DNA of 64,000 bases, from NCBI GenBank assembly GCA_021325355.1, contig JAJPHI010000024.1, forward strand, positions 1-64,000. The letters run 5' to 3'. Origin of the DNA: Pseudomonadota bacterium. GTDB taxonomy: Bacteria; Desulfobacterota; Binatia; Binatales; Binataceae. Positions within the stretch are counted from its first letter, which is position 1; each line of letters starts with the position of its first letter. Positions 1-64,000 of this stretch are shown here, in pieces. The notes under the pieces were generated by a model. That model was given only the letters and a program-made list of their open reading frames with translations. It had not been told where the DNA came from and did no database searches. A program made the translations under genes and the position numbers.

Positions 1-1191
1 TGGAGCGGACGCGGCAAGACAGCGATCGTCGGCATCGGCTACTCCGAGATTACCCGGCGCGCGCAAAAACCCTTGGGGCTGCTCGCGCTCGACGCCTGCC
101 GCGCGGCGATCGCCGATGCCGGCCTGTCCCCGCAACAGATCGACGGACTGGCCACCTATCCGGAGTCGCCGTTCGCCGGTGCCGGTAATCGTGACGGCCG
201 CGACGTCGTCAGCGTGATGTACCTCGTCAACCACCTCGCGCTCGCCCCGGATATCCGCTGGTACGCGCAGATCGAGACCGGGATGATCGCGAGCCCGATG
301 ATCGAAGCGGTGCATGCGATTATCGCCGGCGCCGCCGACTACGTTCTGGTCTGGCGCGCGCTCCATCGGCCAACCGGCGCGCCGCCGGGCGCGCGCTCCG
401 CCGGACCGCCGCGCGCGGTCGGCGAAGCGCAATTCACCGCGCCCTACGGATGCACCAGCATCATCCAATGGCACGCGCTCGCCTGGCAGCGCTACATGCA
501 TCTCTATGGCGCGACGCGCGAAGCGCTGGCCGCGCTCGCGCTGAACAGCCGGCGCAATGCGAATCTGAATCCGCGGGCGTTTTTCTACGCGACGCCGATG
601 ACCCGCGATGACTATTTCGGTGCCCGCTGGATCGCCGAGCCGCTCTGCCTCTACGACTGCGACGTGCCGGTGGACGGCTGCGTCGCCATGATCGTCACCA
701 GCGCCGAACGGGCGCGCGACCTGCGCAATCCCCCGGCTTACGTCGCAGGCTATGGCCAGAACACCGCGCCGCGCCGGGCCTTGCTTCATTACGCGCTCGA
801 CGATTACATGGCTTGCGGCGGTTCGCTGGCGCAGAAGCTCTGGGCCTCCGCCGGCCTTGGCCCTCAGGACATGGACGCGGCCCAACTCTACGACGGATTT
901 AATCCTTCGACGCTCTATTGGCTCGAAGCGGCAGGCTTTTGCGGACGCGGCGAGGGTGCCGATTTCGTCCAGGGCGGCCGTATCGCGCTCGAAGGCGATC
1001 TGCCCCTCAACACCTTCGGCGGGAGCCTGAGCGAGGGCCGAATGCATGGAATGGGACATATTGCCGAGGCCGTGCGCCAGGTCACCGATCGCGCCGAGCA
1101 GCGGCAGATCGCCGGCGCCGCCGCCGTTTGCGCAATCGACGGCTCGCCGATGCTACGCGGCAGCGGCCTCGTTCTCACACGGGACCCCTGA
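1..1191 (+). CDS. Thiolase-like (lipid-transfer protein/SCP2-type) protein, 5' truncated
   Basis: The reading frame is already open at base 1, so the N-terminus lies outside the window; 396 residues are visible. It begins with the thiolase-type strand AIVGIGYSE and has GAADYVLV in the first half and the NTFGGSLSEGRMHG loop near the C-terminus, as in lipid-transfer protein/SCP2-type thiolases that act on acyl-CoA or steroid side-chain CoA esters. The segment where classic thiolases carry the nucleophilic Cys reads IETGMIASPM and has none, so thiolytic cleavage is doubtful; a retro-aldolase or a partner role with a DUF35-type protein is possible (inference, the partner would lie upstream of the window). 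Its stop codon overlaps the start of the following M20 gene, indicating translational coupling. Confidence 0.8.
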   Translation, partial: WSGRGKTAIVGIGYSEITRRAQKPLGLLALDACRAAIADAGLSPQQIDGLATYPESPFAGAGNRDGRDVVSVMYLVNHLALAPDIRWYAQIETGMIASPMIEAVHAIIAGAADYVLVWRALHRPTGAPPGARSAGPPRAVGEAQFTAPYGCTSIIQWHALAWQRYMHLYGATREALAALALNSRRNANLNPRAFFYATPMTRDDYFGARWIAEPLCLYDCDVPVDGCVAMIVTSAERARDLRNPPAYVAGYGQNTAPRRALLHYALDDYMACGGSLAQKLWASAGLGPQDMDAAQLYDGFNPSTLYWLEAAGFCGRGEGADFVQGGRIALEGDLPLNTFGGSLSEGRMHGMGHIAEAVRQVTDRAEQRQIAGAAAVCAIDGSPMLRGSGLVLTRDP

Positions 1192-2372
1192 TGGCCGCGC
1201 CGCTCTACGACGTCCTCGGGCGCCTCATCGCATTCGATACGGTGAGCGCGCAGAGCGATCTCGCGGCCATGGAATATCTCGCCAATCTGCTGGACCATCA
1301 GCATTGGCGCACGACGCTCCATCGCGATACCCTCGCCGGCGTCCCCCAGGCCAACCTGATCGCCGCGTGCGGACCGCCCGAACCCGACGGTCTCATCATC
1401 TGCGGCCATCTCGATACCGTGCCGTTCGCCGGTCAACCCGGATGGGAGCGCGATCCGCTTAAAATGGAAGTCGCCGCGGATCGCATCTACGGGCGCGGGA
1501 CCTCGGATATGAAAGGCTTTCTCGCCCAATGCGTTGAGGCGGCGCGCGAACTGCCGGCAGCGCGCTTGAAAAAACCCCTGGTCTTCGTCTTTACCGCCAG
1601 CGAGGAGATCGGCGGGCTCGGCGCCCGCAGTATCGCACCCCGCCTCGCTGATCTGCTCGGCAACCTGCCCTGTCCGACCCTCTGCTGGATTGGCGAGCCG
1701 ACGTCATATGCGATCCATGCGGCTCACAAGAGCGCGGTGGTGGTCGAAATCAGGGTGCGCGGCAAAGGTGGTCATAGCGGCGCGCCCGATCGCGGCGTCA
1801 ACGCGATCGCCGTGATGGGCAAGGTGATCGAGGTGATTGGCGCGCTGCAGGAGGAACGGCGCGCGGTCGCTCAACCCGGCTATGTCGATCTGTTCCCCGA
1901 AGCGCCTTACGACGTCATGAATTTCGGCACGATCTCCGGCGGTATCGCCGACAATGTGATCGCCGAAGAGTGCCTCCTGCGCCTGAGCTACCGCACCCTA
2001 CCCGACAGCGACCCGCGCGCGCTGCGCGACGAGATCGCCCGGCGCCTCAGCCGCATCGAAACGCACGACTACGCCTCGCGCAACGCCCGCGCAACCATCG
2101 AGGTCGGCCCGGCCAAGGTGATGCCCGCGATGCCGGCGCGGCGCGGCTCGACCCTCGAAGCGGTCTTACAGGATGTAACCGGAACCGTCCGCATCTCGGG
2201 CGCGCCCTTCTGCACCGACGGCGGCTGGCTGGCGCATGTCGGAATCAGCTCATTGATCTGCGGGCCGGGCGAGTATGCCCAGGCCCATCAGCCCAACGAA
2301 TCCATCCCGCGCGCGGACTTCGAGCGCGGCGTGGGCCTGATTCGTCAGGTCATCGAGCGCCTCTGCTGCTGA
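1191..2372 (+). CDS. M20 family metallopeptidase, acetylornithine deacetylase (ArgE)-like
   Basis: Predicted di-zinc amidohydrolase of 393 residues that would remove an N-acyl group from an amino acid or related amide. Visible motifs in order: GHLDTVP (His73 and Asp75 as metal ligand and helper), GRGTSDMKGF (Asp106 bridging ligand), ASEEIGG (Glu138 general base, Glu139 ligand), GKGGHSG in the dimerisation lid domain, and a C-terminal AQAHQPNE supplying the last His ligand. RGTSDMKG is typical of the ArgE branch. The ATG at 1191 was chosen because it overlaps the TGA of the thiolase-like gene (ATGA); longer versions run back through that gene in another frame. With no arginine genes nearby the natural substrate is uncertain, and a role in releasing an amide-linked catabolite is equally possible. 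Confidence 0.85.
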   Translation: MAAPLYDVLGRLIAFDTVSAQSDLAAMEYLANLLDHQHWRTTLHRDTLAGVPQANLIAACGPPEPDGLIICGHLDTVPFAGQPGWERDPLKMEVAADRIYGRGTSDMKGFLAQCVEAARELPAARLKKPLVFVFTASEEIGGLGARSIAPRLADLLGNLPCPTLCWIGEPTSYAIHAAHKSAVVVEIRVRGKGGHSGAPDRGVNAIAVMGKVIEVIGALQEERRAVAQPGYVDLFPEAPYDVMNFGTISGGIADNVIAEECLLRLSYRTLPDSDPRALRDEIARRLSRIETHDYASRNARATIEVGPAKVMPAMPARRGSTLEAVLQDVTGTVRISGAPFCTDGGWLAHVGISSLICGPGEYAQAHQPNESIPRADFERGVGLIRQVIERLCC

Positions 2373-2382
2373 GCGGCGCAAC

Positions 2383-3162
2383 TCAACCGCGAACGCGTTC
2401 GCGCAGAAAATCCACGAGCAGCCGATTGAACTTCTCCGGTTGCTCGAAGTAAACCGAGTGCCCCGCCTGCGGCACGCGGACCAGGTGCGACTGGGGCAGG
2501 CGCTTTGCCATCAATTCCATCGTCGCCGGCGCGATCAGGGCATCCTCCTCGCCGACGATGAGCATCGCGGGGATGCCCGCCTCAACCACCGGCGCCGGCT
2601 GATATCTGAGCGCGCCCAGAGCGGCGATCAGATTGCCGGGGACGTCGCGATTGAGTCCCGAGATCTGCTGGTAAAGGAAGCAGCGGACGGGGTCGCGTTC
2701 GGGAAATTGTGCCGCATAAGCGCGCGCCAGGGTCTGTTGCAGCCCACCCCGCAGCGTGGTCCGCAAAGCGTTCTGCGCGCGAATCACCTCGGGGTCATCG
2801 AGACCGGCCGTCGTATCGCACAGCACCAGCGCGCTTACCCGCGACGGAAACGACGCGGCAAAGCCGAAGACGGTCCAGCCGCCCATCGACTGGCCGACCA
2901 GCGCCGCCCGCGCGATCCCCAGATGATCCAGCAGTTGCCGCAGGTCCTCGACAAAGGCGCCGGGGCCGGCGCCTCCAACGTCGCGCGAGTCGCCGAAGCC
3001 GCGATGGTCAAAGGTGAGGCAGCGGAAATATTTTGATAATTCCGGAACGTTCTGCCACCAGCTCAGATGGTTCCCGCCGCCGCCATGCGCCAGAACGAGG
3101 TCCGGCCCGGCGCCGTGAAGCTCGTAATAGAGCTCGATTCCATTGATCTTCGCGAACGGCAT
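2383..3162 (-). CDS. Alpha/beta fold hydrolase
   Basis: A 259-residue cytoplasmic hydrolase of the 3-oxoadipate enol-lactonase/haloperoxidase-like group. It has an oxyanion-hole loop HGGGG (residues 27-31), the nucleophile elbow GQSMGG with Ser92, an acid residue in GEEDALIA and the catalytic His in AGHS near the C-terminus, so the triad is complete. The ATG at 3162 follows a strong GGAGGG Shine-Dalgarno sequence; longer frames upstream lie in the preceding gene. Its start overlaps the stop of the second hydrolase gene by one base (TGATG), so the two are translationally coupled as the last genes of a leftward run with a luciferase-like monooxygenase and an amidohydrolase. The ester or C-C bond cleaved cannot be told from sequence. 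Confidence 0.88.
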   Translation of the reverse strand: MPFAKINGIELYYELHGAGPDLVLAHGGGGNHLSWWQNVPELSKYFRCLTFDHRGFGDSRDVGGAGPGAFVEDLRQLLDHLGIARAALVGQSMGGWTVFGFAASFPSRVSALVLCDTTAGLDDPEVIRAQNALRTTLRGGLQQTLARAYAAQFPERDPVRCFLYQQISGLNRDVPGNLIAALGALRYQPAPVVEAGIPAMLIVGEEDALIAPATMELMAKRLPQSHLVRVPQAGHSVYFEQPEKFNRLLVDFLRERVRG

Positions 3163-3953
3163 CAGCGACCCTCCAGAAAAGCCTGCAGCGCGGCGCTGAC
3201 GGCGGCCGGCTGCTCGAGAAATGGATAATGCCCCGCTCGCTCGATGACGCTGAGCTGCGCTCCCGGGATGACCTGGCGGAACATCTCGGCGCATTCCAGC
3301 GGCGCGATCCGATCTTCGCGGCCCCACACGATTAGGGTTGGCGTCGCGCGCAGACGCGGCAGCAGATGGGGCAGCGCCGGATCGTGCATGTAGGGTTTCC
3401 AGCAGTAGCGAATCGCCGCCTCGCGATTGATCTGGAGCGCCTCGCGCTCTTCCGCCGAAGGCTTGCGACCGAACAGCAGATCATAGTCCGCAACCTGTTT
3501 GCGGTCGCAGAAGGCCAGATCGCGCACGCCTTCGCTGCCGTGCAGGAAAATGTCGGCGATCGCGCCGGCGCCGGGCTTGATCCCCGCGCTATCGATCAGA
3601 ATGAGACGATCGACCAGCGGCGGCGCCATCACCGCCATCTCCGCGGCCAGCCAGCCGCCGAAGAAGTAGCCAAGCAGGGTCGCACGATCGAGCCCCAGTT
3701 CCTGCACGATCCAGAGATAAAAGCGCGCGAGATCGAGCGCGCTCTCGAGCCACTCGGGACGATCCGAACCGGCAAACCCCGGATGGATCGGCGCAAACAC
3801 GGTGAAATCACGCGCCAGCTCATCGTAAAGCCGCAGCCATCCGAGCGATCCCTCGACGCTGTGCAGAGCGAGCAGCGGCGGGCCGCTCCCGCCAACGAGA
3901 TAGCGGATGCGCGCGCCGGCCACCGTGATTGTGCGGTCTTCGTGAGCAACCAT
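3162..3953 (-). CDS. Alpha/beta hydrolase-fold protein with Phe at the nucleophile position
   Basis: A 263-residue alpha/beta hydrolase paralogous in fold to its downstream neighbour. It keeps the HSVEGS loop near residue 31, the acid residue in WGREDRIAP and the His in AGHYPFLEQP. The nucleophile elbow, normally GxSxGG, reads GYFFGG (residues 95-100): Phe97 is encoded by TTC, one transition from the Ser codon TCC. As written the protein lacks a catalytic serine, so it would be inactive, a non-hydrolytic binding or accessory protein, or a one-base assembly error. The frame is intact over its full length. The ATG at 3953 lies 23 bases after the stop of the monooxygenase gene, consistent with one operon. 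Confidence 0.82.
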   Translation of the reverse strand: MVAHEDRTITVAGARIRYLVGGSGPPLLALHSVEGSLGWLRLYDELARDFTVFAPIHPGFAGSDRPEWLESALDLARFYLWIVQELGLDRATLLGYFFGGWLAAEMAVMAPPLVDRLILIDSAGIKPGAGAIADIFLHGSEGVRDLAFCDRKQVADYDLLFGRKPSAEEREALQINREAAIRYCWKPYMHDPALPHLLPRLRATPTLIVWGREDRIAPLECAEMFRQVIPGAQLSVIERAGHYPFLEQPAAVSAALQAFLEGR

Positions 3954-3976
3954 CGCCTGTACTCGGGGGCCGCCGC

Positions 3977-5188
3977 TCAGGGCGCAACCTCGAACGGACC
4001 CGGCAGCTCCAGCTCGTCGCCGATCTCGCGAAGCGCCGGCAGTACCTCCTGCTTCATCAGTTCCAGACAGCGCATCGTATCCTTGTGCGCGATCGTGCCG
4101 TCGTTCGTCCAGATCCCGAGGATCCCCGGACGGAGTATCTCGAGGCCTTCGCGAATCTTGCGGATCACCGTCCGCGGGCTGCCGACGACGACCCGATTGC
4201 TCTCCACCACCGCATCCCATCCCGCCGCATCGACGCCGCCGTAGAGCGCATCGGGCTTCAGCGCGTGCTTGTACTGTTCGAGGATACGCTTCGAACCCTC
4301 GCGCGAGTTGTAGCCCGGCGGCGCCATGAAATCGCCGGGCATCGGCACCCGGCCAACGCCGGCATTGCCGACCAGGAAACCCTTGCCGACCTCATAGGCC
4401 TTCTCGTCCGTATCCTGCACGTGGATCCGCCAGAGATAGCCGAAGTTCTGCGGACCCGGACGGTATCCGACCTCGGCCGCAGCCTTGCCGTACAGCTCTG
4501 TCATCTGCACCGTCACCTGCGGATCAGTCTCGAGGTAGATGTACGGATAATGATGGCGCGCCGACCATTCGAGCGTCTCCGGACTGCCCACGCCCGGAAT
4601 CCAGATCGGCGGATGGGGCTGCTGGAGCGGACGTTCGAACGGATTGACCACGCGAAAATGGTAATGCTTGCCTTCCCAGCGGAAGGGCCCGGGCGTCGTC
4701 CAGGTCTTGATTATCAGGTCGTGGGCTTCTTCAAAACGTTCGCGATTGTGCACCGGGTTGGTATTGGTGGCCCAGCTTTCCACCCCCGTACCGCGCACGA
4801 AACCCGAAACCAGCCGCCCGCGCGAGATCATGTCGATCTCGGCGAGTTCCTCGGCGAGGCGCAGCGGATTATCAAAGATCGGCAGCGGATTACCCAGCAG
4901 GACGATCTTCGGCTTTTTGGTGATCCGCGCGAGGATCGCCGCCTCGAGATTCATCGCCGCGCCGAGACAGGTCGGCGTATTATGATGCTCGTTGAGCATC
5001 AGCCCGTCGAAGCCGGCGTCCTCCGCGGCCTCGTACTCGTCGAGATACTCGTTGTAGAGATCAGCGCCGATCGCCGGATCGAAATACTTGTTCGAAAAGG
5101 TCAGGCGCACCGAGCTGCGGAAGCTTCCGCGGACATCCTCCTCCGTGTACGCAACGTAGGGACGTTCGGTAAAGCGCATTATGAACAT
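3977..5188 (-). CDS. LLM class flavin-dependent oxidoreductase (luciferase-like monooxygenase)
   Basis: A 403-residue TIM-barrel monooxygenase of the bacterial luciferase superfamily, which uses reduced FMN or F420 to oxygenate or reduce organic substrates. Recognisable family landmarks are LNEHHNTPT near residue 66, the LAEELAEIDMISRGR segment, GFVRGTG, and HPPIWIPGVGSPETLEW in the centre. It has no signal peptide and should be cytoplasmic. It sits third in a leftward group amidohydrolase - monooxygenase - two alpha/beta hydrolases, a combination typical of catabolic gene sets for aromatic or alicyclic compounds; the amidohydrolase gene upstream ends 29 bases away. Substrate is unknown, and whether it uses FMN or F420 cannot be decided here. 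Confidence 0.9.
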   Translation of the reverse strand: MFIMRFTERPYVAYTEEDVRGSFRSSVRLTFSNKYFDPAIGADLYNEYLDEYEAAEDAGFDGLMLNEHHNTPTCLGAAMNLEAAILARITKKPKIVLLGNPLPIFDNPLRLAEELAEIDMISRGRLVSGFVRGTGVESWATNTNPVHNRERFEEAHDLIIKTWTTPGPFRWEGKHYHFRVVNPFERPLQQPHPPIWIPGVGSPETLEWSARHHYPYIYLETDPQVTVQMTELYGKAAAEVGYRPGPQNFGYLWRIHVQDTDEKAYEVGKGFLVGNAGVGRVPMPGDFMAPPGYNSREGSKRILEQYKHALKPDALYGGVDAAGWDAVVESNRVVVGSPRTVIRKIREGLEILRPGILGIWTNDGTIAHKDTMRCLELMKQEVLPALREIGDELELPGPFEVAP

Positions 5189-5217
5189 AAGCCGTCTCCG
5201 CGCGACCGTGCGCTTAC

Positions 5218-6321
5218 TCAGTTCAGTCCGATCGCGTATAAGCGGTTGACGTTGTCAAACGTGATTCGCCGGGTGACCTCATCGGGCACGCCGTCAAAGT
5301 TCTCTTCGATCACCTTGCGCGAGTTGGGAAAGGTCGAATCGGCGTGCGGGAAATCCGACGCCCACATGTAATTGTCTGCGCCGAAGAAGCGCCACGTCGC
5401 CGCGCCCAGCGGATCATCCTGGAAGGTCGCCCACACGTTCTGCCGGACATACTCGCTCGGCCGCCGCGGCAGTTGGCGCGAGAAGGCCATCTTGGAATGA
5501 ACATGATCCAGTCGATGAACCCAGTTCGGAATCCAGCCGACGTCATTTTCGGCTGAAACGATCTTCAGATTGGGAAACCGTTCAAAGACGCCGCCGTAAA
5601 CCAGCCGCGTGATGCATTGCTCGACCACGTGGATCACGTTGATCTGCAGATCGGCCATCGTCGGCATCGCCGGCGTCAGCGTCATCCCGGAGACCAGCGG
5701 CTTGTGCAGGGAAATCGGCAGACCATGCTCGGCGCAGACCCGCCACAACGGATCAAACGAAGGGTCGCTGTAGGGTTTCTGGATGGCGTCCGACGCGAGA
5801 ATCAGGATGCCCTTCAGACCCTGCCGGGCGCAGCGCTCGATTTCCGAAACGTCGGGCAGCGCGCTCAGCGGATAGAGACCGATGCCAATCAGGCGGCGCG
5901 GACTATGCGCGCAGAATTCCGCCAGCCAGTCGTTATAGACACGCAGGCACGCCCGCTGCAGCTCCGGGTTCTGCATGTTCAGCAGCACGATGCCGAGGCT
6001 CGAGTACAGGACTTCGGCGGCGATCCCGTCAAGATCCTGATCCTTGAGCCGTTCAACGGGATCCCATCCGCTCGGCCGGGCCGCCTCATAGCCATGCTTC
6101 ATGTGCTCGCGCAGCTCGTTGCCGCTGCGGCCCGCGGCGAACACACCGGCGACGGTCAGCGGATGGATTCCCGGACCGACAAACACCCACGGCGCCGCCG
6201 CCTTCTCGTTGCGCACGACCCGCGGGGCGTCGTCGCGATATTTGCGGTCAAGCCGTTCAACCCACAGGTCCCCCGGCTCGGAAACATGTGAATCGGCAGA
6301 AATCACGGGTGGGATCGACAT
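5218..6321 (-). CDS. Amidohydrolase family protein (ACMSD-like, Amidohydro_2)
   Basis: A 367-residue metal-dependent TIM-barrel hydrolase/decarboxylase of the Amidohydro_2 family, relatives of which decarboxylate aromatic acids or open rings. The first metal-binding motif is ADSHV near residue 9; ISLHKP in the middle supplies a His, VSAENDVGW follows, and the late metal Asp is in ASDFPHADSTFP. The start at 6321 was chosen because the family always begins a few residues before the DxH motif and a GAGG sequence precedes it; the frame is open for another 380 bases upstream, but that part is unlike any protein and would run into the tRNA-Leu gene. First gene of the leftward catabolic run. Substrate unknown. 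Confidence 0.88.
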   Translation of the reverse strand: MSIPPVISADSHVSEPGDLWVERLDRKYRDDAPRVVRNEKAAAPWVFVGPGIHPLTVAGVFAAGRSGNELREHMKHGYEAARPSGWDPVERLKDQDLDGIAAEVLYSSLGIVLLNMQNPELQRACLRVYNDWLAEFCAHSPRRLIGIGLYPLSALPDVSEIERCARQGLKGILILASDAIQKPYSDPSFDPLWRVCAEHGLPISLHKPLVSGMTLTPAMPTMADLQINVIHVVEQCITRLVYGGVFERFPNLKIVSAENDVGWIPNWVHRLDHVHSKMAFSRQLPRRPSEYVRQNVWATFQDDPLGAATWRFFGADNYMWASDFPHADSTFPNSRKVIEENFDGVPDEVTRRITFDNVNRLYAIGLN

Positions 6322-6617
6322 AAGCGTAGCCTCGGAAAAAAAGCCTCGACGGCCTCGACGCCGCCATGCCTTTGCGTACGCTTGCTCTGTGAAAGATGTC
6401 AAGCGCCGAGCGAGCGCCGGGTCTGCTCGCCGCTCGAGAGCGCTGGGCGCAGCCGCGACGATCGCGATCGCGACTGTGCAGGATGAGCGGCCGGCCACGG
6501 CGACCAGCGACGCGTATGCTATGGAAAATACTTTGATAATCGTCAGCCGTCGGCTATGAGATCGGCATCGAGCGGCTGGCAACGGCCGGCGCCATCGATT
6601 ACACTCTGACCCTCGCC

Positions 6618-6704
6618 GCGCGGGTGGTGGAACAGGCAGACACGCGAGTTTGAGGGGCTCGTGGTAGAAATACCGTGCGGGTTCAAGTCCCGCCCCGCGC
6701 ACCA
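6618..6704 (+). tRNA. tRNA-Leu (anticodon GAG)
   Basis: Class II tRNA with a complete cloverleaf. The acceptor stem GCGCGGG (6618-6624) pairs with CCCGCGC (6694-6700), followed by discriminator A and an encoded CCA. The anticodon stem is CGAGT/GCTCG (6645-6649/6657-6661) with loop TTGAGGG, giving anticodon GAG at 6652-6654. A long variable arm (GGTA-GAAA-TACC) confirms the Leu class, and the T arm GCGGG-TTCAAGT-CCCGC is perfect. It ends 10 bases before the convergent radical SAM gene. Confidence 0.95.
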
Positions 6705-6714
6705 CCTCGACCTT

Positions 6715-7686
6715 TCAGCAAAGTGCCAGTTGCCGGCCCGTCGCTCGTGGAGCCGTCGGCTCGGGTTCACCGTCCCCTCGGGCGATCGCGAAGCCATATT
6801 TGGCCCGCAGTCGATCAAAAAGCTGGCCGAGCTCGTCGTCGTAAGCGCGCGGCGCATAGACCTGGCGACCGTAGTAGTCGTCGATCCGCGAGGCTAGCTG
6901 CGGAAAACTTTCGCGCACGAACGGAATGAAGCGGCGGGCCGCCGCCGGTTTGAGGAACAGCGACCGCCACCAGACTCCCGAGGCGCCGAACCGTCGCGCC
7001 GCGCGAATCACCCCCTCAACCGCCGCGGCATCGTCGGTAATCCCCGGGATCATCGGCATCATCAGGACGTTGCAGCGGATTCCGGCCGCGCTCAGCTCAG
7101 CGAGCGCCCGCAGTCGCAAGGCGGGACGCGGCGCGCGCGGTTCCAGAAGGCGCTGCAGCCGGCGGTTGAGCGTAATCAGCGAAAAATTAACGCTCAGTTT
7201 CGATCCGGCATTGATCAGCATCAGCAGGTCGAGGTCGCGCCTGATCAACGGCGACTTGGTGGTGATCGAAAGATTGAGTCCGCCGATCCGCGCAAATACC
7301 CCGAGCATCGCCCGCGTGAGCCTGAACCGGCGCTCCGCCGGCTGATAGGGGTCGGTCGCCGTGCCCAAGGCAATCTGATCTGTCCCCAGCGCCGTCCGCG
7401 CGAGGTTCCGCGCGAGCGCTTCCGCCGCGCCGCGCTTGACGAAGATCCGGCGCTCGAAAGCCATCGGGTCGCGTTCGTCGAGAAACTCGTGCGTATACCG
7501 CGCATAACAGTAAACGCAACCGAACTCGCATCCGCGGTACGGGTTGATGGTCCAGCGAAACGGCAGGCGCGGATTCGCACAGCGGTTGAGGATTCGCTTG
7601 ACCGGTAGATCGACGAACTCGACGTCGCGCAGATGCTCGGATGGCGGGCGATCCAGCAGGGGCAGCAGTTCACCGGGCGCGCTCAC
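6715..7686 (-). CDS. Radical SAM protein, spore photoproduct lyase-like / Rv2578c group
   Basis: A 323-residue protein with the [4Fe-4S]-binding CxxxCxxC motif CEFGCVYC (Cys53, Cys57, Cys60) preceded by INPYRG, the hallmark of the SPL-like radical SAM family (COG1533). The later segments GTATDPYQP, SITTKSPL and the MMPMIPGITDD region match the barrel of this group. Family members are widespread in non-sporulating bacteria and the substrate of this branch is not established, so DNA photolesion repair should not be assumed. It is transcribed leftward, and its 3' end nearly abuts the tRNA-Leu gene in convergent orientation. Its 5' side is 74 bases from the stop of the BNR-repeat gene. Confidence 0.88.
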   Translation of the reverse strand: MSAPGELLPLLDRPPSEHLRDVEFVDLPVKRILNRCANPRLPFRWTINPYRGCEFGCVYCYARYTHEFLDERDPMAFERRIFVKRGAAEALARNLARTALGTDQIALGTATDPYQPAERRFRLTRAMLGVFARIGGLNLSITTKSPLIRRDLDLLMLINAGSKLSVNFSLITLNRRLQRLLEPRAPRPALRLRALAELSAAGIRCNVLMMPMIPGITDDAAAVEGVIRAARRFGASGVWWRSLFLKPAAARRFIPFVRESFPQLASRIDDYYGRQVYAPRAYDDELGQLFDRLRAKYGFAIARGDGEPEPTAPRATGRQLALC

Positions 7687-7760
7687 CGGTCAAGATTCGC
7701 CTTTTCTTCGTCTCCTGTCAAGACGCTCGGCAGGAGCGAACTACCAGCGTCGTCTTCCAG

Positions 7761-8789
7761 CTATGGCAGGATCGCGAGATCGTAAATCGGCGGCAGCTTC
7801 TCGGCCACGACCGAAATGACTTCCTCGCGTTCGTCGATCTTCAGCACACTGCCGTCGCTCAGCGCGCCGAAAATGATCTGTTCGTCGCCGGGATGGGCCA
7901 CCAGGCGCATCACCATCCCTCTCATCGGATGGGCCCGGCCGTCGAACTGTGCGATGGGCGCGAAGCTTTCACCCGCGTCGGTGCTCCGATAGACCAGCGC
8001 GTCCGCGCCGAAGTAATCCATCGTCCAGGTCGGCGGCGGCCCGGCCGCAGCGGCGGTGTAGATCAAGCCCCGTCGTTGCCGGCTGGCGAGGAGCGGGACC
8101 GTATAGGAGCGCTCCATCCCTTTGACGTGCATCCACGACGCGCCGCCGCTGTTCGAGACATAGAGCCCGTCGCCGGTGGTGGCATAGATGCGCCGGGAGT
8201 CGTGCGGGTCGCGCATCAGCTCATGAACGTCGGCATAGATACTTGAATGGAGCGGCTCGAAGGTCTCACCGCGATCGCGCGAGCGAAAAGCCCCACCCTC
8301 TTCCACACCGACGTACAACGTGTTCGAGTCCTGCGGGTCAAAGCTCAGCGAACGCACGTGAGGGATGTGTGGCGGCTGGGGAAACGTCCAACGATCGCGA
8401 CCCGGCTGCTTCAAAAAGGTCGTACATTCGCTGAAGCTCCGGCCACCGTCGTCGCTATGGAAGATCCGGGCGTTCGAGGTTCCGACAAAGATCTCGCCCG
8501 GACGATCCGGCGCCGTGGCCAGCGCCCATACCTCTTCGTCGTGCGCGCCAGTCGGAGAGATATCGCGCCAGCTCCGCCCGCCGTCTTCGGAAACCGCCAA
8601 CGCACCCTTCCCGCGCGCGCTGCCCACCTGACGGTTATGGATCGATCCGGCATAGATAACGCGCGGCGCCGCACAATCCTGCGCCATGCACCACACCGAC
8701 GGAGGATCCGCCGAAATCATACGCGGCGTTGCGCCACGCTCCGGATCGATAACGACGATACCCTTCGCGGTTCCAAGGCATAGCTGCAT
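7761..8789 (-). CDS. BNR/sialidase-like beta-propeller repeat protein
   Basis: A 342-residue protein made of recurring Asp-box (BNR) motifs: SEDGGRSW, SDDGGRSF, SRDRGETF, SNSGGASW and STDAGESF, the signature of sialidase/VPS10-type beta-propellers. Between them lie DPQDSNTLYVG and similar strands. There is no signal peptide and no recognisable sialidase catalytic arginine triad, so an enzymatic role is not supported; proteins of this type are often annotated as glycosyl hydrolase or exo-alpha-sialidase. The start at 8789 was preferred over one 48 bases upstream because a G-rich GGGGGTG ribosome-binding site precedes it and the protein then begins directly in the first propeller strand. Confidence 0.8.
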   Translation of the reverse strand: MQLCLGTAKGIVVIDPERGATPRMISADPPSVWCMAQDCAAPRVIYAGSIHNRQVGSARGKGALAVSEDGGRSWRDISPTGAHDEEVWALATAPDRPGEIFVGTSNARIFHSDDGGRSFSECTTFLKQPGRDRWTFPQPPHIPHVRSLSFDPQDSNTLYVGVEEGGAFRSRDRGETFEPLHSSIYADVHELMRDPHDSRRIYATTGDGLYVSNSGGASWMHVKGMERSYTVPLLASRQRRGLIYTAAAAGPPPTWTMDYFGADALVYRSTDAGESFAPIAQFDGRAHPMRGMVMRLVAHPGDEQIIFGALSDGSVLKIDEREEVISVVAEKLPPIYDLAILP

Positions 8790-9161
8790 CACGACACCCC
8801 CATCGCGCGATTGCCCGGGCAACCGCCGCCACCACACTCGCCGAGAAGAACCGAGGCTTTGATTGGCGATTATACCGCCGCTATGCCGAATCGGCCAACG
8901 CTCGCTACCGATTCGTGCGGCTCAACCTCAGCCTTCGGCTGATGCGCTACCAATGGGCCGATACTTGGTGACGTCCGGCCAATTAAGCTGATAAGGACGA
9001 TTAGTCTTTTTGATTTGCTCTAGTTTCGCCCTTTTGAGCCATATTTTAATAAAATAAGATCCTTGCGTTCGTAATGGCGACAAAGGCATAATTTGCGACG
9101 AACTTGGCTAAAGCTGAATTGCGTTGTACTAAAACGGCGAGTATCAGGGAGAAACACAGTT
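8790..9161. other. Intergenic region with AT-rich segment between divergent genes
   Basis: This 370-base gap separates the leftward BNR gene from the rightward cytochrome gene. The left part is GC-rich and contains an open frame ending in TGA at 8970-8972 (forward strand) whose last ~45 codons read like protein (…DWRLYRRYAESAN…) but which has no usable start; it may be chance or a gene remnant. The right part, around 9000-9060, is strikingly AT-rich for this genome and probably carries the promoter of the cytochrome gene. Confidence 0.5.
9063..9092 (+). promoter_or_regulatory. Candidate sigma70-type promoter of the cytochrome gene
   Basis: TTGCGT (9063-9068) and CATAAT (9087-9092) are separated by 18 bases, about 70 bases before the start codon and directly after an AT-rich stretch. 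The -10 matches consensus in five of six positions and the -35 in three. Prediction only. Confidence 0.3.
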
Positions 9162-10580
9162 TTGCGTCACTTATTAGAATCCCGCTTATCAGCATTGCTG
9201 TCCTGCCTCGCGCTCGGACTTGTCTTCGCCCTCTTACCGGATAGCGCGTCCGCGCAATCGCTCCCCCAAGACGAGAATTTCGCCGATTCAGGCGGCACCT
9301 TCTCCAATTTTCAGCCCAACGGACCCACTTCGGAGACCACGGCGTTCTTCTCCAGCCTCGGCACCAACGGACGCACCTGCGAGACCTGCCATCAGCCCGG
9401 CGATGCGTTCGGGTTGAGCATCAGCGATATCACGACCACCTTCAACACCACCGGCGGCACGGATCCGCTGTTCGCAGCGGTGGACGGAGCCGACTGCGTC
9501 GATCAGCCGAACTCGCATAACATGCTGCTGAATCACGGGCTGATTCGCGTGATGCTGCCGATTGCACCCAAAACCTTCGCCGGTAATGTGCCGAACTTCA
9601 CCGTGACGGTGACCAATGACCCGACCAACTGCCAGTTGAACAACCCCAACGTCCAGGCCGCGTGTGTCGCGCAATTCGGCGCCGGCGCGCAGTGCATCTC
9701 TGTCTACCGGCGGCCCCTGCCGGCGACCAATCTGCCGTTCGCCAGCGTTCTGATGTGGGACGGTCGCCAGCCGAGTCCGGCCACCAGAGGCCTCACCGCC
9801 GGCATCAATGGCGTCGCGACCAACGCCGTCAGGGTCCACGAGCAGGGGACCAAGAATCCGACGAGCGCGCAGCTCAGCCAGATTTCCACCTTCCTCGCCG
9901 GCCTCTATACCTCGCAGGAGACCGATAACAACGCTGGTGCGCTGAACGGCAACGGTGCGACCGAATCGGCCGAAACGATGCCTTCGACGCCCTTCAGCTT
10001 CGGCGAGAACGAGGTCAGCAGCACCGGTACCGGCGGCTTTCCCAATTTCAACTCCAACGTTTTCACCTTCTTCAGCGCGTGGTCGAGCCTGACCGGCACC
10101 GACCCGGTCTCGCTGGCGCAGGAATCGATCGCGCGCGGCGAGAACATCTTCAACAACACCACGTTCCGCGCCGGACCGAGTCCCAAGGACGTTTCCACCT
10201 GCAGCGCCTGCCACAACGCATTCAACGTCGGCACGAACTCGGACAATCCGGTCCTCTTTGCCCATCAGGGCTCCGATTCGCCGAACGATCCGACGCTCCA
10301 ACCAGGCAGCTATCTGCCCACCTTTATCGTGACCTGCAACGGTAAGACTTCCGGGACGGCGACCACCGATCCGGGCCGGGCGCTGATTGACGGCAACTGC
10401 GGCGACGTCGAGAAGATCAAGATCCCGACGCTGCACGGCTTGCTGGCGCGTCCGCCGTTCTTCCACAATGGCTCGGCGGCTACGCTCGCGACTTTGGTGA
10501 AGTTCTACAACAACCGGGAGAATATCGGCCTCACCAGCCAGCAGCAGACCGACCTCACGAACTTCCTCGGCGCGCTCTAG
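9162..10580 (+). CDS. Di-heme cytochrome c peroxidase-like exported protein
   Basis: A 472-residue protein with an N-terminal signal peptide (hydrophobic core LSCLALGLVFALL, cleavage probably after SASA) and two c-type heme sites, CETCH (Cys73-His77) and CSACH (Cys347-His351). The wide spacing, the MWDGRQ segment and the C-terminal FHNGSAATL motif place it in the cytochrome c peroxidase/MauG-like superfamily, which act in the periplasm in peroxide reduction or oxidative modification. The start is taken as TTG at 9162, preceded by GGGAG with 10-base spacing; it gives a clean signal peptide, while the longer frame from 9093 would put 23 polar residues before it. Neighbours are a sulfite-oxidase-type enzyme and a YceI protein. 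System II assembly (ccsA, 12 kb away) would attach its hemes. Confidence 0.87.
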   Translation: MRHLLESRLSALLSCLALGLVFALLPDSASAQSLPQDENFADSGGTFSNFQPNGPTSETTAFFSSLGTNGRTCETCHQPGDAFGLSISDITTTFNTTGGTDPLFAAVDGADCVDQPNSHNMLLNHGLIRVMLPIAPKTFAGNVPNFTVTVTNDPTNCQLNNPNVQAACVAQFGAGAQCISVYRRPLPATNLPFASVLMWDGRQPSPATRGLTAGINGVATNAVRVHEQGTKNPTSAQLSQISTFLAGLYTSQETDNNAGALNGNGATESAETMPSTPFSFGENEVSSTGTGGFPNFNSNVFTFFSAWSSLTGTDPVSLAQESIARGENIFNNTTFRAGPSPKDVSTCSACHNAFNVGTNSDNPVLFAHQGSDSPNDPTLQPGSYLPTFIVTCNGKTSGTATTDPGRALIDGNCGDVEKIKIPTLHGLLARPPFFHNGSAATLATLVKFYNNRENIGLTSQQQTDLTNFLGAL

Positions 10581-10636
10581 GCAATCGACCCCGCGCGGCC
10601 CGCGTCGTGTTGACGGGCCCGCGTGGACGATCCCTG

Positions 10637-11674
10637 CTACGCGCGATCAACCTGTATGCGGAGCTGCGGCTGGCCGCTCATCCCGGCCCCCATCTGCGGA
10701 TCGGACGGCGGCTGCGTCGTGCCGTTCCCGTCAGTCGCGCGCACGCGAATCGTATAATCACCCGCTCGCGGCGGTGCGAAATGATACTTCCAGACCGTCC
10801 AGACGTAGGGCGACGCATTGCTGATGATCTGCGCGAGAGACCAATTGCGGCCGCCGTCGGGCGAGACTTCCACCCGTTTGATTCCGGACGGTCCGGCCAG
10901 CGCCCATCCGTAGATATCGGTCGGACCGCTGACCCGGGCCGTCGTCCGCAGTGACAAAATGTCGAGAATTCCGCCTGAGGGGCGCGGCGAAAAGAAACCC
11001 GAATTGACCTTGCGCCAGGCCTCGTCACTCCATCCGCGCGCTTCCCAGTAGCCCTGGTATTCGTGGTCGATGAATTCTATCTCGGTGAGCCACTTCGGCT
11101 GCTTCATCCCGTATTTGCCCGGGATAAAGATCCGCACCGGAAAGCCGTGAGCGGAGGGCAGTGCGACGCCATTCATCAGATACGGCATCCAGTTCTCCTC
11201 GCGGATGATCTCGCTCAGCGGCACGCTGGTGTAGTACCCGTCGGCCGCGCGCATCAGGGCGAATTTCGCCTGCGGGCGGATACCCGCCTCGTCGAGAATG
11301 GGTTTAAGGCGCGTGCCGGTCCATCGCGCAGTGCTAATCGCGTCGCCGTCCGGCGGGTTCGAGATACATTCGAGGGTGAGTACCTGAGTGATCGCGGGCA
11401 GGCGCCTGATTTCCGCGTATGTCAGGATTCGCGGATGGTTGACCAGCCCGTGGATCTTAAGTGTCCATTGGGCCGGATCAATCGCCGGCGTCCCGCTGTA
11501 GGACGTCACATAGAACCGCTCGTTGGGCGTCAGGCCGCCGAACCGCGCCGTGGCGGTTTCGGTTCCATCGGTCGCCGAAAGAACGTTCGTCAGCGGGATA
11601 CTCGCGAGCGCCGCAGTGGTGCCGGCGAGCGCGAGAAACCGTCGGCGCGAAAGACCCGGTCGGCGAAGCTGCAT
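10637..11674 (-). CDS. Tat-exported molybdopterin-dependent oxidoreductase, sulfite oxidase family
   Basis: A 345-residue enzyme with a twin-arginine leader (SRRRFLALAG at residues 9-18), so it is exported folded to the periplasm. The molybdopterin domain contains TLECISNP, whose Cys103 is the expected Mo ligand; GFPVRIFIPGKYGMKQPKWL follows, and the C-terminal third (TDIYGWALAGPSGIKRVEVS, DGGRNW) is the Mo-co dimerisation domain. This matches the sulfite oxidase/SorA-YedY superfamily, but the true electron donor is not determined by sequence: sulfite, methionine sulfoxide and other substrates are all used in the family. It converges on the di-heme cytochrome gene, which is a plausible electron partner (inference), and diverges from the YceI gene. 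Confidence 0.88.
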   Translation of the reverse strand: MQLRRPGLSRRRFLALAGTTAALASIPLTNVLSATDGTETATARFGGLTPNERFYVTSYSGTPAIDPAQWTLKIHGLVNHPRILTYAEIRRLPAITQVLTLECISNPPDGDAISTARWTGTRLKPILDEAGIRPQAKFALMRAADGYYTSVPLSEIIREENWMPYLMNGVALPSAHGFPVRIFIPGKYGMKQPKWLTEIEFIDHEYQGYWEARGWSDEAWRKVNSGFFSPRPSGGILDILSLRTTARVSGPTDIYGWALAGPSGIKRVEVSPDGGRNWSLAQIISNASPYVWTVWKYHFAPPRAGDYTIRVRATDGNGTTQPPSDPQMGAGMSGQPQLRIQVDRA

Positions 11675-11796
11675 AACTCAAACACCCTCCATGGCAGATA
11701 CGCTAGGCGCGCGGCAAACGGACCAATTGCACGTTCGCGGCCACCGCCGGATAAGTCTGCGGTTGACGAGGGAAAGCCGCGGCACGATACTGCCGC

Positions 11797-12390
11797 GTGC
11801 GCAAAACTTTTTTATGTCTCCTCGCCTGGCTCTGCGTCCTCACGACCGTTCAGGCCCAAGCGCCGTCGACCGTGCCAATTTTTGCCTTTGACAAGACCCA
11901 GAGTTCGATCCGCTTTCACGTTGATGCTTCGGTGACGATCGACGGTACCTTCGACCGATGGGACGCGCGCCTGACCTTCGCCTCGCCGCTGGCCAGCTCG
12001 GCCGTTCTCGAGATCAAGGCCTACGCGGACAGTGTGAATACCGGCAGCAGTCTGAAGGACAACACCCTCAAGGGCGCGGATTTTTTCGACGCCCGGAACA
12101 ATCCTTATATCACCTTTGAGTCCACCAGGGTCGCGCAAACCGGTCCGGCGACCTTCGAGGTCGATGGCAACTTCACGATTCGCGGCGTGACCAAAGCCGA
12201 AAAACTGCGCCTGACCGTGTCGGGACGCGGCACCGGCCAGGGCCATATCGATGGGACTATGGGGTTCAACCGCCAGGACTACGGCATGAACAGCGGCATC
12301 CCGTTTATCCGCATCGCCAACGAGGTCGAGGTAACGATCAATCTCTACGGCAGGCGGATCGCCGGCCCCCCGGTGGAATTCAAGCAGTAG
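11797..12390 (+). CDS. YceI family exported protein
   Basis: A 197-residue protein with a signal peptide (FLCLLAWLCVLTTVQAQA) and the YceI lipocalin-like beta-barrel, visible in DKTQSSIRFHVDA, LKGADFFDARNNPYITFES and the C-terminal FIRIANEVEVTINL. The family binds isoprenoid quinones or other lipophilic ligands in the periplasm and often sits with cytochromes. A GTG at 11797 is used as start because it places the signal peptide at the extreme N-terminus. Located between the molybdoenzyme (divergent, 122 bases apart) and gnd (convergent, 11 bases apart). Together with the two previous genes it suggests a small periplasmic electron-transfer set. Confidence 0.88.
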   Translation: MRKTFLCLLAWLCVLTTVQAQAPSTVPIFAFDKTQSSIRFHVDASVTIDGTFDRWDARLTFASPLASSAVLEIKAYADSVNTGSSLKDNTLKGADFFDARNNPYITFESTRVAQTGPATFEVDGNFTIRGVTKAEKLRLTVSGRGTGQGHIDGTMGFNRQDYGMNSGIPFIRIANEVEVTINLYGRRIAGPPVEFKQ

Positions 12391-12401
12391 GCGGCCGCCC
12401 G

Positions 12402-13418
12402 CTACTTGTCGGGCTTCTCAAGATGGCCGCCGAACTCGTAGCGCATCGCCGAGAGAATCCGGTTCTGGAAATCCGCCTGGCCGCGTGAACTGAAACGTTC
12501 GTACAGCGCACTCGACAGCACCGGCGCGGGCACCGCCTCATCGATCGCGGCTTTGATCGTCCAGCGTCCTTCGCCCGAATCGGAAACGCGGCCGCCGAAG
12601 TCCTTGAGCGCCGGATCATGCAGCAGGGCGGCCGCCGTCAGATCGAGCAGCCACGAGGCGATCACGCTGCCGCGGCGCCACACTTCCGTGATATCGGCCA
12701 GGTTGAAATCATATTGGTAATGCTCGGGGTCGCGCAGCGGAGTGGTCTCGGCGTCGGCCGCATGTACCGACTTGCCAACGTTGGCATGACGCAGAATCCC
12801 CAGACCTTCGGCATAGGCGGCCATCAGGCCATACTCGATACCGTTGTGGACCATTTTCACAAAATGACCGGCGCCACTCGCTCCGCAATGGAGATAGCCC
12901 TGCTCCGCCGTACCGCCGACCTGGTCGCGGCCGGGCGTTGACGCGATCTCACCCTTGCCGGGGGCCAACGCGGCGAAAATCGGATCGAGATGGCGCACCG
13001 CCGCTTCCGGGCCGCCGATCATCAGACAATAGCCGCGCTCGAGTCCCCATACGCCGCCGCTGGTGCCGACGTCGAGGTACTGAATCCCGCTCGTGGCGAG
13101 CTCCTTCGCCCGCCGGATATCGTCGATATAGTAGGAGTTGCCGCCGTCAATCAGGATATCGCCCGATTCCAGATGCGGCCTGATCTCGGCGATAGTGCTA
13201 TCGACCACGGCCGCCGGCACCATCATCCATACCGCTCGCGGTCGAGCCATTTTTTTGACCAGTTCGCCAATTGACGCCGCCCCGATGGCCTTCTCGCGGC
13301 TCAGCTCCTCGACCGCCTTGGCGGCCATGTCGAAGACCACGCACTGATGGCCGCGATGAAGCAGGCGGCGCACCATGTTCGAGCCCATCCGTCCGAGTCC
13401 GATCATGCCGAGTTCCAT
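12402..13418 (-). CDS. gnd: 6-phosphogluconate dehydrogenase (decarboxylating), short form
   Basis: A 338-residue enzyme that oxidises and decarboxylates 6-phosphogluconate to ribulose 5-phosphate. The N-terminal Rossmann fold starts with GLGRMGSNM (residues 6-14); [24 protein letters not shown] and the catalytic [13 protein letters not shown] motif follow. The length of about 330 residues and the GGVWG loop mark the short, often NAD-preferring GndA/YqeC-type enzymes rather than the 470-residue NADP form. The ATG at 13418 has an AGAGG ribosome-binding site, so the 17-residue N-terminal extension in the longer frame was rejected. No zwf or pgl is adjacent. Confidence 0.92.
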
Positions 13419-13517
13419 AAGAACCTCTTTTCCTCGATCCATGCTCCCGCGCGGCGCCACGGCATTCAACTGCGCTTGGAGTAGCGAACCGGAACTGGCG
13501 AAAACGGCTAGCGCTGA

Positions 13518-14819
13518 TTAGATTTTGCGATCGCCGGCGGCGAGCGCCGCGTAACTCACCAGGCCGACCCCGTAAATCAGGGCAATCAGGTAGAAGATCG
13601 CGGCGAATGATCCGGTCGTCTGCAGCACGAATCCGGCCGCCGCCACGCCGACGATTCCCGGCAGCGTCGCGAAGGTGTTCGAGAGGCCCATCAGGATACC
13701 CGCATAGCGCGGAGCAACGTCGAGATGGTTGGTCGCAAAGCCGCCGGTACCCAGTCCCGTACCCGCCAGCGACAGCGTGGCCAGCGCCACTGCTGCGGCA
13801 GCCGAATGGATCGAGGGCAATGCCAGCAGGGGTAGCGCGCCTACCGTGAACGCCGCACTCTGCATCAGCTTGCGCACCGCACCAAGCGTGAGACCGCGCC
13901 GATGATGCAGCCGGTCAGCGATCCATCCGCTCAAATTCTGCACGATGAACGCAGCGATATAGGGAATGACCGAAAATGTGCCCAATCGCGCCATCGGCAC
14001 CGCGAACTCATGATGCAGATAGCTCGGCAGCCACAGCAGAATGATATAGAAGCCGAAATTGTTGCACAGATGGGCCAGCACGATCGCCCATACCGCCTTC
14101 TCGCTCAGGATCGCTGTCCAGGGCACGGCCGTGGCCAACGGCGCGTCGGGACGACCAGCCTCGATCCAGGCGAGCTCGGCGGGTGAGACGCCGTCACAAT
14201 CTTCGGGCGCGTCGGCGGCTTTAAGCGCCCAGGCGGCGATCCAGATAATCCCGGCGGCGCCCGAGAGATAAAAAACCGCCTGCCAGCCCAGGTGAATAAC
14301 GATGAGCGGGCTGACCAGCAGGGCGATGATCGTGCCGAAAGCCGTACCGCTGAAGTGCAGTGAGATCGAGCGCGCGCGTTCGGGCGTGGGAATCCACCGC
14401 GCCACCAGACTGTGCACCGCCGGAAAGTTGAGCGCCTCGCCCGCGCCCAAAGCCGCGCGCATCGCGAGCAGCGCCCCGAACGAGAGCGCTGCCGCCGGCG
14501 GCGTCAACATGGTTGCCGCCGACCACAGAGCCACCCCCGCGAGCAGCACGCGTTTGCCGCCCAGCCGATCGGCCATCCATCCACCGAGCATCTGCGGCCA
14601 CAGGTAACCCCAGAAAAACGCCGAGAGCACGAGGCCGCGCTGAACTGCGTCGTAATCGTGATCGTGGGCCAGCGGAATTATGGCGATCGAAATATTGACC
14701 CGGTCGATGTAGCAGAGCGCCGTAGCCAGCGCGAACAGCAGGACGATCGTGTAACGCCGCGGCCACGAAGCCGTGCCGGATAGCGCTCCCACGGTGCCTG
14801 CGGGCGACGCCGACGCCAT
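13518..14819 (-). CDS. MFS transporter, anion:cation symporter (ACS)-like
   Basis: A 433-residue inner-membrane carrier with about 12 hydrophobic segments in two halves separated by a charged loop around residues 205-230. The first helix ends in CYIDRVNISIAI, a signature of the ACS family (Pht/glucarate/hexuronate type), and loop 2-3 has the MFS motif GGWMADRLGGKRVL. It probably imports an organic anion by proton or sodium symport; the substrate is not identifiable. The gene lies about 100 bases upstream of gnd on the same strand and 94 bases downstream of the XRE regulator gene, so regulation by that repressor is possible. Confidence 0.9.
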   Translation of the reverse strand: MASASPAGTVGALSGTASWPRRYTIVLLFALATALCYIDRVNISIAIIPLAHDHDYDAVQRGLVLSAFFWGYLWPQMLGGWMADRLGGKRVLLAGVALWSAATMLTPPAAALSFGALLAMRAALGAGEALNFPAVHSLVARWIPTPERARSISLHFSGTAFGTIIALLVSPLIVIHLGWQAVFYLSGAAGIIWIAAWALKAADAPEDCDGVSPAELAWIEAGRPDAPLATAVPWTAILSEKAVWAIVLAHLCNNFGFYIILLWLPSYLHHEFAVPMARLGTFSVIPYIAAFIVQNLSGWIADRLHHRRGLTLGAVRKLMQSAAFTVGALPLLALPSIHSAAAAVALATLSLAGTGLGTGGFATNHLDVAPRYAGILMGLSNTFATLPGIVGVAAAGFVLQTTGSFAAIFYLIALIYGVGLVSYAALAAGDRKI

Positions 14820-14913
14820 CGGCGCAGCCTAGCGAGACTGGCCCGCATTGTACAATCGCAGGCCGCATGCCCAGGACTCGAAACAGCGCTCGACCCGGAG
14901 CGCGAGCAATCGT

Positions 14914-15342
14914 TCAGCGGCCGAGGGCGTGCCGAATCGTGTTCAGGATGTAAATAAAGTCGCGCGGCGATCGCACCTCTCCGAGCTTGTTGATCTGGGC
15001 AAGGACGTTCATCTCGGCAGCGGAGATTCCATGCAGCCGCCGCAGGCGCTCGTCGCGGCGAAATTCCTCCCACGCTCCACGCCGTGAAGCGGGCGCCCCC
15101 GCGACGAGGCTGACCGCGCCCGGATGGGCCAGGAAGAACAATTCCCGCTGTTCGAGTCCCAGTACCTCGGCCAGCCGAGCGATGACCTTGACCGACGGGC
15201 GGCGCTTGCCGGCTTCCAGGTGTCCGACATACGGCGTGGAAGTTTTGATGCGTCGCGCGACTTCCTGCTGGGTTAGGTCCAATTTACGACGCCGTTCACG
15301 GACAACCTGGCCAAACGTCTGCGCCCCTGTTTTTCGTGCCAT
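14914..15342 (-). CDS. XRE family helix-turn-helix transcriptional regulator
   Basis: A 142-residue DNA-binding protein. The N-terminal HTH_3 domain spans roughly residues 10-65, with FGQVVRERRRKLDLTQQEVARRIKTS, the recognition-helix region TPYVGHLEAGKRRPS and the LAEVLGLE end. The C-terminal half (residues 75-142) is polar and not recognised; it may mediate dimerisation. The start ATG is the first of the frame. It is placed upstream of the MFS gene on the same strand. The 245-base region before it holds an inverted CTGAAAT/ATTTCAG pair that might be its own operator. Confidence 0.88.
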   Translation of the reverse strand: MARKTGAQTFGQVVRERRRKLDLTQQEVARRIKTSTPYVGHLEAGKRRPSVKVIARLAEVLGLEQRELFFLAHPGAVSLVAGAPASRRGAWEEFRRDERLRRLHGISAAEMNVLAQINKLGEVRSPRDFIYILNTIRHALGR

Positions 15343-15587
15343 CTCTACCGTGCCTGAAATAGACTCAGACAGCCTGACGTAACAAAAGCGGCGGCGATTT
15401 CAGTCTGACGACTCGTGCATAGCAGAACTCGGTTCTCGTCAGCGAAAGCATGCCACATGCAGGCTCCTCAACTTATTGCTTCTATATTAACTCAAAAGCT
15501 GCGCCGGAATGCAATCACCGACGTGAAGCAATCATGAGGCCGATCCAGGCCTACAAAATGTATGGCGAAGATGTAGGAGAAAAAGAT

Positions 15588-16751
15588 TCAATACGATCGC
15601 GGCAGCATCAGTACGTGCTCGCTGATGGTGTTCAGCACCATCTCCTGCGACACCGGCGCAATCTTGGTCAGACGGCACTCGCGAAAAAAGCGCTCGACAT
15701 CATATTCCTGCATATAGCCGTACCCGCCGAGCGTTTGCACGGCGCGATCGCACGCCTCGAAACCGGCATCGGCAGCGCGCAGCTTCGCCATGTTGGCCTC
15801 GGGTCCGCACGGTTTGCCGTGATCGAACAACCAGGCGGCTTTTAGTACCATTAGCTGCGCTACTTCGAGTTTCGAGTAGCTGTCGGCCAGCGGATGCGCG
15901 ATTGCCTGATTCTGCCCGATCGGCCGCCCGAAGACGATGCGCTCCTTGGCATACTTGACCGCGCGGTCGAGCGCCGACCGGCCCATCCCGACCGCTTCGG
16001 ATGCAACGAGGATACGCTCGGGATTGAGACCATCGATCAGGATGCGAAACCCGCCGCCTTCCTTGCCGACCATGTCGGCGGCCGAAACCTTCAGGTTGTC
16101 GATGAACAGCATGTTGGTATCGACCGCGTGCCGCCCGAGCTTGTGCAGCTCGCGCACCTCGACCGCGTTGCGATCGATATCGGCGAAGAAGAGCGTCATC
16201 CCATCGGTTTTCTTGGTCACCTGCTCGATCGGCGTCGTGCGGGTCAGCAGCAGCATCTTGCTCGACTCGCGGGCCTTGGTGATAAAGACCTTGCGGCCGT
16301 TCACGATATAGTTATCGCCCTCGCGCCGCGCGAAGGTCTTGATATGCGTGATATCGTTGCCGGCGTCCGGTTCGGTCACCGCGAACGAGACGTGCAGATT
16401 GCCGCTGATCGCTCCCGGCAGATGGCGCCGCTTGAGGTCTTCCGAGCCGTGCTTGACGAGTGGCATCAGGCCGAACATCCCCAGATGGATCGCGCTCGCC
16501 GCGTTCATTGCGCCGTGATACGCCACTTCACCCATCAGCAGCGCCGCCTCCGTGATCCCGAGGCCGCTGCCGCCGTACTCTTCCGGGATCGCGATACCGA
16601 GATAGCCGGCCTCGCCGATCGCCTTGTAGAATTCGTGCGGGAACTCGTGGCGCTGATCATGCTCGCGCCAGTAGTCATCGGGAAAACGCTGGCATAGCGC
16701 TCGCACGCCGCGCAGTAGATCCTGTTGCGCCTCGGTCAGGTCAAAGTCCAT
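15588..16751 (-). CDS. Acyl-CoA dehydrogenase family protein
   Basis: A 387-residue FAD flavoprotein that introduces a 2,3-double bond in an acyl-CoA thioester and passes electrons to ETF. The N-terminal helical domain is followed by the FAD/substrate segment FAVTEPDAGND (residues 123-133), a beta domain, and the C-terminal four-helix domain with LGGYGYMQEYDVERFFRE. Medium-chain enzymes use the Glu in a late YEG motif; here that stretch reads IAPVSQEM, without it, while Glu245 in GLNPERIL corresponds to the base used by isovaleryl- and long-chain-type enzymes (family knowledge plus alignment by eye). Preceded by a good candidate promoter and transcribed independently of hemB. Confidence 0.92.
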   Translation of the reverse strand: MDFDLTEAQQDLLRGVRALCQRFPDDYWREHDQRHEFPHEFYKAIGEAGYLGIAIPEEYGGSGLGITEAALLMGEVAYHGAMNAASAIHLGMFGLMPLVKHGSEDLKRRHLPGAISGNLHVSFAVTEPDAGNDITHIKTFARREGDNYIVNGRKVFITKARESSKMLLLTRTTPIEQVTKKTDGMTLFFADIDRNAVEVRELHKLGRHAVDTNMLFIDNLKVSAADMVGKEGGGFRILIDGLNPERILVASEAVGMGRSALDRAVKYAKERIVFGRPIGQNQAIAHPLADSYSKLEVAQLMVLKAAWLFDHGKPCGPEANMAKLRAADAGFEACDRAVQTLGGYGYMQEYDVERFFRECRLTKIAPVSQEMVLNTISEHVLMLPRSY

Positions 16752-16790
16752 CGCTCACCGTCCGGGTTTGGATGATGCGGTCCGGGACCG

Positions 16791-16819
16791 ATTATGCCGG
16801 GCAGGCGCGGATTTTTCCA
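16791..16819 (-). promoter_or_regulatory. Candidate sigma70 promoter of the acyl-CoA dehydrogenase gene
   Basis: On the minus strand TGGAAA (16814-16819) and CATAAT (16791-16796) are separated by exactly 17 bases, about 40 bases upstream of the start codon. The -35 matches TTGACA at four and the -10 matches TATAAT at five positions. Confidence 0.42.
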
Positions 16820-16848
16820 CGTGATCGCCGGTCAGGCCAAAGCGCCGG

Positions 16849-17820
16849 TCAGCGCAACGACTGCGCAACCCGGGTCGCGAAGTAGGTCAGGATGAGGTCG
16901 GCGCCGGCGCGCTTGATCGCAGTCAGCACTTCGAGGGTCGCGCGTTCCTCGTCCATCCAGCCGTTTATTCCCGCCGCGCGGATCATCGCGTACTCGCCGG
17001 ATACATTGTAGGCCGCGATCGGCACGTTGAACTCGGTTTTCGCCCGGTAGATCAGATCGAGATAGGCCAGCGCCGGCTTGACCATCACGATATCCGCGCC
17101 CTCGTCAAGGTCGAGGGCAATCTCGCGCATCGCCTCGTCGCCGTTCGGCGGATCCATCTGATACGAACGCCGATCGCCGAACTGCGGCGCGGATTCCGCC
17201 GCTTCGCGAAACGGACCGTAAAAGGCCGACGCGAACTTCGCCGAATACGCCATGATCGGGATATGGCTCGCGCCTTCGCGGTCGAGCGCGCTGCGGATAG
17301 CGCCGACCCGTCCGTCCATCATGTCCGACGGCGCAACCATGTCCGCTCCCGCCCGCACGTGCGACAGGGCCTCGCGGACGAGCAGCTCCAGCGACGCGTC
17401 ATTGTCGACCTCGCGCCCCTTGATCAGGCCGCAATGGCCGTGGTCGGTGTATTCGCACATGCATACGTCGGTGATAATCACCAGACCCGGCACGTGCTCC
17501 TTGATCTCGCGGATTGCTCGTTGCACCTCGCCGTTGTCGTCCCACGCGGCGCTGCCGAGCGCGTCCTTATGCGAGGGAATGCCGAACAGGATGATCGCGG
17601 GGACGCCGGCGTCGCGGGTGGCGCGCGCCTCGCGCACCACCTGATCGACCGAAAGCTGCGCCACCCCGGGCATCGCCGCGACCGGCTTGCGCACGTCGCG
17701 TCCCGGGCAGACGAAAAACGGCTGGATAAAGTCATCCGGCGCCAACCGCGTCTCGCGCACCATCCGGCGCAGCGTCTCCGTGCGCCGCAAACGTCGTGGT
17801 CGATTGATTGGAAACGCCAT
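16849..17820 (-). CDS. hemB: Delta-aminolevulinic acid dehydratase (porphobilinogen synthase)
   Basis: Condenses two 5-aminolevulinate molecules to porphobilinogen in the cytoplasm. The 323-residue length is typical. The cysteine-rich zinc site [13 protein letters not shown] provides Cys120, Cys122 and Cys130; the Schiff-base lysines are Lys195 in [13 protein letters not shown] and Lys248 in MVKPA. The presence of all three cysteines predicts a zinc-dependent rather than a purely magnesium-dependent enzyme. Last gene of the leftward tetrapyrrole cluster, 67 bases after the stop of cobA-hemD. Confidence 0.96.
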
Positions 17821-17887
17821 AGAGGGTCACCCCGCCGCCGCGAGTCTATACGTCACTATAGTTCAGGAGCGCCGCGATGCGGAATTC

Positions 17888-19435
17888 TCAGCGCGGCGCC
17901 GGCGGGCCCGTCTGACGTCGCGCGAAATGTTCGATTATCGCCGCCGTCAGACCTTCGACGGTGTAGTCGGTCGCTTCGATCACCACGGCGAGGCCCGCGG
18001 CCCGCGCCGTGGCGGCCGTGATCGGCCCGATTACCGCCGCTGCGAGACCGCGCGCGGCCTCGCCGAGCATCGCGCAGAAGTTGGTCACCGTGCTCGAGCT
18101 CGTAAAGGTGACCAGCGCGAGCGCGCCCGCCGCCGCCATTTCCGCGACCTTCGCGGCGTCCGGATTGGACGGGCTCACGGTGCGGTAGGCTGGCGCGATC
18201 ACCACTTCGCGAGCGCCGCGCTGAAGCAGCATCTCGGGCAGGATCTCGCGAGCGACCTCGGCGCGCGGGATGAGGATCCTCTTGCCGCCGATACGATCCG
18301 GTCCGAGGGCATCGACAATCGCCTCGGCGCGATATTCCGTCGGCATCGCCGCTACCGTCAACGCATGGTCCTGGAGGCGGGCGGCGGTCGCCGGTCCGAT
18401 CGCAGCGATGGCCGCTCCGCCGAGAGCGCGCAGGTCGCGTCCCAGCAAGCGCATCCGCTCGATAAACGCCGTCACCCCGCGAGCGCTGGTGAAGATTATC
18501 CAATCGAAGGTCGACGCTTCGGCGATCGCGCGATCAAGCGCCGCGGTACTCGAGGGAGACGCAAACGCGATAGTCGGAAATTCGATAACCTCGGCGCCGA
18601 GCAGGCGCAGCCGGCGCGCGAATGGCTCCGCCTGATCCGCGGCGCGGGTGACGACGATCCGCCGTCCGAACAGCGGCATCCGTTCGCACCATCCGAGCTC
18701 ACGGCCCAGTCCTGCGCATGGTCCCACGACCACGACCGCCGGCGGTCCGAGCGCAGCGCGTTCCGCTTCGGCAGCCAGCGACGCAGCGGTGGCGATAACG
18801 CTCTTCTGCGCGGCGCGCGAAGCCCACTGGATCGCTGCGGCCGGCGTCGCGCCGTCCACACCCATAGCGATAAGCCGGCTCATCAGCGGACCGATGCGCG
18901 TCGCGGCCATCAGCACCACCAGCGTGCCGCCGTTACTTGCCGCGCGGGCCATCTCGGTCCATGGCAGTGCGTCATCCGGAGTTCCCGGCTCGGCCTGCCC
19001 GGTCGCAATCGTGATGAACGACCCGTACTCACGATGGGTCAGTGGAATTCCGGCGAAAGCCGGAGCACTGATCGCCGAAGTCACGCCGGGGACAATCTCG
19101 AATTCGATAGCGGCCGCGCGCAGCGCCTCCGCCTCCTCACCACCGCGGCCGAAAATAAAGGGATCGCCGCCCTTCAATCGCACCACCCGCTGTCCGCCGC
19201 GGGCCCGCTCGACCATCAGACGATTGATCTCGGCCTGATCGAACGGCCGCGCCGTGCCCGCGCGGCGGCCGACGTGAATCAGTTCCGCGTCCGGCGGCGC
19301 CTGCTTGAGCAATTCGGCACTGACGAGCGAGTCGTAAAAAACCACCTGCGCCGCGGCCAGAACCTGAAGACCGCGTACGGTGATCAGATCCGGGGCACCT
19401 GGACCTGCGCCGACCAGATAGACTTTACCGCTCAT
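17888..19435 (-). CDS. cobA-hemD: Fused uroporphyrinogen-III C-methyltransferase / uroporphyrinogen-III synthase
   Basis: A 515-residue bifunctional protein. Residues 1-250 are an SAM-dependent methyltransferase (KVYLVGAGPGAPDL at the N-terminus, VRLKGGDPFIFGRGGEE around 86-101, and the TGQAEPG loop) that makes precorrin-2. Residues 253-515 are HemD, starting LFGRRIVVTRAADQAE, with IIFTSARGV and VTFTSSSTVTNF segments, which closes and inverts ring D of hydroxymethylbilane to uroporphyrinogen III. The fusion channels product into the siroheme/B12 branch. Its start overlaps the end of hemC by 11 bases, indicating coupling. Such fusions are common in Firmicutes and delta-type lineages. Confidence 0.95.
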   Translation of the reverse strand: MSGKVYLVGAGPGAPDLITVRGLQVLAAAQVVFYDSLVSAELLKQAPPDAELIHVGRRAGTARPFDQAEINRLMVERARGGQRVVRLKGGDPFIFGRGGEEAEALRAAAIEFEIVPGVTSAISAPAFAGIPLTHREYGSFITIATGQAEPGTPDDALPWTEMARAASNGGTLVVLMAATRIGPLMSRLIAMGVDGATPAAAIQWASRAAQKSVIATAASLAAEAERAALGPPAVVVVGPCAGLGRELGWCERMPLFGRRIVVTRAADQAEPFARRLRLLGAEVIEFPTIAFASPSSTAALDRAIAEASTFDWIIFTSARGVTAFIERMRLLGRDLRALGGAAIAAIGPATAARLQDHALTVAAMPTEYRAEAIVDALGPDRIGGKRILIPRAEVAREILPEMLLQRGAREVVIAPAYRTVSPSNPDAAKVAEMAAAGALALVTFTSSSTVTNFCAMLGEAARGLAAAVIGPITAATARAAGLAVVIEATDYTVEGLTAAIIEHFARRQTGPPAPR

Positions 19436-20363
19436 CGCGAATCAACGCCGCCGCCCCGCGCGCCATCATTTGTTCCGCCAGCGCCACGCCGAGCCGGGCC
19501 GCCTCGGCCCGAGGCCCCGTGAGCTCGTCGCGCAGGGAGTGGCTGCCGTCGAGACTGAAGACGAGCGCGCGCAGGTGGAGCGTGTCGCCACTGAGCGTAC
19601 CCTTGACGCCGATCGGGGAGGCGCAGCTCGCGCCGATAGCGGCGAGAAAGGCCCGTTCGCCCGTCGTCTCGGCGCGCGCTCGGGAATCATCCAGGTGCGC
19701 GATCGCCGCGACCAGCTCCGCCGCCAATCCGGGCGGCGATGCGGCCAGCGTCTCGAGGGCAAGCGCGCCTTGACCGGCCGACGGCACGAAAGCGTCCTCG
19801 TCGAGTTCGAGCAGATGCAGATGGTCGAGACGCGCGAGGCGCTTAAGCCCGGCCCGGGCGAGGATAATCGCGTCGAACTCACCCTGGTCGAGACGTCTAA
19901 GGCGCGTATCGATATTGCCGCGCAGCAGCCCGACCTCGAGATCCGGCCGCACGCGGAGCGCCTCGCACCGCCGGCGGGCGGAAGCGGTGCCGAGCCGCGC
20001 GCCACGCGCCAACGCCTCCCAGCCGCCCGGCGCGCGCGTGATCAGCAGGTCGCGCGCGTCCTCGCGCGGCGGCACTGCCGCAATCTGATAAGCCGCCGGC
20101 AGCACGGCCGGCAGATCCTTCATCGAATGCACGGCGACATCGATCGTGCCGGCGCTCAGCGCCTGCTCCAGCTCACGCACGAACAATCCCTTGCCGCCCA
20201 CCTGAGCGAGCGCCGCAGAAGTCAGCCGGTCGCCGCTCGTACGGATCGCAATGACTTCGGTGTCGAGCCCCGCAACTATCGTGCGCAGTTGAGTTTCGAT
20301 AAGCGCGGCCTGCGCCAGCGCGAGCGCGCTCGGTCGCGCGCCGATTCGCAGTCGGAGACTCAT
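19425..20363 (-). CDS. hemC: Hydroxymethylbilane synthase (porphobilinogen deaminase)
   Basis: Polymerises four porphobilinogens to hydroxymethylbilane. The 312-residue protein starts directly in RIGARPSALALAQA, has the dipyrromethane-assembling arginines in GTASARRRCEAL and GLLRGNIDTRLRRL, HSMKDLP with the catalytic Asp region, and the cofactor-anchoring Cys247 in GASCASPIG. Overlaps cobA-hemD downstream by 11 bases and lies 9 bases after hemA, so the three are one transcriptional unit. Confidence 0.96.
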   Translation of the reverse strand: MSLRLRIGARPSALALAQAALIETQLRTIVAGLDTEVIAIRTSGDRLTSAALAQVGGKGLFVRELEQALSAGTIDVAVHSMKDLPAVLPAAYQIAAVPPREDARDLLITRAPGGWEALARGARLGTASARRRCEALRVRPDLEVGLLRGNIDTRLRRLDQGEFDAIILARAGLKRLARLDHLHLLELDEDAFVPSAGQGALALETLAASPPGLAAELVAAIAHLDDSRARAETTGERAFLAAIGASCASPIGVKGTLSGDTLHLRALVFSLDGSHSLRDELTGPRAEAARLGVALAEQMMARGAAALIRDER

Positions 20364-20372
20364 AAGGCGCGC

Positions 20373-21704
20373 TCAGACAGTTTCGTCGTCGTCGATCAAC
20401 GAACCATCCTCGAGCGCTTCGCGGCCGATCGCTTGATTGCACAAGAGCCGCCGGGCCAGGTCCGCCGCGCGTAGCTGATCGGCCGAACCGACCGCCGGAC
20501 TGCGCAGCGCCGACAACACCCGATGGAGCAGCTTGTTGGCGAGCCCGCGCGTCAGGCTCTCGATCCGCTCGCGCTCTTCGCGGTCGAGGGCCGCCAGCCA
20601 ACCCTGATGGCGCGTCAGCTCGTCGCAACGTATCTGCTCGATACTCGAGCGAATCTCCTTGATCGCGGGAACGAGGTCGAGTCCCTCGAGCCAGCGCATG
20701 AAGGTGTCGGTCTCGAGCTCGATTATCTCCTCGGCCTTCTGCGCTTCGCGCTCGCGTTGCTCGAGCGATTTTTCCGCCACCGCCCCGAGATCATCGATGT
20801 CGTACAGATAAAGATTGGCGATCAGATTGATCCGCTCGTCGAAGTTGCGGGGCACGCCAAGGTCGATCAGGAACATCGGGCGGTAATGGCGCTCGCGCAC
20901 GATCGTCTGGCATTCCGCGGCGTCGAGCACCGGTCGGCTGACCGCGAGCGATCCGATCACTACGTCAGCAAGCTTCAGATACGGCTTGTAGCCATCGAAC
21001 GGCACCGCGGTGCCGTCGAGCGTGCGGGCCAACGCGACCGCATGCTCGAAACTGCGACTGGTTATCAGCATCGACTTCACCCCCGCCCGCCGCAGATGGC
21101 GCGCGGCAAGTTCCGCCATCTGCCCCGCCCCCAGAAGCATCACCGTCTTGTCTTCGAGTGAATCGAAGATCCGGCTCGCGAGCGCGACGGCCGCCGAACT
21201 TACCGAAACCGCCCCGTGCCCGATAAGCGTCGCTTTGCGCACCAGCTTGGCCGCCCCGAATGCGCGATGGAACGCGCGATGGAGCACCGGACCGGCGCTG
21301 CGTGCGGCCACCGCCTGCGCATAAGCGAGTTTGAGCTGGCCGAGGATCTGCGGCTCGCCGACGACCATCGAGTCCAGGCTCGCACCGACCCGGAACAGAT
21401 GGCGCACGGCGGCCCGCGCTTCAAAATGGTAACAGAGCGCGGCGAAGCTCTCCGGGGGAACTTGCCGGTCCCTGGCGATGAACTGGATTATCTCTGCCGT
21501 CGGCGCATTGCGCGAAGCGGACAGGCCGATCACCTCGAGGCGATTGCAGGTCGAGATGAGCGCCGCCTCGGCCACCGCAGGGATCGCGGCGCGCAGCCGC
21601 TCGAGCGCCGCCGCGATCTCCGCGTCGCCATACGCGATACGCTCGCGGAGCGCGACCGCGGCCGTGCGATGGTTCACGCCGATGGTGAACAGTACCTGCT
21701 CCAT
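20373..21704 (-). CDS. hemA: Glutamyl-tRNA reductase
   Basis: Reduces glutamyl-tRNA(Glu) to glutamate-1-semialdehyde with NADPH, the first step of the C5 tetrapyrrole pathway. The 443-residue protein has the family start TIGVNHRTAAVALRE, the catalytic Cys53 in STCNRLEV, an NADPH-binding domain with MLLGAGQMAELAARHL, and a C-terminal helical dimerisation domain. Preceded by ccsA with only 3 bases between, and followed by hemC. Its aminomutase partner hemL is not in the window. Confidence 0.96.
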   Translation of the reverse strand: MEQVLFTIGVNHRTAAVALRERIAYGDAEIAAALERLRAAIPAVAEAALISTCNRLEVIGLSASRNAPTAEIIQFIARDRQVPPESFAALCYHFEARAAVRHLFRVGASLDSMVVGEPQILGQLKLAYAQAVAARSAGPVLHRAFHRAFGAAKLVRKATLIGHGAVSVSSAAVALASRIFDSLEDKTVMLLGAGQMAELAARHLRRAGVKSMLITSRSFEHAVALARTLDGTAVPFDGYKPYLKLADVVIGSLAVSRPVLDAAECQTIVRERHYRPMFLIDLGVPRNFDERINLIANLYLYDIDDLGAVAEKSLEQREREAQKAEEIIELETDTFMRWLEGLDLVPAIKEIRSSIEQIRCDELTRHQGWLAALDREERERIESLTRGLANKLLHRVLSALRSPAVGSADQLRAADLARRLLCNQAIGREALEDGSLIDDDETV

Positions 21705-21707
21705 CGG

Positions 21708-22535
21708 CTACCCGAAGCTGCCGCCGTGCTTACCCGGCGCAATCAGGCTGACACCCACGAATGATCCGACCAGGACGGTGAAGCCGACAATGGTTAACGC
21801 CGCGATACGCCGTCCGCGCCATCCGGCGGTCAGGCGCGATTCGAGCAGCGCCGCGTACATCATCCAGATAATCAATGACCACGTCTCCGGCGGCTCCCAT
21901 GACCAGAAATGACCCCACGCCGCATCCGCCCAGATAGCTCCCGTCACGATCGCGAGACTGAGCATCACGAAGCCCCACAGCAGCAGGCGATAATTGACGC
22001 GGTCGAGCTTTTCGAGGCTGGGCGTGCGGTCAGCGCTGGCCTCGAGCGGCCGTTTGGCCTTCAGCCGTCGTTCGCAGATGAGATAGGCGAGGCTGACCGT
22101 GGCCGCCAGCACGAACATCGCGAAGCCGCCGCAGGCGAGCGTCACATGGACCGGCAACCAGGCGCTGCGCAGACTCGGCGGGATGCTCAAGCGCGGACGC
22201 GGTGCGGCGATCGCGGCCGCCGCCGACGCGAGCGTCACCAGGGGCGCGACGAAGGCGCCGATGATTGCCATCCGAAAGCGCAGGATCAGCACCAGGCTCG
22301 CCACCGCCGTCACCCACGCGAGGAAGCTGACCGTTTGCCAGAAATTGGTCACCGGCATGTTGCCGCTCGCGATCGCCCGGCTGACGAAGCCGATCATCTG
22401 CAGACCCGCGCCAATCAGCAACAGATCCACGCCAACCCGCGTGATCCATTCCGCCGCGCGGCTGCGGGCGACGAGAAAGCCGACGCTTGCCCCGGCATAG
22501 ACGACGATCGCCGCGATAAAGAGCCCCGTGACCAT
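21708..22535 (-). CDS. ccsA: Cytochrome c biogenesis protein CcsA (System II heme handling)
   Basis: A 275-residue membrane protein with about eight transmembrane segments. It has the heme-binding WWD signature WGHFWSWEPPETW at residues 207-219, flanked by candidate heme-ligand histidines His130 (WLPVHV) and His270. CcsA works with CcsB/ResB to carry heme across the membrane and ligate it to CxxCH motifs. Position in a hem operon directly before hemA is a recurrent arrangement that couples heme synthesis to cytochrome c maturation; the ccsB/resB partner is not in the window. The length, 275 rather than about 300-350 residues, is at the short end of the family. Confidence 0.92.
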   Translation of the reverse strand: MVTGLFIAAIVVYAGASVGFLVARSRAAEWITRVGVDLLLIGAGLQMIGFVSRAIASGNMPVTNFWQTVSFLAWVTAVASLVLILRFRMAIIGAFVAPLVTLASAAAAIAAPRPRLSIPPSLRSAWLPVHVTLACGGFAMFVLAATVSLAYLICERRLKAKRPLEASADRTPSLEKLDRVNYRLLLWGFVMLSLAIVTGAIWADAAWGHFWSWEPPETWSLIIWMMYAALLESRLTAGWRGRRIAALTIVGFTVLVGSFVGVSLIAPGKHGGSFG

Positions 22536-22618
22536 CTAGATTCTTGTGCTGCTTCCGTCCGCGCGCAGCGCCCTCAAGGCCCGACGATCCGGCGACTGAA
22601 AGGCTCCTTGCATCGTCT

Positions 22619-23302
22619 TCACTTGATTATCGAGCCCGCCGGCCGGGTCTCTGGCGCGCCACTGAGCGCGCTCAACGATACTCCCAGCAGGCGGCGAACA
22701 ATCTGCTCGGCCGCTTCGCCGTCGCGTCGCACGAGCGCGTCGCGCAGCCCCCGCGCAAGCTCGCGAGCGATCGCCGAACGCGTCGCCGCGTCGGCGCTGA
22801 GCTCGCGCAGGCGCGGGCGCGCCGCGCCGAGGATCCGCACGAGAGTCTCGTACTCTGGACCGAGACTTTCGCCGATCTCCTCGCGCAGCATCCGCGCCAG
22901 GGCGGGACTCGCGCCGGAGGTCGAGATAGCGACCTCGAGCGCGCCGCGCTTCACGACCGCCGGCACGATAAAGCTGCACAAGGCCGGATCATCGGTGACA
23001 TTCAGCGGGACATTAATGGCGCGCGCTTCGGCAGCGATCGCGCGCGTCAGGCGCTCGTCGTTCAGCGTGCAATAAGCCAGCGCGAAGCCGTCGAGATCGC
23101 CCGTCCGGAACTCGCGCGGCTGATAGTCGACGCGGCCCTGCGCCACGAGCGCCTCCAGCGCCGGGGTCACCGACGGGCTGACCAACGTCACCCGAGCGCC
23201 GGCCGCCACCAGCATCCGGGCGCGCTCTTCCGCAATTTCATCGCCGCCGATTACCATGACGCGCAGATCGGCGGCCTCCAGAAATACCGGTATGAAGCCC
23301 AT
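22619..23302 (-). CDS. Precorrin-2 dehydrogenase / sirohydrochlorin ferrochelatase-type (CysG N-terminal, Met8-like)
   Basis: A 227-residue protein corresponding to the N-terminal half of CysG: a NAD-binding Rossmann domain (MGFIPVFLEAADLRVMVIGGDEIAEERARML, conserved GGxxxAxxxxxxL pattern) followed by the central domain with NVTDDPALCSFIVPA and ISTSGASPALARMLREEI. It oxidises precorrin-2 to sirohydrochlorin and, in bifunctional members, inserts iron to make siroheme. The methyltransferase half found in CysG is here supplied by the CobA domain of cobA-hemD, five genes downstream in the operon. First gene of the leftward tetrapyrrole cluster, 83 bases before ccsA. Confidence 0.92.
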   Translation of the reverse strand: MGFIPVFLEAADLRVMVIGGDEIAEERARMLVAAGARVTLVSPSVTPALEALVAQGRVDYQPREFRTGDLDGFALAYCTLNDERLTRAIAAEARAINVPLNVTDDPALCSFIVPAVVKRGALEVAISTSGASPALARMLREEIGESLGPEYETLVRILGAARPRLRELSADAATRSAIARELARGLRDALVRRDGEAAEQIVRRLLGVSLSALSGAPETRPAGSIIK

Positions 23303-23520
23303 GCGACCGCCATAATCTTAATACAGATGTCATGGCTTAAACGATAACCATACTTGCCCGGCCTGATTCTCGCGCCGATAGCGCGGCCGGGCGCCGGCTG
23401 CGCCGCTTAAGGCTTCGACCGTCCAGGCCGCCGAAACGAACCCAGTCCGGGCCTTCTATTGATTTTTCGCCAGCTTTGCCGCGCGGCTAGCCGCGGCCTG
23501 CCGCAGCATAGAAGCGATCC

Positions 23521-24399
23521 TCATTCGGCGGCGTTGGTCGGGATAAAGCCGACAACACCCGTCTTGAGCCGCACCCGGAGCCAATCCCCGGTGATACCGG
23601 TGACATGAACCAGTCGCCCATGATGGACCTGCGCGACCACCGGCGATCCGTTCGACGGCGCCTCAAAAACCGGTGAATCGTGAGTCAGCAGAAATTTCTT
23701 GTCCAAAATCCGGATATTCGCGGGCGCCGCCGCAGTCGCGACCGCCGCAGGCGTCGCGGCCGTCACCGGCGTCGGCACGCTCGCCAGCAGACTGGGATCG
23801 AGCAGCTTTACTTCGGTGTATTCCGCCTGGGCATCGGCTTGTCGATTCGGCTCGGTATCGAGCAATTGGGCGAGCGCCAGATGCATATGGGCGTTCTTTG
23901 GATCAAGCCCGACCGCCGTCCGCAGCTCCGCCTCCGCCGGCCCGTTATGCTGCCCCCGCGCCAGCACCTCGCCCAGCGCCAGACGATAGGCGGGATTGGC
24001 CGGCTCAAGCGCCACGGCAGCGCGATATTGGTCTTCTGCCGCCCCAAGCTGTCCCTGGTCAGCATAGGCGCCGGCGACGGCGGCGTGCGTTGCGGCGCTC
24101 TTCGGCGCGAGCTCGAGGGCGTTCACAAACTCGCCGCGGGCGGCATCGGACTTCTTCTCGAATGCATACAGCTCGCCCAGCGCCAGATGAGGGCGGGCAT
24201 CGGTCGGCGCCGCCTTGATCGCGTCCTGATAGTCCACTTCCGCCTGCGCGAGCTGCCCATTCTGTCGGGCCTGATCGCCGGCCTGGATATAATCGTCGAC
24301 AGATTTTCGCCCGCATCCGCTGACCGCCACCGCGGCAATCACCGCGAGTCCTAAGGCGTAGCGACAAGCGCGCAATGCTTTCGGCATTCCTCGGTCCAT
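23521..24399 (-). CDS. TPR-repeat lipoprotein with C-terminal SH3-like domain
   Basis: A 292-residue exported lipoprotein: signal peptide with hydrophobic core YALGLAVIAAVAV and lipobox VSGC (Cys29), then four to five tetratricopeptide repeats (for example AQAEVDYQDAIKAAPTDARPHLALGE patterns from about residue 50 to 190), an Ala/Thr/Val-rich linker, and a bacterial SH3-like domain at roughly 235-290 (FLLTHDSPVFEAPS… GDWLRVRL…). TPR plus SH3 suggests a cell-envelope scaffold binding partner proteins or peptidoglycan. The first ATG follows a GGAGG ribosome-binding site. It diverges from the ECF transporter genes; specific function unknown. Confidence 0.82.
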   Translation of the reverse strand: MDRGMPKALRACRYALGLAVIAAVAVSGCGRKSVDDYIQAGDQARQNGQLAQAEVDYQDAIKAAPTDARPHLALGELYAFEKKSDAARGEFVNALELAPKSAATHAAVAGAYADQGQLGAAEDQYRAAVALEPANPAYRLALGEVLARGQHNGPAEAELRTAVGLDPKNAHMHLALAQLLDTEPNRQADAQAEYTEVKLLDPSLLASVPTPVTAATPAAVATAAAPANIRILDKKFLLTHDSPVFEAPSNGSPVVAQVHHGRLVHVTGITGDWLRVRLKTGVVGFIPTNAAE

Positions 24400-24597
24400 C
24401 GATCCTCCGCTTCAACCAGGAAAGGCTGGCTGCAGTTTGGTGGGGTAGCGCCTCCGCCACGCCTCGAATTGCCAAACCGTCATTGCTTTAGACGAGGTAA
24501 ACCGCGCTATTTTTGTAGTCAAAATTCACCCCGTCAAGTCAAGCTACGGCTAATTGCTTGCCCGAAACGAATCCAGTGTAAATATTGGTCGCGGCGG

Positions 24598-25500
24598 ATG
24601 AATACCGAGAAGCTTAGCGCACATCCAATGGCGATTCGCGGGGTGATCCCGCAGGGGTCGCGCGCGCCTCATCGCCCGGCAACCGCTCCCCCCTCTGCTG
24701 CGCCGCGCCGCGCCCACGAGCTGCGCCTGATGTGGCGCAACACCCGGATGGTCGTGCTGAGCGTGCTGACCGCCGCCCTCTATGCCGCGGTGCTGGTACC
24801 GTTCAAGGTGGTCCCGCTCATCCCGGGCGTAACCGAACTGCGCCCCGGCAATGCGATTCCGGTGGTCTGCTCATTTCTTTTCGGACCCGCCGCCGCCTGG
24901 GGTTCCGCGATCGGCAACATGATTGGCGATTTTTTCGGCGGCGTCGGTCCCGGTGACGTCTTCGGCTTCTTCGCCAACCTCGCGTACGGTTATATCCCGT
25001 ACAAGGTCTGGACGATTGTCGCCGCGCCCGACCAGAGCCCGGTCGCCCTGACGCCCGGCACTCTCGCGCGCTACGTGCTGGCGGCTCTGGCCGCCAGTAT
25101 GCTCTGCGCCGACCTCGTCGGATGGGGCGATAATCTCCTCGCGCTGCGGCCCTTCTGGGTCCTCGGCAATATCATCATCATGAACAACATGGTGGCGGCC
25201 ATCGTGCTCGCGCCGCTGCTGCTCGCGGCGATCTATCCGCGCGTACGCCGCGCCCATCTGCTGTTCACCGATTTGATGCCCGAGATCGAAGCGTCGGCGC
25301 GTCCCCGGCGGCTGGTCGGCTTCGCGATGCTGCTCGGCGGCGAAGTGACCGCCTGGCTTGCCGGGAATCTCGTCTCCGCCGGCTACTGGAGGCCCGCGCT
25401 GGTGCCGGCGGCTTTCAATGTCGCCCCTTACACGCGGGCCGTCGCCCTCACCGTCAGTCCCGCGATCGTGATCGCGATAATCGGGATGCTGCTGCTTTGA
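24598..25500 (+). CDS. ECF transporter S component (substrate-binding membrane subunit)
   Basis: A 300-residue integral membrane protein with about six to eight hydrophobic helices after a ~50-residue polar N-terminus. The block ELRPGNAIPVVCSFLFGPAAAWGSAIGN followed by GDFFGGVGPGDVFGFFANLAYGYIPYKVW is typical of the QueT/vitamin-type S components of energy-coupling factor importers. The substrate is not identifiable: S components define specificity and this one is not close enough to riboflavin, thiamine, biotin or cobalt proteins for me to assign it. The start is uncertain (no strong ribosome-binding site). Stop overlaps the ATPase gene start (TTGA), forming an S-A1A2-T operon. Confidence 0.85.
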   Translation: MNTEKLSAHPMAIRGVIPQGSRAPHRPATAPPSAAPRRAHELRLMWRNTRMVVLSVLTAALYAAVLVPFKVVPLIPGVTELRPGNAIPVVCSFLFGPAAAWGSAIGNMIGDFFGGVGPGDVFGFFANLAYGYIPYKVWTIVAAPDQSPVALTPGTLARYVLAALAASMLCADLVGWGDNLLALRPFWVLGNIIIMNNMVAAIVLAPLLLAAIYPRVRRAHLLFTDLMPEIEASARPRRLVGFAMLLGGEVTAWLAGNLVSAGYWRPALVPAAFNVAPYTRAVALTVSPAIVIAIIGMLLL

Positions 25501-27218
25501 GCGCCACGCCAGCAAGCTTCGCCCCTGCCGCCGCGCTCGAGCGCGTCACCTTCAGCTATCGAGACAGCGCGAGCCGCGCTCTCTGCGAGATTGATTTCGT
25601 CCTCAGGCCCGGTGAGATGGTCGGGATCATGGGCGCTTCCGGCGCGGGCAAATCCACCCTCGTCAAATGTCTCAATCGTCTGGTCCCGGCCTTCGAGGAC
25701 GGCGACTTCAGCGGTCGCGTCACGGTCGCCGGCGCTTCGTCTGACGACCGTCCGGTGTCCGATCTCGCGGCAACCGTCGGGATGGTTTTTCAGGACTTCG
25801 AGGCCCAGCTTTTCTCGACCAACGCCGGGCTCGAAGTGGCCTTCGGCCTGCAGCAGGCCGGCCTGCCGCGCGAGGAGATCATCGCCCGCATTGGGCCGGC
25901 GCTCGAAGCCGTCGGTCTCGGGGGTTTCGAGAGCCGCGATCCCACGACCCTTTCGGGCGGCGAAAAGCAGCGCCTGGCGATAGCCGCGGTGCTCGCGATG
26001 CGCCCACGGATCATTGTCTTCGACGAGCCTACCACCGACCTGGATCCCGAGGGCCGCGCCGAAGTTCTCGAACTGATCCAGAGCCTGCGCGGCCAGGGGC
26101 TCAGTCTGATCCTGATCGATCACGACGCCGAAGCCTTGCGCGCATGCGATCGCGTTCTGCTGATGCGCGACGGCGCGATTATCGCCGAGGCCTGCCCCGA
26201 GCAGATCATGCCCCGCGTCGCCGATCTCGAGAGCGCCGGCGTCCGCCCGCCCGATCTCAATCGCGCCTGGGCGACGCTCGGCCTCGAACCCCATCCGCGA
26301 GATCTCGCGACGGCTGAACGCTATCTGCGCGAACGGCTCGGCGAACGCCTGGCCGCGACCGACAACGCCGCGCGAGACGCCCGGCCCATCGCGCCGGATC
26401 GCAATCTGCTGACGGTGAGTGCGCTGCGTTTCGCCTATTCAACCGCCGCCCCCGCCATCGAGGATGTCAACCTCACGATCGCCGCGGGCGAGTTTGTCGC
26501 AATCGTCGGCCGCAACGGGTCGGGCAAAACCACGCTCGCGAAGCTGATCGCCGGTCTTTTGACTCCGGCCGCCGGTGTCATCCGCCTCGACGGCCGCGAT
26601 CGCCACGAGCTCAGCGCGCTCGAGGCGGCGCAGGCGGTGGGCTACGTCTTCCAAAACCCTGACCACCAGATTTTCGCCGCGACGGTCGAGGATGAGGTCG
26701 CCTTCGGACCGCAAAATTTCAAACTCGCGCCTGACGAGGTGTCGCGACGGGTCGCGGAGGTTCTCGCCGCCGTTGATCTGACCGCCCTCCGCTCGCGCGA
26801 TCCGTTTCTGCTGAGCAAGGGCGAACGCCAGCGGCTCGCCGTCGCCGGGATCCTCGCCCTGCGCCCCCGCCTGCTCATCCTCGACGAGCCGACGACCGGC
26901 CTCGACTATCGCGAACAGCGCCGCATGATGACTCTGATCGAAGAGCTCAACCGTTCTGGTATCGCGATCGTAATCATCACGCACACGCCATGGCTTATCG
27001 CGGACTATGCCCGCCGGGTCGTCCTGATGCGCCGCGGGCGCATCCGCTTCGACGGTTCGGTGAGCGAATTTTTCGCCGATGAGGATTTGCTGAAGCTGGC
27101 CTCGTTCCGCCCGCCCGAAATCAACCTGCTCGCCCGCCGGCTCGGCCTCGACGCCCTGAACGTTCAGCAGTTCGTCACCGCCATCCGCGCTCTCCGGTCG
27201 CGCGATCCTGCCGCCTGA
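25497..27218 (+). CDS. ECF transporter fused ATPase (EcfA1-A2 in one chain)
   Basis: A 573-residue cytoplasmic protein with two complete ABC ATPase domains. Domain 1: Walker A GASGAGKST (46-54), signature LSGGEKQR (152-159), Walker B IIVFDEPTTDLD, H-loop LIDHD. Domain 2 from about residue 303: Walker A GRNGSGKTT (338-346), signature LSKGERQR (439-446), Walker B LLILDEPTTGLD, IITHTPW. The second signature has Lys in place of the usual second Gly. Energises uptake together with the S and T components encoded on either side. The TTG start overlaps the TGA of the S-component gene, and the stop overlaps the ATG of the T-component gene by one base, so all three are coupled. Confidence 0.93.
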   Translation: MSATPASFAPAAALERVTFSYRDSASRALCEIDFVLRPGEMVGIMGASGAGKSTLVKCLNRLVPAFEDGDFSGRVTVAGASSDDRPVSDLAATVGMVFQDFEAQLFSTNAGLEVAFGLQQAGLPREEIIARIGPALEAVGLGGFESRDPTTLSGGEKQRLAIAAVLAMRPRIIVFDEPTTDLDPEGRAEVLELIQSLRGQGLSLILIDHDAEALRACDRVLLMRDGAIIAEACPEQIMPRVADLESAGVRPPDLNRAWATLGLEPHPRDLATAERYLRERLGERLAATDNAARDARPIAPDRNLLTVSALRFAYSTAAPAIEDVNLTIAAGEFVAIVGRNGSGKTTLAKLIAGLLTPAAGVIRLDGRDRHELSALEAAQAVGYVFQNPDHQIFAATVEDEVAFGPQNFKLAPDEVSRRVAEVLAAVDLTALRSRDPFLLSKGERQRLAVAGILALRPRLLILDEPTTGLDYREQRRMMTLIEELNRSGIAIVIITHTPWLIADYARRVVLMRRGRIRFDGSVSEFFADEDLLKLASFRPPEINLLARRLGLDALNVQQFVTAIRALRSRDPAA

Positions 27219-28000
27219 TGCTGACCTCGCTCTACCTCGATCGCGCGAGCGCCATCCATCGGCTGCATCCGGTGGTCAAGCTCTTTGGCCTCTTTGTCGT
27301 TTTCTGGTCGGTGTTCTGGGTTGATCGGCCGCTGGCGCTCGTCCCTATCGCGGTGCTGCTGATTCTCGCCGCCCAGGTCGCCGGCGCCTGGCCAAACTTT
27401 TATGCCTTCCGCTGGTTCCTCATCCTGATGATTCCACCGACGATGATCGAGTGGATGGCGGTCTATCGTCAGGGCCCGCCGCTCATCGATTTCTGGTTCA
27501 TTCACCTGAGCGGCGCGGCGCTCCGCTACGGCTTCGGCAAAGGGCTTCGCCTCGCGGAACTGCTCGCCGCATCGATCCTCTTCCTCTCCACCACCACGGT
27601 CGAGGATTTCAGCCAGAGCCTCATCAATCTGCGGATCCCCTATCGAGTGGCGTTCGCGATGAGCCTCGCGTTTCGCCTGGTGCCGCTCTTTATGGACTCA
27701 GCATTGACGGTGGTTCAGGCCCAACGGCTGCGCGGGTATGACTTCGACCAGGGGAATGTCTTCGAGCGACTGCGCCGCTACGTCCCCGCGATGATCCCCG
27801 TGTTCATGGGCGCCCTGCGCCGGGTGAATAATATGGCGATGGCGCTCGAAGCCCGCGGCTTCGGCGCCGGTGTGCGGCCGACCAACCTGAGCGCCTATTC
27901 GATGACTCGCCGCGACGTAGTCGCCTGCGCGCTCCTCATCGTAATCGGGACCGTCTATTTCCTGCTCTATCTGTATGGCTACGGCGCCGTCACGCCCTGA
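27218..28000 (+). CDS. ecfT: ECF transporter transmembrane T component
   Basis: A 260-residue inner-membrane coupling protein with about five to six hydrophobic segments. It begins with the family pattern SAIHRLHPVVKLFGLFVVFWSV, and the cytoplasmic coupling helices carry the characteristic short motifs: AQRLRGYDF (near 170) and ALEARGFGAG (near 208), both variants of the ARG motifs that contact the ATPases. Completes the S-A-T importer operon. The ATG overlaps the ATPase stop codon by one base. Confidence 0.93.
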   Translation: MLTSLYLDRASAIHRLHPVVKLFGLFVVFWSVFWVDRPLALVPIAVLLILAAQVAGAWPNFYAFRWFLILMIPPTMIEWMAVYRQGPPLIDFWFIHLSGAALRYGFGKGLRLAELLAASILFLSTTTVEDFSQSLINLRIPYRVAFAMSLAFRLVPLFMDSALTVVQAQRLRGYDFDQGNVFERLRRYVPAMIPVFMGALRRVNNMAMALEARGFGAGVRPTNLSAYSMTRRDVVACALLIVIGTVYFLLYLYGYGAVTP

Positions 28001-28080
28001 CGCCGGAGCGTTGTGAACGGTCCGCAGAACCTCCCTCGCGCTTATTTCACACGCGCGACGGGCGTGGGTTATACAAGCGC

Positions 28081-28587
28081 GTGACTCCCAAGCCATCGCT
28101 GGCCGGTCTGCCGCCGCCCTTCGACCAACTGCTCGAACGGTACGAGCGCGAGATCCTGCGATTTATCATGCGCACGACGCGCGATCGCGAAGATGCGCTC
28201 GATCTGTTTCAGGAGACCTGGATGCGCGCGTATCGCGCCTACCCGCAACTCAAATCCGCCGCCGACCTGCGTGCATGGCTTTATCGTATCGCGGCCAACC
28301 TCTGCCTCAACCGCTCGCGCGATCGTGCGCGTCGCGCCCGCGTCTTCGCCGACGGCGTCGCGCTGCCCGAACACGACGGCGTCCGGCGCGGCGACCCGCG
28401 CGAACACTGGCTCAGCGTGAAGAAACTGATCGAGCGCTTACCACGCAAACAGCAGGCCGCCATCATGATGCGCAAGGTGGCGGGGCTTGAATACGACGAA
28501 ATCGCGCAGGCCCTCGGTTGCAGCAGCGAGTCAGCGCGCGCCGACGTTTACCAGGCCATGAAAAAACTCAGGATGGTTGAGGAGTAG
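28081..28587 (+). CDS. ECF (group 4) RNA polymerase sigma factor
   Basis: A 168-residue sigma-70 family factor containing only regions 2 and 4. Region 2 spans roughly residues 20-85 with DREDALDLFQETWMRAYRAYPQL and LRAWLYRIAANLCLNRSRD; region 4 spans about 115-165 with LPRKQQAAIMMRKVAGLEYDEIAQALGCSSESARADVYQAMKKL. It would direct transcription of a small regulon. No anti-sigma gene is adjacent; instead the stop codon is only four bases before an Ada-like methyltransferase gene, so the two are almost certainly co-transcribed. The start is a GTG. The AGGAG of the next gene lies inside its last codons. Confidence 0.92.
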   Translation: MTPKPSLAGLPPPFDQLLERYEREILRFIMRTTRDREDALDLFQETWMRAYRAYPQLKSAADLRAWLYRIAANLCLNRSRDRARRARVFADGVALPEHDGVRRGDPREHWLSVKKLIERLPRKQQAAIMMRKVAGLEYDEIAQALGCSSESARADVYQAMKKLRMVEE

Positions 28588-28591
28588 TTTT

Positions 28592-29371
28592 ATGGACGAC
28601 GCGCTTCAACGAGAAAACGCGCTAATCGACTCCGTCCTTCCGCTGGCGCAGCGGCGAATCGCCGCCGCCCTGCGTCGTATCCGCCGCCCCACGGCGACGA
28701 TCGCCGTCGCCGCGACCCGCCTCGGCCGTCTGCTCGTCGCCGCGAGTGATCGCGGACTCCTCACGGTCCGCTATGCCGACGACGAGGACGACACGAGCTT
28801 CATCGCGGATCTGCGAAGGCTCTTCGATCTGGCCGAAAATCCGACCCTGGCCGCGGACGTCAGCCGCGAAATCGATGCGCTGCTGAACGGCTGTCCGGAG
28901 CCGATTACCGCGCGTCCGGTTGACCTGAGTCTCGTCACCAGCGCGTTCGAACGCCGCGCGCTGGCGCGGCTGCGCGCCGTGCCGCCCGGCGCAGTTACCA
29001 CCTATCGCGCGCTCGCCGCCGCCGCCGGATCGCCCGACGCGCAGCGCGCGATCGGGAATACGGTCGCCGCCAACCCGTTGGCCATCTATGTCCCGTGCCA
29101 TCGGGTCATCAAATCCGACGGCGCGATCGGCAACTATGGTGGCGGCGTCCAACGTAAAGTCGCCCTGCTGCGGGCCGAAGGCTTTGTCGCCGATGGTGCC
29201 GGTCGCGTGCCGGCGACCGCGGTCTACGGTCACCTCGGCACGCGCATCTTTTGCCGTCTCACCTGCGGTGCGGCGCGCCGCGCACGCCGCGAACGGATGC
29301 TGATCTTTGCCGAGCCGGCGCGGGCCGCCGCAGCGGGTCTTCGTCCTTGTAAGCTCTGTCGGCCCGGCTGA
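28592..29371 (+). CDS. O6-methylguanine-DNA methyltransferase with C-terminal Ada-type zinc domain
   Basis: A 259-residue protein with Ada parts in reversed order. Residues about 40-195 are an Ogt/MGMT suicide methyltransferase: RLRAVPPGAVTTYRALA, then the active-site PCHRV with Cys169, and GAIGNYGGG. Residues about 214-258 match the Ada metal-binding phosphotriester domain: GTRIFCRLTCGAARR, ending GLRPCKLCRP, with Cys221, Cys225, Cys253 and Cys256, the C-x3-C…C-x2-C spacing of E. coli Ada (Cys38, 42, 69, 72). The AraC-type DNA-binding domain of Ada is missing. Thus it may repair both O6-methylguanine and methylphosphotriesters but cannot itself be a classical Ada activator. Start at 28592 has an AGGAG site overlapping the end of the sigma factor gene. 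Confidence 0.88.
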   Translation: MDDALQRENALIDSVLPLAQRRIAAALRRIRRPTATIAVAATRLGRLLVAASDRGLLTVRYADDEDDTSFIADLRRLFDLAENPTLAADVSREIDALLNGCPEPITARPVDLSLVTSAFERRALARLRAVPPGAVTTYRALAAAAGSPDAQRAIGNTVAANPLAIYVPCHRVIKSDGAIGNYGGGVQRKVALLRAEGFVADGAGRVPATAVYGHLGTRIFCRLTCGAARRARRERMLIFAEPARAAAAGLRPCKLCRPG

Positions 29372-29382
29372 GACCGGAAAAG

Positions 29383-29413
29383 AAGCGACGCCGAGGGTCG
29401 CCCGGCGTCGCTT
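29383..29413 (-). terminator. Rho-independent terminator between convergent genes
   Basis: Perfect 11-bp inverted repeat AAGCGACGCCG (29383-29393) / CGGCGTCGCTT (29403-29413) with a 9-base loop. Read leftward the stem is followed by CTTTT, so it ends the glycine-zipper lipoprotein transcript; read rightward it may also stop the sigma/Ada-like transcript, though without a long T run. Confidence 0.75.
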
Positions 29414-29421
29414 AAAGCAAA

Positions 29422-29769
29422 CTATTCGGTTTCAGATTGCGATTTAAGCTGCTCGATCTGCTGACGCTGGTTCTCGATCTCCTGCTGCTGTTGCTGCAGT
29501 TGCGACTGCGTCTGGGCGTTGGCGTTCTCCTGGTTCTGCATCGAATTGCCTACGGCATAACCGCCCACACCACCGATGGCGCCGCCAATCGCCGCCCCGG
29601 CCGCCGGATGACCCACAGCGGCACCGATAATCGCGCCGGTGCCGGCTCCTAACACCGCGCCGATACCGGTACCCTTCTCACGGGTCGTCAGCGGTTGACC
29701 CGAGCATCCGCCGATTAAAAACGCTGTTGCCAGAACCAGAGCTATCGTTGCCAACCACGGTTTACGCAT
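29422..29769 (-). CDS. Glycine-zipper lipoprotein with Gln-rich coiled-coil tail
   Basis: A 115-residue exported lipoprotein: signal peptide ending FLIGGC (lipidated Cys22), a glycine-zipper region (GTGIGAVLGAGTGAIIGAAVG… AAIGGAIGGVGGYAVG, about residues 34-76) of the YMGG/17 kDa surface antigen type, and a C-terminal coiled coil rich in Gln and Glu. Glycine-zipper lipoproteins insert in or associate with the outer membrane; a stress-related envelope role is common but not shown here. The ATG at 29769 has a GGAG site at 9 bases; an 18-residue longer form would place charged residues before the signal peptide. Confidence 0.87.
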   Translation of the reverse strand: MRKPWLATIALVLATAFLIGGCSGQPLTTREKGTGIGAVLGAGTGAIIGAAVGHPAAGAAIGGAIGGVGGYAVGNSMQNQENANAQTQSQLQQQQQEIENQRQQIEQLKSQSETE

Positions 29770-30010
29770 AATGTCGTCTCCTCTCCCCTGTCGAAGCCGG
29801 TCATCCATAAAGGGATACGGCAAAGCTCTCTTTATCGTTTACCAAGCTCAGCCTCAGCACTTTTCGTACCGCAAGGACAGCGATGTTTTGGCATTTATGG
29901 GTAGTTTTGGATGTATGAAGACAAATCGGGCTTGAGCTGGGAGCGAATGTCGCGCGCACATAACGCAAAAAGGTTACACGAAAGCCTAACTGCGTCGATT
30001 CACCGCCATA

Positions 30011-31780
30011 TTACCATCCGATCGCCTGCGCGGCCATAACGACCGCTTGTTGCCCGCGTGGATCGGCGCCCCCGGACAGCAGTCCGCAGGCTGGATCGAA
30101 CCGACAGGCGAGCACGTGGCCTTCACACCAGGGCGGACGAACTTCGACCCGATGGCCGCGCGCGGCCAACTCACCGATAGTCGCTTCATCGATGCGGTTT
30201 TCGATGCGCAAGAGTCCCGGTCCTGCCTGATGGGGATAGAAGCTCGATGGGAAGTGCGCGGTCGAAAAGCGCGGCGCCTCAATGGCTTCCTGCAGGTCCA
30301 TCCCGAAATGCACCACATTGAGAAAGAACTGGAGCGTCCATTGATCCTGCTGGTCGCCTCCCGGCGTCCCGAAGGCAAGGAAGGGTGCGCCCTGGCGCGT
30401 CGCAATCGAGGGCGTAAGCGTGGTGCGCGGTCGCTTGCGTGGATGCAGCGCGTTGGCATGTCGCGGATCGAGGTAAAAGGTCTGGACGCGCGTTCCCAGC
30501 GGAAAGCCCAATGTCTCGATCACGGGCGAACTGGGAATCCATCCGCCGCTGGCGGTGCAGGCGACCATGTTGCCCTGCCGATCCGCCGTGGTGACGTGAA
30601 TTGTCCCAGCTCCCCACGAGCGCGGCGCGCCCGCAGGATCCTGGCGCAAGACTCTCATCGCGCGCGGATCGCCCGGCCGATGCTCCATCGAGGCCTGCGC
30701 CGGATCGATCAAATTGCGCCGTAATTCATTGTATTCGCGCGAAAGGAGGCCTCCGATCGGTACATCGACATACTGCGGATCGCCGTAATATGCCTCGCGA
30801 TCGGCAAAGGCGAGTTTGGCGGCCTCGACCAGCGTATGAATGTAGGCGGCCGAGTTGTGCCCCATTTTCGCGAGGTCGAACCCTTCGAGAAGTCTGAGCT
30901 GCTGGAGGAATACCGGTCCCTGCGACCACGGCTGGCATTTATGGACGGTCACGCCGTGATAATCGACGCTCAAGGGCTCCTCGATCCGCGTGGTAAATTC
31001 CGCCAGGTCCGCGGCCTCGAGCAGACCGCCCTGGGCGTCCGACCAGGCGACGATCTCGCGAGCGATATCGCCCCGGTAGAAACGGTCGCGCGCAGCGTCG
31101 ATCGCGGCTTCGCGACCACGGTTGCGGGCCGCCGCTTCGGCCTCGAGCAGACGGCGAAAGCATTTCGCGAGGGCCGGATTTCTGATGATCGTTCCTGGTT
31201 CCGGCAGCTTCCCCTCGGGCAGATAGATCGCCGCCGTCGACGGCCATTCTTCGCGGAATTTGCGTTGATTTGCTCGGAGCGACGCGCGGCCAATCAAACC
31301 CGACAGGTCCTGCGGGCTCTCCCCATGTCCGCTCAAACCCGCATGCATCGGCATGCCGTCCTCGCATAGCGCGCAGGCCGGCTCGACGACCTCGGCCAGA
31401 CTCATCGTGCCGAAATGCTTCAGTGCGCATGCCAGCGCGTCAAATGCCGCGGGCACCCCGGCCGCGAGCAGGCCCTCGCCAGGAATGAGGTCAAGGCCGC
31501 GGGATTGGAAAAACGCGATCGTGGCGCGCGAGGGTGCGGTCATGTTGCCGTTAATCGCGACTACTTTGCGCGCGGCTGCATCATAAATGAGCATCGGCGC
31601 TTCACCGCCGATCGTATGCATATGCGGATTGACGACGCCCTCGACCAAAGTCGCCGCAACCGCAGCGTCGATCGCGTTGCCGCCACGCGCAAACATTCGC
31701 GCGCCCGCGGCGGCCGAGAGATAATGCTCGGTCGCAACCATCGCCACCCGGCCCATGATTAGCGGATATATTGTGGTCAT
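30011..31780 (-). CDS. Gamma-glutamyltransferase family protein (Ntn hydrolase), no signal peptide
   Basis: A 589-residue member of the GGT family, which cleaves gamma-glutamyl amides or related acyl groups after autoprocessing. The N-terminal part has the family pattern EHYLSAAAGARMFARGGNAIDAAVAA; the self-cleavage/nucleophile site is Thr393 in GAGTIHVTTAD, and GIPP-region equivalents with FGTPGGDQQDQ follow. There is no signal peptide, unlike periplasmic GGT used in glutathione turnover, so a cytoplasmic catabolic acylase role (glutaryl- or other amide substrates) is equally likely. Its ATG overlaps the TGA of a 61-codon frame upstream. Confidence 0.88.
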   Translation of the reverse strand: MTTIYPLIMGRVAMVATEHYLSAAAGARMFARGGNAIDAAVAATLVEGVVNPHMHTIGGEAPMLIYDAAARKVVAINGNMTAPSRATIAFFQSRGLDLIPGEGLLAAGVPAAFDALACALKHFGTMSLAEVVEPACALCEDGMPMHAGLSGHGESPQDLSGLIGRASLRANQRKFREEWPSTAAIYLPEGKLPEPGTIIRNPALAKCFRRLLEAEAAARNRGREAAIDAARDRFYRGDIAREIVAWSDAQGGLLEAADLAEFTTRIEEPLSVDYHGVTVHKCQPWSQGPVFLQQLRLLEGFDLAKMGHNSAAYIHTLVEAAKLAFADREAYYGDPQYVDVPIGGLLSREYNELRRNLIDPAQASMEHRPGDPRAMRVLRQDPAGAPRSWGAGTIHVTTADRQGNMVACTASGGWIPSSPVIETLGFPLGTRVQTFYLDPRHANALHPRKRPRTTLTPSIATRQGAPFLAFGTPGGDQQDQWTLQFFLNVVHFGMDLQEAIEAPRFSTAHFPSSFYPHQAGPGLLRIENRIDEATIGELAARGHRVEVRPPWCEGHVLACRFDPACGLLSGGADPRGQQAVVMAAQAIGW

Positions 31781-31962
31781 TGATTAAATCTCTCCCGAAT
31801 CGTGATCAGCTTCTGCCCGTTCGCGCTATGACGATGAAGCGATTGCTCAGGCGGGGTTTCGTGAGTAACGACACGCGCGAGGATCCAAAACGGTCCGGCG
31901 GCATCGGAATCTTTTCGCTTTCTGCAAATAATCGGGGTTGATTGTTCAGACATTAAGCACAA
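31777..31962 (-). CDS. Possible small protein overlapping the GGT-family gene start
   Basis: A 61-codon frame whose TGA overlaps the ATG of the GGT-family gene (ATGA). The sequence (for example SEQSTPIICRKRKDSDAAGPFW) matches no family I recognise, has no clear ribosome-binding site and has ordinary base composition. It could be a leader that couples translation, or chance. Confidence 0.2.
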   Translation of the reverse strand: MCLMSEQSTPIICRKRKDSDAAGPFWILARVVTHETPPEQSLHRHSANGQKLITIRERFNQ

Positions 31963-31968
31963 TTAATC

Positions 31969-31999
31969 TTGTGGATAAGCAAAATAGCCATCTTATAGT
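31969..31999 (+). promoter_or_regulatory. Candidate promoter of the 67-residue orphan gene
   Basis: TTGTGG (31969-31974) and TATAGT (31994-31999) with a 19-base spacer in a locally AT-rich stretch, about 78 bases upstream of the start codon. The -10 matches five of six consensus bases; the -35 only three, and the spacing is at the long limit. Confidence 0.3.
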
Positions 32000-32076
32000 C
32001 CGGTCCATACCTTGCTACAACTGTTTAGTGGGGTTGAGGTCCACCCGAAAGGGTTGAAAAGAGGAAAGGCGCTACC

Positions 32077-32280
32077 ATGGAAAATATCGCAAGTAACGAC
32101 GTGGTGGGTCGGAGGTGCCTGCTGCTCAAGCCGGTGCGCGACCACGACGGTGTGGCACGCTTCAAAGAGAAACCGATAATCGTGCGCGAGGTCAACAACC
32201 TCGGTCGGCGCATGTTCCTGGTGAAATTCGCCGACGGCGGCACTACGTTCCTGTTCCCCGAAGAGGTCAACGTCGAGTAG
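32077..32280 (+). CDS. Small uncharacterised protein (67 residues)
   Basis: A short gene with a good GAGGAAAGG ribosome-binding region before its ATG. The product has no signal peptide, no transmembrane segment and no cysteine cluster (one Cys near residue 14). It is rich in alternating hydrophobic/charged residues (GRRMFLVKFADGGTTFLFPEEV), consistent with a small beta-barrel such as an SH3-like fold. I do not recognise the family. It stands alone between the GGT-family gene and a convergent Nudix gene that ends 7 bases from it. Confidence 0.7.
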   Translation: MENIASNDVVGRRCLLLKPVRDHDGVARFKEKPIIVREVNNLGRRMFLVKFADGGTTFLFPEEVNVE

Positions 32281-32287
32281 TCCTCGA

Positions 32288-32845
32288 CTACTCTGCCGAC
32301 TTAACCACCTGAGACTCCGAGGGATCCTTGTGCAGAAAGGCATCGACGTGATGGAGCGCGGCGATGGTTTTGGCATCAACGATGGCGCCCTGCCGAACCA
32401 TCGCCAGCGCCGCCTTCAGCTCGACGCGCACGAGACGGATGACCTCGTCCGGGTCGGCCTGGCCTGAGACTGCAACCAGGTCGCGCGCCAGAAATAGCTC
32501 AATTCGTTCATCACAAAAGCTCGGGATCGTGTAGATCGCACCCAAACGGTGCCAGGTTGCCGCGCCCAGTCCGGTCTCCTCGGCTAATTCGCGTTTGGCA
32601 CATTCGAGATACGACTCCCCCTCCTTGCGGCAGCCCGCAGGTATTTCGCGGTACCATCCGCCCACGGCGTGGCGATACTGCGTCAGCAGGACGATAGCTT
32701 CGCGCTCGTCCATGGCGACAATCGCGCTCGCCCCAGGATGACGGATGACGGGGAGTTCGAGGGTCATCCCGTTCGGCAGTAAGGCCTCCTCGAGGCCGAG
32801 ATCAATCACTCCGATTTTACAGACCGGACGCCGCGATGGGCTCAT
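32288..32845 (-). CDS. Nudix hydrolase (ADP-ribose pyrophosphatase-like)
   Basis: A 185-residue hydrolase of nucleoside diphosphate derivatives. The Nudix box is perfect: Gly71-x5-Glu77-x7-REUxEExGU, reading GCRKEGESYLECAKRELAEETGL (residues 71-93), and it is preceded by QYRHAVGGWYREIPAG, the pattern seen in ADP-ribose and ADP-sugar pyrophosphatases. Magnesium would be bound by the Glu residues of the box. The next gene on the same strand, the ferritin-like gene, lies 62 bases upstream. Confidence 0.92.
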   Translation of the reverse strand: MSPSRRPVCKIGVIDLGLEEALLPNGMTLELPVIRHPGASAIVAMDEREAIVLLTQYRHAVGGWYREIPAGCRKEGESYLECAKRELAEETGLGAATWHRLGAIYTIPSFCDERIELFLARDLVAVSGQADPDEVIRLVRVELKAALAMVRQGAIVDAKTIAALHHVDAFLHKDPSESQVVKSAE

Positions 32846-32907
32846 CAGCCGAGCATGACCAAGCGCGGTGTAGCTTGCAATCTCGGCTGATGACTCGGAG
32901 GTTGCGG

Positions 32908-33540
32908 TCAGCGGGCGGCCGCCGCCACTTCATCCGGCGGAGGCGTTTTTTGCGCACTCTCCAGCGCGAGCTGCGAAAGCGTCTTTTGCGCCCACTGCAG
33001 GTGATCCGTCTCCTGCCTGCGCACTTCGCGTACGGCCCGGGCGGCCGCTTTCTTGAGGCCGGCGTCGGCGATGCGATCGGTCAAGGTCGCGAGCGTTTCC
33101 CAGTTCCAGTGATCTTTGGTCTCGGCCAGGACGAGGTTTTCGACATTGTTCAGATCGAGCATGTCGCGCGGCACCTGCGTCGAAATGAGGCCTTCGGCCT
33201 TATGTTCCGCCGCTTTGGCCGAAGGACTCGGCCGGTCGCGTTCGACGCCCGCCGCCGCGAGGAGCTGTTCGCAGAGCTCGACGTGCCGTTCCGTCTGCGC
33301 CAGGAACTGTTCAAGCTTGCCGCGCAGATTCTCATGCATCAGATCGTCGAGCGCCTTTTCGTACAACTGGACGCCGCCGTGCTCAACCGCGAGCATCGCG
33401 CGGAGGAAGTCGCTAAGCCATTCCGGATTGATGCCGCGGCGGCGGCTGGAGGGGGTACGGTTGCGTGACGACCCGTTTGCGACGCGGCGCCGGGCAGGCG
33501 GCGCCTGCCGACCGTTGTTGTTGGTGTGGGATTTTTTCAT
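32908..33540 (-). CDS. Ferritin-like four-helix protein
   Basis: A 210-residue soluble protein with a basic, disordered N-terminus (about 35 residues rich in Arg, Ser and Asn) followed by four long helices. Glu/His pairs at helix positions resemble a di-iron site: AVEHGGVQLYEKAL, TERHVELCEQ, ETKDHWNWETLA and RRQETDHLQWA. This is the ferritin/rubrerythrin or DUF892-like arrangement, probably for iron or peroxide handling; the basic tail could bind DNA or RNA as in Dps (inference). The ATG at 33540 with a GGAG site is used; a 31-residue longer form is unsupported. Confidence 0.72.
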   Translation of the reverse strand: MKKSHTNNNGRQAPPARRRVANGSSRNRTPSSRRRGINPEWLSDFLRAMLAVEHGGVQLYEKALDDLMHENLRGKLEQFLAQTERHVELCEQLLAAAGVERDRPSPSAKAAEHKAEGLISTQVPRDMLDLNNVENLVLAETKDHWNWETLATLTDRIADAGLKKAAARAVREVRRQETDHLQWAQKTLSQLALESAQKTPPPDEVAAAAR

Positions 33541-33918
33541 CGCCGACTCCGCAGAAAATTCACGGTTGAATTCCGCCCAGAGACGCGATCCGCCGCTGGC
33601 GCATCGATAGCGCATCGCAGACGAGCCGCGCATCGGGCGGAAGCTTCCCGCGAGTTTTACTGGCGCAAGCGCAATGCCAGCTATCGGCGAAGCGCGCGAC
33701 TTACGAGACCGGCAGCACGCGCCCGCAGCGGCAAACGGCGATGCGGCCGCGTTGACAGTGCGCGCACTCGATCAATAACATCGCATAAATATTGGCGAAG
33801 GCGTGAAATCATTAATAGGGTGCTGTTACAGGGCGCCGAGCGGCTGGTTCAACGCGCGGTCCCTGACTGGCGCGCCGCCTTCAGCATTCAACTGGGACGT
33901 TATTTTTGCGGTCAACAA
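33541..33918. other. Intergenic region before tRNA-Gln
   Basis: About 380 bases between the leftward ferritin-like gene and tRNA-Gln. It must carry the promoter of the tRNA-prs-rplY unit and of the ferritin-like gene, but I see no convincing -35/-10 pair; the only AT-rich segment is around 33775-33820. An open frame running through this region and the tRNA is not coding. Confidence 0.4.
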
Positions 33919-33994
33919 TGGGCGGTCGCCAAGCTGGTAAGGCACCAGGCTTTGGACCTGGCATTCGAAGGTTCGAATCCTTCCCGCCCAGCCA
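33919..33994 (+). tRNA. tRNA-Gln (anticodon TTG)
   Basis: Cloverleaf complete: acceptor TGGGCGG (33919-33925) pairs with CCGCCCA (33984-33990), discriminator G and encoded CCA. Anticodon stem CCAGG/CCTGG with loop CTTTGGA gives TTG at 33952-33954; T arm GAAGG-TTCGAAT-CCTTC is perfect. It precedes prs and rplY, a widely conserved bacterial arrangement. Confidence 0.96.
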
Positions 33995-34070
33995 ACGGGA
34001 TTAGGGGGCGATGGCGAGCAGTCGCGGCGCAGCACAAGAGGAATGGGTTCTCGAACCCGCGGAGACGACC

Positions 34071-35030
34071 ATGCCTGAGCGGGCAAAGGACGAGCTCGAA
34101 ATCTTCACGGGCAACTCGAATCCGGCATTGGCCCGGGAGATCGCGGAGCATCTGCAGGTCAAGCTCGGGCAACTCGACGTCGGTCGCTTCCCGGACGGCG
34201 AAGTGCTGGTCGAGGTGCGGGAGAACGTGCGCGGAGGCGATTGTTTCGTCATCCAGTCCACCTGCACGCCGCCCAACGAAAACCTGATGGAGCTGCTGCT
34301 GGTGATGGACGCGCTGCGGCGCGCCTCGGCGAAGCGGATCACCGCCGTCATTCCGTACTTCGGCTATGCGCGGCAAGATCGCAAAGTGGCGCCACGCGTG
34401 CCGATCAGCGCCAAACTGGTCGCCGACCTGATAACCGCGGCCGGCGCGCAACGGGTGTTGACCGTCGATCTGCACGCGGGCCAGATCCAGGGCTTTTTCA
34501 ATATCCCGGTGGATAACCTCTACGCGATGCCGGTGCTGGTGCATTATCTGCGCAAGCGTCTCGATTCGCAGCGGGTGACGGTAATCTCGCCGGACGCTGG
34601 CGGCGTCGAGCGGGCGCGTGCTTTCGCCCGCCGCCTCAACGCCGATCTCGCGATCATCGACAAGCGCCGTCAGCGGGCCAGCGAGGTCGCCGAGATGCGT
34701 CTCGTGGGCGACGTCCGCGACGCACTGGCGCTGCTGGTCGATGACATGATCGACACTGCCGGCACCATGACCGAAGCGGCGAAGGTGGCGCTGGCCGCCG
34801 GCGCTTCGCAGGTGATGGCCTGCGCGACCCATCCGATTTTGTCCGACCCGGCGTGCGAACGGCTGAGCCATTCGCCGATTACCGAACTTATCGTGACCAA
34901 CAGCATCCCGCTCAAGACCAAGGCGCAGGCGGAGTTGCCGTCGCTCAAGGTGCTGTCGGTCGGCGGCCTCATTGCCGAGGCGATCCGCCGTATCCATAAC
35001 GAAGAATCCGTCAGCTCCCTGTTCAACTGA
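34071..35030 (+). CDS. prs: Ribose-phosphate pyrophosphokinase (PRPP synthase)
   Basis: Makes phosphoribosyl pyrophosphate from ribose 5-phosphate and ATP for nucleotide, His and Trp synthesis. The 319-residue protein has [19 protein letters not shown] at the N-terminus, RFPDGE, the flexible loop and ATP site [32 protein letters not shown], and the PRPP-binding loop [12 protein letters not shown]. The ATG at 34071 has GGAG six bases before it; the longer frame starting 60 bases upstream adds residues without family similarity. Follows tRNA-Gln and precedes rplY by 32 bases. Confidence 0.97.
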
Positions 35031-35062
35031 AGAGCTGAGCGCAAAGGCGAGTTTCAAAACGC

Positions 35063-35740
35063 ATGGAAACCATCGATCTGGCTTGTGAAAAACGACCGAC
35101 CTCGCCCAAGGGCGTGGTCAATCGGCTGCGCCGGCAGGGGCGCGTGCCCGGAATCATCTACGGCAATCATCGCGAAGCCATTCCGGTAGCGGTCGCGGCC
35201 CTGGATTTGCGCAAGCGGGTTGACTCCGCCGCCCATCAGCGGCTCATCCGCATCAGCTCGGAAGCGCCGGAACTGGCCGGCAAACACGTCATCGTCAAGG
35301 AGCTGCAACGGACGCCGGTGGACGGCGACATTCTGCATATCGATTTCTACGAAGTGGATTTGGCGAAGCCGCTGCGCGTTTCGGTGCAGTTGCGTTTCGT
35401 CGGCCGCGCGGCCGGCATCGTCGATGGCGGCATCCTGCAGCCGCTCGAGCGCGAGATCGAGGTCGAATGCCTGCCGCTCGAGATTCCCGAAGCGATCGAG
35501 GTGGACGTCACGCCGCTCAATGTCCACGACGTGATGCACGTATCGGCGCTCAAGTTTGCCGGCAATATCAAGCCGATCTTTGATACCGACTTCCCCGTAG
35601 TGACCGTGCTGCCGCCGACCGTGGCCGAAGCTCCGGCGGCCGCCGCTCCGGCCGAGGGCGCGGAAGCGCCCGCCGCCGAGGGGGCTGGCGCGGAGAAGGC
35701 AGCCGGCGAGGCGGCCAAGGAGGCGCCCGCCAAGAGCTAG
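35063..35740 (+). CDS. rplY: 50S ribosomal protein L25 (general stress protein CTC/TL5 type)
   Basis: Binds 5S rRNA. The 225-residue long form has an N-terminal L25 domain (KGVVNRLRRQGRVPGIIYGNHREAIPVAV, about 10-95), a C-terminal TL5 beta domain (about 100-190, with FVGRAAGIVDGGILQPLEREIEVECLP), and an Ala/Glu/Pro-rich acidic-neutral tail of about 35 residues. The long form is typical of non-gamma bacteria. Normally pth follows prs-rplY; here a leftward HAD gene follows instead, so the usual triplet is broken. Confidence 0.96.
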   Translation: METIDLACEKRPTSPKGVVNRLRRQGRVPGIIYGNHREAIPVAVAALDLRKRVDSAAHQRLIRISSEAPELAGKHVIVKELQRTPVDGDILHIDFYEVDLAKPLRVSVQLRFVGRAAGIVDGGILQPLEREIEVECLPLEIPEAIEVDVTPLNVHDVMHVSALKFAGNIKPIFDTDFPVVTVLPPTVAEAPAAAAPAEGAEAPAAEGAGAEKAAGEAAKEAPAKS

Positions 35741-35762
35741 CGCGGCCCGCGCTCCCCTCCGT

Positions 35763-36527
35763 TCAGCTCGCGAGGCTCAAGCGTGCCGGCAGCGCGGCGA
35801 GGTCGGGAACGACAAAGTCCGGGATGGGCATACCGTCGGGCACGCGGGCGGCGCCGCGGCTGATCCACGCCGTGCGCATCCCGGCCTGCGTCGCTCCCCA
35901 GATATCGTCGCGGGGAGTATCGCCGACGAACAGCACGTCGAGCGGTTGCAGGCCCATCCGGACGAGCACGTGCTCGAAGATGCGCCGGTCGGGCTTGCGC
36001 AGGCGAACGGCGGCGGAAATTACAACCGTTTCGAAGAGGTCGGCGAGCCCGGTATCGGCGACGACTTCATGGCCGGTGCGCTCATCGTCGAAATTCGACA
36101 GCAGGCCGAGCCGATAGTGGGCGGCGAGCGTCCGCACGGCGGTAATTCGTTCCGGCGGCGCGGTGGTGACGCGCCGCACCCCGGCCATGTGCGTGCGCGT
36201 CAGCAGCTCCGCCAGCTCATCCCTACGCGACGACTGCGCCCATCCGAGCCGATCCAGGGTCCGGGCGAAGCGTTCGTGGCAGGTAATCTCGATTCGCTCG
36301 CGTTCCCGCTCCTGATTAATTTCGTTGACAACGGCGAAATAGACCTCGATAAAGCGGTCGCGATCGAATTGTCCCTCGAACAACTCCCCGAGCAGCGGAA
36401 AGACCCACGGCATCGTGCTGCGATGGGTTGCGCCGTTCCACTCGAGGAGGGGCAAGCGCTCCGGGTCCCACTTGACGATGGTGTCGAAGAGGTCGAGGAC
36501 GACCGCTTTGAAAGCGCCGGGCGGCAT
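35763..36527 (-). CDS. HAD superfamily hydrolase
   Basis: A 254-residue predicted phosphatase/dehalogenase-type enzyme. Motif I is VLDLFDTIV (nucleophilic Asp in the first position, second Asp two residues later replaced by the F-D pattern seen in L-2-haloacid dehalogenase relatives), motif II LLSNFDD, motif III RLRKPDRRIF with the Lys, and motif IV VGDTPRDDIWGA. The cap domain spans roughly residues 20-110. Substrate unknown. Its ATG overlaps the stop of the DUF4149 gene (ATGA), so the two are translationally coupled. Confidence 0.9.
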   Translation of the reverse strand: MPPGAFKAVVLDLFDTIVKWDPERLPLLEWNGATHRSTMPWVFPLLGELFEGQFDRDRFIEVYFAVVNEINQERERERIEITCHERFARTLDRLGWAQSSRRDELAELLTRTHMAGVRRVTTAPPERITAVRTLAAHYRLGLLSNFDDERTGHEVVADTGLADLFETVVISAAVRLRKPDRRIFEHVLVRMGLQPLDVLFVGDTPRDDIWGATQAGMRTAWISRGAARVPDGMPIPDFVVPDLAALPARLSLAS

Positions 36528-36988
36528 CAGGCAAGCGCGGCGGCCGAACCGATCAAGGCAACCACATTAAGTATCATGACGCCGCCGTTGAGAATCACCG
36601 AGAGACGGTGGAGACGGTCGAACTCGGCCTTTTGCGCCGGGTCCGGATGCGGATCGGTGCTGACCGCGCGGATCGCGTTGACCCGTGGGCGCACCACGGC
36701 GCCGGCGTAGAGCGTCAAGACGAAGGCGCCAAGCAGCGCTGCCGCGACGATCATCCACCATCCTCGGGAAGTGCGGATCGCGGCAAAGTAGAGCGCGAGA
36801 ATCAGCGTGAGCGTGCCGGCCACGTAACCGAGCATGTAATATCGTGGAAAAATCGTGCTGACGACCTTCCCCGCATCGACGACCGGCAGAACGGCAAAGA
36901 CCGCCGGAGCCGTAAAGACCGTGAAGAACAACATCCCCCCCAGCCAGCAGCTCAGGGCGAGGAGGTAGATGAACAGCGTCACCACCAT
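36527..36988 (-). CDS. DUF4149 domain membrane protein (TMEM205-like)
   Basis: A 153-residue inner-membrane protein with four predicted transmembrane helices (near residues 5-32, 50-70, 77-98 and 130-150). The loop RPRVNAIR and the HRLSVILNGGVMILNV C-terminal pattern match DUF4149. Function is unknown. Coupled to the following HAD gene by overlap. Confidence 0.82.
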   Translation of the reverse strand: MVVTLFIYLLALSCWLGGMLFFTVFTAPAVFAVLPVVDAGKVVSTIFPRYYMLGYVAGTLTLILALYFAAIRTSRGWWMIVAAALLGAFVLTLYAGAVVRPRVNAIRAVSTDPHPDPAQKAEFDRLHRLSVILNGGVMILNVVALIGSAAALA

Positions 36989-37065
36989 GATCGGCTCGAC
37001 AGTATAGTTGGACAGGCTCGAATGTCGAGCGAGCGCCGCAAATTCGACGCCGGCCGTGGCCGAGG

Positions 37066-37494
37066 TCAGTTAAGGTACTGCCGACCGGCGCCGGGAAGGG
37101 GACGGCGCTGCGCGAAACCGCCTTCTATCGGATGCCAGGCGACGAGCCGCGGCTCACCCGGCTGCCAGCAGAGAAAAGCGACTTCGTCGTCGTCCTTTTC
37201 CCATGGAAAATCGATCAGGCCGAGGTCAACGTCCTTGAGGAAGCAGCCGCGCGATTCGATTTCATGCGCCAGTTGAGCCATCCGCGACGCAGGGCGGCTG
37301 AGTTCGGGATACCGTTCGACCAACTCGGGCAGTTGCATCCCTGCGAGCGCCGGATCGCGCTCGACCAGGTCGGCGATCCGGGTCCGCAGGTCGCGGACGC
37401 AGGTCTGGAGGTCCCGCACGAGGAGTTCGAGGGCGGGCAGCAGCGCGTCCGCCTCCTGCAGCGTGAAGAGCTTATCGAAGCGATAGGTGCTCAA
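37066..37494 (-). CDS. DUF2203 family protein
   Basis: A 142-residue soluble protein. It starts with FTLQEADALLPALELLV and ends with the family pattern CFLKDVDLGLIDFPWEKDDDEVAFLCWQPGEPRL… WHPIEGGFAQRRPL, the recognisable core of DUF2203. The N-terminal two thirds are helical and Leu/Arg-rich. Function unknown. It diverges from lon across 150 bases. Confidence 0.85.
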   Translation of the reverse strand: MSTYRFDKLFTLQEADALLPALELLVRDLQTCVRDLRTRIADLVERDPALAGMQLPELVERYPELSRPASRMAQLAHEIESRGCFLKDVDLGLIDFPWEKDDDEVAFLCWQPGEPRLVAWHPIEGGFAQRRPLPGAGRQYLN

Positions 37495-37561
37495 AAGTCC
37501 ACCAAAGCATCCATCGGCACTGCTCTTGCGTAAGCAAAGTGCCTTGTCCGGATCCAGTGCT

Positions 37562-37567
37562 TATAAT
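37562..37567 (+). promoter_or_regulatory. Consensus -10 element upstream of lon
   Basis: A perfect TATAAT about 78 bases before the lon start codon, unusual in such GC-rich DNA. No -35 hexamer lies at 16-18 bases; the nearest, TTGTCC at 37544, leaves only 12. Confidence 0.35.
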
Positions 37568-37644
37568 ACGGTAAAAGGTCGCGTCCATCAAAAGCTACCT
37601 TTCCGTCGCGATCCGAGGATACCGTCCGAGACCGGAGTGAGCTA

Positions 37645-40068
<2,424 letters not shown>

Positions 40069-40146
40069 CGCGAACCTCGCGGCCCGGGCTTCGCCAACCT
40101 GCGCGCCAAGGGTGCCGGCTGAGCCGATGGAAGGTACACTGGCGGT

Positions 40147-41628
40147 GTGAAGCTTGCGATCGTTGCCGCTGAATTCAGTCCGGACGCCAAGGCCGGCGGG
40201 CTCGCCGATGTCATCGGGGCGCTGCCGCGCGCGCTACAGCGGGCCGGCGCCGAGCCGCAGGTGATTCTGCCGGGCTATCGCGCGTTGCTTGAGCGGATTC
40301 CGACGGAACTCTACGAGGACGGGTGCAGTATCGCGCTCGGCGGAAGCAGCGAAGGCTACCGCGTCCTGCGTGGCGAAGCGGATGGGGTGCCGCTCTTCTT
40401 GGTTGACCATCCGGGTTTTTTCGCGCGCCGCGGAATTTACGGCGACGAGAGCGGCGAATACCCCGACAACCTCAGGCGCTTTATCTTCTTCGGTCGCGCC
40501 GCCGCCGAACTCTGCACTCGGCTCACTCCCGACATTCTGCAGACGCACGACTGGCATGCGGCCGCCGCCACGATCGTCGCCCGCGCGGACGACGCGCTGC
40601 GGCCGCAATTGGCCGGAGTAACCTCGGTATTCACCATCCACAACCTGGCGTTCCAGGGCAACTTCGAACCGAGCGATCTGCCGCTGCTGGGGCTCGATTC
40701 GTCATGGTTCCGGATCGACCGCCTCGAGTTTCACGGACGCGTGAGCCTGATGAAGGGCGCTATCGTCACCGCCGACGGCGTCTCCACCGTGAGCCCCAGC
40801 TACGCCTACGAAACCACCTACGATCCAGCGCTGGGCTTCGGGATGGAAGGCGTACTGCGCGCCCGGGGCGATCGTTACGTCGGCATCCTTAATGGCGCTG
40901 ACTATGACGAATGGGATCCGACGCGCGACCCGCTAATCGCGGCCCGCTATTCGGCAACGCGACGGGCGGGCAAGAAGGCGTGCCTCTACGATTTGCGCGA
41001 GGAGCTCCGGCTGCCCCATCGACTCGAGGTTCCGGTAATCGGGATTGTCTCGCGGATGAGCTGGCAGAAGGGGCTCGACCTGCTGGCCGCGGCGCTTGAC
41101 CAGGTGCTGGGGTTGGACGTGCAGATCGTGATGCTGGCCGGCGGCGATGCCGGGTTGGAACAATTCTTTCGCGCGGCGCAGGATCGCTATCCCGATCGCT
41201 TACGCCTCATCAGTCAGTTCGACAATGCGCTGGCTCATCGAATTCAGGCCGGCAGCGACATGTTCCTGATGCCGTCGCGATATGAACCATGCGGGCTGAC
41301 CCAGATGTACGCACTCCGCTACGGCACCGCGCCGGTCGTGCGCGCGATCGGCGGCCTCAAGGACACGGTCTTCGAATTCGACGCCGCCGCCGGCACCGGC
41401 AACGGCTTCACTTTCACGGACTTCACGGTCGAAGCCTTGATCGACGCCGTTAGCCGGGCGGTAACGGTCTTTCGCAAGCCACGCGAAGGTCGCAAGGCCA
41501 AGGAGTGGGACCGGCTGATGCGCAACTGCTTCGCCGCCAACTATTCATGGGACCGGGCGGCGGGCGAATACCTCGAATGGTTTGCGCGCCTGCGTGACGA
41601 ACGTGCCGGGAGCCGCGCCAGTGCCTGA
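40147..41628 (+). CDS. glgA: Glycogen synthase (ADP-glucose starch synthase)
   Basis: Transfers glucose from ADP-glucose to alpha-1,4-glucan ends (GT5 family). The 493-residue protein has the GT5 N-terminal DAKAGGLADVIGALPRAL with Lys15 of the KxGG loop, THDWHAA in the middle, a C-terminal nucleotide-binding domain with SRMSWQKGLDLL, and the PSRYEPCGLTQMYALRYGTAPVV signature. The start is GTG at 40147. No glgB/C/P in the window. The last bases overlap the start of the RNase H gene. Confidence 0.95.
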   Translation: MKLAIVAAEFSPDAKAGGLADVIGALPRALQRAGAEPQVILPGYRALLERIPTELYEDGCSIALGGSSEGYRVLRGEADGVPLFLVDHPGFFARRGIYGDESGEYPDNLRRFIFFGRAAAELCTRLTPDILQTHDWHAAAATIVARADDALRPQLAGVTSVFTIHNLAFQGNFEPSDLPLLGLDSSWFRIDRLEFHGRVSLMKGAIVTADGVSTVSPSYAYETTYDPALGFGMEGVLRARGDRYVGILNGADYDEWDPTRDPLIAARYSATRRAGKKACLYDLREELRLPHRLEVPVIGIVSRMSWQKGLDLLAAALDQVLGLDVQIVMLAGGDAGLEQFFRAAQDRYPDRLRLISQFDNALAHRIQAGSDMFLMPSRYEPCGLTQMYALRYGTAPVVRAIGGLKDTVFEFDAAAGTGNGFTFTDFTVEALIDAVSRAVTVFRKPREGRKAKEWDRLMRNCFAANYSWDRAAGEYLEWFARLRDERAGSRASA

Positions 41629-42217
41629 GGCTCAGGCTCCAGAATGGATCGCCTATGCTGACGGTTCGTGTCTCGGCAATCCCGGACCGGGCGGGTGGGC
41701 CGTCGTTCTGCTCGACCCGCAACGACGCGCGATCGAGCTGACGGGTGCGGCCGCCGCCACCACGAACAACCGGATGGAGATAACGGCGGCGCTCGAGGCG
41801 ATGCGCCATACGCCACCCGGAATCGACCTGTTGATACGCAGCGACAGTCAGTACGTGGTCAAGACGATGACGCTCGGATGGCGGCGGCGCGAGAACCTTG
41901 ATTTGTGGGCGCTGCTCGACGCCGAGGCGGCCCGCCGCCGCGTTCGCTGGGAATGGGTGCGCGGCCACAACGGCGACCCGCTCAACGAACGTGCCGACGA
42001 GCTCGCGCGGTGCGCCGCCGCAGGCAAGCTGCCATCGGAGCCCACCGCGCGCGCTTCGGCTGAACCTCGAGCGGGAGCCGCGCCGACAGCTCCTGCCGCG
42101 ATGCTGCGCGCCGGTGAAGCAATCCGCGTCTGCGCGCACTGCGGGCGGGATTTTATCGCCGCGAACGACGCGCGCTTCTGCAGTCTGGTCGAGTGCCAGC
42201 GGGTGTGCCGGAGCTGA
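41621..42217 (+). CDS. rnhA: Ribonuclease HI with C-terminal Cys-rich zinc-binding-like tail
   Basis: A 198-residue endonuclease that cuts RNA in RNA/DNA hybrids. The RNase H fold carries the four carboxylates: Asp in YADGSCLGNPGPGGW (start), Glu in NNRMEITAALEAM, Asp in RSDSQYVVK and Asp in GHNGDPLNERADELA. After a Pro/Ala-rich linker, the last ~30 residues carry CAHCGRDF… FCSLVECQRVC, five Cys that resemble a zinc finger, absent from typical RNase HI. The GTG at 41621 was chosen because a GGGAG site precedes it; it overlaps the glgA stop by 8 bases. Confidence 0.9.
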   Translation: MPEAQAPEWIAYADGSCLGNPGPGGWAVVLLDPQRRAIELTGAAAATTNNRMEITAALEAMRHTPPGIDLLIRSDSQYVVKTMTLGWRRRENLDLWALLDAEAARRRVRWEWVRGHNGDPLNERADELARCAAAGKLPSEPTARASAEPRAGAAPTAPAAMLRAGEAIRVCAHCGRDFIAANDARFCSLVECQRVCRS

Positions 42218-42352
42218 GAATCGGTCGCGTGCGGCCGGCGCCCGATCCTGAACGCCGCGCGCGGCGGGAACTCTGCCGGAATTTGCGCTAAAACCACTGG
42301 TCAATGCCGCGCCGACCGCGCTTTGTGCACGGGTGGCGCCAAAGGAGCCCTT

Positions 42353-43300
42353 ATGCCGAAAATCGCGCTTGCCTTTTCACTGATGCCCGATAGCCCGCTC
42401 CAGACGATCGTCGATTGGACGCGGCAGGCGGAAGACGCCGGCTTCGACGGAGTCTTCCTGACCGAGGCCAACAACGACTCGCTCGCCTGTTGCCTCGGGC
42501 TCGCCCTCAATACCAAACGCGTCATGCTCGGCACGGCGATTACCAATATCTATCTGCGCCATCCGCTGCTGCTCGGCAACGAGGTCGCGGCGTTGCGCCA
42601 TTTCAGCGACGGACGCTTTATCCTTGGTCTCGGCACCGGGCATCGCGAAGCCAACGGCGCGATCGGGATCGATATGGGCGGCCCGACCGATCCGATGAAG
42701 AAAATGCGCGAGGTGGTGGCGACGCTGCGCAAGTCCTTCGACGGCGGGCGGACGAATCCGCGGATCGACGGCCGGCAACCGATCTACCTCGCCGGCGTCT
42801 CGAAGCCGATGGTACGGCTCGCGGGTGAGATTGCTGACGGCGTGATCTTCAATTTTTTCCCGCCTTCGCGGGTCAAAGAAGCCATGGGTGAGATCGCCGA
42901 AGGCGCGGCCAAAGCCGGCCGCGATCCCAAAGAAGTCGTCGCGACGCTCTTTGCCACGGCGTTTATCTCCGACGATATCGAAGCCGCGCGACGGCCGGCG
43001 CGGACGCTCGTCTCGCGCTATGGGGCGATGCGCTTTTACGGCAACATGCTGGCCCACGTCGGCTTCGAGAAGGAGATGGCGGCGATTCGCGCGGCCGGCA
43101 AGGACGGCAAAGCGGCAGTCGCTGCGGTCAGCGATGCGATGGTCGATGCCACCCTGCTGGTCGGCCCGGAGGCCCGCGTGCGCGAGCGTCTCGCCGAGCT
43201 GACCGCCCCCGGCGTCGAATGGGCGATCGTGTTCGTCAATCCGGTCGGCGAAGATCGCGCGAGCGCGGTCAAGCGCGCGATGCGTGCTCTGCGACCCTAG
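42353..43300 (+). CDS. LLM class flavin-dependent oxidoreductase (F420/FMN, 5,10-methylene-H4MPT reductase-like)
   Basis: A 315-residue TIM-barrel member of the luciferase/F420-dependent oxidoreductase superfamily: EDAGFDGVFLTEANND near the start, HFSDGRFILGLGTGHREAN (flavin-binding strand), and PIYLAGVSKPMVRLAGEIADGVIFN in the centre. The ATG at 42353 is supported by an AAAGGAG site. Soluble and cytoplasmic; substrate unknown. Stands alone between rnhA and the MAPEG gene. Confidence 0.9.
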   Translation: MPKIALAFSLMPDSPLQTIVDWTRQAEDAGFDGVFLTEANNDSLACCLGLALNTKRVMLGTAITNIYLRHPLLLGNEVAALRHFSDGRFILGLGTGHREANGAIGIDMGGPTDPMKKMREVVATLRKSFDGGRTNPRIDGRQPIYLAGVSKPMVRLAGEIADGVIFNFFPPSRVKEAMGEIAEGAAKAGRDPKEVVATLFATAFISDDIEAARRPARTLVSRYGAMRFYGNMLAHVGFEKEMAAIRAAGKDGKAAVAAVSDAMVDATLLVGPEARVRERLAELTAPGVEWAIVFVNPVGEDRASAVKRAMRALRP

Positions 43301-43395
43301 CGGCGCGATGCTGACCGCTTGTTAATCAATTTCAAGCGCGAACTGGACCTAACCCCGTCAATGCTGCATTCATCAAGTGTTGACGGGAAGGTCAA

Positions 43396-43824
43396 ATGGC
43401 ACAGACAGCGATATTCGGACCCTTCTTTGCGCAGATGTTCCTCACCCTGCTGGTCTGGGTCCACATGTACGTGCGGCGTATTTCATTCCTTCGCTCGAGC
43501 GGGGTGAGCCCGAACGAACTGGCGGTGCCGGGGGTGTTGGCGAGGCTTGCACCCCCGGCCGTTTCTTATCCGTCGGACAATCTGAAGAACCTCTTCGAGA
43601 TGCCGGTGCTGTTCTATGCGCTGGTGATCTATCTATTTGTCACGCACGAGGTCGACGCGATTTACCTCGCCGCGGCATGGATATTCGTCGCCTTCCGCTT
43701 CCTGCATAGCGCGGTCCATTGCACGATCAATATCGTCATGGTGCGCTTTTATCTTTACCTGAGCTCGACGGCGGCGCTGTGGTTTATCGCGTTTCGCGCC
43801 GGGATCAGCTATTTCGCCGGCTAG
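43396..43824 (+). CDS. MAPEG family membrane protein
   Basis: A 142-residue integral membrane protein with four hydrophobic segments and the MAPEG pattern of a polar loop around residues 28-70 (RLAPPAVSYPSDNLKNLFEMPVLFYALV), followed by AFRFLHSAVHCTINIVMVRF. Family members are glutathione-dependent or unknown-function membrane enzymes; RFLHSxxH matches the conserved helix-2/3 core. It converges on the CaiB gene with a 4-base overlap of the stop codons. Confidence 0.87.
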   Translation: MAQTAIFGPFFAQMFLTLLVWVHMYVRRISFLRSSGVSPNELAVPGVLARLAPPAVSYPSDNLKNLFEMPVLFYALVIYLFVTHEVDAIYLAAAWIFVAFRFLHSAVHCTINIVMVRFYLYLSSTAALWFIAFRAGISYFAG

Positions 43825-44993
43825 ATTACTTTGCGCGCGCGCAATTGCGCGATCGCGCCCGCGTCGTAGCCGAGTTCGCGCAGAATCGCCTCCGTATGCT
43901 CGCCCTTTTCCGGCGTAGCCGAGCGCAGCGCCCAGGGGGTTCGGGTCATATCGACCGCCTGCCCGACCAGCTCCTGCGGACCGAGCTCAGGATGCGCGAT
44001 TGGACGGGCAATGCCAATATGCCGCACCTGCGGGTCGGCGAAGACCTCGTTGATTTTGTAGATCGGTCCGCACGGGACGCCGGCCGCGTTGAGCGTCGCG
44101 ATCCATTCGGCCGAGGACTTGCCGCGCGTGATAGCTTCGATCTCGCGGTTCAGTTGATCGCGATTCTTAAGGCGTGCGCGCCCGCTCGAGTAGGCCGGAT
44201 CAGCGAGCAGGTGTTCAGCGCCGGCCGCCTTGCAGAAACGCGCGAAAAGCTCCGGCCCGGAGGCGGCGATATTGATATGGCCGTCGGCGGTGGCGAAGAC
44301 GCCGGTCGGAATCGCGGTCGGATGGTTGTTGCCGGCCTGCTCCGGGATCTCCTTCGCCAACAGCCATCGCGCCGCTTGAAAGTCGAGCATCGCGATCTGT
44401 GCCGCCAGCAGCGACGACTGGACCCATTGCCCCTCGCCTGATTCTTCGCGTTCCAGCAGCGCGACCAGAATGCCCATCGCGCAGAAGATCCCCGCTGTCA
44501 GGTCAGCGATGGCGATGCCGACCCGGACCGGCCCTTGTCCCGGCAGGCCCGTGATCGACATCAGACCGCCCATCCCTTGCGCGATCTGGTCCAGTCCGGG
44601 GCGATCCTTGTAGGGACCGTCCTGACCGAAACCCGAGATGCTCGCGTAGACGAGCCGCGGGTTGATTCGGCGCAGAGTTTCGTAGTCGATGCCGAGCCGA
44701 TGCTTGACGTCGGGGCGGTAATTCTCGACCAGCACGTCGGCCTGCGCGACCAGCCGCTTGAGGATCTCGCGGCCTTCGGCAGCCTTCAGATCGAGCGTCA
44801 GGCTGCGCTTGTTGCGATGCAGGTTCTGAAAGTCAAACCCGTGACGGGAGCCGACTTCGGTCGCGGCGTCATCCGGCGCCTCGACCTTGATGACATCGGC
44901 GCCCCAATCGGCCAGTTGGCGCACCGCGGTCGGCCCCGCACGCGCCCGCGTGAGATCAATCACCCTGAAGCGAGAGAGCGGCAGCTTTTGCAT
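43821..44993 (-). CDS. CaiB/BaiF family CoA-transferase
   Basis: A 390-residue class III CoA-transferase that moves CoA between carboxylic acids. The N-terminus FRVIDLTRARAGPTAVRQLADWGADVIKVE and KRSLTLDLKAAEGREILKRLVAQADVLVENY match the family; the conserved catalytic Asp region is IADLTAGIFCAMGILVALLERE in the middle, and the C-terminal part ends near HTEAILRELGYD. Cytoplasmic, probably activating a carboxylic acid for beta-oxidation-like degradation. Convergent with the MAPEG gene and divergent from the hydroxyacid oxidase gene (46 bases apart). Confidence 0.9.
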   Translation of the reverse strand: MQKLPLSRFRVIDLTRARAGPTAVRQLADWGADVIKVEAPDDAATEVGSRHGFDFQNLHRNKRSLTLDLKAAEGREILKRLVAQADVLVENYRPDVKHRLGIDYETLRRINPRLVYASISGFGQDGPYKDRPGLDQIAQGMGGLMSITGLPGQGPVRVGIAIADLTAGIFCAMGILVALLEREESGEGQWVQSSLLAAQIAMLDFQAARWLLAKEIPEQAGNNHPTAIPTGVFATADGHINIAASGPELFARFCKAAGAEHLLADPAYSSGRARLKNRDQLNREIEAITRGKSSAEWIATLNAAGVPCGPIYKINEVFADPQVRHIGIARPIAHPELGPQELVGQAVDMTRTPWALRSATPEKGEHTEAILRELGYDAGAIAQLRARKVI

Positions 44994-45039
44994 AAGCGCT
45001 AGCCTTTACAAGGCGCGCGAAAAGTTCAAGAACAGGCGC

Positions 45040-46191
45040 ATGAACGTCAATCGCGCGATCAATATCGACGACCTTCGCCTGATGGCGAAAAGGAAACTGC
45101 CCAAAATCGCTTTCGATTTTATCGAGGGCGGGGTCGAAGACGAACGCGGCATCGCGCGCAACGAAGAAGCGTTTCACAAGCTTCGGCTGGTGCCGCACTA
45201 CCTGGTCGATGTCTCGAAGCGCGATCAGGCGGTCAACCTGTTCGATCGCAGGTATGCGAGTCCTTTCGGCATCTCCGCCACCGGTCTCGCCGCGCTCTTC
45301 CGACCCGGCGCCGACCTGATGCTGGCGGAGGCGGCGGCCGCTGCCGATATCCCCTTCATGATGTCGGGGATGAGCACGGCTTCGATTGAGGACGCGGCGC
45401 GAATCGCGCCGAGCCACTCCTGGTATCAGCTTTACGTGGCGCGCAAGAAGGAGATCACCCTCGACATGATTCGGCGCGTGCGCGACGCGGGCTTCAGCAC
45501 CCTGGTGCTGACCGTTGACGTGCCGGCGGCGACCAAACGCGAGCGCAATCTGCGCAACGGCTTCGGTCTGCCGCCGCGGCTGACGCTGCCTATAATGCTC
45601 GACGCGCTGAAGCATCCCGGCTGGGTCGCGAGCTATCTGCGCCATGGCATGCCGCGTTTCGAGAATTGGGCGCCCTATGCGCGGCCGCATTCAACCACGC
45701 GTCAAATCAATGCGTTCGCGGCAATCCAAGCGCCCGCCAGCAGCGTGACCTGGGACGATCTCGAGGAATTTCGCCGGGTCTGGCCGCGCCATCTGGTCGT
45801 CAAGGGCATCATGTACCGCGAAGATGCGGTGCGCGCGGCGGCCATCGGCGTGGACGGCATCATCGTGTCCAATCATGGCGGCCGGCAACTCGATCAGGCG
45901 CCGTCTCCGCTCGAAGTGCTGCCGGCGATCCGCGAAGCCGTCGGCGACAAACTGACCCTGATGCTCGACGGCGGCATTCGGCGCGGCGCCGATATCGTCA
46001 TCGCGCTGGCCGCGGGCGCGCGCTTCGTGATGGTCGGACGGGCGACGCTCTATGGCGCGGCGGCCGGAGGAATCGAGGGCATCCGGCGAGCGATCGCCAT
46101 TCTGCGCGAGGAGGTTGATCTGATCCTGGCGCAGATTGGATGCCCCGACGTCAACGCCCTCGACGAGAGCTTTTTGCTGCGTCCCCCTTGA
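45040..46191 (+). CDS. FMN-dependent alpha-hydroxy acid oxidizing protein (LldD/GOX family)
   Basis: A 383-residue TIM-barrel flavoprotein of the lactate dehydrogenase/glycolate oxidase family. Visible residues: KRKLPKIAFDFIEGGVEDE near the start, the FMN site PFGISATGLAALFRPGAD, HSWYQLYVARKK, and the catalytic HGGRQLDQAPSPLEVLP (His base, Arg substrate binder) before MLDGGIRRGADIV. It oxidises a 2-hydroxyacid, probably lactate- or mandelate-like, using an electron acceptor not determined. Start at 45040 is taken because the preceding frame lies within the divergent CaiB gene. Confidence 0.92.
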   Translation: MNVNRAINIDDLRLMAKRKLPKIAFDFIEGGVEDERGIARNEEAFHKLRLVPHYLVDVSKRDQAVNLFDRRYASPFGISATGLAALFRPGADLMLAEAAAAADIPFMMSGMSTASIEDAARIAPSHSWYQLYVARKKEITLDMIRRVRDAGFSTLVLTVDVPAATKRERNLRNGFGLPPRLTLPIMLDALKHPGWVASYLRHGMPRFENWAPYARPHSTTRQINAFAAIQAPASSVTWDDLEEFRRVWPRHLVVKGIMYREDAVRAAAIGVDGIIVSNHGGRQLDQAPSPLEVLPAIREAVGDKLTLMLDGGIRRGADIVIALAAGARFVMVGRATLYGAAAGGIEGIRRAIAILREEVDLILAQIGCPDVNALDESFLLRPP

Positions 46192-46287
46192 GCGGACTAG
46201 CCGCGCGCGCCGATTTTCATTGCCCTCCGACTACACCAATCGACCATCCATCGGCGCGGCCGCCGTCGTCAGCCGCGATCGTCGGCG

Positions 46288-47175
46288 TCAGCCCAGCCGC
46301 GCGGCAGGTTCGACCCAATCTCGCGCCATCTGCTCCAGCAGGGGCGGCAGATCACGATCGTTTTCGGGCGGCGCACAAAGCATCACGACCTCGCTGACCC
46401 CCGCTTCGTGATAGGCGGTCAGATCCTCGCGCGTGATTTTCTGCAGATAGGGTGAGACGATCAGTTCGACGGTGCTCGGATTGCGGTTGCGCTCGCGCAT
46501 CAATTCTTTCAAACGCGCGATTTTCGCGGCCGCCTGTTCGGGATTGAGGTTGAACCCGAACCATCCGGTGCCGTAGTCGGCGACGCGACGCAGGGCAGGC
46601 CCGCTTTCGCCACCGAAGATGATCGGCAGATTGGCGCCCTGCGGGGGTTTCGGAAATAGCCGCGCGCCCTCGAATTTGACAAATTCACCGCTGAAAGTGG
46701 TTTTCTCCTCGCTCCACAGTTTGCGCATCACGTCGATATACTCGCGGGTCCGCTGCGCGCGCTTTTCAAACGGTACGCCCAGCGCCGCGAACTCTTCCGA
46801 AGACCACCCGATACCCACACCGAGGGCGAGACGGCCGCCGCTCAAGTGGTCGAGACTGGCGACGACCTTCGCCAGCACCAGCGGATTGTGCTCCGGCACC
46901 AGGCAGATACCGGTCGCGAGTCGGATCCGCGTGGTACGCGCGGCGACATAACTGAGGCAGATAAACGGATCGGCCCAATCGGTCGTCGCCGGGACGGCGA
47001 ATGCTCCATCTTCCGAATAAGGATATCGGGTGTCGGGATAGCGGTCGAAAAGAACGACGTGTTCCGGTGCCCATAGCGTGCCGAAGCCGAGACGTTCGCA
47101 ATGCTCGGCAAAAATCTGCAGTGTCGAGGGCCGCGCGGCCCGTCCCAATCCGATCGTCAGCAAGCCGATTTTCAT
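46288..47175 (-). CDS. LLM class F420-dependent oxidoreductase
   Basis: A 295-residue luciferase-like TIM barrel with CERLGFGTLWAPEHVVLFD near residues 31-49, HLSGGRLALGVGIGWSSEEFAALGVPFEKRAQR (nucleotide/flavin strand), and NLPIIFGGESGPALRRVADYGTGWFGF in the centre. This pattern is typical of the Rv2161c-like TIGR03619 group, for which F420 use is assumed from relatives. The ATG has an AAAGGAG ribosome-binding site. Diverges from the membrane protein gene across 175 bases. Confidence 0.9.
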   Translation of the reverse strand: MKIGLLTIGLGRAARPSTLQIFAEHCERLGFGTLWAPEHVVLFDRYPDTRYPYSEDGAFAVPATTDWADPFICLSYVAARTTRIRLATGICLVPEHNPLVLAKVVASLDHLSGGRLALGVGIGWSSEEFAALGVPFEKRAQRTREYIDVMRKLWSEEKTTFSGEFVKFEGARLFPKPPQGANLPIIFGGESGPALRRVADYGTGWFGFNLNPEQAAAKIARLKELMRERNRNPSTVELIVSPYLQKITREDLTAYHEAGVSEVVMLCAPPENDRDLPPLLEQMARDWVEPAARLG

Positions 47176-47350
47176 AGGTCCTGATCTCCTTTAGCCCGGT
47201 CAGATGACCGGACGTGGAGCTGCGGTGGCGCCGAACCGATGCCGCCCGGATGAATCGGGTGAACCGCAGCCGAAGCTCCTTGAACGGCGGATGCCGGAAC
47301 AGCTACTCAACTTGGCAATGATCTGCAAGCCTCAGCGGCAACGATTGGCG

Positions 47351-48931
47351 ATGCGCTCAAGTATCATCGCCGCGCTCGGTGGATTACTGCTGGTGGCGCC
47401 GATGCGGGCGCAGGCGCATCGCAACGGTCAGGAGGCCGCCGGGGTCGAGCTGGAAAACATGGCGCGGGCGGAGTTCGGCAACCTCAGTCAGGCGGAAATC
47501 AACATGCTGCATCTGGCCCCGACCCGCGACGTCGCCTGGGCCTCGCCCAGCCACGATATCAACTCACCGCTCAACGATCCCGCGAACGCGGCGACGTGGG
47601 GACCCGAACGGACGGTCCGGGCGGCCCTCGTCGAATGGTTGTTGTCGGATCCGGCCGCCGCCCCGAAAGTCCATCCGAGCGGGCTCGCGGTGAAGGGTGC
47701 GGCGATTAAGGGTCTGCTGGATCTATCTTATCTCCGGATCGGCACGCCGCTGATGCTGGTGATGTGCGCGATTCCGGACGGCATCGACCTGCGTTACGCC
47801 AATTATCAGAGTCTCGACCTGCGGCTGAGCCGTGTCGGATCGATCAACGGCGATCAATCGATCGCGACCGGCGATGTGCTGCTCCGTTATGGGCATTACG
47901 GCGACGTCAGCTTTTATCGTGCGGAAATAGGCGGCAACCTTGAACTCAACGGCGGCCAATTCGTCGGCGAGGAGCCGCTGTCGGCCGTCGACGCGACCAT
48001 CCGCGGCGACGCCCTCTTCCACGAGGACTTCACCACCAGCGGCATCGTCGATTTCCGCCTCGCGCGGATTGGGCGCTCGCTCAGCTTCAACCAGGCGCAC
48101 TTTATCGGCAAAGGCGACAACGGTCTCGACGCAGGCCGCGTGACAATCAGCGGCACTCTCTACTGGGTCGACGTGACCACGACACCGCGCACCGAATTAC
48201 TGTTGAGCGACGCGCATGCCTCGGCGGTCTGGGACAACGAGAAGAGCTGGCCGGCAGTCGGCAATCTCGCTCTGGACGGCTTCGTTTACAACGGCTTCGA
48301 CGGGGGGCCGCAGGATGCTGAGGCGCGGCTGCGATGGCTGGCGCTGCAGCCGCCGGCTCTGCTCTCTCAGCCGCAGCCGTATCGCCAGTTGGCCGAGGTT
48401 CTGCGCGCCTCCGGACGGCCGGAGGGTGCGACCCAGGTCGAAATCGCCCGCGAAAACATGATCACGAATTCAGGGCGAATCGGGTTCGGCGAGCGTCTGT
48501 GGCGCTGCGCGCTCGACGCGGTGATCGGCTATGGCTATCGTCCACTGCGCGCCATCTGGTGGATTTTGGGCTTTGTTGCCTTTGGCGCGGCGCTCTTTCG
48601 CTGGGGTTATGAGCAGCGCCTGATTACCCCCACCGAGGCCGACGCGTACGAAGCATTCCTCCAGCGCGGCGAGCCGCCGCCGTATTATCCGCCCTTCAGC
48701 AGCATCGTCTATTCCCTGGAGAATTTCCTGCCCGTGGTCGAGCTTCATCAGGGGCAATACTGGCGCCCGAACCCGCGCCATCGTCCGCGCCGCAGCCGCC
48801 GCATCACGCGATTTGGCGACGGTACGCTCGCGCCACGCCTGTTGCGCGTCTATTTGTGGATCCACATTCTCGCCGGATGGACCATCACGCCGCTCTTGTT
48901 TGCCGGACTCGCCGGGCTTCTGCGCAGCTAG
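47351..48931 (+). CDS. Uncharacterised exported/membrane protein with beta-helix-like region and C-terminal TM helices
   Basis: A 526-residue protein with an N-terminal signal peptide ([15 protein letters not shown]… AQA), a long region of recurring short strands with D-L-R and N-L-E-L-N type turns (for example [28 protein letters not shown] and [27 protein letters not shown]) resembling a right-handed beta-helix or pentapeptide-like repeat, a linker with [33 protein letters not shown], and two hydrophobic helices near the C-terminus ([19 protein letters not shown] and [19 protein letters not shown]). The repeat-plus-linker-plus-helix plan is shared with uncharacterised membrane proteins of actinobacteria and proteobacteria, often mis-annotated as oxidoreductases. 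Start uncertain; this ATG gives a clean signal peptide. Confidence 0.7.
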
Positions 48932-49083
48932 ATGATTTTTCGATAGTCCCGACAAGCGTTGAAACCGCTTCTCAGCTATGGCAAAACCTTGATGCCCATT
49001 CGGTTCCGGCGCGCAGCTACTTTCGTGACCGGCGTCGAGAAGATAGGCTTCGGATTAGCCAGGCAGGAGAAAAGATTGCCGTT

Positions 49084-49440
49084 ATGCCATGGACGATAAC
49101 CCGTCTCTGCATTGACTGCATCGACACCGGCTGCGTCAGCGTGTGTCCGGTCGATTGCATTTACGAATACGTCGGCGACGATAAGGAGCATTTTCCGAAC
49201 ATGCTCTATATCCATCCTGACGAGTGTATCGACTGCGGCGCCTGCGAGCCGGAGTGTCCGTGGCAGGCGATTTTCGAAGAGCCGGCGGTGCCTGAAATCT
49301 TCAAGGACGATATCGAGCTGAACCACAAAACAGTCGATATGGCTGACCAATTCAAGGTCAAGACCTTCGAGACCAAGGAACATCCGACGCCCGAGCAAAT
49401 CGCCGCCAACAAAGCCAAGTGGGGCTGGACCGAGGGCTGA
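49084..49440 (+). CDS. 7Fe ferredoxin (3Fe-4S/4Fe-4S)
   Basis: A 118-residue electron carrier. The first cluster motif is [18 protein letters not shown] and the second [13 protein letters not shown], giving Cys patterns for one [3Fe-4S] and one [4Fe-4S] cluster, as in 7Fe ferredoxins of the Azotobacter FdI type. The C-terminal ~50 residues are polar and extend beyond the core domain. It stands alone and follows the repeat-containing membrane protein; its redox partner may be one of the monooxygenases, but nothing in the sequence ties it to one. Confidence 0.92.
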
Positions 49441-49607
49441 TACCGGCAGCCGCCGCGAGGCCGTATCAAGGCCACGGCGATGCAAATCCGCTGCGGACTA
49501 CTCGAGCATAGGCCCCAAGCCCGCGCGCAGCGGGTCGCGTCATAGTACCCTGCCGCAACCCATCGTTCGACAAACGGGCGCTTTGGCCAGGGTAAAGCAA
49601 ACAGGAT

Positions 49608-49653
49608 AAAAACGCAGGAACGCCGCGATACGCGTTAGCGGCGGCGTTCCTGC
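49608..49653 (-). terminator. Rho-independent terminator of the downstream monooxygenase gene
   Basis: Perfect 13-bp inverted repeat GCAGGAACGCCGC (49614-49626) / GCGGCGTTCCTGC (49641-49653) with a 14-base loop; read leftward it is followed by a run of five T (49608-49612). It lies 22 bases after the stop codon of the leftward LLM gene. Confidence 0.88.
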
Positions 49654-49674
49654 AATCAGTGTGCGGCGGCGGAC

Positions 49675-50823
49675 TTAACTCGCCGCGGCGCTCTGCATCG
49701 GCTCAACCTTGCGGAAATGCGGAATCACGTATTTCCCGAAGAGATCGATGGCATGCATGGTCTTTTCATGCGGGATGCCCCAGAACTGCATCATCGCGAG
49801 GAACTGATCGAGCTGGGTTTCCTTCTGCAGCTTCTCGATCTGGCGGACCACCGTGTCGGGACTGCCGCAGATGCACATGCCGTGTTCGATTAGCGAATCG
49901 ATCGTAACCTTGCTGGGGTCCAGGCCCTCGTACTGTTTGGGCAGCGGTTGAACCAGCGACTCCGGTGCCTCCTTCGGGTCGATACCGGTTTTCTTGGCCT
50001 CGATCACCGCCGCATTCACCTGCAGCGTGGTGTTGACGTAGGACATGAATGAGCGCTCGGCCTCGTCACGCGCCTGCTTATCGGTATCGGCGACATGGGT
50101 AAGGGCGAAGGCTCCCGCCTTGTTGTTCACAAATGCGCCGTATGGTTTAGCCTCCTTGAGCGCCTCACGATAGGCGCGGATACGCTGACCCAGCTTCTCC
50201 GGCGACACCAGCAGAGTAAACGAAAGCAGGCCGAGGCCGAGCTTCCCGGCGAGTACGTGCGTGTCTTCGCCGGTGCACGCCACCCACATCGGCGGATGCG
50301 GCTTCTGGATCGGCATCGGCACCACGTTGCGTTCGGGAATATCGAAATATTTGCCTTTGTAGGAGAAAGTGCCGTCCTTGCTCTTCCAGATGGTCGTGAT
50401 GATATCCAGCGCTTCTTCCCAGCGCGCGCGCGTTTCTTTGTAAGGGATGCCGAAGCCGCCGAGCTCGATCTGCGTGGCCGAGCGGCCGGTGCCCACCTCG
50501 ACGCGACCCTTGCTCAGGATATCGAGCGTGGCGATACGTTCGGCGACGCGCACCGGATGATTGTAGGGGAAGGGCAACAGCACCACCGCGTGCCCGATGC
50601 GGATTTTGCTCGTGCGCTGCGAGATCGCCCCGTACAGCACCTCGGGCGCCGATGAATGGGCGAAGCCGGTTTGAAAGTGATGCTCGACGGTCCAGAAGTG
50701 GGTAAAGCCCATCTCCTCGGCCCGCACGACCTGGTCCATCACGTCATAGAAGGCCTGGGCCTCGCGCTCGCGATGCTTGAGCGGGCTGTTGACCTGGATC
50801 TCATAGAAAATGCCGAAGTCCAT
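49675..50823 (-). CDS. LLM class flavin-dependent oxidoreductase (alkanal monooxygenase-like)
   Basis: A 382-residue luciferase-like monooxygenase beginning MDFGIFYEIQVNSP, with GFTHFWTVEHHFQTGFAHSSAPE near residues 41-63, RVEVGTGRSATQIELGGFG, and HPPMWVACTGEDTHVLAG; the N-terminal FGIFYE pattern is the alkanal-type FMN-dependent subgroup. An excellent GGGAGG ribosome-binding site sets the start at 50823; the 18-residue extension upstream is not used. Followed on the same strand by a strong terminator. Substrate unknown. Confidence 0.92.
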   Translation of the reverse strand: MDFGIFYEIQVNSPLKHREREAQAFYDVMDQVVRAEEMGFTHFWTVEHHFQTGFAHSSAPEVLYGAISQRTSKIRIGHAVVLLPFPYNHPVRVAERIATLDILSKGRVEVGTGRSATQIELGGFGIPYKETRARWEEALDIITTIWKSKDGTFSYKGKYFDIPERNVVPMPIQKPHPPMWVACTGEDTHVLAGKLGLGLLSFTLLVSPEKLGQRIRAYREALKEAKPYGAFVNNKAGAFALTHVADTDKQARDEAERSFMSYVNTTLQVNAAVIEAKKTGIDPKEAPESLVQPLPKQYEGLDPSKVTIDSLIEHGMCICGSPDTVVRQIEKLQKETQLDQFLAMMQFWGIPHEKTMHAIDLFGKYVIPHFRKVEPMQSAAAS

Positions 50824-50940
50824 CGTGAACCTCCCTTCGTCGTCGGCGCGGCAAGGCGTCACCGCGTCAGGTCTCATCCCCGAGACATAGCAGAATCGAC
50901 GATTTTGGGAAGTGAAGCTAATTCCTCGTGCGACGCTGTC

Positions 50941-51414
50941 TTATGATCGGGCCGGGGCAGCCATGCGGCACCAGATGGGACCGCTGGCGTCAAATCCCAG
51001 GACGCCTTCGATGCGCGTGAGATCGATGATTATCGCCACCCCTTTGCGTTCGGGATCCTGTTTGCGTTCCGCCTCCGGCGAGGCGTTGAAGACCCGGTCG
51101 CGTTCCTGCGGGTCGTTCGTGACGCGGGCGCGCCCGTGAAATTGCAGGAGCGGGACTTTGGGGGAGCGATAGATCAAGGCCACGCGTGGATTGCTCTGAA
51201 TGGCGCTGAGCGTATGACCCTGCGGAATCCGCAGCCAGAAGCCCAGTTGCGTATCGCTGTAGGTCTGCAGCGAACCACGAAACGAAAGATAGGGCTGTCC
51301 AGTCGGATCGACTACGGCGATTACCAGCGGATGGCCCTCGACCAGCGCATTGTTGACCAACGCGTGCATCTCAGGGGTGAGCTTGAGTTCAGTGAAGTTC
51401 GGCGTTTCTGCCAT
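50941..51414 (-). CDS. Pyridoxamine 5'-phosphate oxidase-fold flavin/F420-binding protein
   Basis: A 157-residue split beta-barrel of the PNPOx-like superfamily. After TPEMHALVNNALVEGHPLVIAVVDPTGQPYLSFRGSL it has GHTLSAIQSNPRVALIYRSPKV, which corresponds to the flavin/F420-binding strand. Small members of this kind bind FMN or F420 in general stress or xenobiotic reduction. It lies on the same strand as the upstream tandem DsbA-like gene, 78 bases away, and the downstream LLM monooxygenase. Confidence 0.85.
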   Translation of the reverse strand: MAETPNFTELKLTPEMHALVNNALVEGHPLVIAVVDPTGQPYLSFRGSLQTYSDTQLGFWLRIPQGHTLSAIQSNPRVALIYRSPKVPLLQFHGRARVTNDPQERDRVFNASPEAERKQDPERKGVAIIIDLTRIEGVLGFDASGPIWCRMAAPARS

Positions 51415-51492
51415 CGTTGTGCCTTCTCCTCGTTGCTGCGCAGCATCTGCTCGCGCAAATCAATGCTTCGTCCGGACCAGCGCGCCCAAGGC

Positions 51493-52827
51493 TCACCCGA
51501 GCGATCGCGCGGCGTTGCCGGCCGCCATCAGGGCGCGGATAGTCGGCAGGTGCTGGCGGCCGATATAAATTTCGCCGTCCAACTGATAGGCCGGCACGTC
51601 AAACAGCCCCGTGTCAATTAGCTCATTGCGGACGCGTTCGAGCGCCGCCACGCCCTCGTGTTCGAGAAAGCCGTCGAAACCCTTGATGGGCACGCCGGCT
51701 TCCGCCAGGCGGCTGGTGATTGCGGCGGGGTCCTCGATATCCAGCTCCTCGCGCCAATAGCCCCCGAAAACGTTGACCACGAATCGTTCGGCGGCCTCGA
51801 GCGCGAACCGCTTCGCCCACAGCAAGCCGATGGCGGCCAGGGTCGAATTCGAGCCGCGATAGAGCCCCCGCAAGCTGACACCGAGCGTGTCGGCATAGAT
51901 TGCGACCTCGCGTTCGGCGTAGGCGCTGCGCAGGGCGCGATGACGCGTCGCCCGATCATCGGCCGCGGATAATGTTCGCCGCTGCCAGGGCGAGACCAGA
52001 AACGGCCGCCAATCGATCGGCACGCCGAGCTCGCGGCTCATCGCGCGCGTCGGACCGAGCGCCAGATATGAATAGGGGTTCTTGAAATCGACCGCCACGA
52101 TGAGTGCCCGGCTGGATGGCGTTCCAGCCGTTCGCGCGGTCGCACGCAAGGGTTCGTAGGCGACGTCCGGAGGTGGACCCTGGCGACCGCCGAGGAGCCA
52201 TCGCACGCGCGGCAGGTGCTCGCGGCCGAAATGCCGCTCGCCGGCGATCACGTAGGTGGGCACGCCGAAGATACCGGCCTCGAAGGCATCGCGCTGCAGG
52301 TCATCATGGATTTTGCGCCCCTCGTTGCGCGCCCAGGCCTGAAAGCCGCCGACGTCGGCGCCGATCGCGATCAGCACCTGCTCGATGACGGCAAGGTCTT
52401 CGATATCCAGTTCGCGCTTCCAGAAACGCTCGTACACGTAATCGATATAGCGTTGCAGAAGGATCTGGCCCTGCTGCTTTGCCCACATCATCCCGATGCC
52501 AGCCAGTGTCGAATCCCAGATCTTCGTCGTGCCGCGAATCACCCGCGGACCGGCGTAGCGACGCACGTCGTGGTAGGCATACCTGACCCGCGCCCACTGG
52601 CCGGCGCTGCGCTGCTCCTCGACCACCCGTCCCCCGGTATCGAGTCGCGCCGAACCCAGGTAGCTCCGAATATCGAGATTGAATGGCCGCCAATCGATTT
52701 CAAGGCCGAGCTCGTCGGCCAGTGCGCGGGTGGGGGCGACGGCGAGATAAGCGTAGGGGCTTTTGAAATCGATATAAACAATCGCCGGAGCGCTGGAAGC
52801 CAGCGGGTCGATTCTGCTTTGTGCCAT
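51493..52827 (-). CDS. Tandem DsbA/2-hydroxychromene-2-carboxylate isomerase-like protein
   Basis: A 444-residue protein with two homologous thioredoxin-fold (DsbA/GST-kappa, HCCA isomerase-type) halves. Domain 1 starts IVYIDFKSPYAYLAVAPTRALADELGLEIDWRPF (about 17-49) and ends FGVPTYVIAGERHFGREHL; domain 2 starts IVAVDFKNPYSYLALGPTRAMSRELGVPIDWRPF (about 243-276) and ends FDVPAYQLDGEIYIGRQHL. Neither half has the CxxC of thiol oxidases, matching glutathione-dependent isomerases of aromatic catabolism instead. Fusion of two copies is unusual. The start is placed at the ATG closest to the first domain; two earlier ATGs exist. Confidence 0.82.
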   Translation of the reverse strand: MAQSRIDPLASSAPAIVYIDFKSPYAYLAVAPTRALADELGLEIDWRPFNLDIRSYLGSARLDTGGRVVEEQRSAGQWARVRYAYHDVRRYAGPRVIRGTTKIWDSTLAGIGMMWAKQQGQILLQRYIDYVYERFWKRELDIEDLAVIEQVLIAIGADVGGFQAWARNEGRKIHDDLQRDAFEAGIFGVPTYVIAGERHFGREHLPRVRWLLGGRQGPPPDVAYEPLRATARTAGTPSSRALIVAVDFKNPYSYLALGPTRAMSRELGVPIDWRPFLVSPWQRRTLSAADDRATRHRALRSAYAEREVAIYADTLGVSLRGLYRGSNSTLAAIGLLWAKRFALEAAERFVVNVFGGYWREELDIEDPAAITSRLAEAGVPIKGFDGFLEHEGVAALERVRNELIDTGLFDVPAYQLDGEIYIGRQHLPTIRALMAAGNAARSLG

Positions 52828-52932
52828 CACTCTGACCGATGGGGACCTCTGTCTCATTATTAGCGCTTGCAAACCGATGCAAGGTCACCGTATGTGATGG
52901 ACACAATCACCCGACCGCTGGAGGGTAGAGAC

Positions 52933-53820
52933 ATGTTCAAGATTGGTAAGCTGTTTCATCTGACGCACGTGGTGGACGATCTGCCGACGGTTGACCGATG
53001 GTACGACGACGTTTTCGCCGTCAATCGCTTTTATAATGGTTATGAGAAGCTCGCGGGGCGCGATGCCTCGCTGCTGATTATCGGCGATGTCTGCATGGAG
53101 CCGATGTCGCCGGCCAAAGTCGAGCCGCTGAAGAATCTCTCGGTGAAAAAGTTTCACGAGCGCTTCGGCCAGCACTTCCATTCGATCGCGTGGTACGTCG
53201 ATGACGTGCAAGCGATTGCCGCGCGCCTGGACGAGAATAAGCTTCGTCTGTTCGATATCGTCGGCAAGCAGGTCAGACCGCCGTTAAAGGCGACCGCCTT
53301 CTGGACCCATCCGCGGGAGACCCCGGGTCAGCTCGAATTCGCCGTGTATGGGGACTTCACCCCGGATCCGCGGATGAAGCCCGAATGGTCTTCGGCGTCG
53401 TGGCGCGAGCAGCATCCGCTGCATATCGAGCGCGCGGCCTACATGACGATCGTGGTGCGCGATCTGCCTTCGGCCAAGCACCTTTATGTCGATCTGCTCG
53501 ACGGCAAACTGCTCCACGAGCAGGAGACTGCGGGCCGCAAGCGCAGCGCGTTCGTGGCGGTCGGCGAGGACTCGATCGTCGAACTGGCGCAACCGCTGGC
53601 GACTGATTCGGCCGAAGCGCGCGATCTCGAGCAGAACGGCGAAGGCATCCACGCCCTGGTCTTCAAGACCCGCGACCTGCGCGGCGCCGGTGATTATCTC
53701 CGCGCGAAGGGCATGCATCCCGCCAGCGACGGGCCGAACCTGATCACGCTCGATCGCAATCAGGCTTTCGGGATGGTGATCGGATTCACTGATCGCCTGG
53801 TGCCTAACGACCCGCGCTAG
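52933..53820 (+). CDS. Two-domain VOC (glyoxalase/bleomycin resistance) family protein
   Basis: A 295-residue cytoplasmic protein with two vicinal-oxygen-chelate modules: IGKLFHLTHVVDDLPTVDRWYDDVF (residues 3-28) and HIERAAYMTIVVRDLPSAKHLYVDLLDG (near 160-188). Metal-ligand histidines and glutamates typical of VOC enzymes are present in the first (HLTHVV) but the second has Tyr-Met at the equivalent place. Likely an isomerase, dioxygenase or sequestering protein for a small molecule; substrate unknown. The ATG at 52933 has GGAGG with 8-base spacing, preferred over an upstream ATG. Confidence 0.85.
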   Translation: MFKIGKLFHLTHVVDDLPTVDRWYDDVFAVNRFYNGYEKLAGRDASLLIIGDVCMEPMSPAKVEPLKNLSVKKFHERFGQHFHSIAWYVDDVQAIAARLDENKLRLFDIVGKQVRPPLKATAFWTHPRETPGQLEFAVYGDFTPDPRMKPEWSSASWREQHPLHIERAAYMTIVVRDLPSAKHLYVDLLDGKLLHEQETAGRKRSAFVAVGEDSIVELAQPLATDSAEARDLEQNGEGIHALVFKTRDLRGAGDYLRAKGMHPASDGPNLITLDRNQAFGMVIGFTDRLVPNDPR

Positions 53821-53828
53821 GATAAACG

Positions 53829-53855
53829 GGCGGCGGCGCGTCATGCGCCGCCGCC
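53829..53855 (+). terminator. GC-rich hairpin, possible terminator of the VOC gene
   Basis: Eleven-bp perfect stem GGCGGCGGCGC (53829-53839) / GCGCCGCCGCC (53845-53855) with a five-base loop, 8 bases after the stop codon. Only a short pyrimidine run follows, so it may need Rho or act as a pause. Confidence 0.5.
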
Positions 53856-53863
53856 GCCCCATT

Positions 53864-54055
53864 TCAGACGACGTTCCCGCGCTTGCGCGGCAGTTCTTCC
53901 TGCACCCGCCAGGTGTCGATTGACTCCCGATTGAAACGCCAATCGCTGCCGATCTTGAACGCCGGCAAGGTCTGGTTCTTCGCCATGCGATAGACCGTTG
54001 ACGGATGAACCCGCAGATAGTCAGCGACTTCGTCCAGCGTCATAATTTGCGTCAC
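53864..54055 (-). CDS. Small helix-turn-helix protein, excisionase (HTH_17) family
   Basis: A 63-residue DNA-binding protein: IMTLDEVADYLRVHPSTVYRMAKNQTLPAFKIGSDWRFNRESIDTW is a complete winged HTH_17/MerR-like domain of the kind found in excisionases and BldC-like regulators. Short basic C-terminal tail. No integrase, phage or plasmid genes are near, so a chromosomal regulatory role is more likely than excision. It converges with the VOC gene and lies 264 bases from the pcp gene; that gap holds nothing I recognise. Confidence 0.82.
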   Translation of the reverse strand: MTQIMTLDEVADYLRVHPSTVYRMAKNQTLPAFKIGSDWRFNRESIDTWRVQEELPRKRGNVV

Positions 54056-54319
54056 TTCTGCAAACCCTCCCGAAACGCGATTTCGCTAACCCTCAATAGA
54101 GCCGCGACATCCAATTAGCAGCCATCATGCCGCATCCGCAGCCATCAAGCGTCAACCCGCTCGCTGTAAAAATCAGCCGAATGCCTCACGAATAACGCGC
54201 TGCGCGATGGCAAAAACCGACGCCTGCTCGGTTGCGGGACACTTCAGCGTGACGATTTTCGGACACTGACCAAATCCGCGCACGTCATCGCGACGGCACT
54301 CGCGGTGCCGCAATCCGCT

Positions 54320-55027
54320 TTATCGTTGGCTGGGCGAGGCGCAACCGGGCGACCCGGCAACCACCTCCAGCACCGTCTCGACCCCGGCAATCATCAAATC
54401 GAGCGCCATGCTGGCGGCGGCCCGTCGCACCGTCTGCGCGGCCTCGTATGGAAGGTGAACGAACCCTACCGGGATGCGGGTACGGCGACGCAGAGCGTGC
54501 AGCTCAGCGTACATCACGGCATTGCAGACGTAGACGCCGGCGCTTAACGAAACCGCGGCGGGAATCCCGCGGTTGCGCAGAGCTTCGAGGATGGCTTGCA
54601 GCGGCAGTCGGCTGAAGTAGGCGGCGGGTCCGTTGGGAACCACCGGAACGCTGCGCAGACCGGCCTCGACGTCGGGTACCGGGCGATAGTCGGCGAGATT
54701 CAGCGCGACGCGCTCGAGCGACAAACCGAAGCGTCCGGCCGCCTGGCCGAGCGAAACTACGGCGATCGGCGCGGTTCGTTCGATGATGCGCACGATCGTG
54801 GCCGCGGCGCGCCTGCAATCAACCGGCAGGCGTACCGCCCTCACCGTAGCGTCGGCGAAGCTGCGCCCGTCGAGTCTTTCGGCGACCTGCCACGAGGGAT
54901 TGACGCGCTCGCCGCCGAACGCGTCGAAGCCGGTGAGCAGGATAGTCTTCGCACGCCCCCGGCCTTGCAAGGGCCGTCGAGCTGATTTGCGACTACGAGC
55001 CGGCGCCGCATCCTTGCGGACCACCAT
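54320..55027 (-). CDS. pcp: Pyroglutamyl-peptidase I (pyrrolidone-carboxylate peptidase)
   Basis: A 235-residue cysteine peptidase that removes N-terminal pyroglutamate. The N-terminal LLTGFDAFGGERVNPSWQVAERL is diagnostic, and the catalytic triad is Glu105 (LSLERVALN), Cys168 (GVYVCNAVMY) and His191 (GFVHLPYE). The first ~27 residues are basic and atypical, so an internal start (near the TILLTGFDAFGG strand) is conceivable, but the ATG used overlaps the stop of the sulfurtransferase gene (TAATG), favouring it. Last gene of a four-gene leftward unit. Confidence 0.93.
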   Translation of the reverse strand: MVVRKDAAPARSRKSARRPLQGRGRAKTILLTGFDAFGGERVNPSWQVAERLDGRSFADATVRAVRLPVDCRRAAATIVRIIERTAPIAVVSLGQAAGRFGLSLERVALNLADYRPVPDVEAGLRSVPVVPNGPAAYFSRLPLQAILEALRNRGIPAAVSLSAGVYVCNAVMYAELHALRRRTRIPVGFVHLPYEAAQTVRRAAASMALDLMIAGVETVLEVVAGSPGCASPSQR

Positions 55028-55860
55028 TACGGCGCACTCGACGCCTTGCGCCGCGGATGCTCGATCGGAAGATCGTCATGATTGCCCCATTCGGCCCACG
55101 ATCCCAGGTAGTTGCGGACTTTGGGATAGCCGGCGACCCGCAGGGCGATATAGGCGTTGGCGGAACGATAGCCGCCCTGGCAGTAAGGGATAATCTCACG
55201 GTCCGGATCGAGGCCGAGGCCCTCGAACTCGGCGCGGAGCTGCGCGGCCGGTTTGAACCGGCCGTTCGCATCGAGGTTTTGCGACCAATCGCGATGAATG
55301 GCGCCCGGCACCGCGCCGCCGTGCCGCGCGCGAACTCGCTCGCCGTAATATTCCTCGTCGGTGCGCACGTCGAAAAGCTCGCATTCCGGACGCCCGAGAC
55401 GCTCGCGGATATAGGTGAAGGAGGCTATCGTCTCGTCACGCGGCGCCGCCTTGAAGTCGGTCGGGATGATTGTCGGGGCGGCGGTTGTCAGTTCCATTGA
55501 GGCGTTTTTGAGGCCACCGTCGAGAATCCGCACCGCCGGATGCCCGATATATTCGAGCATCCAGGCCGCCCGCGTCGCCCGCATCCCGGAGTCTTCCTCG
55601 TAGCAAACCACCGTCTCGCTGCCGCTCAGACCCAGCATCGAGAAAATCCACACGAGCTGTTCACAAAAAACGCGCAGGCCCGCTTCGCTCGTGTCGCTGT
55701 GATGGAACGGGAACGGATCGAAGTGACGGGCAGCGGCGAGATGGCCGCTCCAATAGGCCTGGGGCGGCCGGGTATCGAGCAGGACGATATTCGCGTCGCC
55801 GCGATGCGCCCGCAGCCAATCCGCGTCAACCAGATATTGCGAGTCGCGAGGTTCAGCCAT
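55027..55860 (-). CDS. Sulfurtransferase (thiosulfate/3-mercaptopyruvate type, two rhodanese domains)
   Basis: A 277-residue enzyme with two rhodanese domains: an inactive-looking N-terminal one (VLLDTRPPQAYWSGHLAAARHFD) and a catalytic C-terminal one with the active-site loop PYCQGGYRS, Cys227. LFDVRTDEEYYGERVRARHGGAVPGAIHRDW is the standard second-domain start. The loop length and sequence favour thiosulfate or mercaptopyruvate as donor but cannot decide. The start ATG lies 20 bases after the pyrD stop; a 21-residue longer form would overlap pyrD. Confidence 0.9.
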   Translation of the reverse strand: MAEPRDSQYLVDADWLRAHRGDANIVLLDTRPPQAYWSGHLAAARHFDPFPFHHSDTSEAGLRVFCEQLVWIFSMLGLSGSETVVCYEEDSGMRATRAAWMLEYIGHPAVRILDGGLKNASMELTTAAPTIIPTDFKAAPRDETIASFTYIRERLGRPECELFDVRTDEEYYGERVRARHGGAVPGAIHRDWSQNLDANGRFKPAAQLRAEFEGLGLDPDREIIPYCQGGYRSANAYIALRVAGYPKVRNYLGSWAEWGNHDDLPIEHPRRKASSAP

Positions 55861-55879
55861 GGCTTTCTCTGCCTGAAAA

Positions 55880-56935
55880 TTACGCGTCGATGCCGACCGC
55901 CTCGCCAATAGAGCGGAATCCATCGCGTCTTAGCAAGTCCACCAGGCCGCGCCGGATCTGACGAATCAGTCCGGGGCCGTGGTAAACCATCGCGGTGTAG
56001 AGTTCGACGAGACTCGCACCGCAACGAACATATTCGTACGCATCCGAGGCGCCGCTGATGCCGCCGACGCCGATAAGCGGGAGGCGACCGCCGGTCAAGC
56101 GATACAGTTCGCGAACCATCTTCTGCGCGCGCGCCTTGAGCGGCGCTCCACTCAGGCCGCCCTGCGCCACCGCTGCGCTAAGCGCCGGCGGATGTTGTCG
56201 CGTGGTGTTGGTCGCGACGACGCCGCCGAGGTTCAAATCGATCAGATGCTGCCCAAGCGCGTCAAGGATTTCCGTATCCAGGTCGGGAGCAAGTTTGACC
56301 AGGATCGGGGGCGGACGCATTCCCGCCGGTATAGCAGAACGAATCGCCTCGACGATCGCGCGGAGGCCGGCCGGGGTCTGAAAATCCCGCAGCCCGGGCG
56401 TGTTGGGCGACGAAACGTTGACCACCAGAAAATCCGCTAACGCGGCGAACCGCCGCGCGAGCAACGCGTAGTCATCCGGTACGCGGTCGGCCGGCGTCGC
56501 CTTGTTCGGACCGATATTCACTGCCAGGCGCAGCCGCGAAAACCTTCGACGCCAGCGCTCGATCCGTAAAGCCACGGCCTCGGCGCCTTCGCTCGGGAAA
56601 CCCAGACTGTTGATCAGGGCCTGATGGTCGGCGATACGCCACATCCGCGGCTTCGGATTGCCCGGTTGCGGACGCGGCGTGACCGTACCGATCTCAACCA
56701 GACCGAAACCGAGCGCCTCCCAGGCGCGAAGCGCGCGGCCATCCTTGTCCATGCCAGCGGCCAGGCCAATCGGGTTCGCGAATTCAAGACCCCAGACGTG
56801 GCTGCTCAATTCCGGCGGATCCGCAGGAACCCTTGAACGGGGAAAACACGCGAGCGCGGTCAGCGTCAGGCGATGAGCGGTTTCGGGATCGAGTCGAAAC
56901 AGCAGTGGCCGAACGATCCGATAGAGACGATTCAC
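55880..56935 (-). CDS. pyrD: Dihydroorotate dehydrogenase (quinone), class 2
   Basis: Oxidises dihydroorotate to orotate at the membrane with quinone in pyrimidine synthesis. The 351-residue class 2 form has the N-terminal amphipathic membrane-binding helices (LYRIVRPLLFRLDPETAHRLTL), FANPIGLAAGMDKDG for FMN, INSLGFPSEGAEAV, and the catalytic Ser in NVSSPNTPGLRDFQ (175-176), plus GVGGISGASDAYEYVRCGASLVELYTA near the C-terminus. Four bases separate it from the PDZ-protein gene, so they are in one operon. Confidence 0.95.
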   Translation of the reverse strand: MNRLYRIVRPLLFRLDPETAHRLTLTALACFPRSRVPADPPELSSHVWGLEFANPIGLAAGMDKDGRALRAWEALGFGLVEIGTVTPRPQPGNPKPRMWRIADHQALINSLGFPSEGAEAVALRIERWRRRFSRLRLAVNIGPNKATPADRVPDDYALLARRFAALADFLVVNVSSPNTPGLRDFQTPAGLRAIVEAIRSAIPAGMRPPPILVKLAPDLDTEILDALGQHLIDLNLGGVVATNTTRQHPPALSAAVAQGGLSGAPLKARAQKMVRELYRLTGGRLPLIGVGGISGASDAYEYVRCGASLVELYTAMVYHGPGLIRQIRRGLVDLLRRDGFRSIGEAVGIDA

Positions 56936-56939
56936 CCGG

Positions 56940-57662
56940 TTACTGAGCCGAAGCGGTGTCCGGTCGCGGGGCGCCCAGTTTAACCGGCAGCTTCAGCGTT
57001 TCGTGCGTACCGTCATTATGCGGCCGCAGGATAGTGAAGTAGATGACGTCGCCCGGTCTGAGCGCCGCGATGGCGTTGCGCAGGTCGTCAGGCGTGAGGA
57101 TCAGGTTGTCATCGATGGCGATGATCAGATCGCCGGTGTTGCCGAGCTTGCCTGCCTTCTTCAGGAGCGGCATGACGATCAGATCGAGCGGAGGCGCCAG
57201 TTGGCCGACCGTTGCCCCGGTTGCGCCCATCGCATTGAGCCCACCTTCGGCGCGAATGCCGGCCTGCTCGGCGGGGCTGTTCGGATCGACCCCGACCACT
57301 TCGAAGCCCCGCACCTTCGCGCGCGGATCGTCATCGACCGTCAAATACTGGACAGAGAGGCCGAGATAGGGAAGCGGATGCGGCAGCGCCGCCTTCTGGT
57401 TCTGATAATCTGCGGCATCGCCTACGCTCGGCACGGCCACCGGCGGTTCCTCGGGGGGCGTCCCCTGATCGGCTTGCGATGGCGATACCTGATTCCGTGA
57501 GGGAAGTTCGAGGGTGCCGCCCTCGTGGATCCAAACCGGTGATGCAGGCGCGGCGGCGCTCGCCTGCCCCGAAAGGCCCGCCTGCCCCCAGCACGGCATC
57601 GGGACGGCGATGCCCGCCGTCAACAGTGCCGCGGACGCGAGGCTGCACTTCATCGTGCGCAT
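56940..57662 (-). CDS. Exported PDZ-domain protein
   Basis: A 240-residue protein with a signal peptide (LASAALLTAGIAVPMPCWGQA), a Pro/Ser-rich linker to about residue 95, and a PDZ domain (about 96-235): YLGLSVQYLTVDD, GFEVVGVDPNSPAEQAGI, GDLIIAIDDNLILTPDDLRNAIAALRPGDVIYFTI. The central part has an insertion (about 140-170) between the GI and GD strands. No protease catalytic domain. Probably a periplasmic scaffold or substrate-recognition protein. First gene of the PDZ-pyrD-sulfurtransferase-pcp unit; divergent from the hydroxyacid dehydrogenase gene. Confidence 0.8.
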   Translation of the reverse strand: MRTMKCSLASAALLTAGIAVPMPCWGQAGLSGQASAAAPASPVWIHEGGTLELPSRNQVSPSQADQGTPPEEPPVAVPSVGDAADYQNQKAALPHPLPYLGLSVQYLTVDDDPRAKVRGFEVVGVDPNSPAEQAGIRAEGGLNAMGATGATVGQLAPPLDLIVMPLLKKAGKLGNTGDLIIAIDDNLILTPDDLRNAIAALRPGDVIYFTILRPHNDGTHETLKLPVKLGAPRPDTASAQ

Positions 57663-57747
57663 TTTATTCCCGCCCGCCCCTCAGATAAATCGCTTGAAAG
57701 CCGCCTCATCGCCATGCGAAGAAAAGGCCGGGAGTTAAGTACTCGCG

Positions 57748-58755
57748 ATGAAGATTCTTTCGACCGTCGGTTTGACGCCTGACGAAGTTGCCCGCCTGCG
57801 CGAAATCAGCGGGGCGGAGGTCATGGACAAGCGCTGCCGCTCGCAGGCCGAAATGATCGAATTCGGTAGCGACGGCTACGACATCCTGTTCAGCTTCCGT
57901 GCTCCCGATGAGCTGATCCGTCGCGCGCCCAACCTGAAATGGGTGCAGTTTCTTTCCGCCGGCGCCGATCACGTTCTGAAGGGCGAGCTTGCAGCCCGTA
58001 CCAATATCCTCATCACCAACGCGAGCGGCATCCATTCGACGCCGATTGCCGAATACACGATTGCCTCGATGCTCGCGTGGTCGCACGGCTTCCACACCAC
58101 GATGCGCGCGCAGATGCGCCGCGAGTGGCAGCGCAACTGGGATTTTATGGACTCGGTGGACTCGCTGCGCGGCAAGACCCTCGGGGTGATTGGCTATGGC
58201 TCGATCGGCCGGGAGACCGCGCGGATCGGCAAGGCGCTCGGGATGAGCATCCTCGCCCTCAAGCGCAACCCGAATGAACGCAGCGACCCCGGCTGGAATC
58301 CGCCTGGCGTCGGCGACCCCGAGGGGACCCTGCCGGATCGCTGGTTCGGTCCCGACGGACTCAAGGAGCTTCTGCGCGCGAGCGACTTCATCACCGTAAC
58401 GCTGCCCGCGACGCCGGCAACCCGCAGGATGATCGGACGGGAGGAGATCGCCGTGATGCGGCCCGGCGCCTATCTGGTCAATATCGGCCGCGGCGAAGTG
58501 ATTGATCAGAACGCCCTCATCGCGGCTCTGCGCGAAAAGCGCATCGGCGGCGCCGGCCTCGACGTCTTCGAGCGCGAACCGCTCGAAAGCGAAAGCGAGC
58601 TGTGGGATCTCGAGAACGTCATCCTGACCCCGCACATGTCCGGATCATTCAAGGGCTACACGTCGGCCTGCCTGGGCCTGTTCGCGGCCAACCTCGAGCG
58701 CTTCGTCAGGGGCGAGCCGCTGATGAACCTCGTCGATCGCGCGCTGGGGTATTAG
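57748..58755 (+). CDS. D-2-hydroxyacid dehydrogenase (phosphoglycerate dehydrogenase family)
   Basis: A 335-residue NAD(P)-dependent dehydrogenase. Rossmann motif GYGSIGRETARIGKALGM (about 149-166), catalytic Arg in NIGRGEVID, Glu in DVFEREPLE and His in ILTPHMSG near the C-terminus, in the usual order. The N-terminal SNGADHVLKGELAA-like part (NLKWVQFLSAGADHV) fits the family. Substrate (glyoxylate, hydroxypyruvate or another 2-ketoacid) is not determined. Convergent with the enoyl-CoA hydratase gene. Confidence 0.92.
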   Translation: MKILSTVGLTPDEVARLREISGAEVMDKRCRSQAEMIEFGSDGYDILFSFRAPDELIRRAPNLKWVQFLSAGADHVLKGELAARTNILITNASGIHSTPIAEYTIASMLAWSHGFHTTMRAQMRREWQRNWDFMDSVDSLRGKTLGVIGYGSIGRETARIGKALGMSILALKRNPNERSDPGWNPPGVGDPEGTLPDRWFGPDGLKELLRASDFITVTLPATPATRRMIGREEIAVMRPGAYLVNIGRGEVIDQNALIAALREKRIGGAGLDVFEREPLESESELWDLENVILTPHMSGSFKGYTSACLGLFAANLERFVRGEPLMNLVDRALGY

Positions 58756-58796
58756 TCCCGCCGGAGTACGGAAGCGGCGTCAGCCGCCACGATTCA

Positions 58797-59582
58797 TCAA
58801 CGATTGCTGAACCGGGCGGCGCGCTTGCCAAGGAACGCCGCGATACCTTCGCGGGCATCCGCCGTATGGCTCAAGCCCGCGATAATCTCGGTCTCGAGAT
58901 CCATCTGCTCGTAAAGCGGGTTATTCAACGAGGCGTAAAGCAGGCGCTTGACGCCGCCGTAGGCGAGCGTCGGACCCTGTGCAAGTTCGCCGGCGATTTT
59001 GTCGGCCTCGCCGAGCAACTCGGCGTCCGGCACGACGCGACTCACGATGCCCATCGCGTGGGCTTCCTGGGCGGTGAAGGCGCGATTGGTGAGCATCAAC
59101 TCGCTCGCCCGCTTGAGGCCGACGATGCGCGGCAGATAGTAGGAACTTGAACCGTCGGGGGTGAGCCCGATCCGCGTATAGGCGACGGTAAAACGCGACG
59201 ATTCTCCCGCCAGCACGATATCGCCAATCAACGCAAGACTAAGCCCGGCGCCACCGGCGTTACCGTTAACCGCGATCACCAGCGGCGCATTCATACGCGC
59301 GAAGCGCTGAATTGCCGTATGCAGCAGCATCGTCAGCTTCCGCAGATGAGCCGGCAGCTCAGCTTCCGGTTGCGCCGCAAACGATTTGAGGTCGCCGCCG
59401 CCGCAGAACAGTCTGCCGGCCCCGGTCAGCACCACGGCACGCACGTTCGGGTCTTCAAGGCATCGCGTCGAAGCCTCCTCGAGCGCGGCCGCGAGCTCGT
59501 AGTTGATCGCGTTGGCGGCCTCCGGACGATTGAGCGTGAGATGAGCAACATTGTCCCGCAGTTCGAAAAGCAGTACCGGCAT
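58797..59582 (-). CDS. Enoyl-CoA hydratase/isomerase family protein
   Basis: A 261-residue crotonase-fold enzyme acting on acyl-CoA. NVAHLTLNRPEAANAINYELAAALEEA at the start, the oxyanion-hole GAGRLFCGGGDLKSFAA, and INGNAGGAGLSLALIGDIVLAGESSRFTVAYTRIGLTPDGSSSYYLP with the catalytic region; the second crotonase Glu position carries Asp (TPDGSS), as in some isomerase-like members. Its AGGAG ribosome-binding site lies within the 118-base divergent region shared with the small ferredoxin gene. Cytoplasmic. Confidence 0.92.
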   Translation of the reverse strand: MPVLLFELRDNVAHLTLNRPEAANAINYELAAALEEASTRCLEDPNVRAVVLTGAGRLFCGGGDLKSFAAQPEAELPAHLRKLTMLLHTAIQRFARMNAPLVIAVNGNAGGAGLSLALIGDIVLAGESSRFTVAYTRIGLTPDGSSSYYLPRIVGLKRASELMLTNRAFTAQEAHAMGIVSRVVPDAELLGEADKIAGELAQGPTLAYGGVKRLLYASLNNPLYEQMDLETEIIAGLSHTADAREGIAAFLGKRAARFSNR

Positions 59583-59700
59583 CGATGTTCTCCTGGATGG
59601 CTCGGCAACGGATTCTAGCCGATCTGCGCCGGCTACTCACGATCCGCGAACTGGCAACGCTGCGCGTCTTTGTGCGAAGCTTGCCGGGGAGGTCTTCGCC

Positions 59701-59886
59701 ATGGCGCTCGAAGTTACCTGGGACAGCAAGATATGCACGCACTCCGGCAACTGCGTCAAAACCCTGCCGCAGGTGTTCAAGGTCGAAGGCGGCAAATTCG
59801 TCATCGATCCCGCGGCCGCCGACGATAGCCGCGTGCGGACGACCGTGGCCGCATGTCCATCGGGGGCCCTCAAGATCAAGGAATGA
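59701..59886 (+). CDS. Small divergent 4Fe-4S ferredoxin (Fer4_19 type)
   Basis: A 61-residue protein too short for most gene callers' confidence but with a strong GGGAGG site. It reads VTWDSKICTHSGNCVKTLPQVFKV then VAACPSGALKI, the divergent mono-cluster pattern in which a CxHxGxC-type pair and a late CPSGAL Cys hold one cluster. Such proteins are electron carriers or iron-sensing accessory factors. Divergent from the enoyl-CoA hydratase gene. Confidence 0.85.
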   Translation: MALEVTWDSKICTHSGNCVKTLPQVFKVEGGKFVIDPAAADDSRVRTTVAACPSGALKIKE

Positions 59887-59923
59887 CGAAGTGGCGCCGG
59901 AGCGCGGCGGGTTGGCTTGTCGC

Positions 59924-60379
59924 CTAACGCTCTTCTTCGGCGCTGCCGCCGAGCGCCAGCCGCTCGAGCGCGCTTTCCGTGGCGCGGGTAGCGGCGCGGG
60001 CCGCGAGATGATCGCGGATACGATCGATCAGCAGGCCGCGGGTCACCGGCTTGGTCAGATACTCGCTGATGCCGAGCCGCATGCTCTCCATCCGCGCATC
60101 GAGGTCGTCGCGCGCCGTGATCATGAAGATCGGTATATCGGCCGCGGCAGGATCGCGCTTGAGCGCACGGCACACCTCGAAGCCGTCCATCTCCGGCATC
60201 ATCAGATCGAGCAGAATCAAGTCGATTCGATGTTTCGCGACGGCCTGGAGGGCTTCACGGCCGGACTCAGCCGCGATTACCTTGTAGCCGGCGCGCCTCA
60301 CGTGGCGCGCGATGATCGAGCGGGCGTCGGGATCGTCGTCCACCACGAGGACGCACGCCGGCTGTCGCGACGGGTTCAC
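59924..60379 (-). CDS. Stand-alone response regulator receiver protein
   Basis: A 151-residue CheY-like receiver with no output domain. LVVDDDPDARSIIARHV (acidic pocket 14-16), phosphorylation site Asp58 in LILLDLMMPEMDG, and Lys110 in YLTKPV. The last ~35 residues are helical and Ala/Arg/Glu-rich. The GTG start at 60379 overlaps the stop codon of the sigma-54 activator gene (GTGA), so the receiver is translated with the AAA+ activator; longer forms would overlap it more. The partner histidine kinase is not in the window. Confidence 0.9.
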   Translation of the reverse strand: MNPSRQPACVLVVDDDPDARSIIARHVRRAGYKVIAAESGREALQAVAKHRIDLILLDLMMPEMDGFEVCRALKRDPAAADIPIFMITARDDLDARMESMRLGISEYLTKPVTRGLLIDRIRDHLAARAATRATESALERLALGGSAEEER

Positions 60380-61428
60380 GCGGGCCCCTTGGGTTGACGC
60401 TGGTCGGCGCGGCGCGGCTCGACCGCGATAACCCCGCATCGCCGAAGCTTGGCTGCGAAGGTGGTGCGCTTCAGTCCCAGGAGCCGCGCGGCCGCCTGTT
60501 TGTTGCCGCCGGTCTGTTTGAGGGCCTCGTTGATCATGCGACCTTCGAGTTCGCGCACGAGTGCGGTCAGGTTGATGCCGCTGGCGCTCAGTTCAGCGGG
60601 CGGCCGCGCGTCAGTCCATCTGGTGTCAGGCGCGAGATTGGGCGGCAGCAATCCGGCATGGATCTCGCCGTTTTCGCTGAGAATCACCAGCCGTTCAATC
60701 ATATGCTCGAGCTCGCGCACATTCCCCGGCCAGTCGTATGACCACAGTTGCACCATCGCCTCGCGTGACACCGTCCAGGTGCGCCCCGGCATCCGCGCGC
60801 GCATCCGCGCCAGGAAATGCTCAATCAGGATTGGGATATCGGAACGTCGTTCGCGCAGCGGCGGAATCACGATCGGGAGCACCTGCAGGCGATAGAACAG
60901 ATCTTCCCGGAAGGCCCCTTTTTTCACCGCCGCGGGCAAATCGGTGTTGCTGGCCGCGATTACCCGGACGTTGACCGGCGTCCAGCGATCGGCGCCGACC
61001 GGTCGCACCGCGCCGTCTTCGAGAACGCGCAGCAGCTTGGCCTGCAACGCGAGCGGCATCTCGCCGATCTCGTCAAGGAAAATCGTGCCGCCGTTGGCCG
61101 TGAGGAACAAACCGCCGCGCGCTCCGGCCGCGCCGGAAAAGGCACCCCGTTCGTGACCGAACATTTCCGATTCGAGCAGTTCATGGGGAATCGCGGCACA
61201 GTTGACCGGCACAAACGGCCCATTGCGCCGGCTCGCGCGCGCATGAATCGTCCGCGCGACCACCTCCTTACCCACGCCGCTTTCGCCCGTGATAAGGACG
61301 GTTACGTCGGTCGCCGCGACCTTATCGATCAATTCGCGGAGCTTAACGATGCTCGGATGCTGGCCGACGAGCGGATAGTCGGCCGTCTCCGCCTGACCGG
61401 TCTCTGGCAGCCCATTCTCTGTTGCCAC
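60376..61428 (-). CDS. Sigma-54-dependent AAA+ transcriptional activator without receiver domain
   Basis: A 350-residue NtrC-type activator. After only ~20 N-terminal residues it enters the AAA+ domain: VLITGESGVGKEVVA (Walker A 48-55), ESEMFGHERGAFSGA with the sigma-54 loop GAFSGA (95-100; Ser instead of Thr in the usual GAFTGA), TIFLDEIGEM (Walker B), and WPGNVRELEHMIERL. The C-terminal Fis-type HTH is ALKQTGGNKQAAARLLGLKRTTFAAKL. The usual N-terminal receiver is absent and encoded instead by the overlapping downstream gene. Starts with GTG. Confidence 0.92.
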   Translation of the reverse strand: MATENGLPETGQAETADYPLVGQHPSIVKLRELIDKVAATDVTVLITGESGVGKEVVARTIHARASRRNGPFVPVNCAAIPHELLESEMFGHERGAFSGAAGARGGLFLTANGGTIFLDEIGEMPLALQAKLLRVLEDGAVRPVGADRWTPVNVRVIAASNTDLPAAVKKGAFREDLFYRLQVLPIVIPPLRERRSDIPILIEHFLARMRARMPGRTWTVSREAMVQLWSYDWPGNVRELEHMIERLVILSENGEIHAGLLPPNLAPDTRWTDARPPAELSASGINLTALVRELEGRMINEALKQTGGNKQAAARLLGLKRTTFAAKLRRCGVIAVEPRRADQRQPKGPA

Positions 61429-61570
61429 GGCAGCGATTGGTCAAACTCTCGGCGTCAAGCTAATTTCAAGCTTAGCTGCAACTTTAGCTAGCTGACAAGT
61501 CCATAAACCGCCGGTAGTCCCACGGAAAGCGCCGTAAGTAGCTGCGACAATTCGCAAACGCGCGGTGGGT

Positions 61571-62071
61571 TTATTTTGCCGTTACCAACTCGCGGCGATA
61601 AATCGCCGCCTGACCCGGACCTTCGGCGACCGCAATTTCCATCGCATGCACGCCGGCAGCCGCGCCCAGCGCCTGCAACGCCGCCCACAATTGATCCGCA
61701 ATCAGGCGCGCCAGTTCCTCGGCGGAACTGTGCATGATCTCGAGCAGAGCGACATCCTTTTTGGGAAGGACAAACAGGTCATCGTCGTAGCGCACGCAGA
61801 GTTGCGCGCCCTGGTCCTCGATTCGTAGGCAGTCGCTCTGTGCGGGGATCAAGGTGCGCTCATCCAAGCGGTCAACAATCTCCTTGAGCAGGCGCTTGAT
61901 CAGTCCGAAATCGAGCACGTAGCCGGTCGTATCGAGTTGCCCCTCGAGGCGCGCGCCGACCTGGTAGTTGTGTCCATGCAGGGGCTCGCGAAAGCCCGGA
62001 TAGGCGATGAAATGTGCCGCAGAAAATTTCAGATTTTCCTTGGCCACGTGGATCGCAAAGGTTGAAGCCAT
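61571..62071 (-). CDS. 6-pyruvoyl-tetrahydropterin synthase/QueD family protein lacking the catalytic Cys
   Basis: A 166-residue T-fold protein. Zinc ligands are His20 (FSAAHF) and His32 and His34 (LHGHNY), and GYVLDFGLIKRLLKEIVDRLDERTLI and the late EGPGQAAIYR Glu region follow. In QueD/PTPS the catalytic Cys sits four residues before the HGH (CxxxHGH); here that position is Arg28 and a Glu (Glu29) lies three residues before the HGH, resembling the Cys-to-Glu change of PTPS-III-type proteins. Activity may therefore differ from preQ0 or biopterin synthesis. The start is the ATG that begins just before the T-fold strand. Confidence 0.85.
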   Translation of the reverse strand: MASTFAIHVAKENLKFSAAHFIAYPGFREPLHGHNYQVGARLEGQLDTTGYVLDFGLIKRLLKEIVDRLDERTLIPAQSDCLRIEDQGAQLCVRYDDDLFVLPKKDVALLEIMHSSAEELARLIADQLWAALQALGAAAGVHAMEIAVAEGPGQAAIYRRELVTAK

Positions 62072-62096
62072 GGTGCAGTCTGTCCGGCCCCGAAGG

Positions 62097-62999
62097 CTAT
62101 GACGCGCGCTGACCGCGCGCGAACAGCGGCTCGAGGTTTTGATGAAGCGCGCGGCTGAAACGGCGCCGATAACGCTCCGCGTCGAGCGAAGTCGCTTCAA
62201 GAAACAACCCGGTCTCGAGCGGCGCCGCCGCGCTCAGCCGCTCACGCAACTGTACTGAGAGGGCGTCGTCTGCTGCGAGCTCCGCAGCCAGATCAGCCAC
62301 GCCCAGACCATGCAGGCCGCCGAGGAGGCATTCGACGAAGTAGCCGACCTGGCCTTCACGGTCGAGCTCGAGTGAGCTGACCCGCAGGGCTTCGGGCAAG
62401 CTGAGCAGACGATCCATCCCATACTCGCGGCGCTTCGACGGAATGGCCGGATCGCCGCTGCCGTCGTAGCCGGAACCAATCGCCGCGATCCCGATTCGAC
62501 CGTCGGCGAACGGTACCGGATGAAAGATATAACCATGCGAGGTGTAGCCGAGTAGCTCGCGCAAGGCAGTGCGATAGGCCAGCAGGTTGAATTTCGTACG
62601 TTCGGCGATGGCCCACAGGAACTCGCCGAGGGACCGCCCCGCCGCCTCGGCCAACTCAAACAGTTGGACGAATTTCGACGGCTCATATTCCTCGCGCTGC
62701 GCCACCAACGGCGCAGCTTCGCGGGCGAACTCGAGCGCCAGCACGCCGATTCCTTCAGACGCATCGCCGCCGCTATGGGCCACCAACGGCTGCTCGGGCG
62801 CGATAGGCTCGAGGTCCATCGCCAGATAGCTCCCATGGCTCGATGGCTTGGCGAGACCGCGCCGAGCATTGGTGAGCGTTGCCGGAAAAGCGTCGCGCGC
62901 CACCAGACGACTGCGACCGCCGCGCCGCTTGGCCAGAATGCCGTATCCGCTCAGCAGCGAGCCGTAAGCGACTACGATGAACGTCTCGTTTTTCGGCAT
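62097..62999 (-). CDS. Gamma-glutamylcyclotransferase-like (GGCT-fold) protein
   Basis: A 300-residue protein beginning in a GGCT-like strand, FIVVAYGSLLSGYGI, the YGSL loop of gamma-glutamyl cyclotransferases/AIG2 proteins, with acidic residues further on that could include the catalytic Glu. It is about twice as long as a typical GGCT, so the second half (from about residue 160) is an unrecognised extension rich in Leu and Arg. The ATG used removes a 34-residue N-terminal extension lying in the preceding gene. It precedes the PTPS-family gene by 25 bases on the same strand, suggesting joint expression. Confidence 0.65.
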   Translation of the reverse strand: MPKNETFIVVAYGSLLSGYGILAKRRGGRSRLVARDAFPATLTNARRGLAKPSSHGSYLAMDLEPIAPEQPLVAHSGGDASEGIGVLALEFAREAAPLVAQREEYEPSKFVQLFELAEAAGRSLGEFLWAIAERTKFNLLAYRTALRELLGYTSHGYIFHPVPFADGRIGIAAIGSGYDGSGDPAIPSKRREYGMDRLLSLPEALRVSSLELDREGQVGYFVECLLGGLHGLGVADLAAELAADDALSVQLRERLSAAAPLETGLFLEATSLDAERYRRRFSRALHQNLEPLFARGQRAS

Positions 63000-63097
63000 G
63001 TCCTCGTCGATCCAAGCTAACACACGCGCGCACTGCGGCGAATGCTCGCCCGTGGCGACACTGGGCCACGCCATCCGTGCGCCCGACCATCGCCGGC

Positions 63098-64000
63098 TCA
63101 AACCATCAGCACGATGCCGCGCGCGCGGCTGGCCGTGGCGCGGGCGATGGCGGTGGTATAAATCGCCACTTGCGCGCGATACTCGTCAAGGCGATCGCCC
63201 AGATCGGCGTCGGTCTTGAAGTCAATCACGGTCCAGACTGGCGCACCGTCGGCGTCCGTTTCGAGAAAAGCCAGGTCCGTCACGCCCTCGACCAGGGTTC
63301 CGTCGGCAAGCCGCATAACCAGCGGCGTTTCGCGCCGCAGCTTCGATGCTGCAGCGGCACGCCGCAGGATCGGCGCGGCCAGTGCAACGGTGACCGCTGC
63401 CGTCGCCGCCTCGACCTCCTCAGCCGGGGCGCCGAGGGCGCGCGCCAGAAAGTTCGCGGCCGCGCGGATCTGCGCCGCATCGGCGTCGAGCGGCACGCGC
63501 GCGAGCAGCGCATGGACCAGTGAGCCGAAGCGCGGACCCCGCGGGCGCTCACGCGACCGCTCGAGCTCAATTACCTCAACTGCCGCTGCCGCCGCCGTGA
63601 TCGGTAGCGCGCCAGCGGCGGCGGTTGCGGTCGCGGTCGTCACGCGCAGCGACGGCGCCGCGCCGGCCGCCAGCAGCGTCTCGCTCTCGCGCCGCCAGTT
63701 CTGATACTCGAGCTTGCCGGCCTCCGAGCGGCCATTCGCTTCATCGGCCTGGAGAATGACCGTTTGCCGCAGCCCCATGGTCTCGCGCACGTCGAGCCGC
63801 AGGAGGGCCGGATCCCACCAGACCACGCGATGGTCACCGCGCTCGGGCTGATGCAAACCCGGCGCAACCCCGGGCCCGCAATTCACCGCTTCCGGTGGTC
63901 GTACACCGGCCAGGTCGCTGCGAAACTCGGGACATCCAGGAGCCGACCGCGCCAGCGGAACCAAACCCTGGTCAGGAGCGGGGTAGATCACCGGGGCCAG
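63098..64000 (-). CDS. C-terminal nuclease part of an AddA/RecB-like helicase-nuclease, truncated by the window edge
   Basis: The frame is open to base 64000, so the N-terminal part is outside. The visible ~300 residues contain a PD-(D/E)xK nuclease: RFGSLVHALLARV, TLVEGVTDLAFLETDADGAPVWTVIDFKTD (Asp and Lys of the nuclease core) and YRAQVAIYTTAI, as in the C-terminal domain of AddA/UvrD-family double-strand-break repair enzymes. If intact, the protein would be over 1,000 residues and process DNA ends for recombination. A GC-rich low-complexity Ala/Thr stretch precedes the nuclease. Confidence 0.8.
   Translation of the reverse strand: MAPVIYPAPDQGLVPLARSAPGCPEFRSDLAGVRPPEAVNCGPGVAPGLHQPERGDHRVVWWDPALLRLDVRETMGLRQTVILQADEANGRSEAGKLEYQNWRRESETLLAAGAAPSLRVTTATATAAAGALPITAAAAAVEVIELERSRERPRGPRFGSLVHALLARVPLDADAAQIRAAANFLARALGAPAEEVEAATAAVTVALAAPILRRAAAASKLRRETPLVMRLADGTLVEGVTDLAFLETDADGAPVWTVIDFKTDADLGDRLDEYRAQVAIYTTAIARATASRARGIVLMV

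Follow-up and report, generated by a model that had tools for sequence, protein, structure and literature searches.

For many ECF sigma factors, including those of a group encoded next to O6-methylguanine methyltransferases, neither an anti-sigma factor nor a signal is known. How such a sigma factor might be controlled, and which genes it might control, is the question raised by a two-gene operon of Candidatus Binataceae bacterium, which consists of an ECF sigma factor gene and a DNA methyltransferase gene and lies in the stretch of 64,000 nucleotides analysed here (contig JAJPHI010000024.1, hereafter the window). The association of the two genes is already known in outline: in the sections of PMC8999054 considered here, the group ECF122 is described as having no cognate anti-sigma factor and as being located next to 6-O-methylguanine DNA methyltransferases, and this methyltransferase neighbour is listed as possibly regulatory.

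The features of the locus are collected in Table 1. The sigma protein matched the Pfam families Sigma70_r2 (59 bits) and r4_2 (53 bits) as well as TIGR02937 (88 bits against a cut-off of 42.9), and its possession of these two regions only places it among the ECF sigma factors. A gap of 4 bp separates its gene from the methyltransferase gene; this gap, the coordinates and the residues named in an earlier note on this DNA were all correct on recheck. Energy-coupling-factor transporter genes are located directly upstream (window 24469-28000; a QueT-like S component, a double ABC ATPase and CbiQ), which share the abbreviation ECF with the sigma factor and have no relation to it. A small ORF encoding a glycine-rich, lipoprotein-like product (29422-29823, minus strand) is convergent with the methyltransferase gene.

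Table 1. Positions of the operon, its putative promoter and the protein domains in the window
Feature	Position	Strand	Remarks
Putative promoter	28046-28073	+	-35 TTCAC at 28046-28050, -10 GGGTTATA at 28066-28073; 7 nt before sigma start
ECF sigma factor gene	28081-28587	+	168 aa, regions 2 and 4 only; GTG start
Methyltransferase gene	28592-29371	+	259 aa; N-terminal helix, Ogt and C-terminal Ada zinc domain; ATG start
N-terminal helix (aa 2-30)	28595-28681	+	From predicted structure and alignment
Ogt/C-Ada domain (aa 36-198)	28697-29185	+	Conserved Y138, R152, N161, C169, H170, E196
C169 codon	29096-29098	+	Methyl acceptor in PCHRV motif
Ada_Zn_binding domain (aa 210-258)	29219-29365	+	C221, C225, C253, C256

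The methyltransferase contained the Pfam domains DNA_binding_1 (Ogt; 97 bits, aa 119-197) and Ada_Zn_binding (48 bits against a cut-off of 23), and no AraC or HTH family was detected in it by the Pfam search. In its AlphaFold model (pLDDT 89.5), the Ogt part matched C-Ada (1sfe), a fold that also matched 1yfh, and the C-terminal part, comprising the last 50 residues, matched N-Ada (1zgw) with an rmsd of 1.7 and 45% identity. The earlier description, in which the Ogt core is N-terminal, the Ada zinc domain C-terminal and the AraC part missing, was borne out by both Pfam and the model. Likewise, the assignment of Cys169 and of the four zinc cysteines agreed with the PCHRV motif and with an alignment in which C221, C225, C253 and C256 paired with the four zinc cysteines of E. 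coli N-Ada. In this alignment C221 is the equivalent of Ada C38, and a leucine is found at the position of Ada R71, the residue that contacts the A-box (the roles of C38 and R71 are described in PMC4437013). The zinc domain spans positions 17-64 of the 65 profile positions and is thus a shortened N-Ada. In 15 relatives, neither the catalytic residues nor the four zinc cysteines varied.

Based on its DNA_binding_1 domain, PCHR active site and catalytic residues, the protein belongs to the Ogt/MGMT enzymes, with which it shares the PCHRV site and the conserved Tyr, Arg, Asn, His and Glu, and from which it differs in its extra C-terminal zinc domain and its linkage to a sigma factor. With Ada it shares the four-Cys N-Ada zinc domain, though placed C-terminally; the AraC-type domain and the order Zn-HTH-Ogt were not found, the order here being Ogt-Zn, and the NCBIfam Ada equivalog was matched at 141 bits, under its cut-off of 345. 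Both proteins thus have the two methyl-acceptor domains in one suicide protein (PMC4437013), whereas the domain order is reversed in the window protein, which has no AraC-type part. Its zinc domain is the sole Ada zinc domain of the genome, in which one further Ogt gene is present.

The pairing with a sigma gene follows the domain order. Among fetched proteins with unique Ogt cores, an ECF sigma gene was directly upstream in 60 of the 67 with the Ogt-Zn order, compared with 0 of the 17 with the Zn-Ogt order of Ada, a tally that rules out a chance pairing or an artefact. Three of the seven Ogt-Zn loci with no adjacent sigma gene were at contig ends. The earlier note had named homologous loci lacking the sigma gene as a refutation of its reading, and the neighbourhoods in other genomes came out in favour of the note. 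Plain Ogt proteins had an ECF sigma gene upstream in 31 of 119 cases (unique Ogt cores), largely from Actinobacteria and Chloroflexota, in a sample that was drawn by similarity to the window protein and is no census. In the first 20 loci, the sigma gene was directly upstream in all but one truncated contig and one paralogue, and a class-wide search with further loci extended the pairing to other families of Binatia; among 96 related genomes, a short zinc domain of the C-terminal type occurred in most genomes of the same family. The locus of bacterium HR23 and two Chloroflexota loci were added to the survey, which is thin outside Binatia because the contig profile scan ranked mostly plain Ogt. 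In the Ogt tree the labels were strongly grouped, and the resolution was poor. A broken or rearranged canonical Ada in one assembly was ruled out by the single open frame in dozens of genomes, and a third conserved gene as the anti-sigma factor by the lack of any such gene common to the phyla. At actinobacterial loci, including L132 and L137, a second ogt gene often precedes the ECF-ogt pair, and at L132 an AlkA-like glycosylase ORF follows it, which suggests an alkylation-repair cluster around these pairs.

The candidate regulator is the methyltransferase itself. In 16 Ogt-Zn relatives (13 from a second Binatia family, one from a third family, one from another genome of the phylum, and bacterium HR23), an extra 85-90 aa at the N-terminus formed a helical domain with the HxxxCxxC motif of ZAS zinc anti-sigma domains. 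ZAS domains are known as inhibitors. The residues C11, H37, C41 and C44 of this pattern were invariant in the 12 aligned proteins. Weak matches were obtained to Pfam zf-HC2 in 10 of these 12 domains, each under the curated cut-off, and to the NCBIfam RsrA anti-sigma model in 9 of 12; a sequence-profile search of the PDB placed RslA (3hug) and ChrR (2q1z) on top, again weakly. Of the 16 Foldseek matches of the predicted four-helix domain, 15 were RslA, ChrR, RsiW and DdvA, with probabilities up to 0.97 and E-values no better than 0.25, hardly exceptional for a domain as small as 60-90 aa; structure comparison gave VIA Z 8.1, 7.0 and 5.6. Like RsrA, RslA, ChrR and RsiW, the 16 relatives have Cys...HxxxCxxC, a matching fold and a gene directly after that of the ECF sigma factor, and such a domain in this place looks like what would be expected of a cognate anti-sigma factor. 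What sets them apart from these ZAS anti-sigma factors is the fusion of the domain to a DNA-repair methyltransferase. Since relatives bear a ZAS domain matching RslA, ChrR and RsiW, the methyltransferase is a probable anti-sigma factor. The earlier statement that the sigma factor has no anti-sigma partner is therefore correct for the neighbouring genes and does not extend to the methyltransferase, which is itself the candidate. Downstream of one ZAS-bearing methyltransferase gene (L052:4857-5241), a small ATL-type alkyltransferase-like protein is encoded, with PWQRV replacing PCHRV, and L223-L228, L230, L231 and L234 have an Ogt-like short ORF at the same place.

The window protein differs from these relatives in that the Cys/His motif is absent from its residues 1-35; the motif is also absent from the plain Ogt proteins with ECF neighbours in Actinobacteria. 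The N-terminus of the window protein is a single predicted helix, which aligned with the last ZAS helix of the relatives in the same register (hhalign P 0.012, probability 3.5%), and at this probability homology to ZAS is not claimed. A possible intermediate domain with no zinc ligands is present in three further Ogt proteins linked to an ECF gene (P 0.016). These observations are consistent with a ZAS domain that was reduced in the window's family. Because the window protein has lost the zinc anti-sigma motif, we can only infer that it brakes the sigma factor in this species.

Positive control is conceivable instead, in which the methylated methyltransferase would aid the sigma factor as a co-activator or a DNA-bound recruiter, with the zinc domain bound to DNA near the promoter. 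The four zinc cysteines are retained, and methylated E. coli Ada likewise recruits RNA polymerase (PMC4437013). However, 31 ECF-linked Ogt proteins have no zinc domain, the leucine stands at the A-box-contacting R71 position, and the AraC part is absent. The inhibitory character of ZAS domains also speaks against activation, and we regard positive control as improbable.

What the sigma factor may transcribe was approached through a promoter-like motif. The sigma gene of the window is preceded by a dedicated form, TTCAC-N14-17-GGGTTNTA; in the window's family, TTCAC-N14-17-GGGTTATA is found upstream of the sigma genes and ends 5-7 nt from the start codon. The mRNA is probably leaderless, because the promoter of the window ends 7 nt before the sigma start. 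In a whole-genome search by pattern, the strict motif occurred in 24 of 41 Binataceae genomes and nearly always at the sigma-methyltransferase operon, with few sites elsewhere and 5 sites in the reversed control. Across phyla, a TCAC-to-GTYW spacing of 17 or 18 was present in 58 of 91 sigma-methyltransferase operons, while 1.4 were expected from shuffling. Actinobacterial ECF-ogt pairs have CTCAC...CGTCTAC upstream, which we take to resemble an ordinary ECF promoter. The window has one more promoter-like match, at 60923, which falls within what reads as a sigma-54 activator-like gene on the opposite strand and was dismissed as chance. The position and conservation of the TTCAC promoter suggest that it is read by the sigma factor.

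Copies of this motif were found at other dealkylation genes. With the motif relaxed by one base, exactly two sites were present in the genome of 3.36 Mb, one at the window operon and the other just ahead of the genome's second and last Ogt gene. A looser motif occurred in relatives upstream of 12 of 30 genes of PF09859, which according to its Pfam description is an oxygenase acting on damaged DNA, against 0.03 expected; the strict TCAC-N17-18-GTYW was present at 2 of 30, and the figure of 12 depends on the -10 variant G(G/T)GTT, which was adopted after these PF09859 sequences had been viewed. The same variant, applied unchanged to stand-alone ogt genes, was found upstream of 8 of 25 relatives (0.023 expected) and in only 8 of 682 windows of stand-alone ogt loci overall. 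Sigma-less Ogt-Zn paralogues also had the motif, at L245 and, in variant form, at L053. The window genome's own PF09859 gene had only a poor motif match. The other relaxed-motif sites were about as numerous as those of the reversed control, and the 18 examined mostly had no repair gene. In each of two genomes, at L245 (G018:C35:57045-58558) and L242 (G004:C6:40396-41882), a PF09859-type gene and a sigma-less Ogt or Ogt-Zn paralogue are convergent. In L256 and L257 (G029:C343 and G020:C329, one genus), the motif precedes an alpha/beta-hydrolase-like ORF located about 0.7 kb ahead of a PF09859-type gene, possibly in one operon. As judged from promoter sequences, the copies at dealkylation genes look like an alkylation regulon, and it is most probable that the sigma factor acts on its own operon and, in trans, on other dealkylation genes.

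The same copies bear on whether the methyltransferase might be a mere target, with the ECF sigma factor controlled by its own transcription, by proteolysis or by an unlinked anti-sigma factor. A role as target is likely in any case, for the sigma-less paralogue and the stand-alone ogt genes have the same promoter, and the window protein has no recognisable anti-sigma motif. Such an arrangement would, however, leave unexplained both the strict adjacency of the two genes and the fact that 16 relatives have an anti-sigma domain on the methyltransferase, and it would still require a separate alkylation sensor, with no third gene common to the phyla to supply it; we consider it unlikely, though the most serious of the alternatives. 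A further possibility is redox or zinc sensing, in which the ZAS domain would respond to oxidants as does RsrA, a redox-sensing anti-sigma factor, and the methyltransferase would be attached merely because both stresses co-occur. The invariant C11/H37/C41/C44 is indeed the type of pattern found in redox-sensing anti-sigma factors, but pairing and promoter persist without the motif in the window's family and in plain Ogt pairs, and the inferred regulon consists of dealkylation genes, which makes this explanation very improbable.

The reading that we favour, and hold to be somewhat better than an even bet for the operon family, is a self-amplifying alkylation switch in which a suicide methyltransferase restrains the ECF sigma factor. 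In the undamaged cell, the methyltransferase would bind the sigma factor and bar it from RNA polymerase. Upon alkylation, C169 would be methylated from O6-methylguanine and C221 perhaps from methylphosphotriesters; irreversible methylation, or depletion of the unmodified methyltransferase, would then release the sigma factor. From TTCAC-N14-17-G(G/T)GTT, the freed sigma factor would transcribe its own operon, the stand-alone ogt and, in several of the relatives, the PF09859 oxygenase gene. Since each molecule works once, damage would set the demand for fresh enzyme, as it does in the Ada response of E. coli. For the window itself, sigma binding is the least supported step. The methyltransferase of this species may bind its sigma factor, and methylation may be the releasing signal.

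The Ogt active site is proposed here as the sensor common to all pairs. Because 31 ECF-linked plain Ogt proteins have no zinc domain, the arrangement does not depend on this domain, and the signal shared by all pairs may be methyl transfer to C169. In the zinc-bearing branch, sensing of methylphosphotriesters would be added by the C-terminal N-Ada-like domain. The earlier idea that the sigma factor takes the place of the AraC activator gained from the specificity of the pairing for the Ogt-Zn order and from the promoters at dealkylation genes, and the sigma factor does seem, from these sequences, to take the transcriptional role played by the AraC part in Ada. What that idea missed was the link from sensor to sigma factor: it had cast the zinc domain as the sensor, while the ZAS domain of 16 relatives makes an anti-sigma activity of the methyltransferase the more likely link. 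The proposed switch resembles the E. coli Ada response in the self-amplifying control of dealkylation genes (PMC4437013) and differs from it in that transcription is handed to a sigma factor.

Compared by gene neighbourhood, the window operon and its relatives are like ECF122 in having an adjacent O6-methylguanine methyltransferase and no separate anti-sigma gene; they depart from the group, as described in those sections of PMC8999054, in the C-terminal Ada zinc domain, the ZAS domain, the promoter and the regulon. In the literature searched, which included few subscription papers and not the main ECF classification paper, we found no report that an O6-methylguanine methyltransferase bears an anti-sigma domain, nor any of the TTCAC promoter or the alkylation regulon. 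With the anti-sigma domain that some relatives carry on the methyltransferase, a concrete, testable mechanism and a defined signal can be proposed for the ECF-ogt pairs. That the anti-sigma factor is a suicide repair enzyme, whose acceptance of an alkyl group from a lesion frees the sigma factor and thereby gives several phyla an Ada-like response with no AraC part, appears to us evenly balanced. According to PMC8262859, Binatota are methylotrophs, which makes alkylation from endogenous sources a plausible pressure. If the proposed switch is right, it would be a second design of the adaptive response to alkylation, in which the repair enzyme is sensor, brake and product at once, and it would place such a response in Binatia, Chloroflexota and perhaps Actinobacteria, lineages in which it has been little studied.
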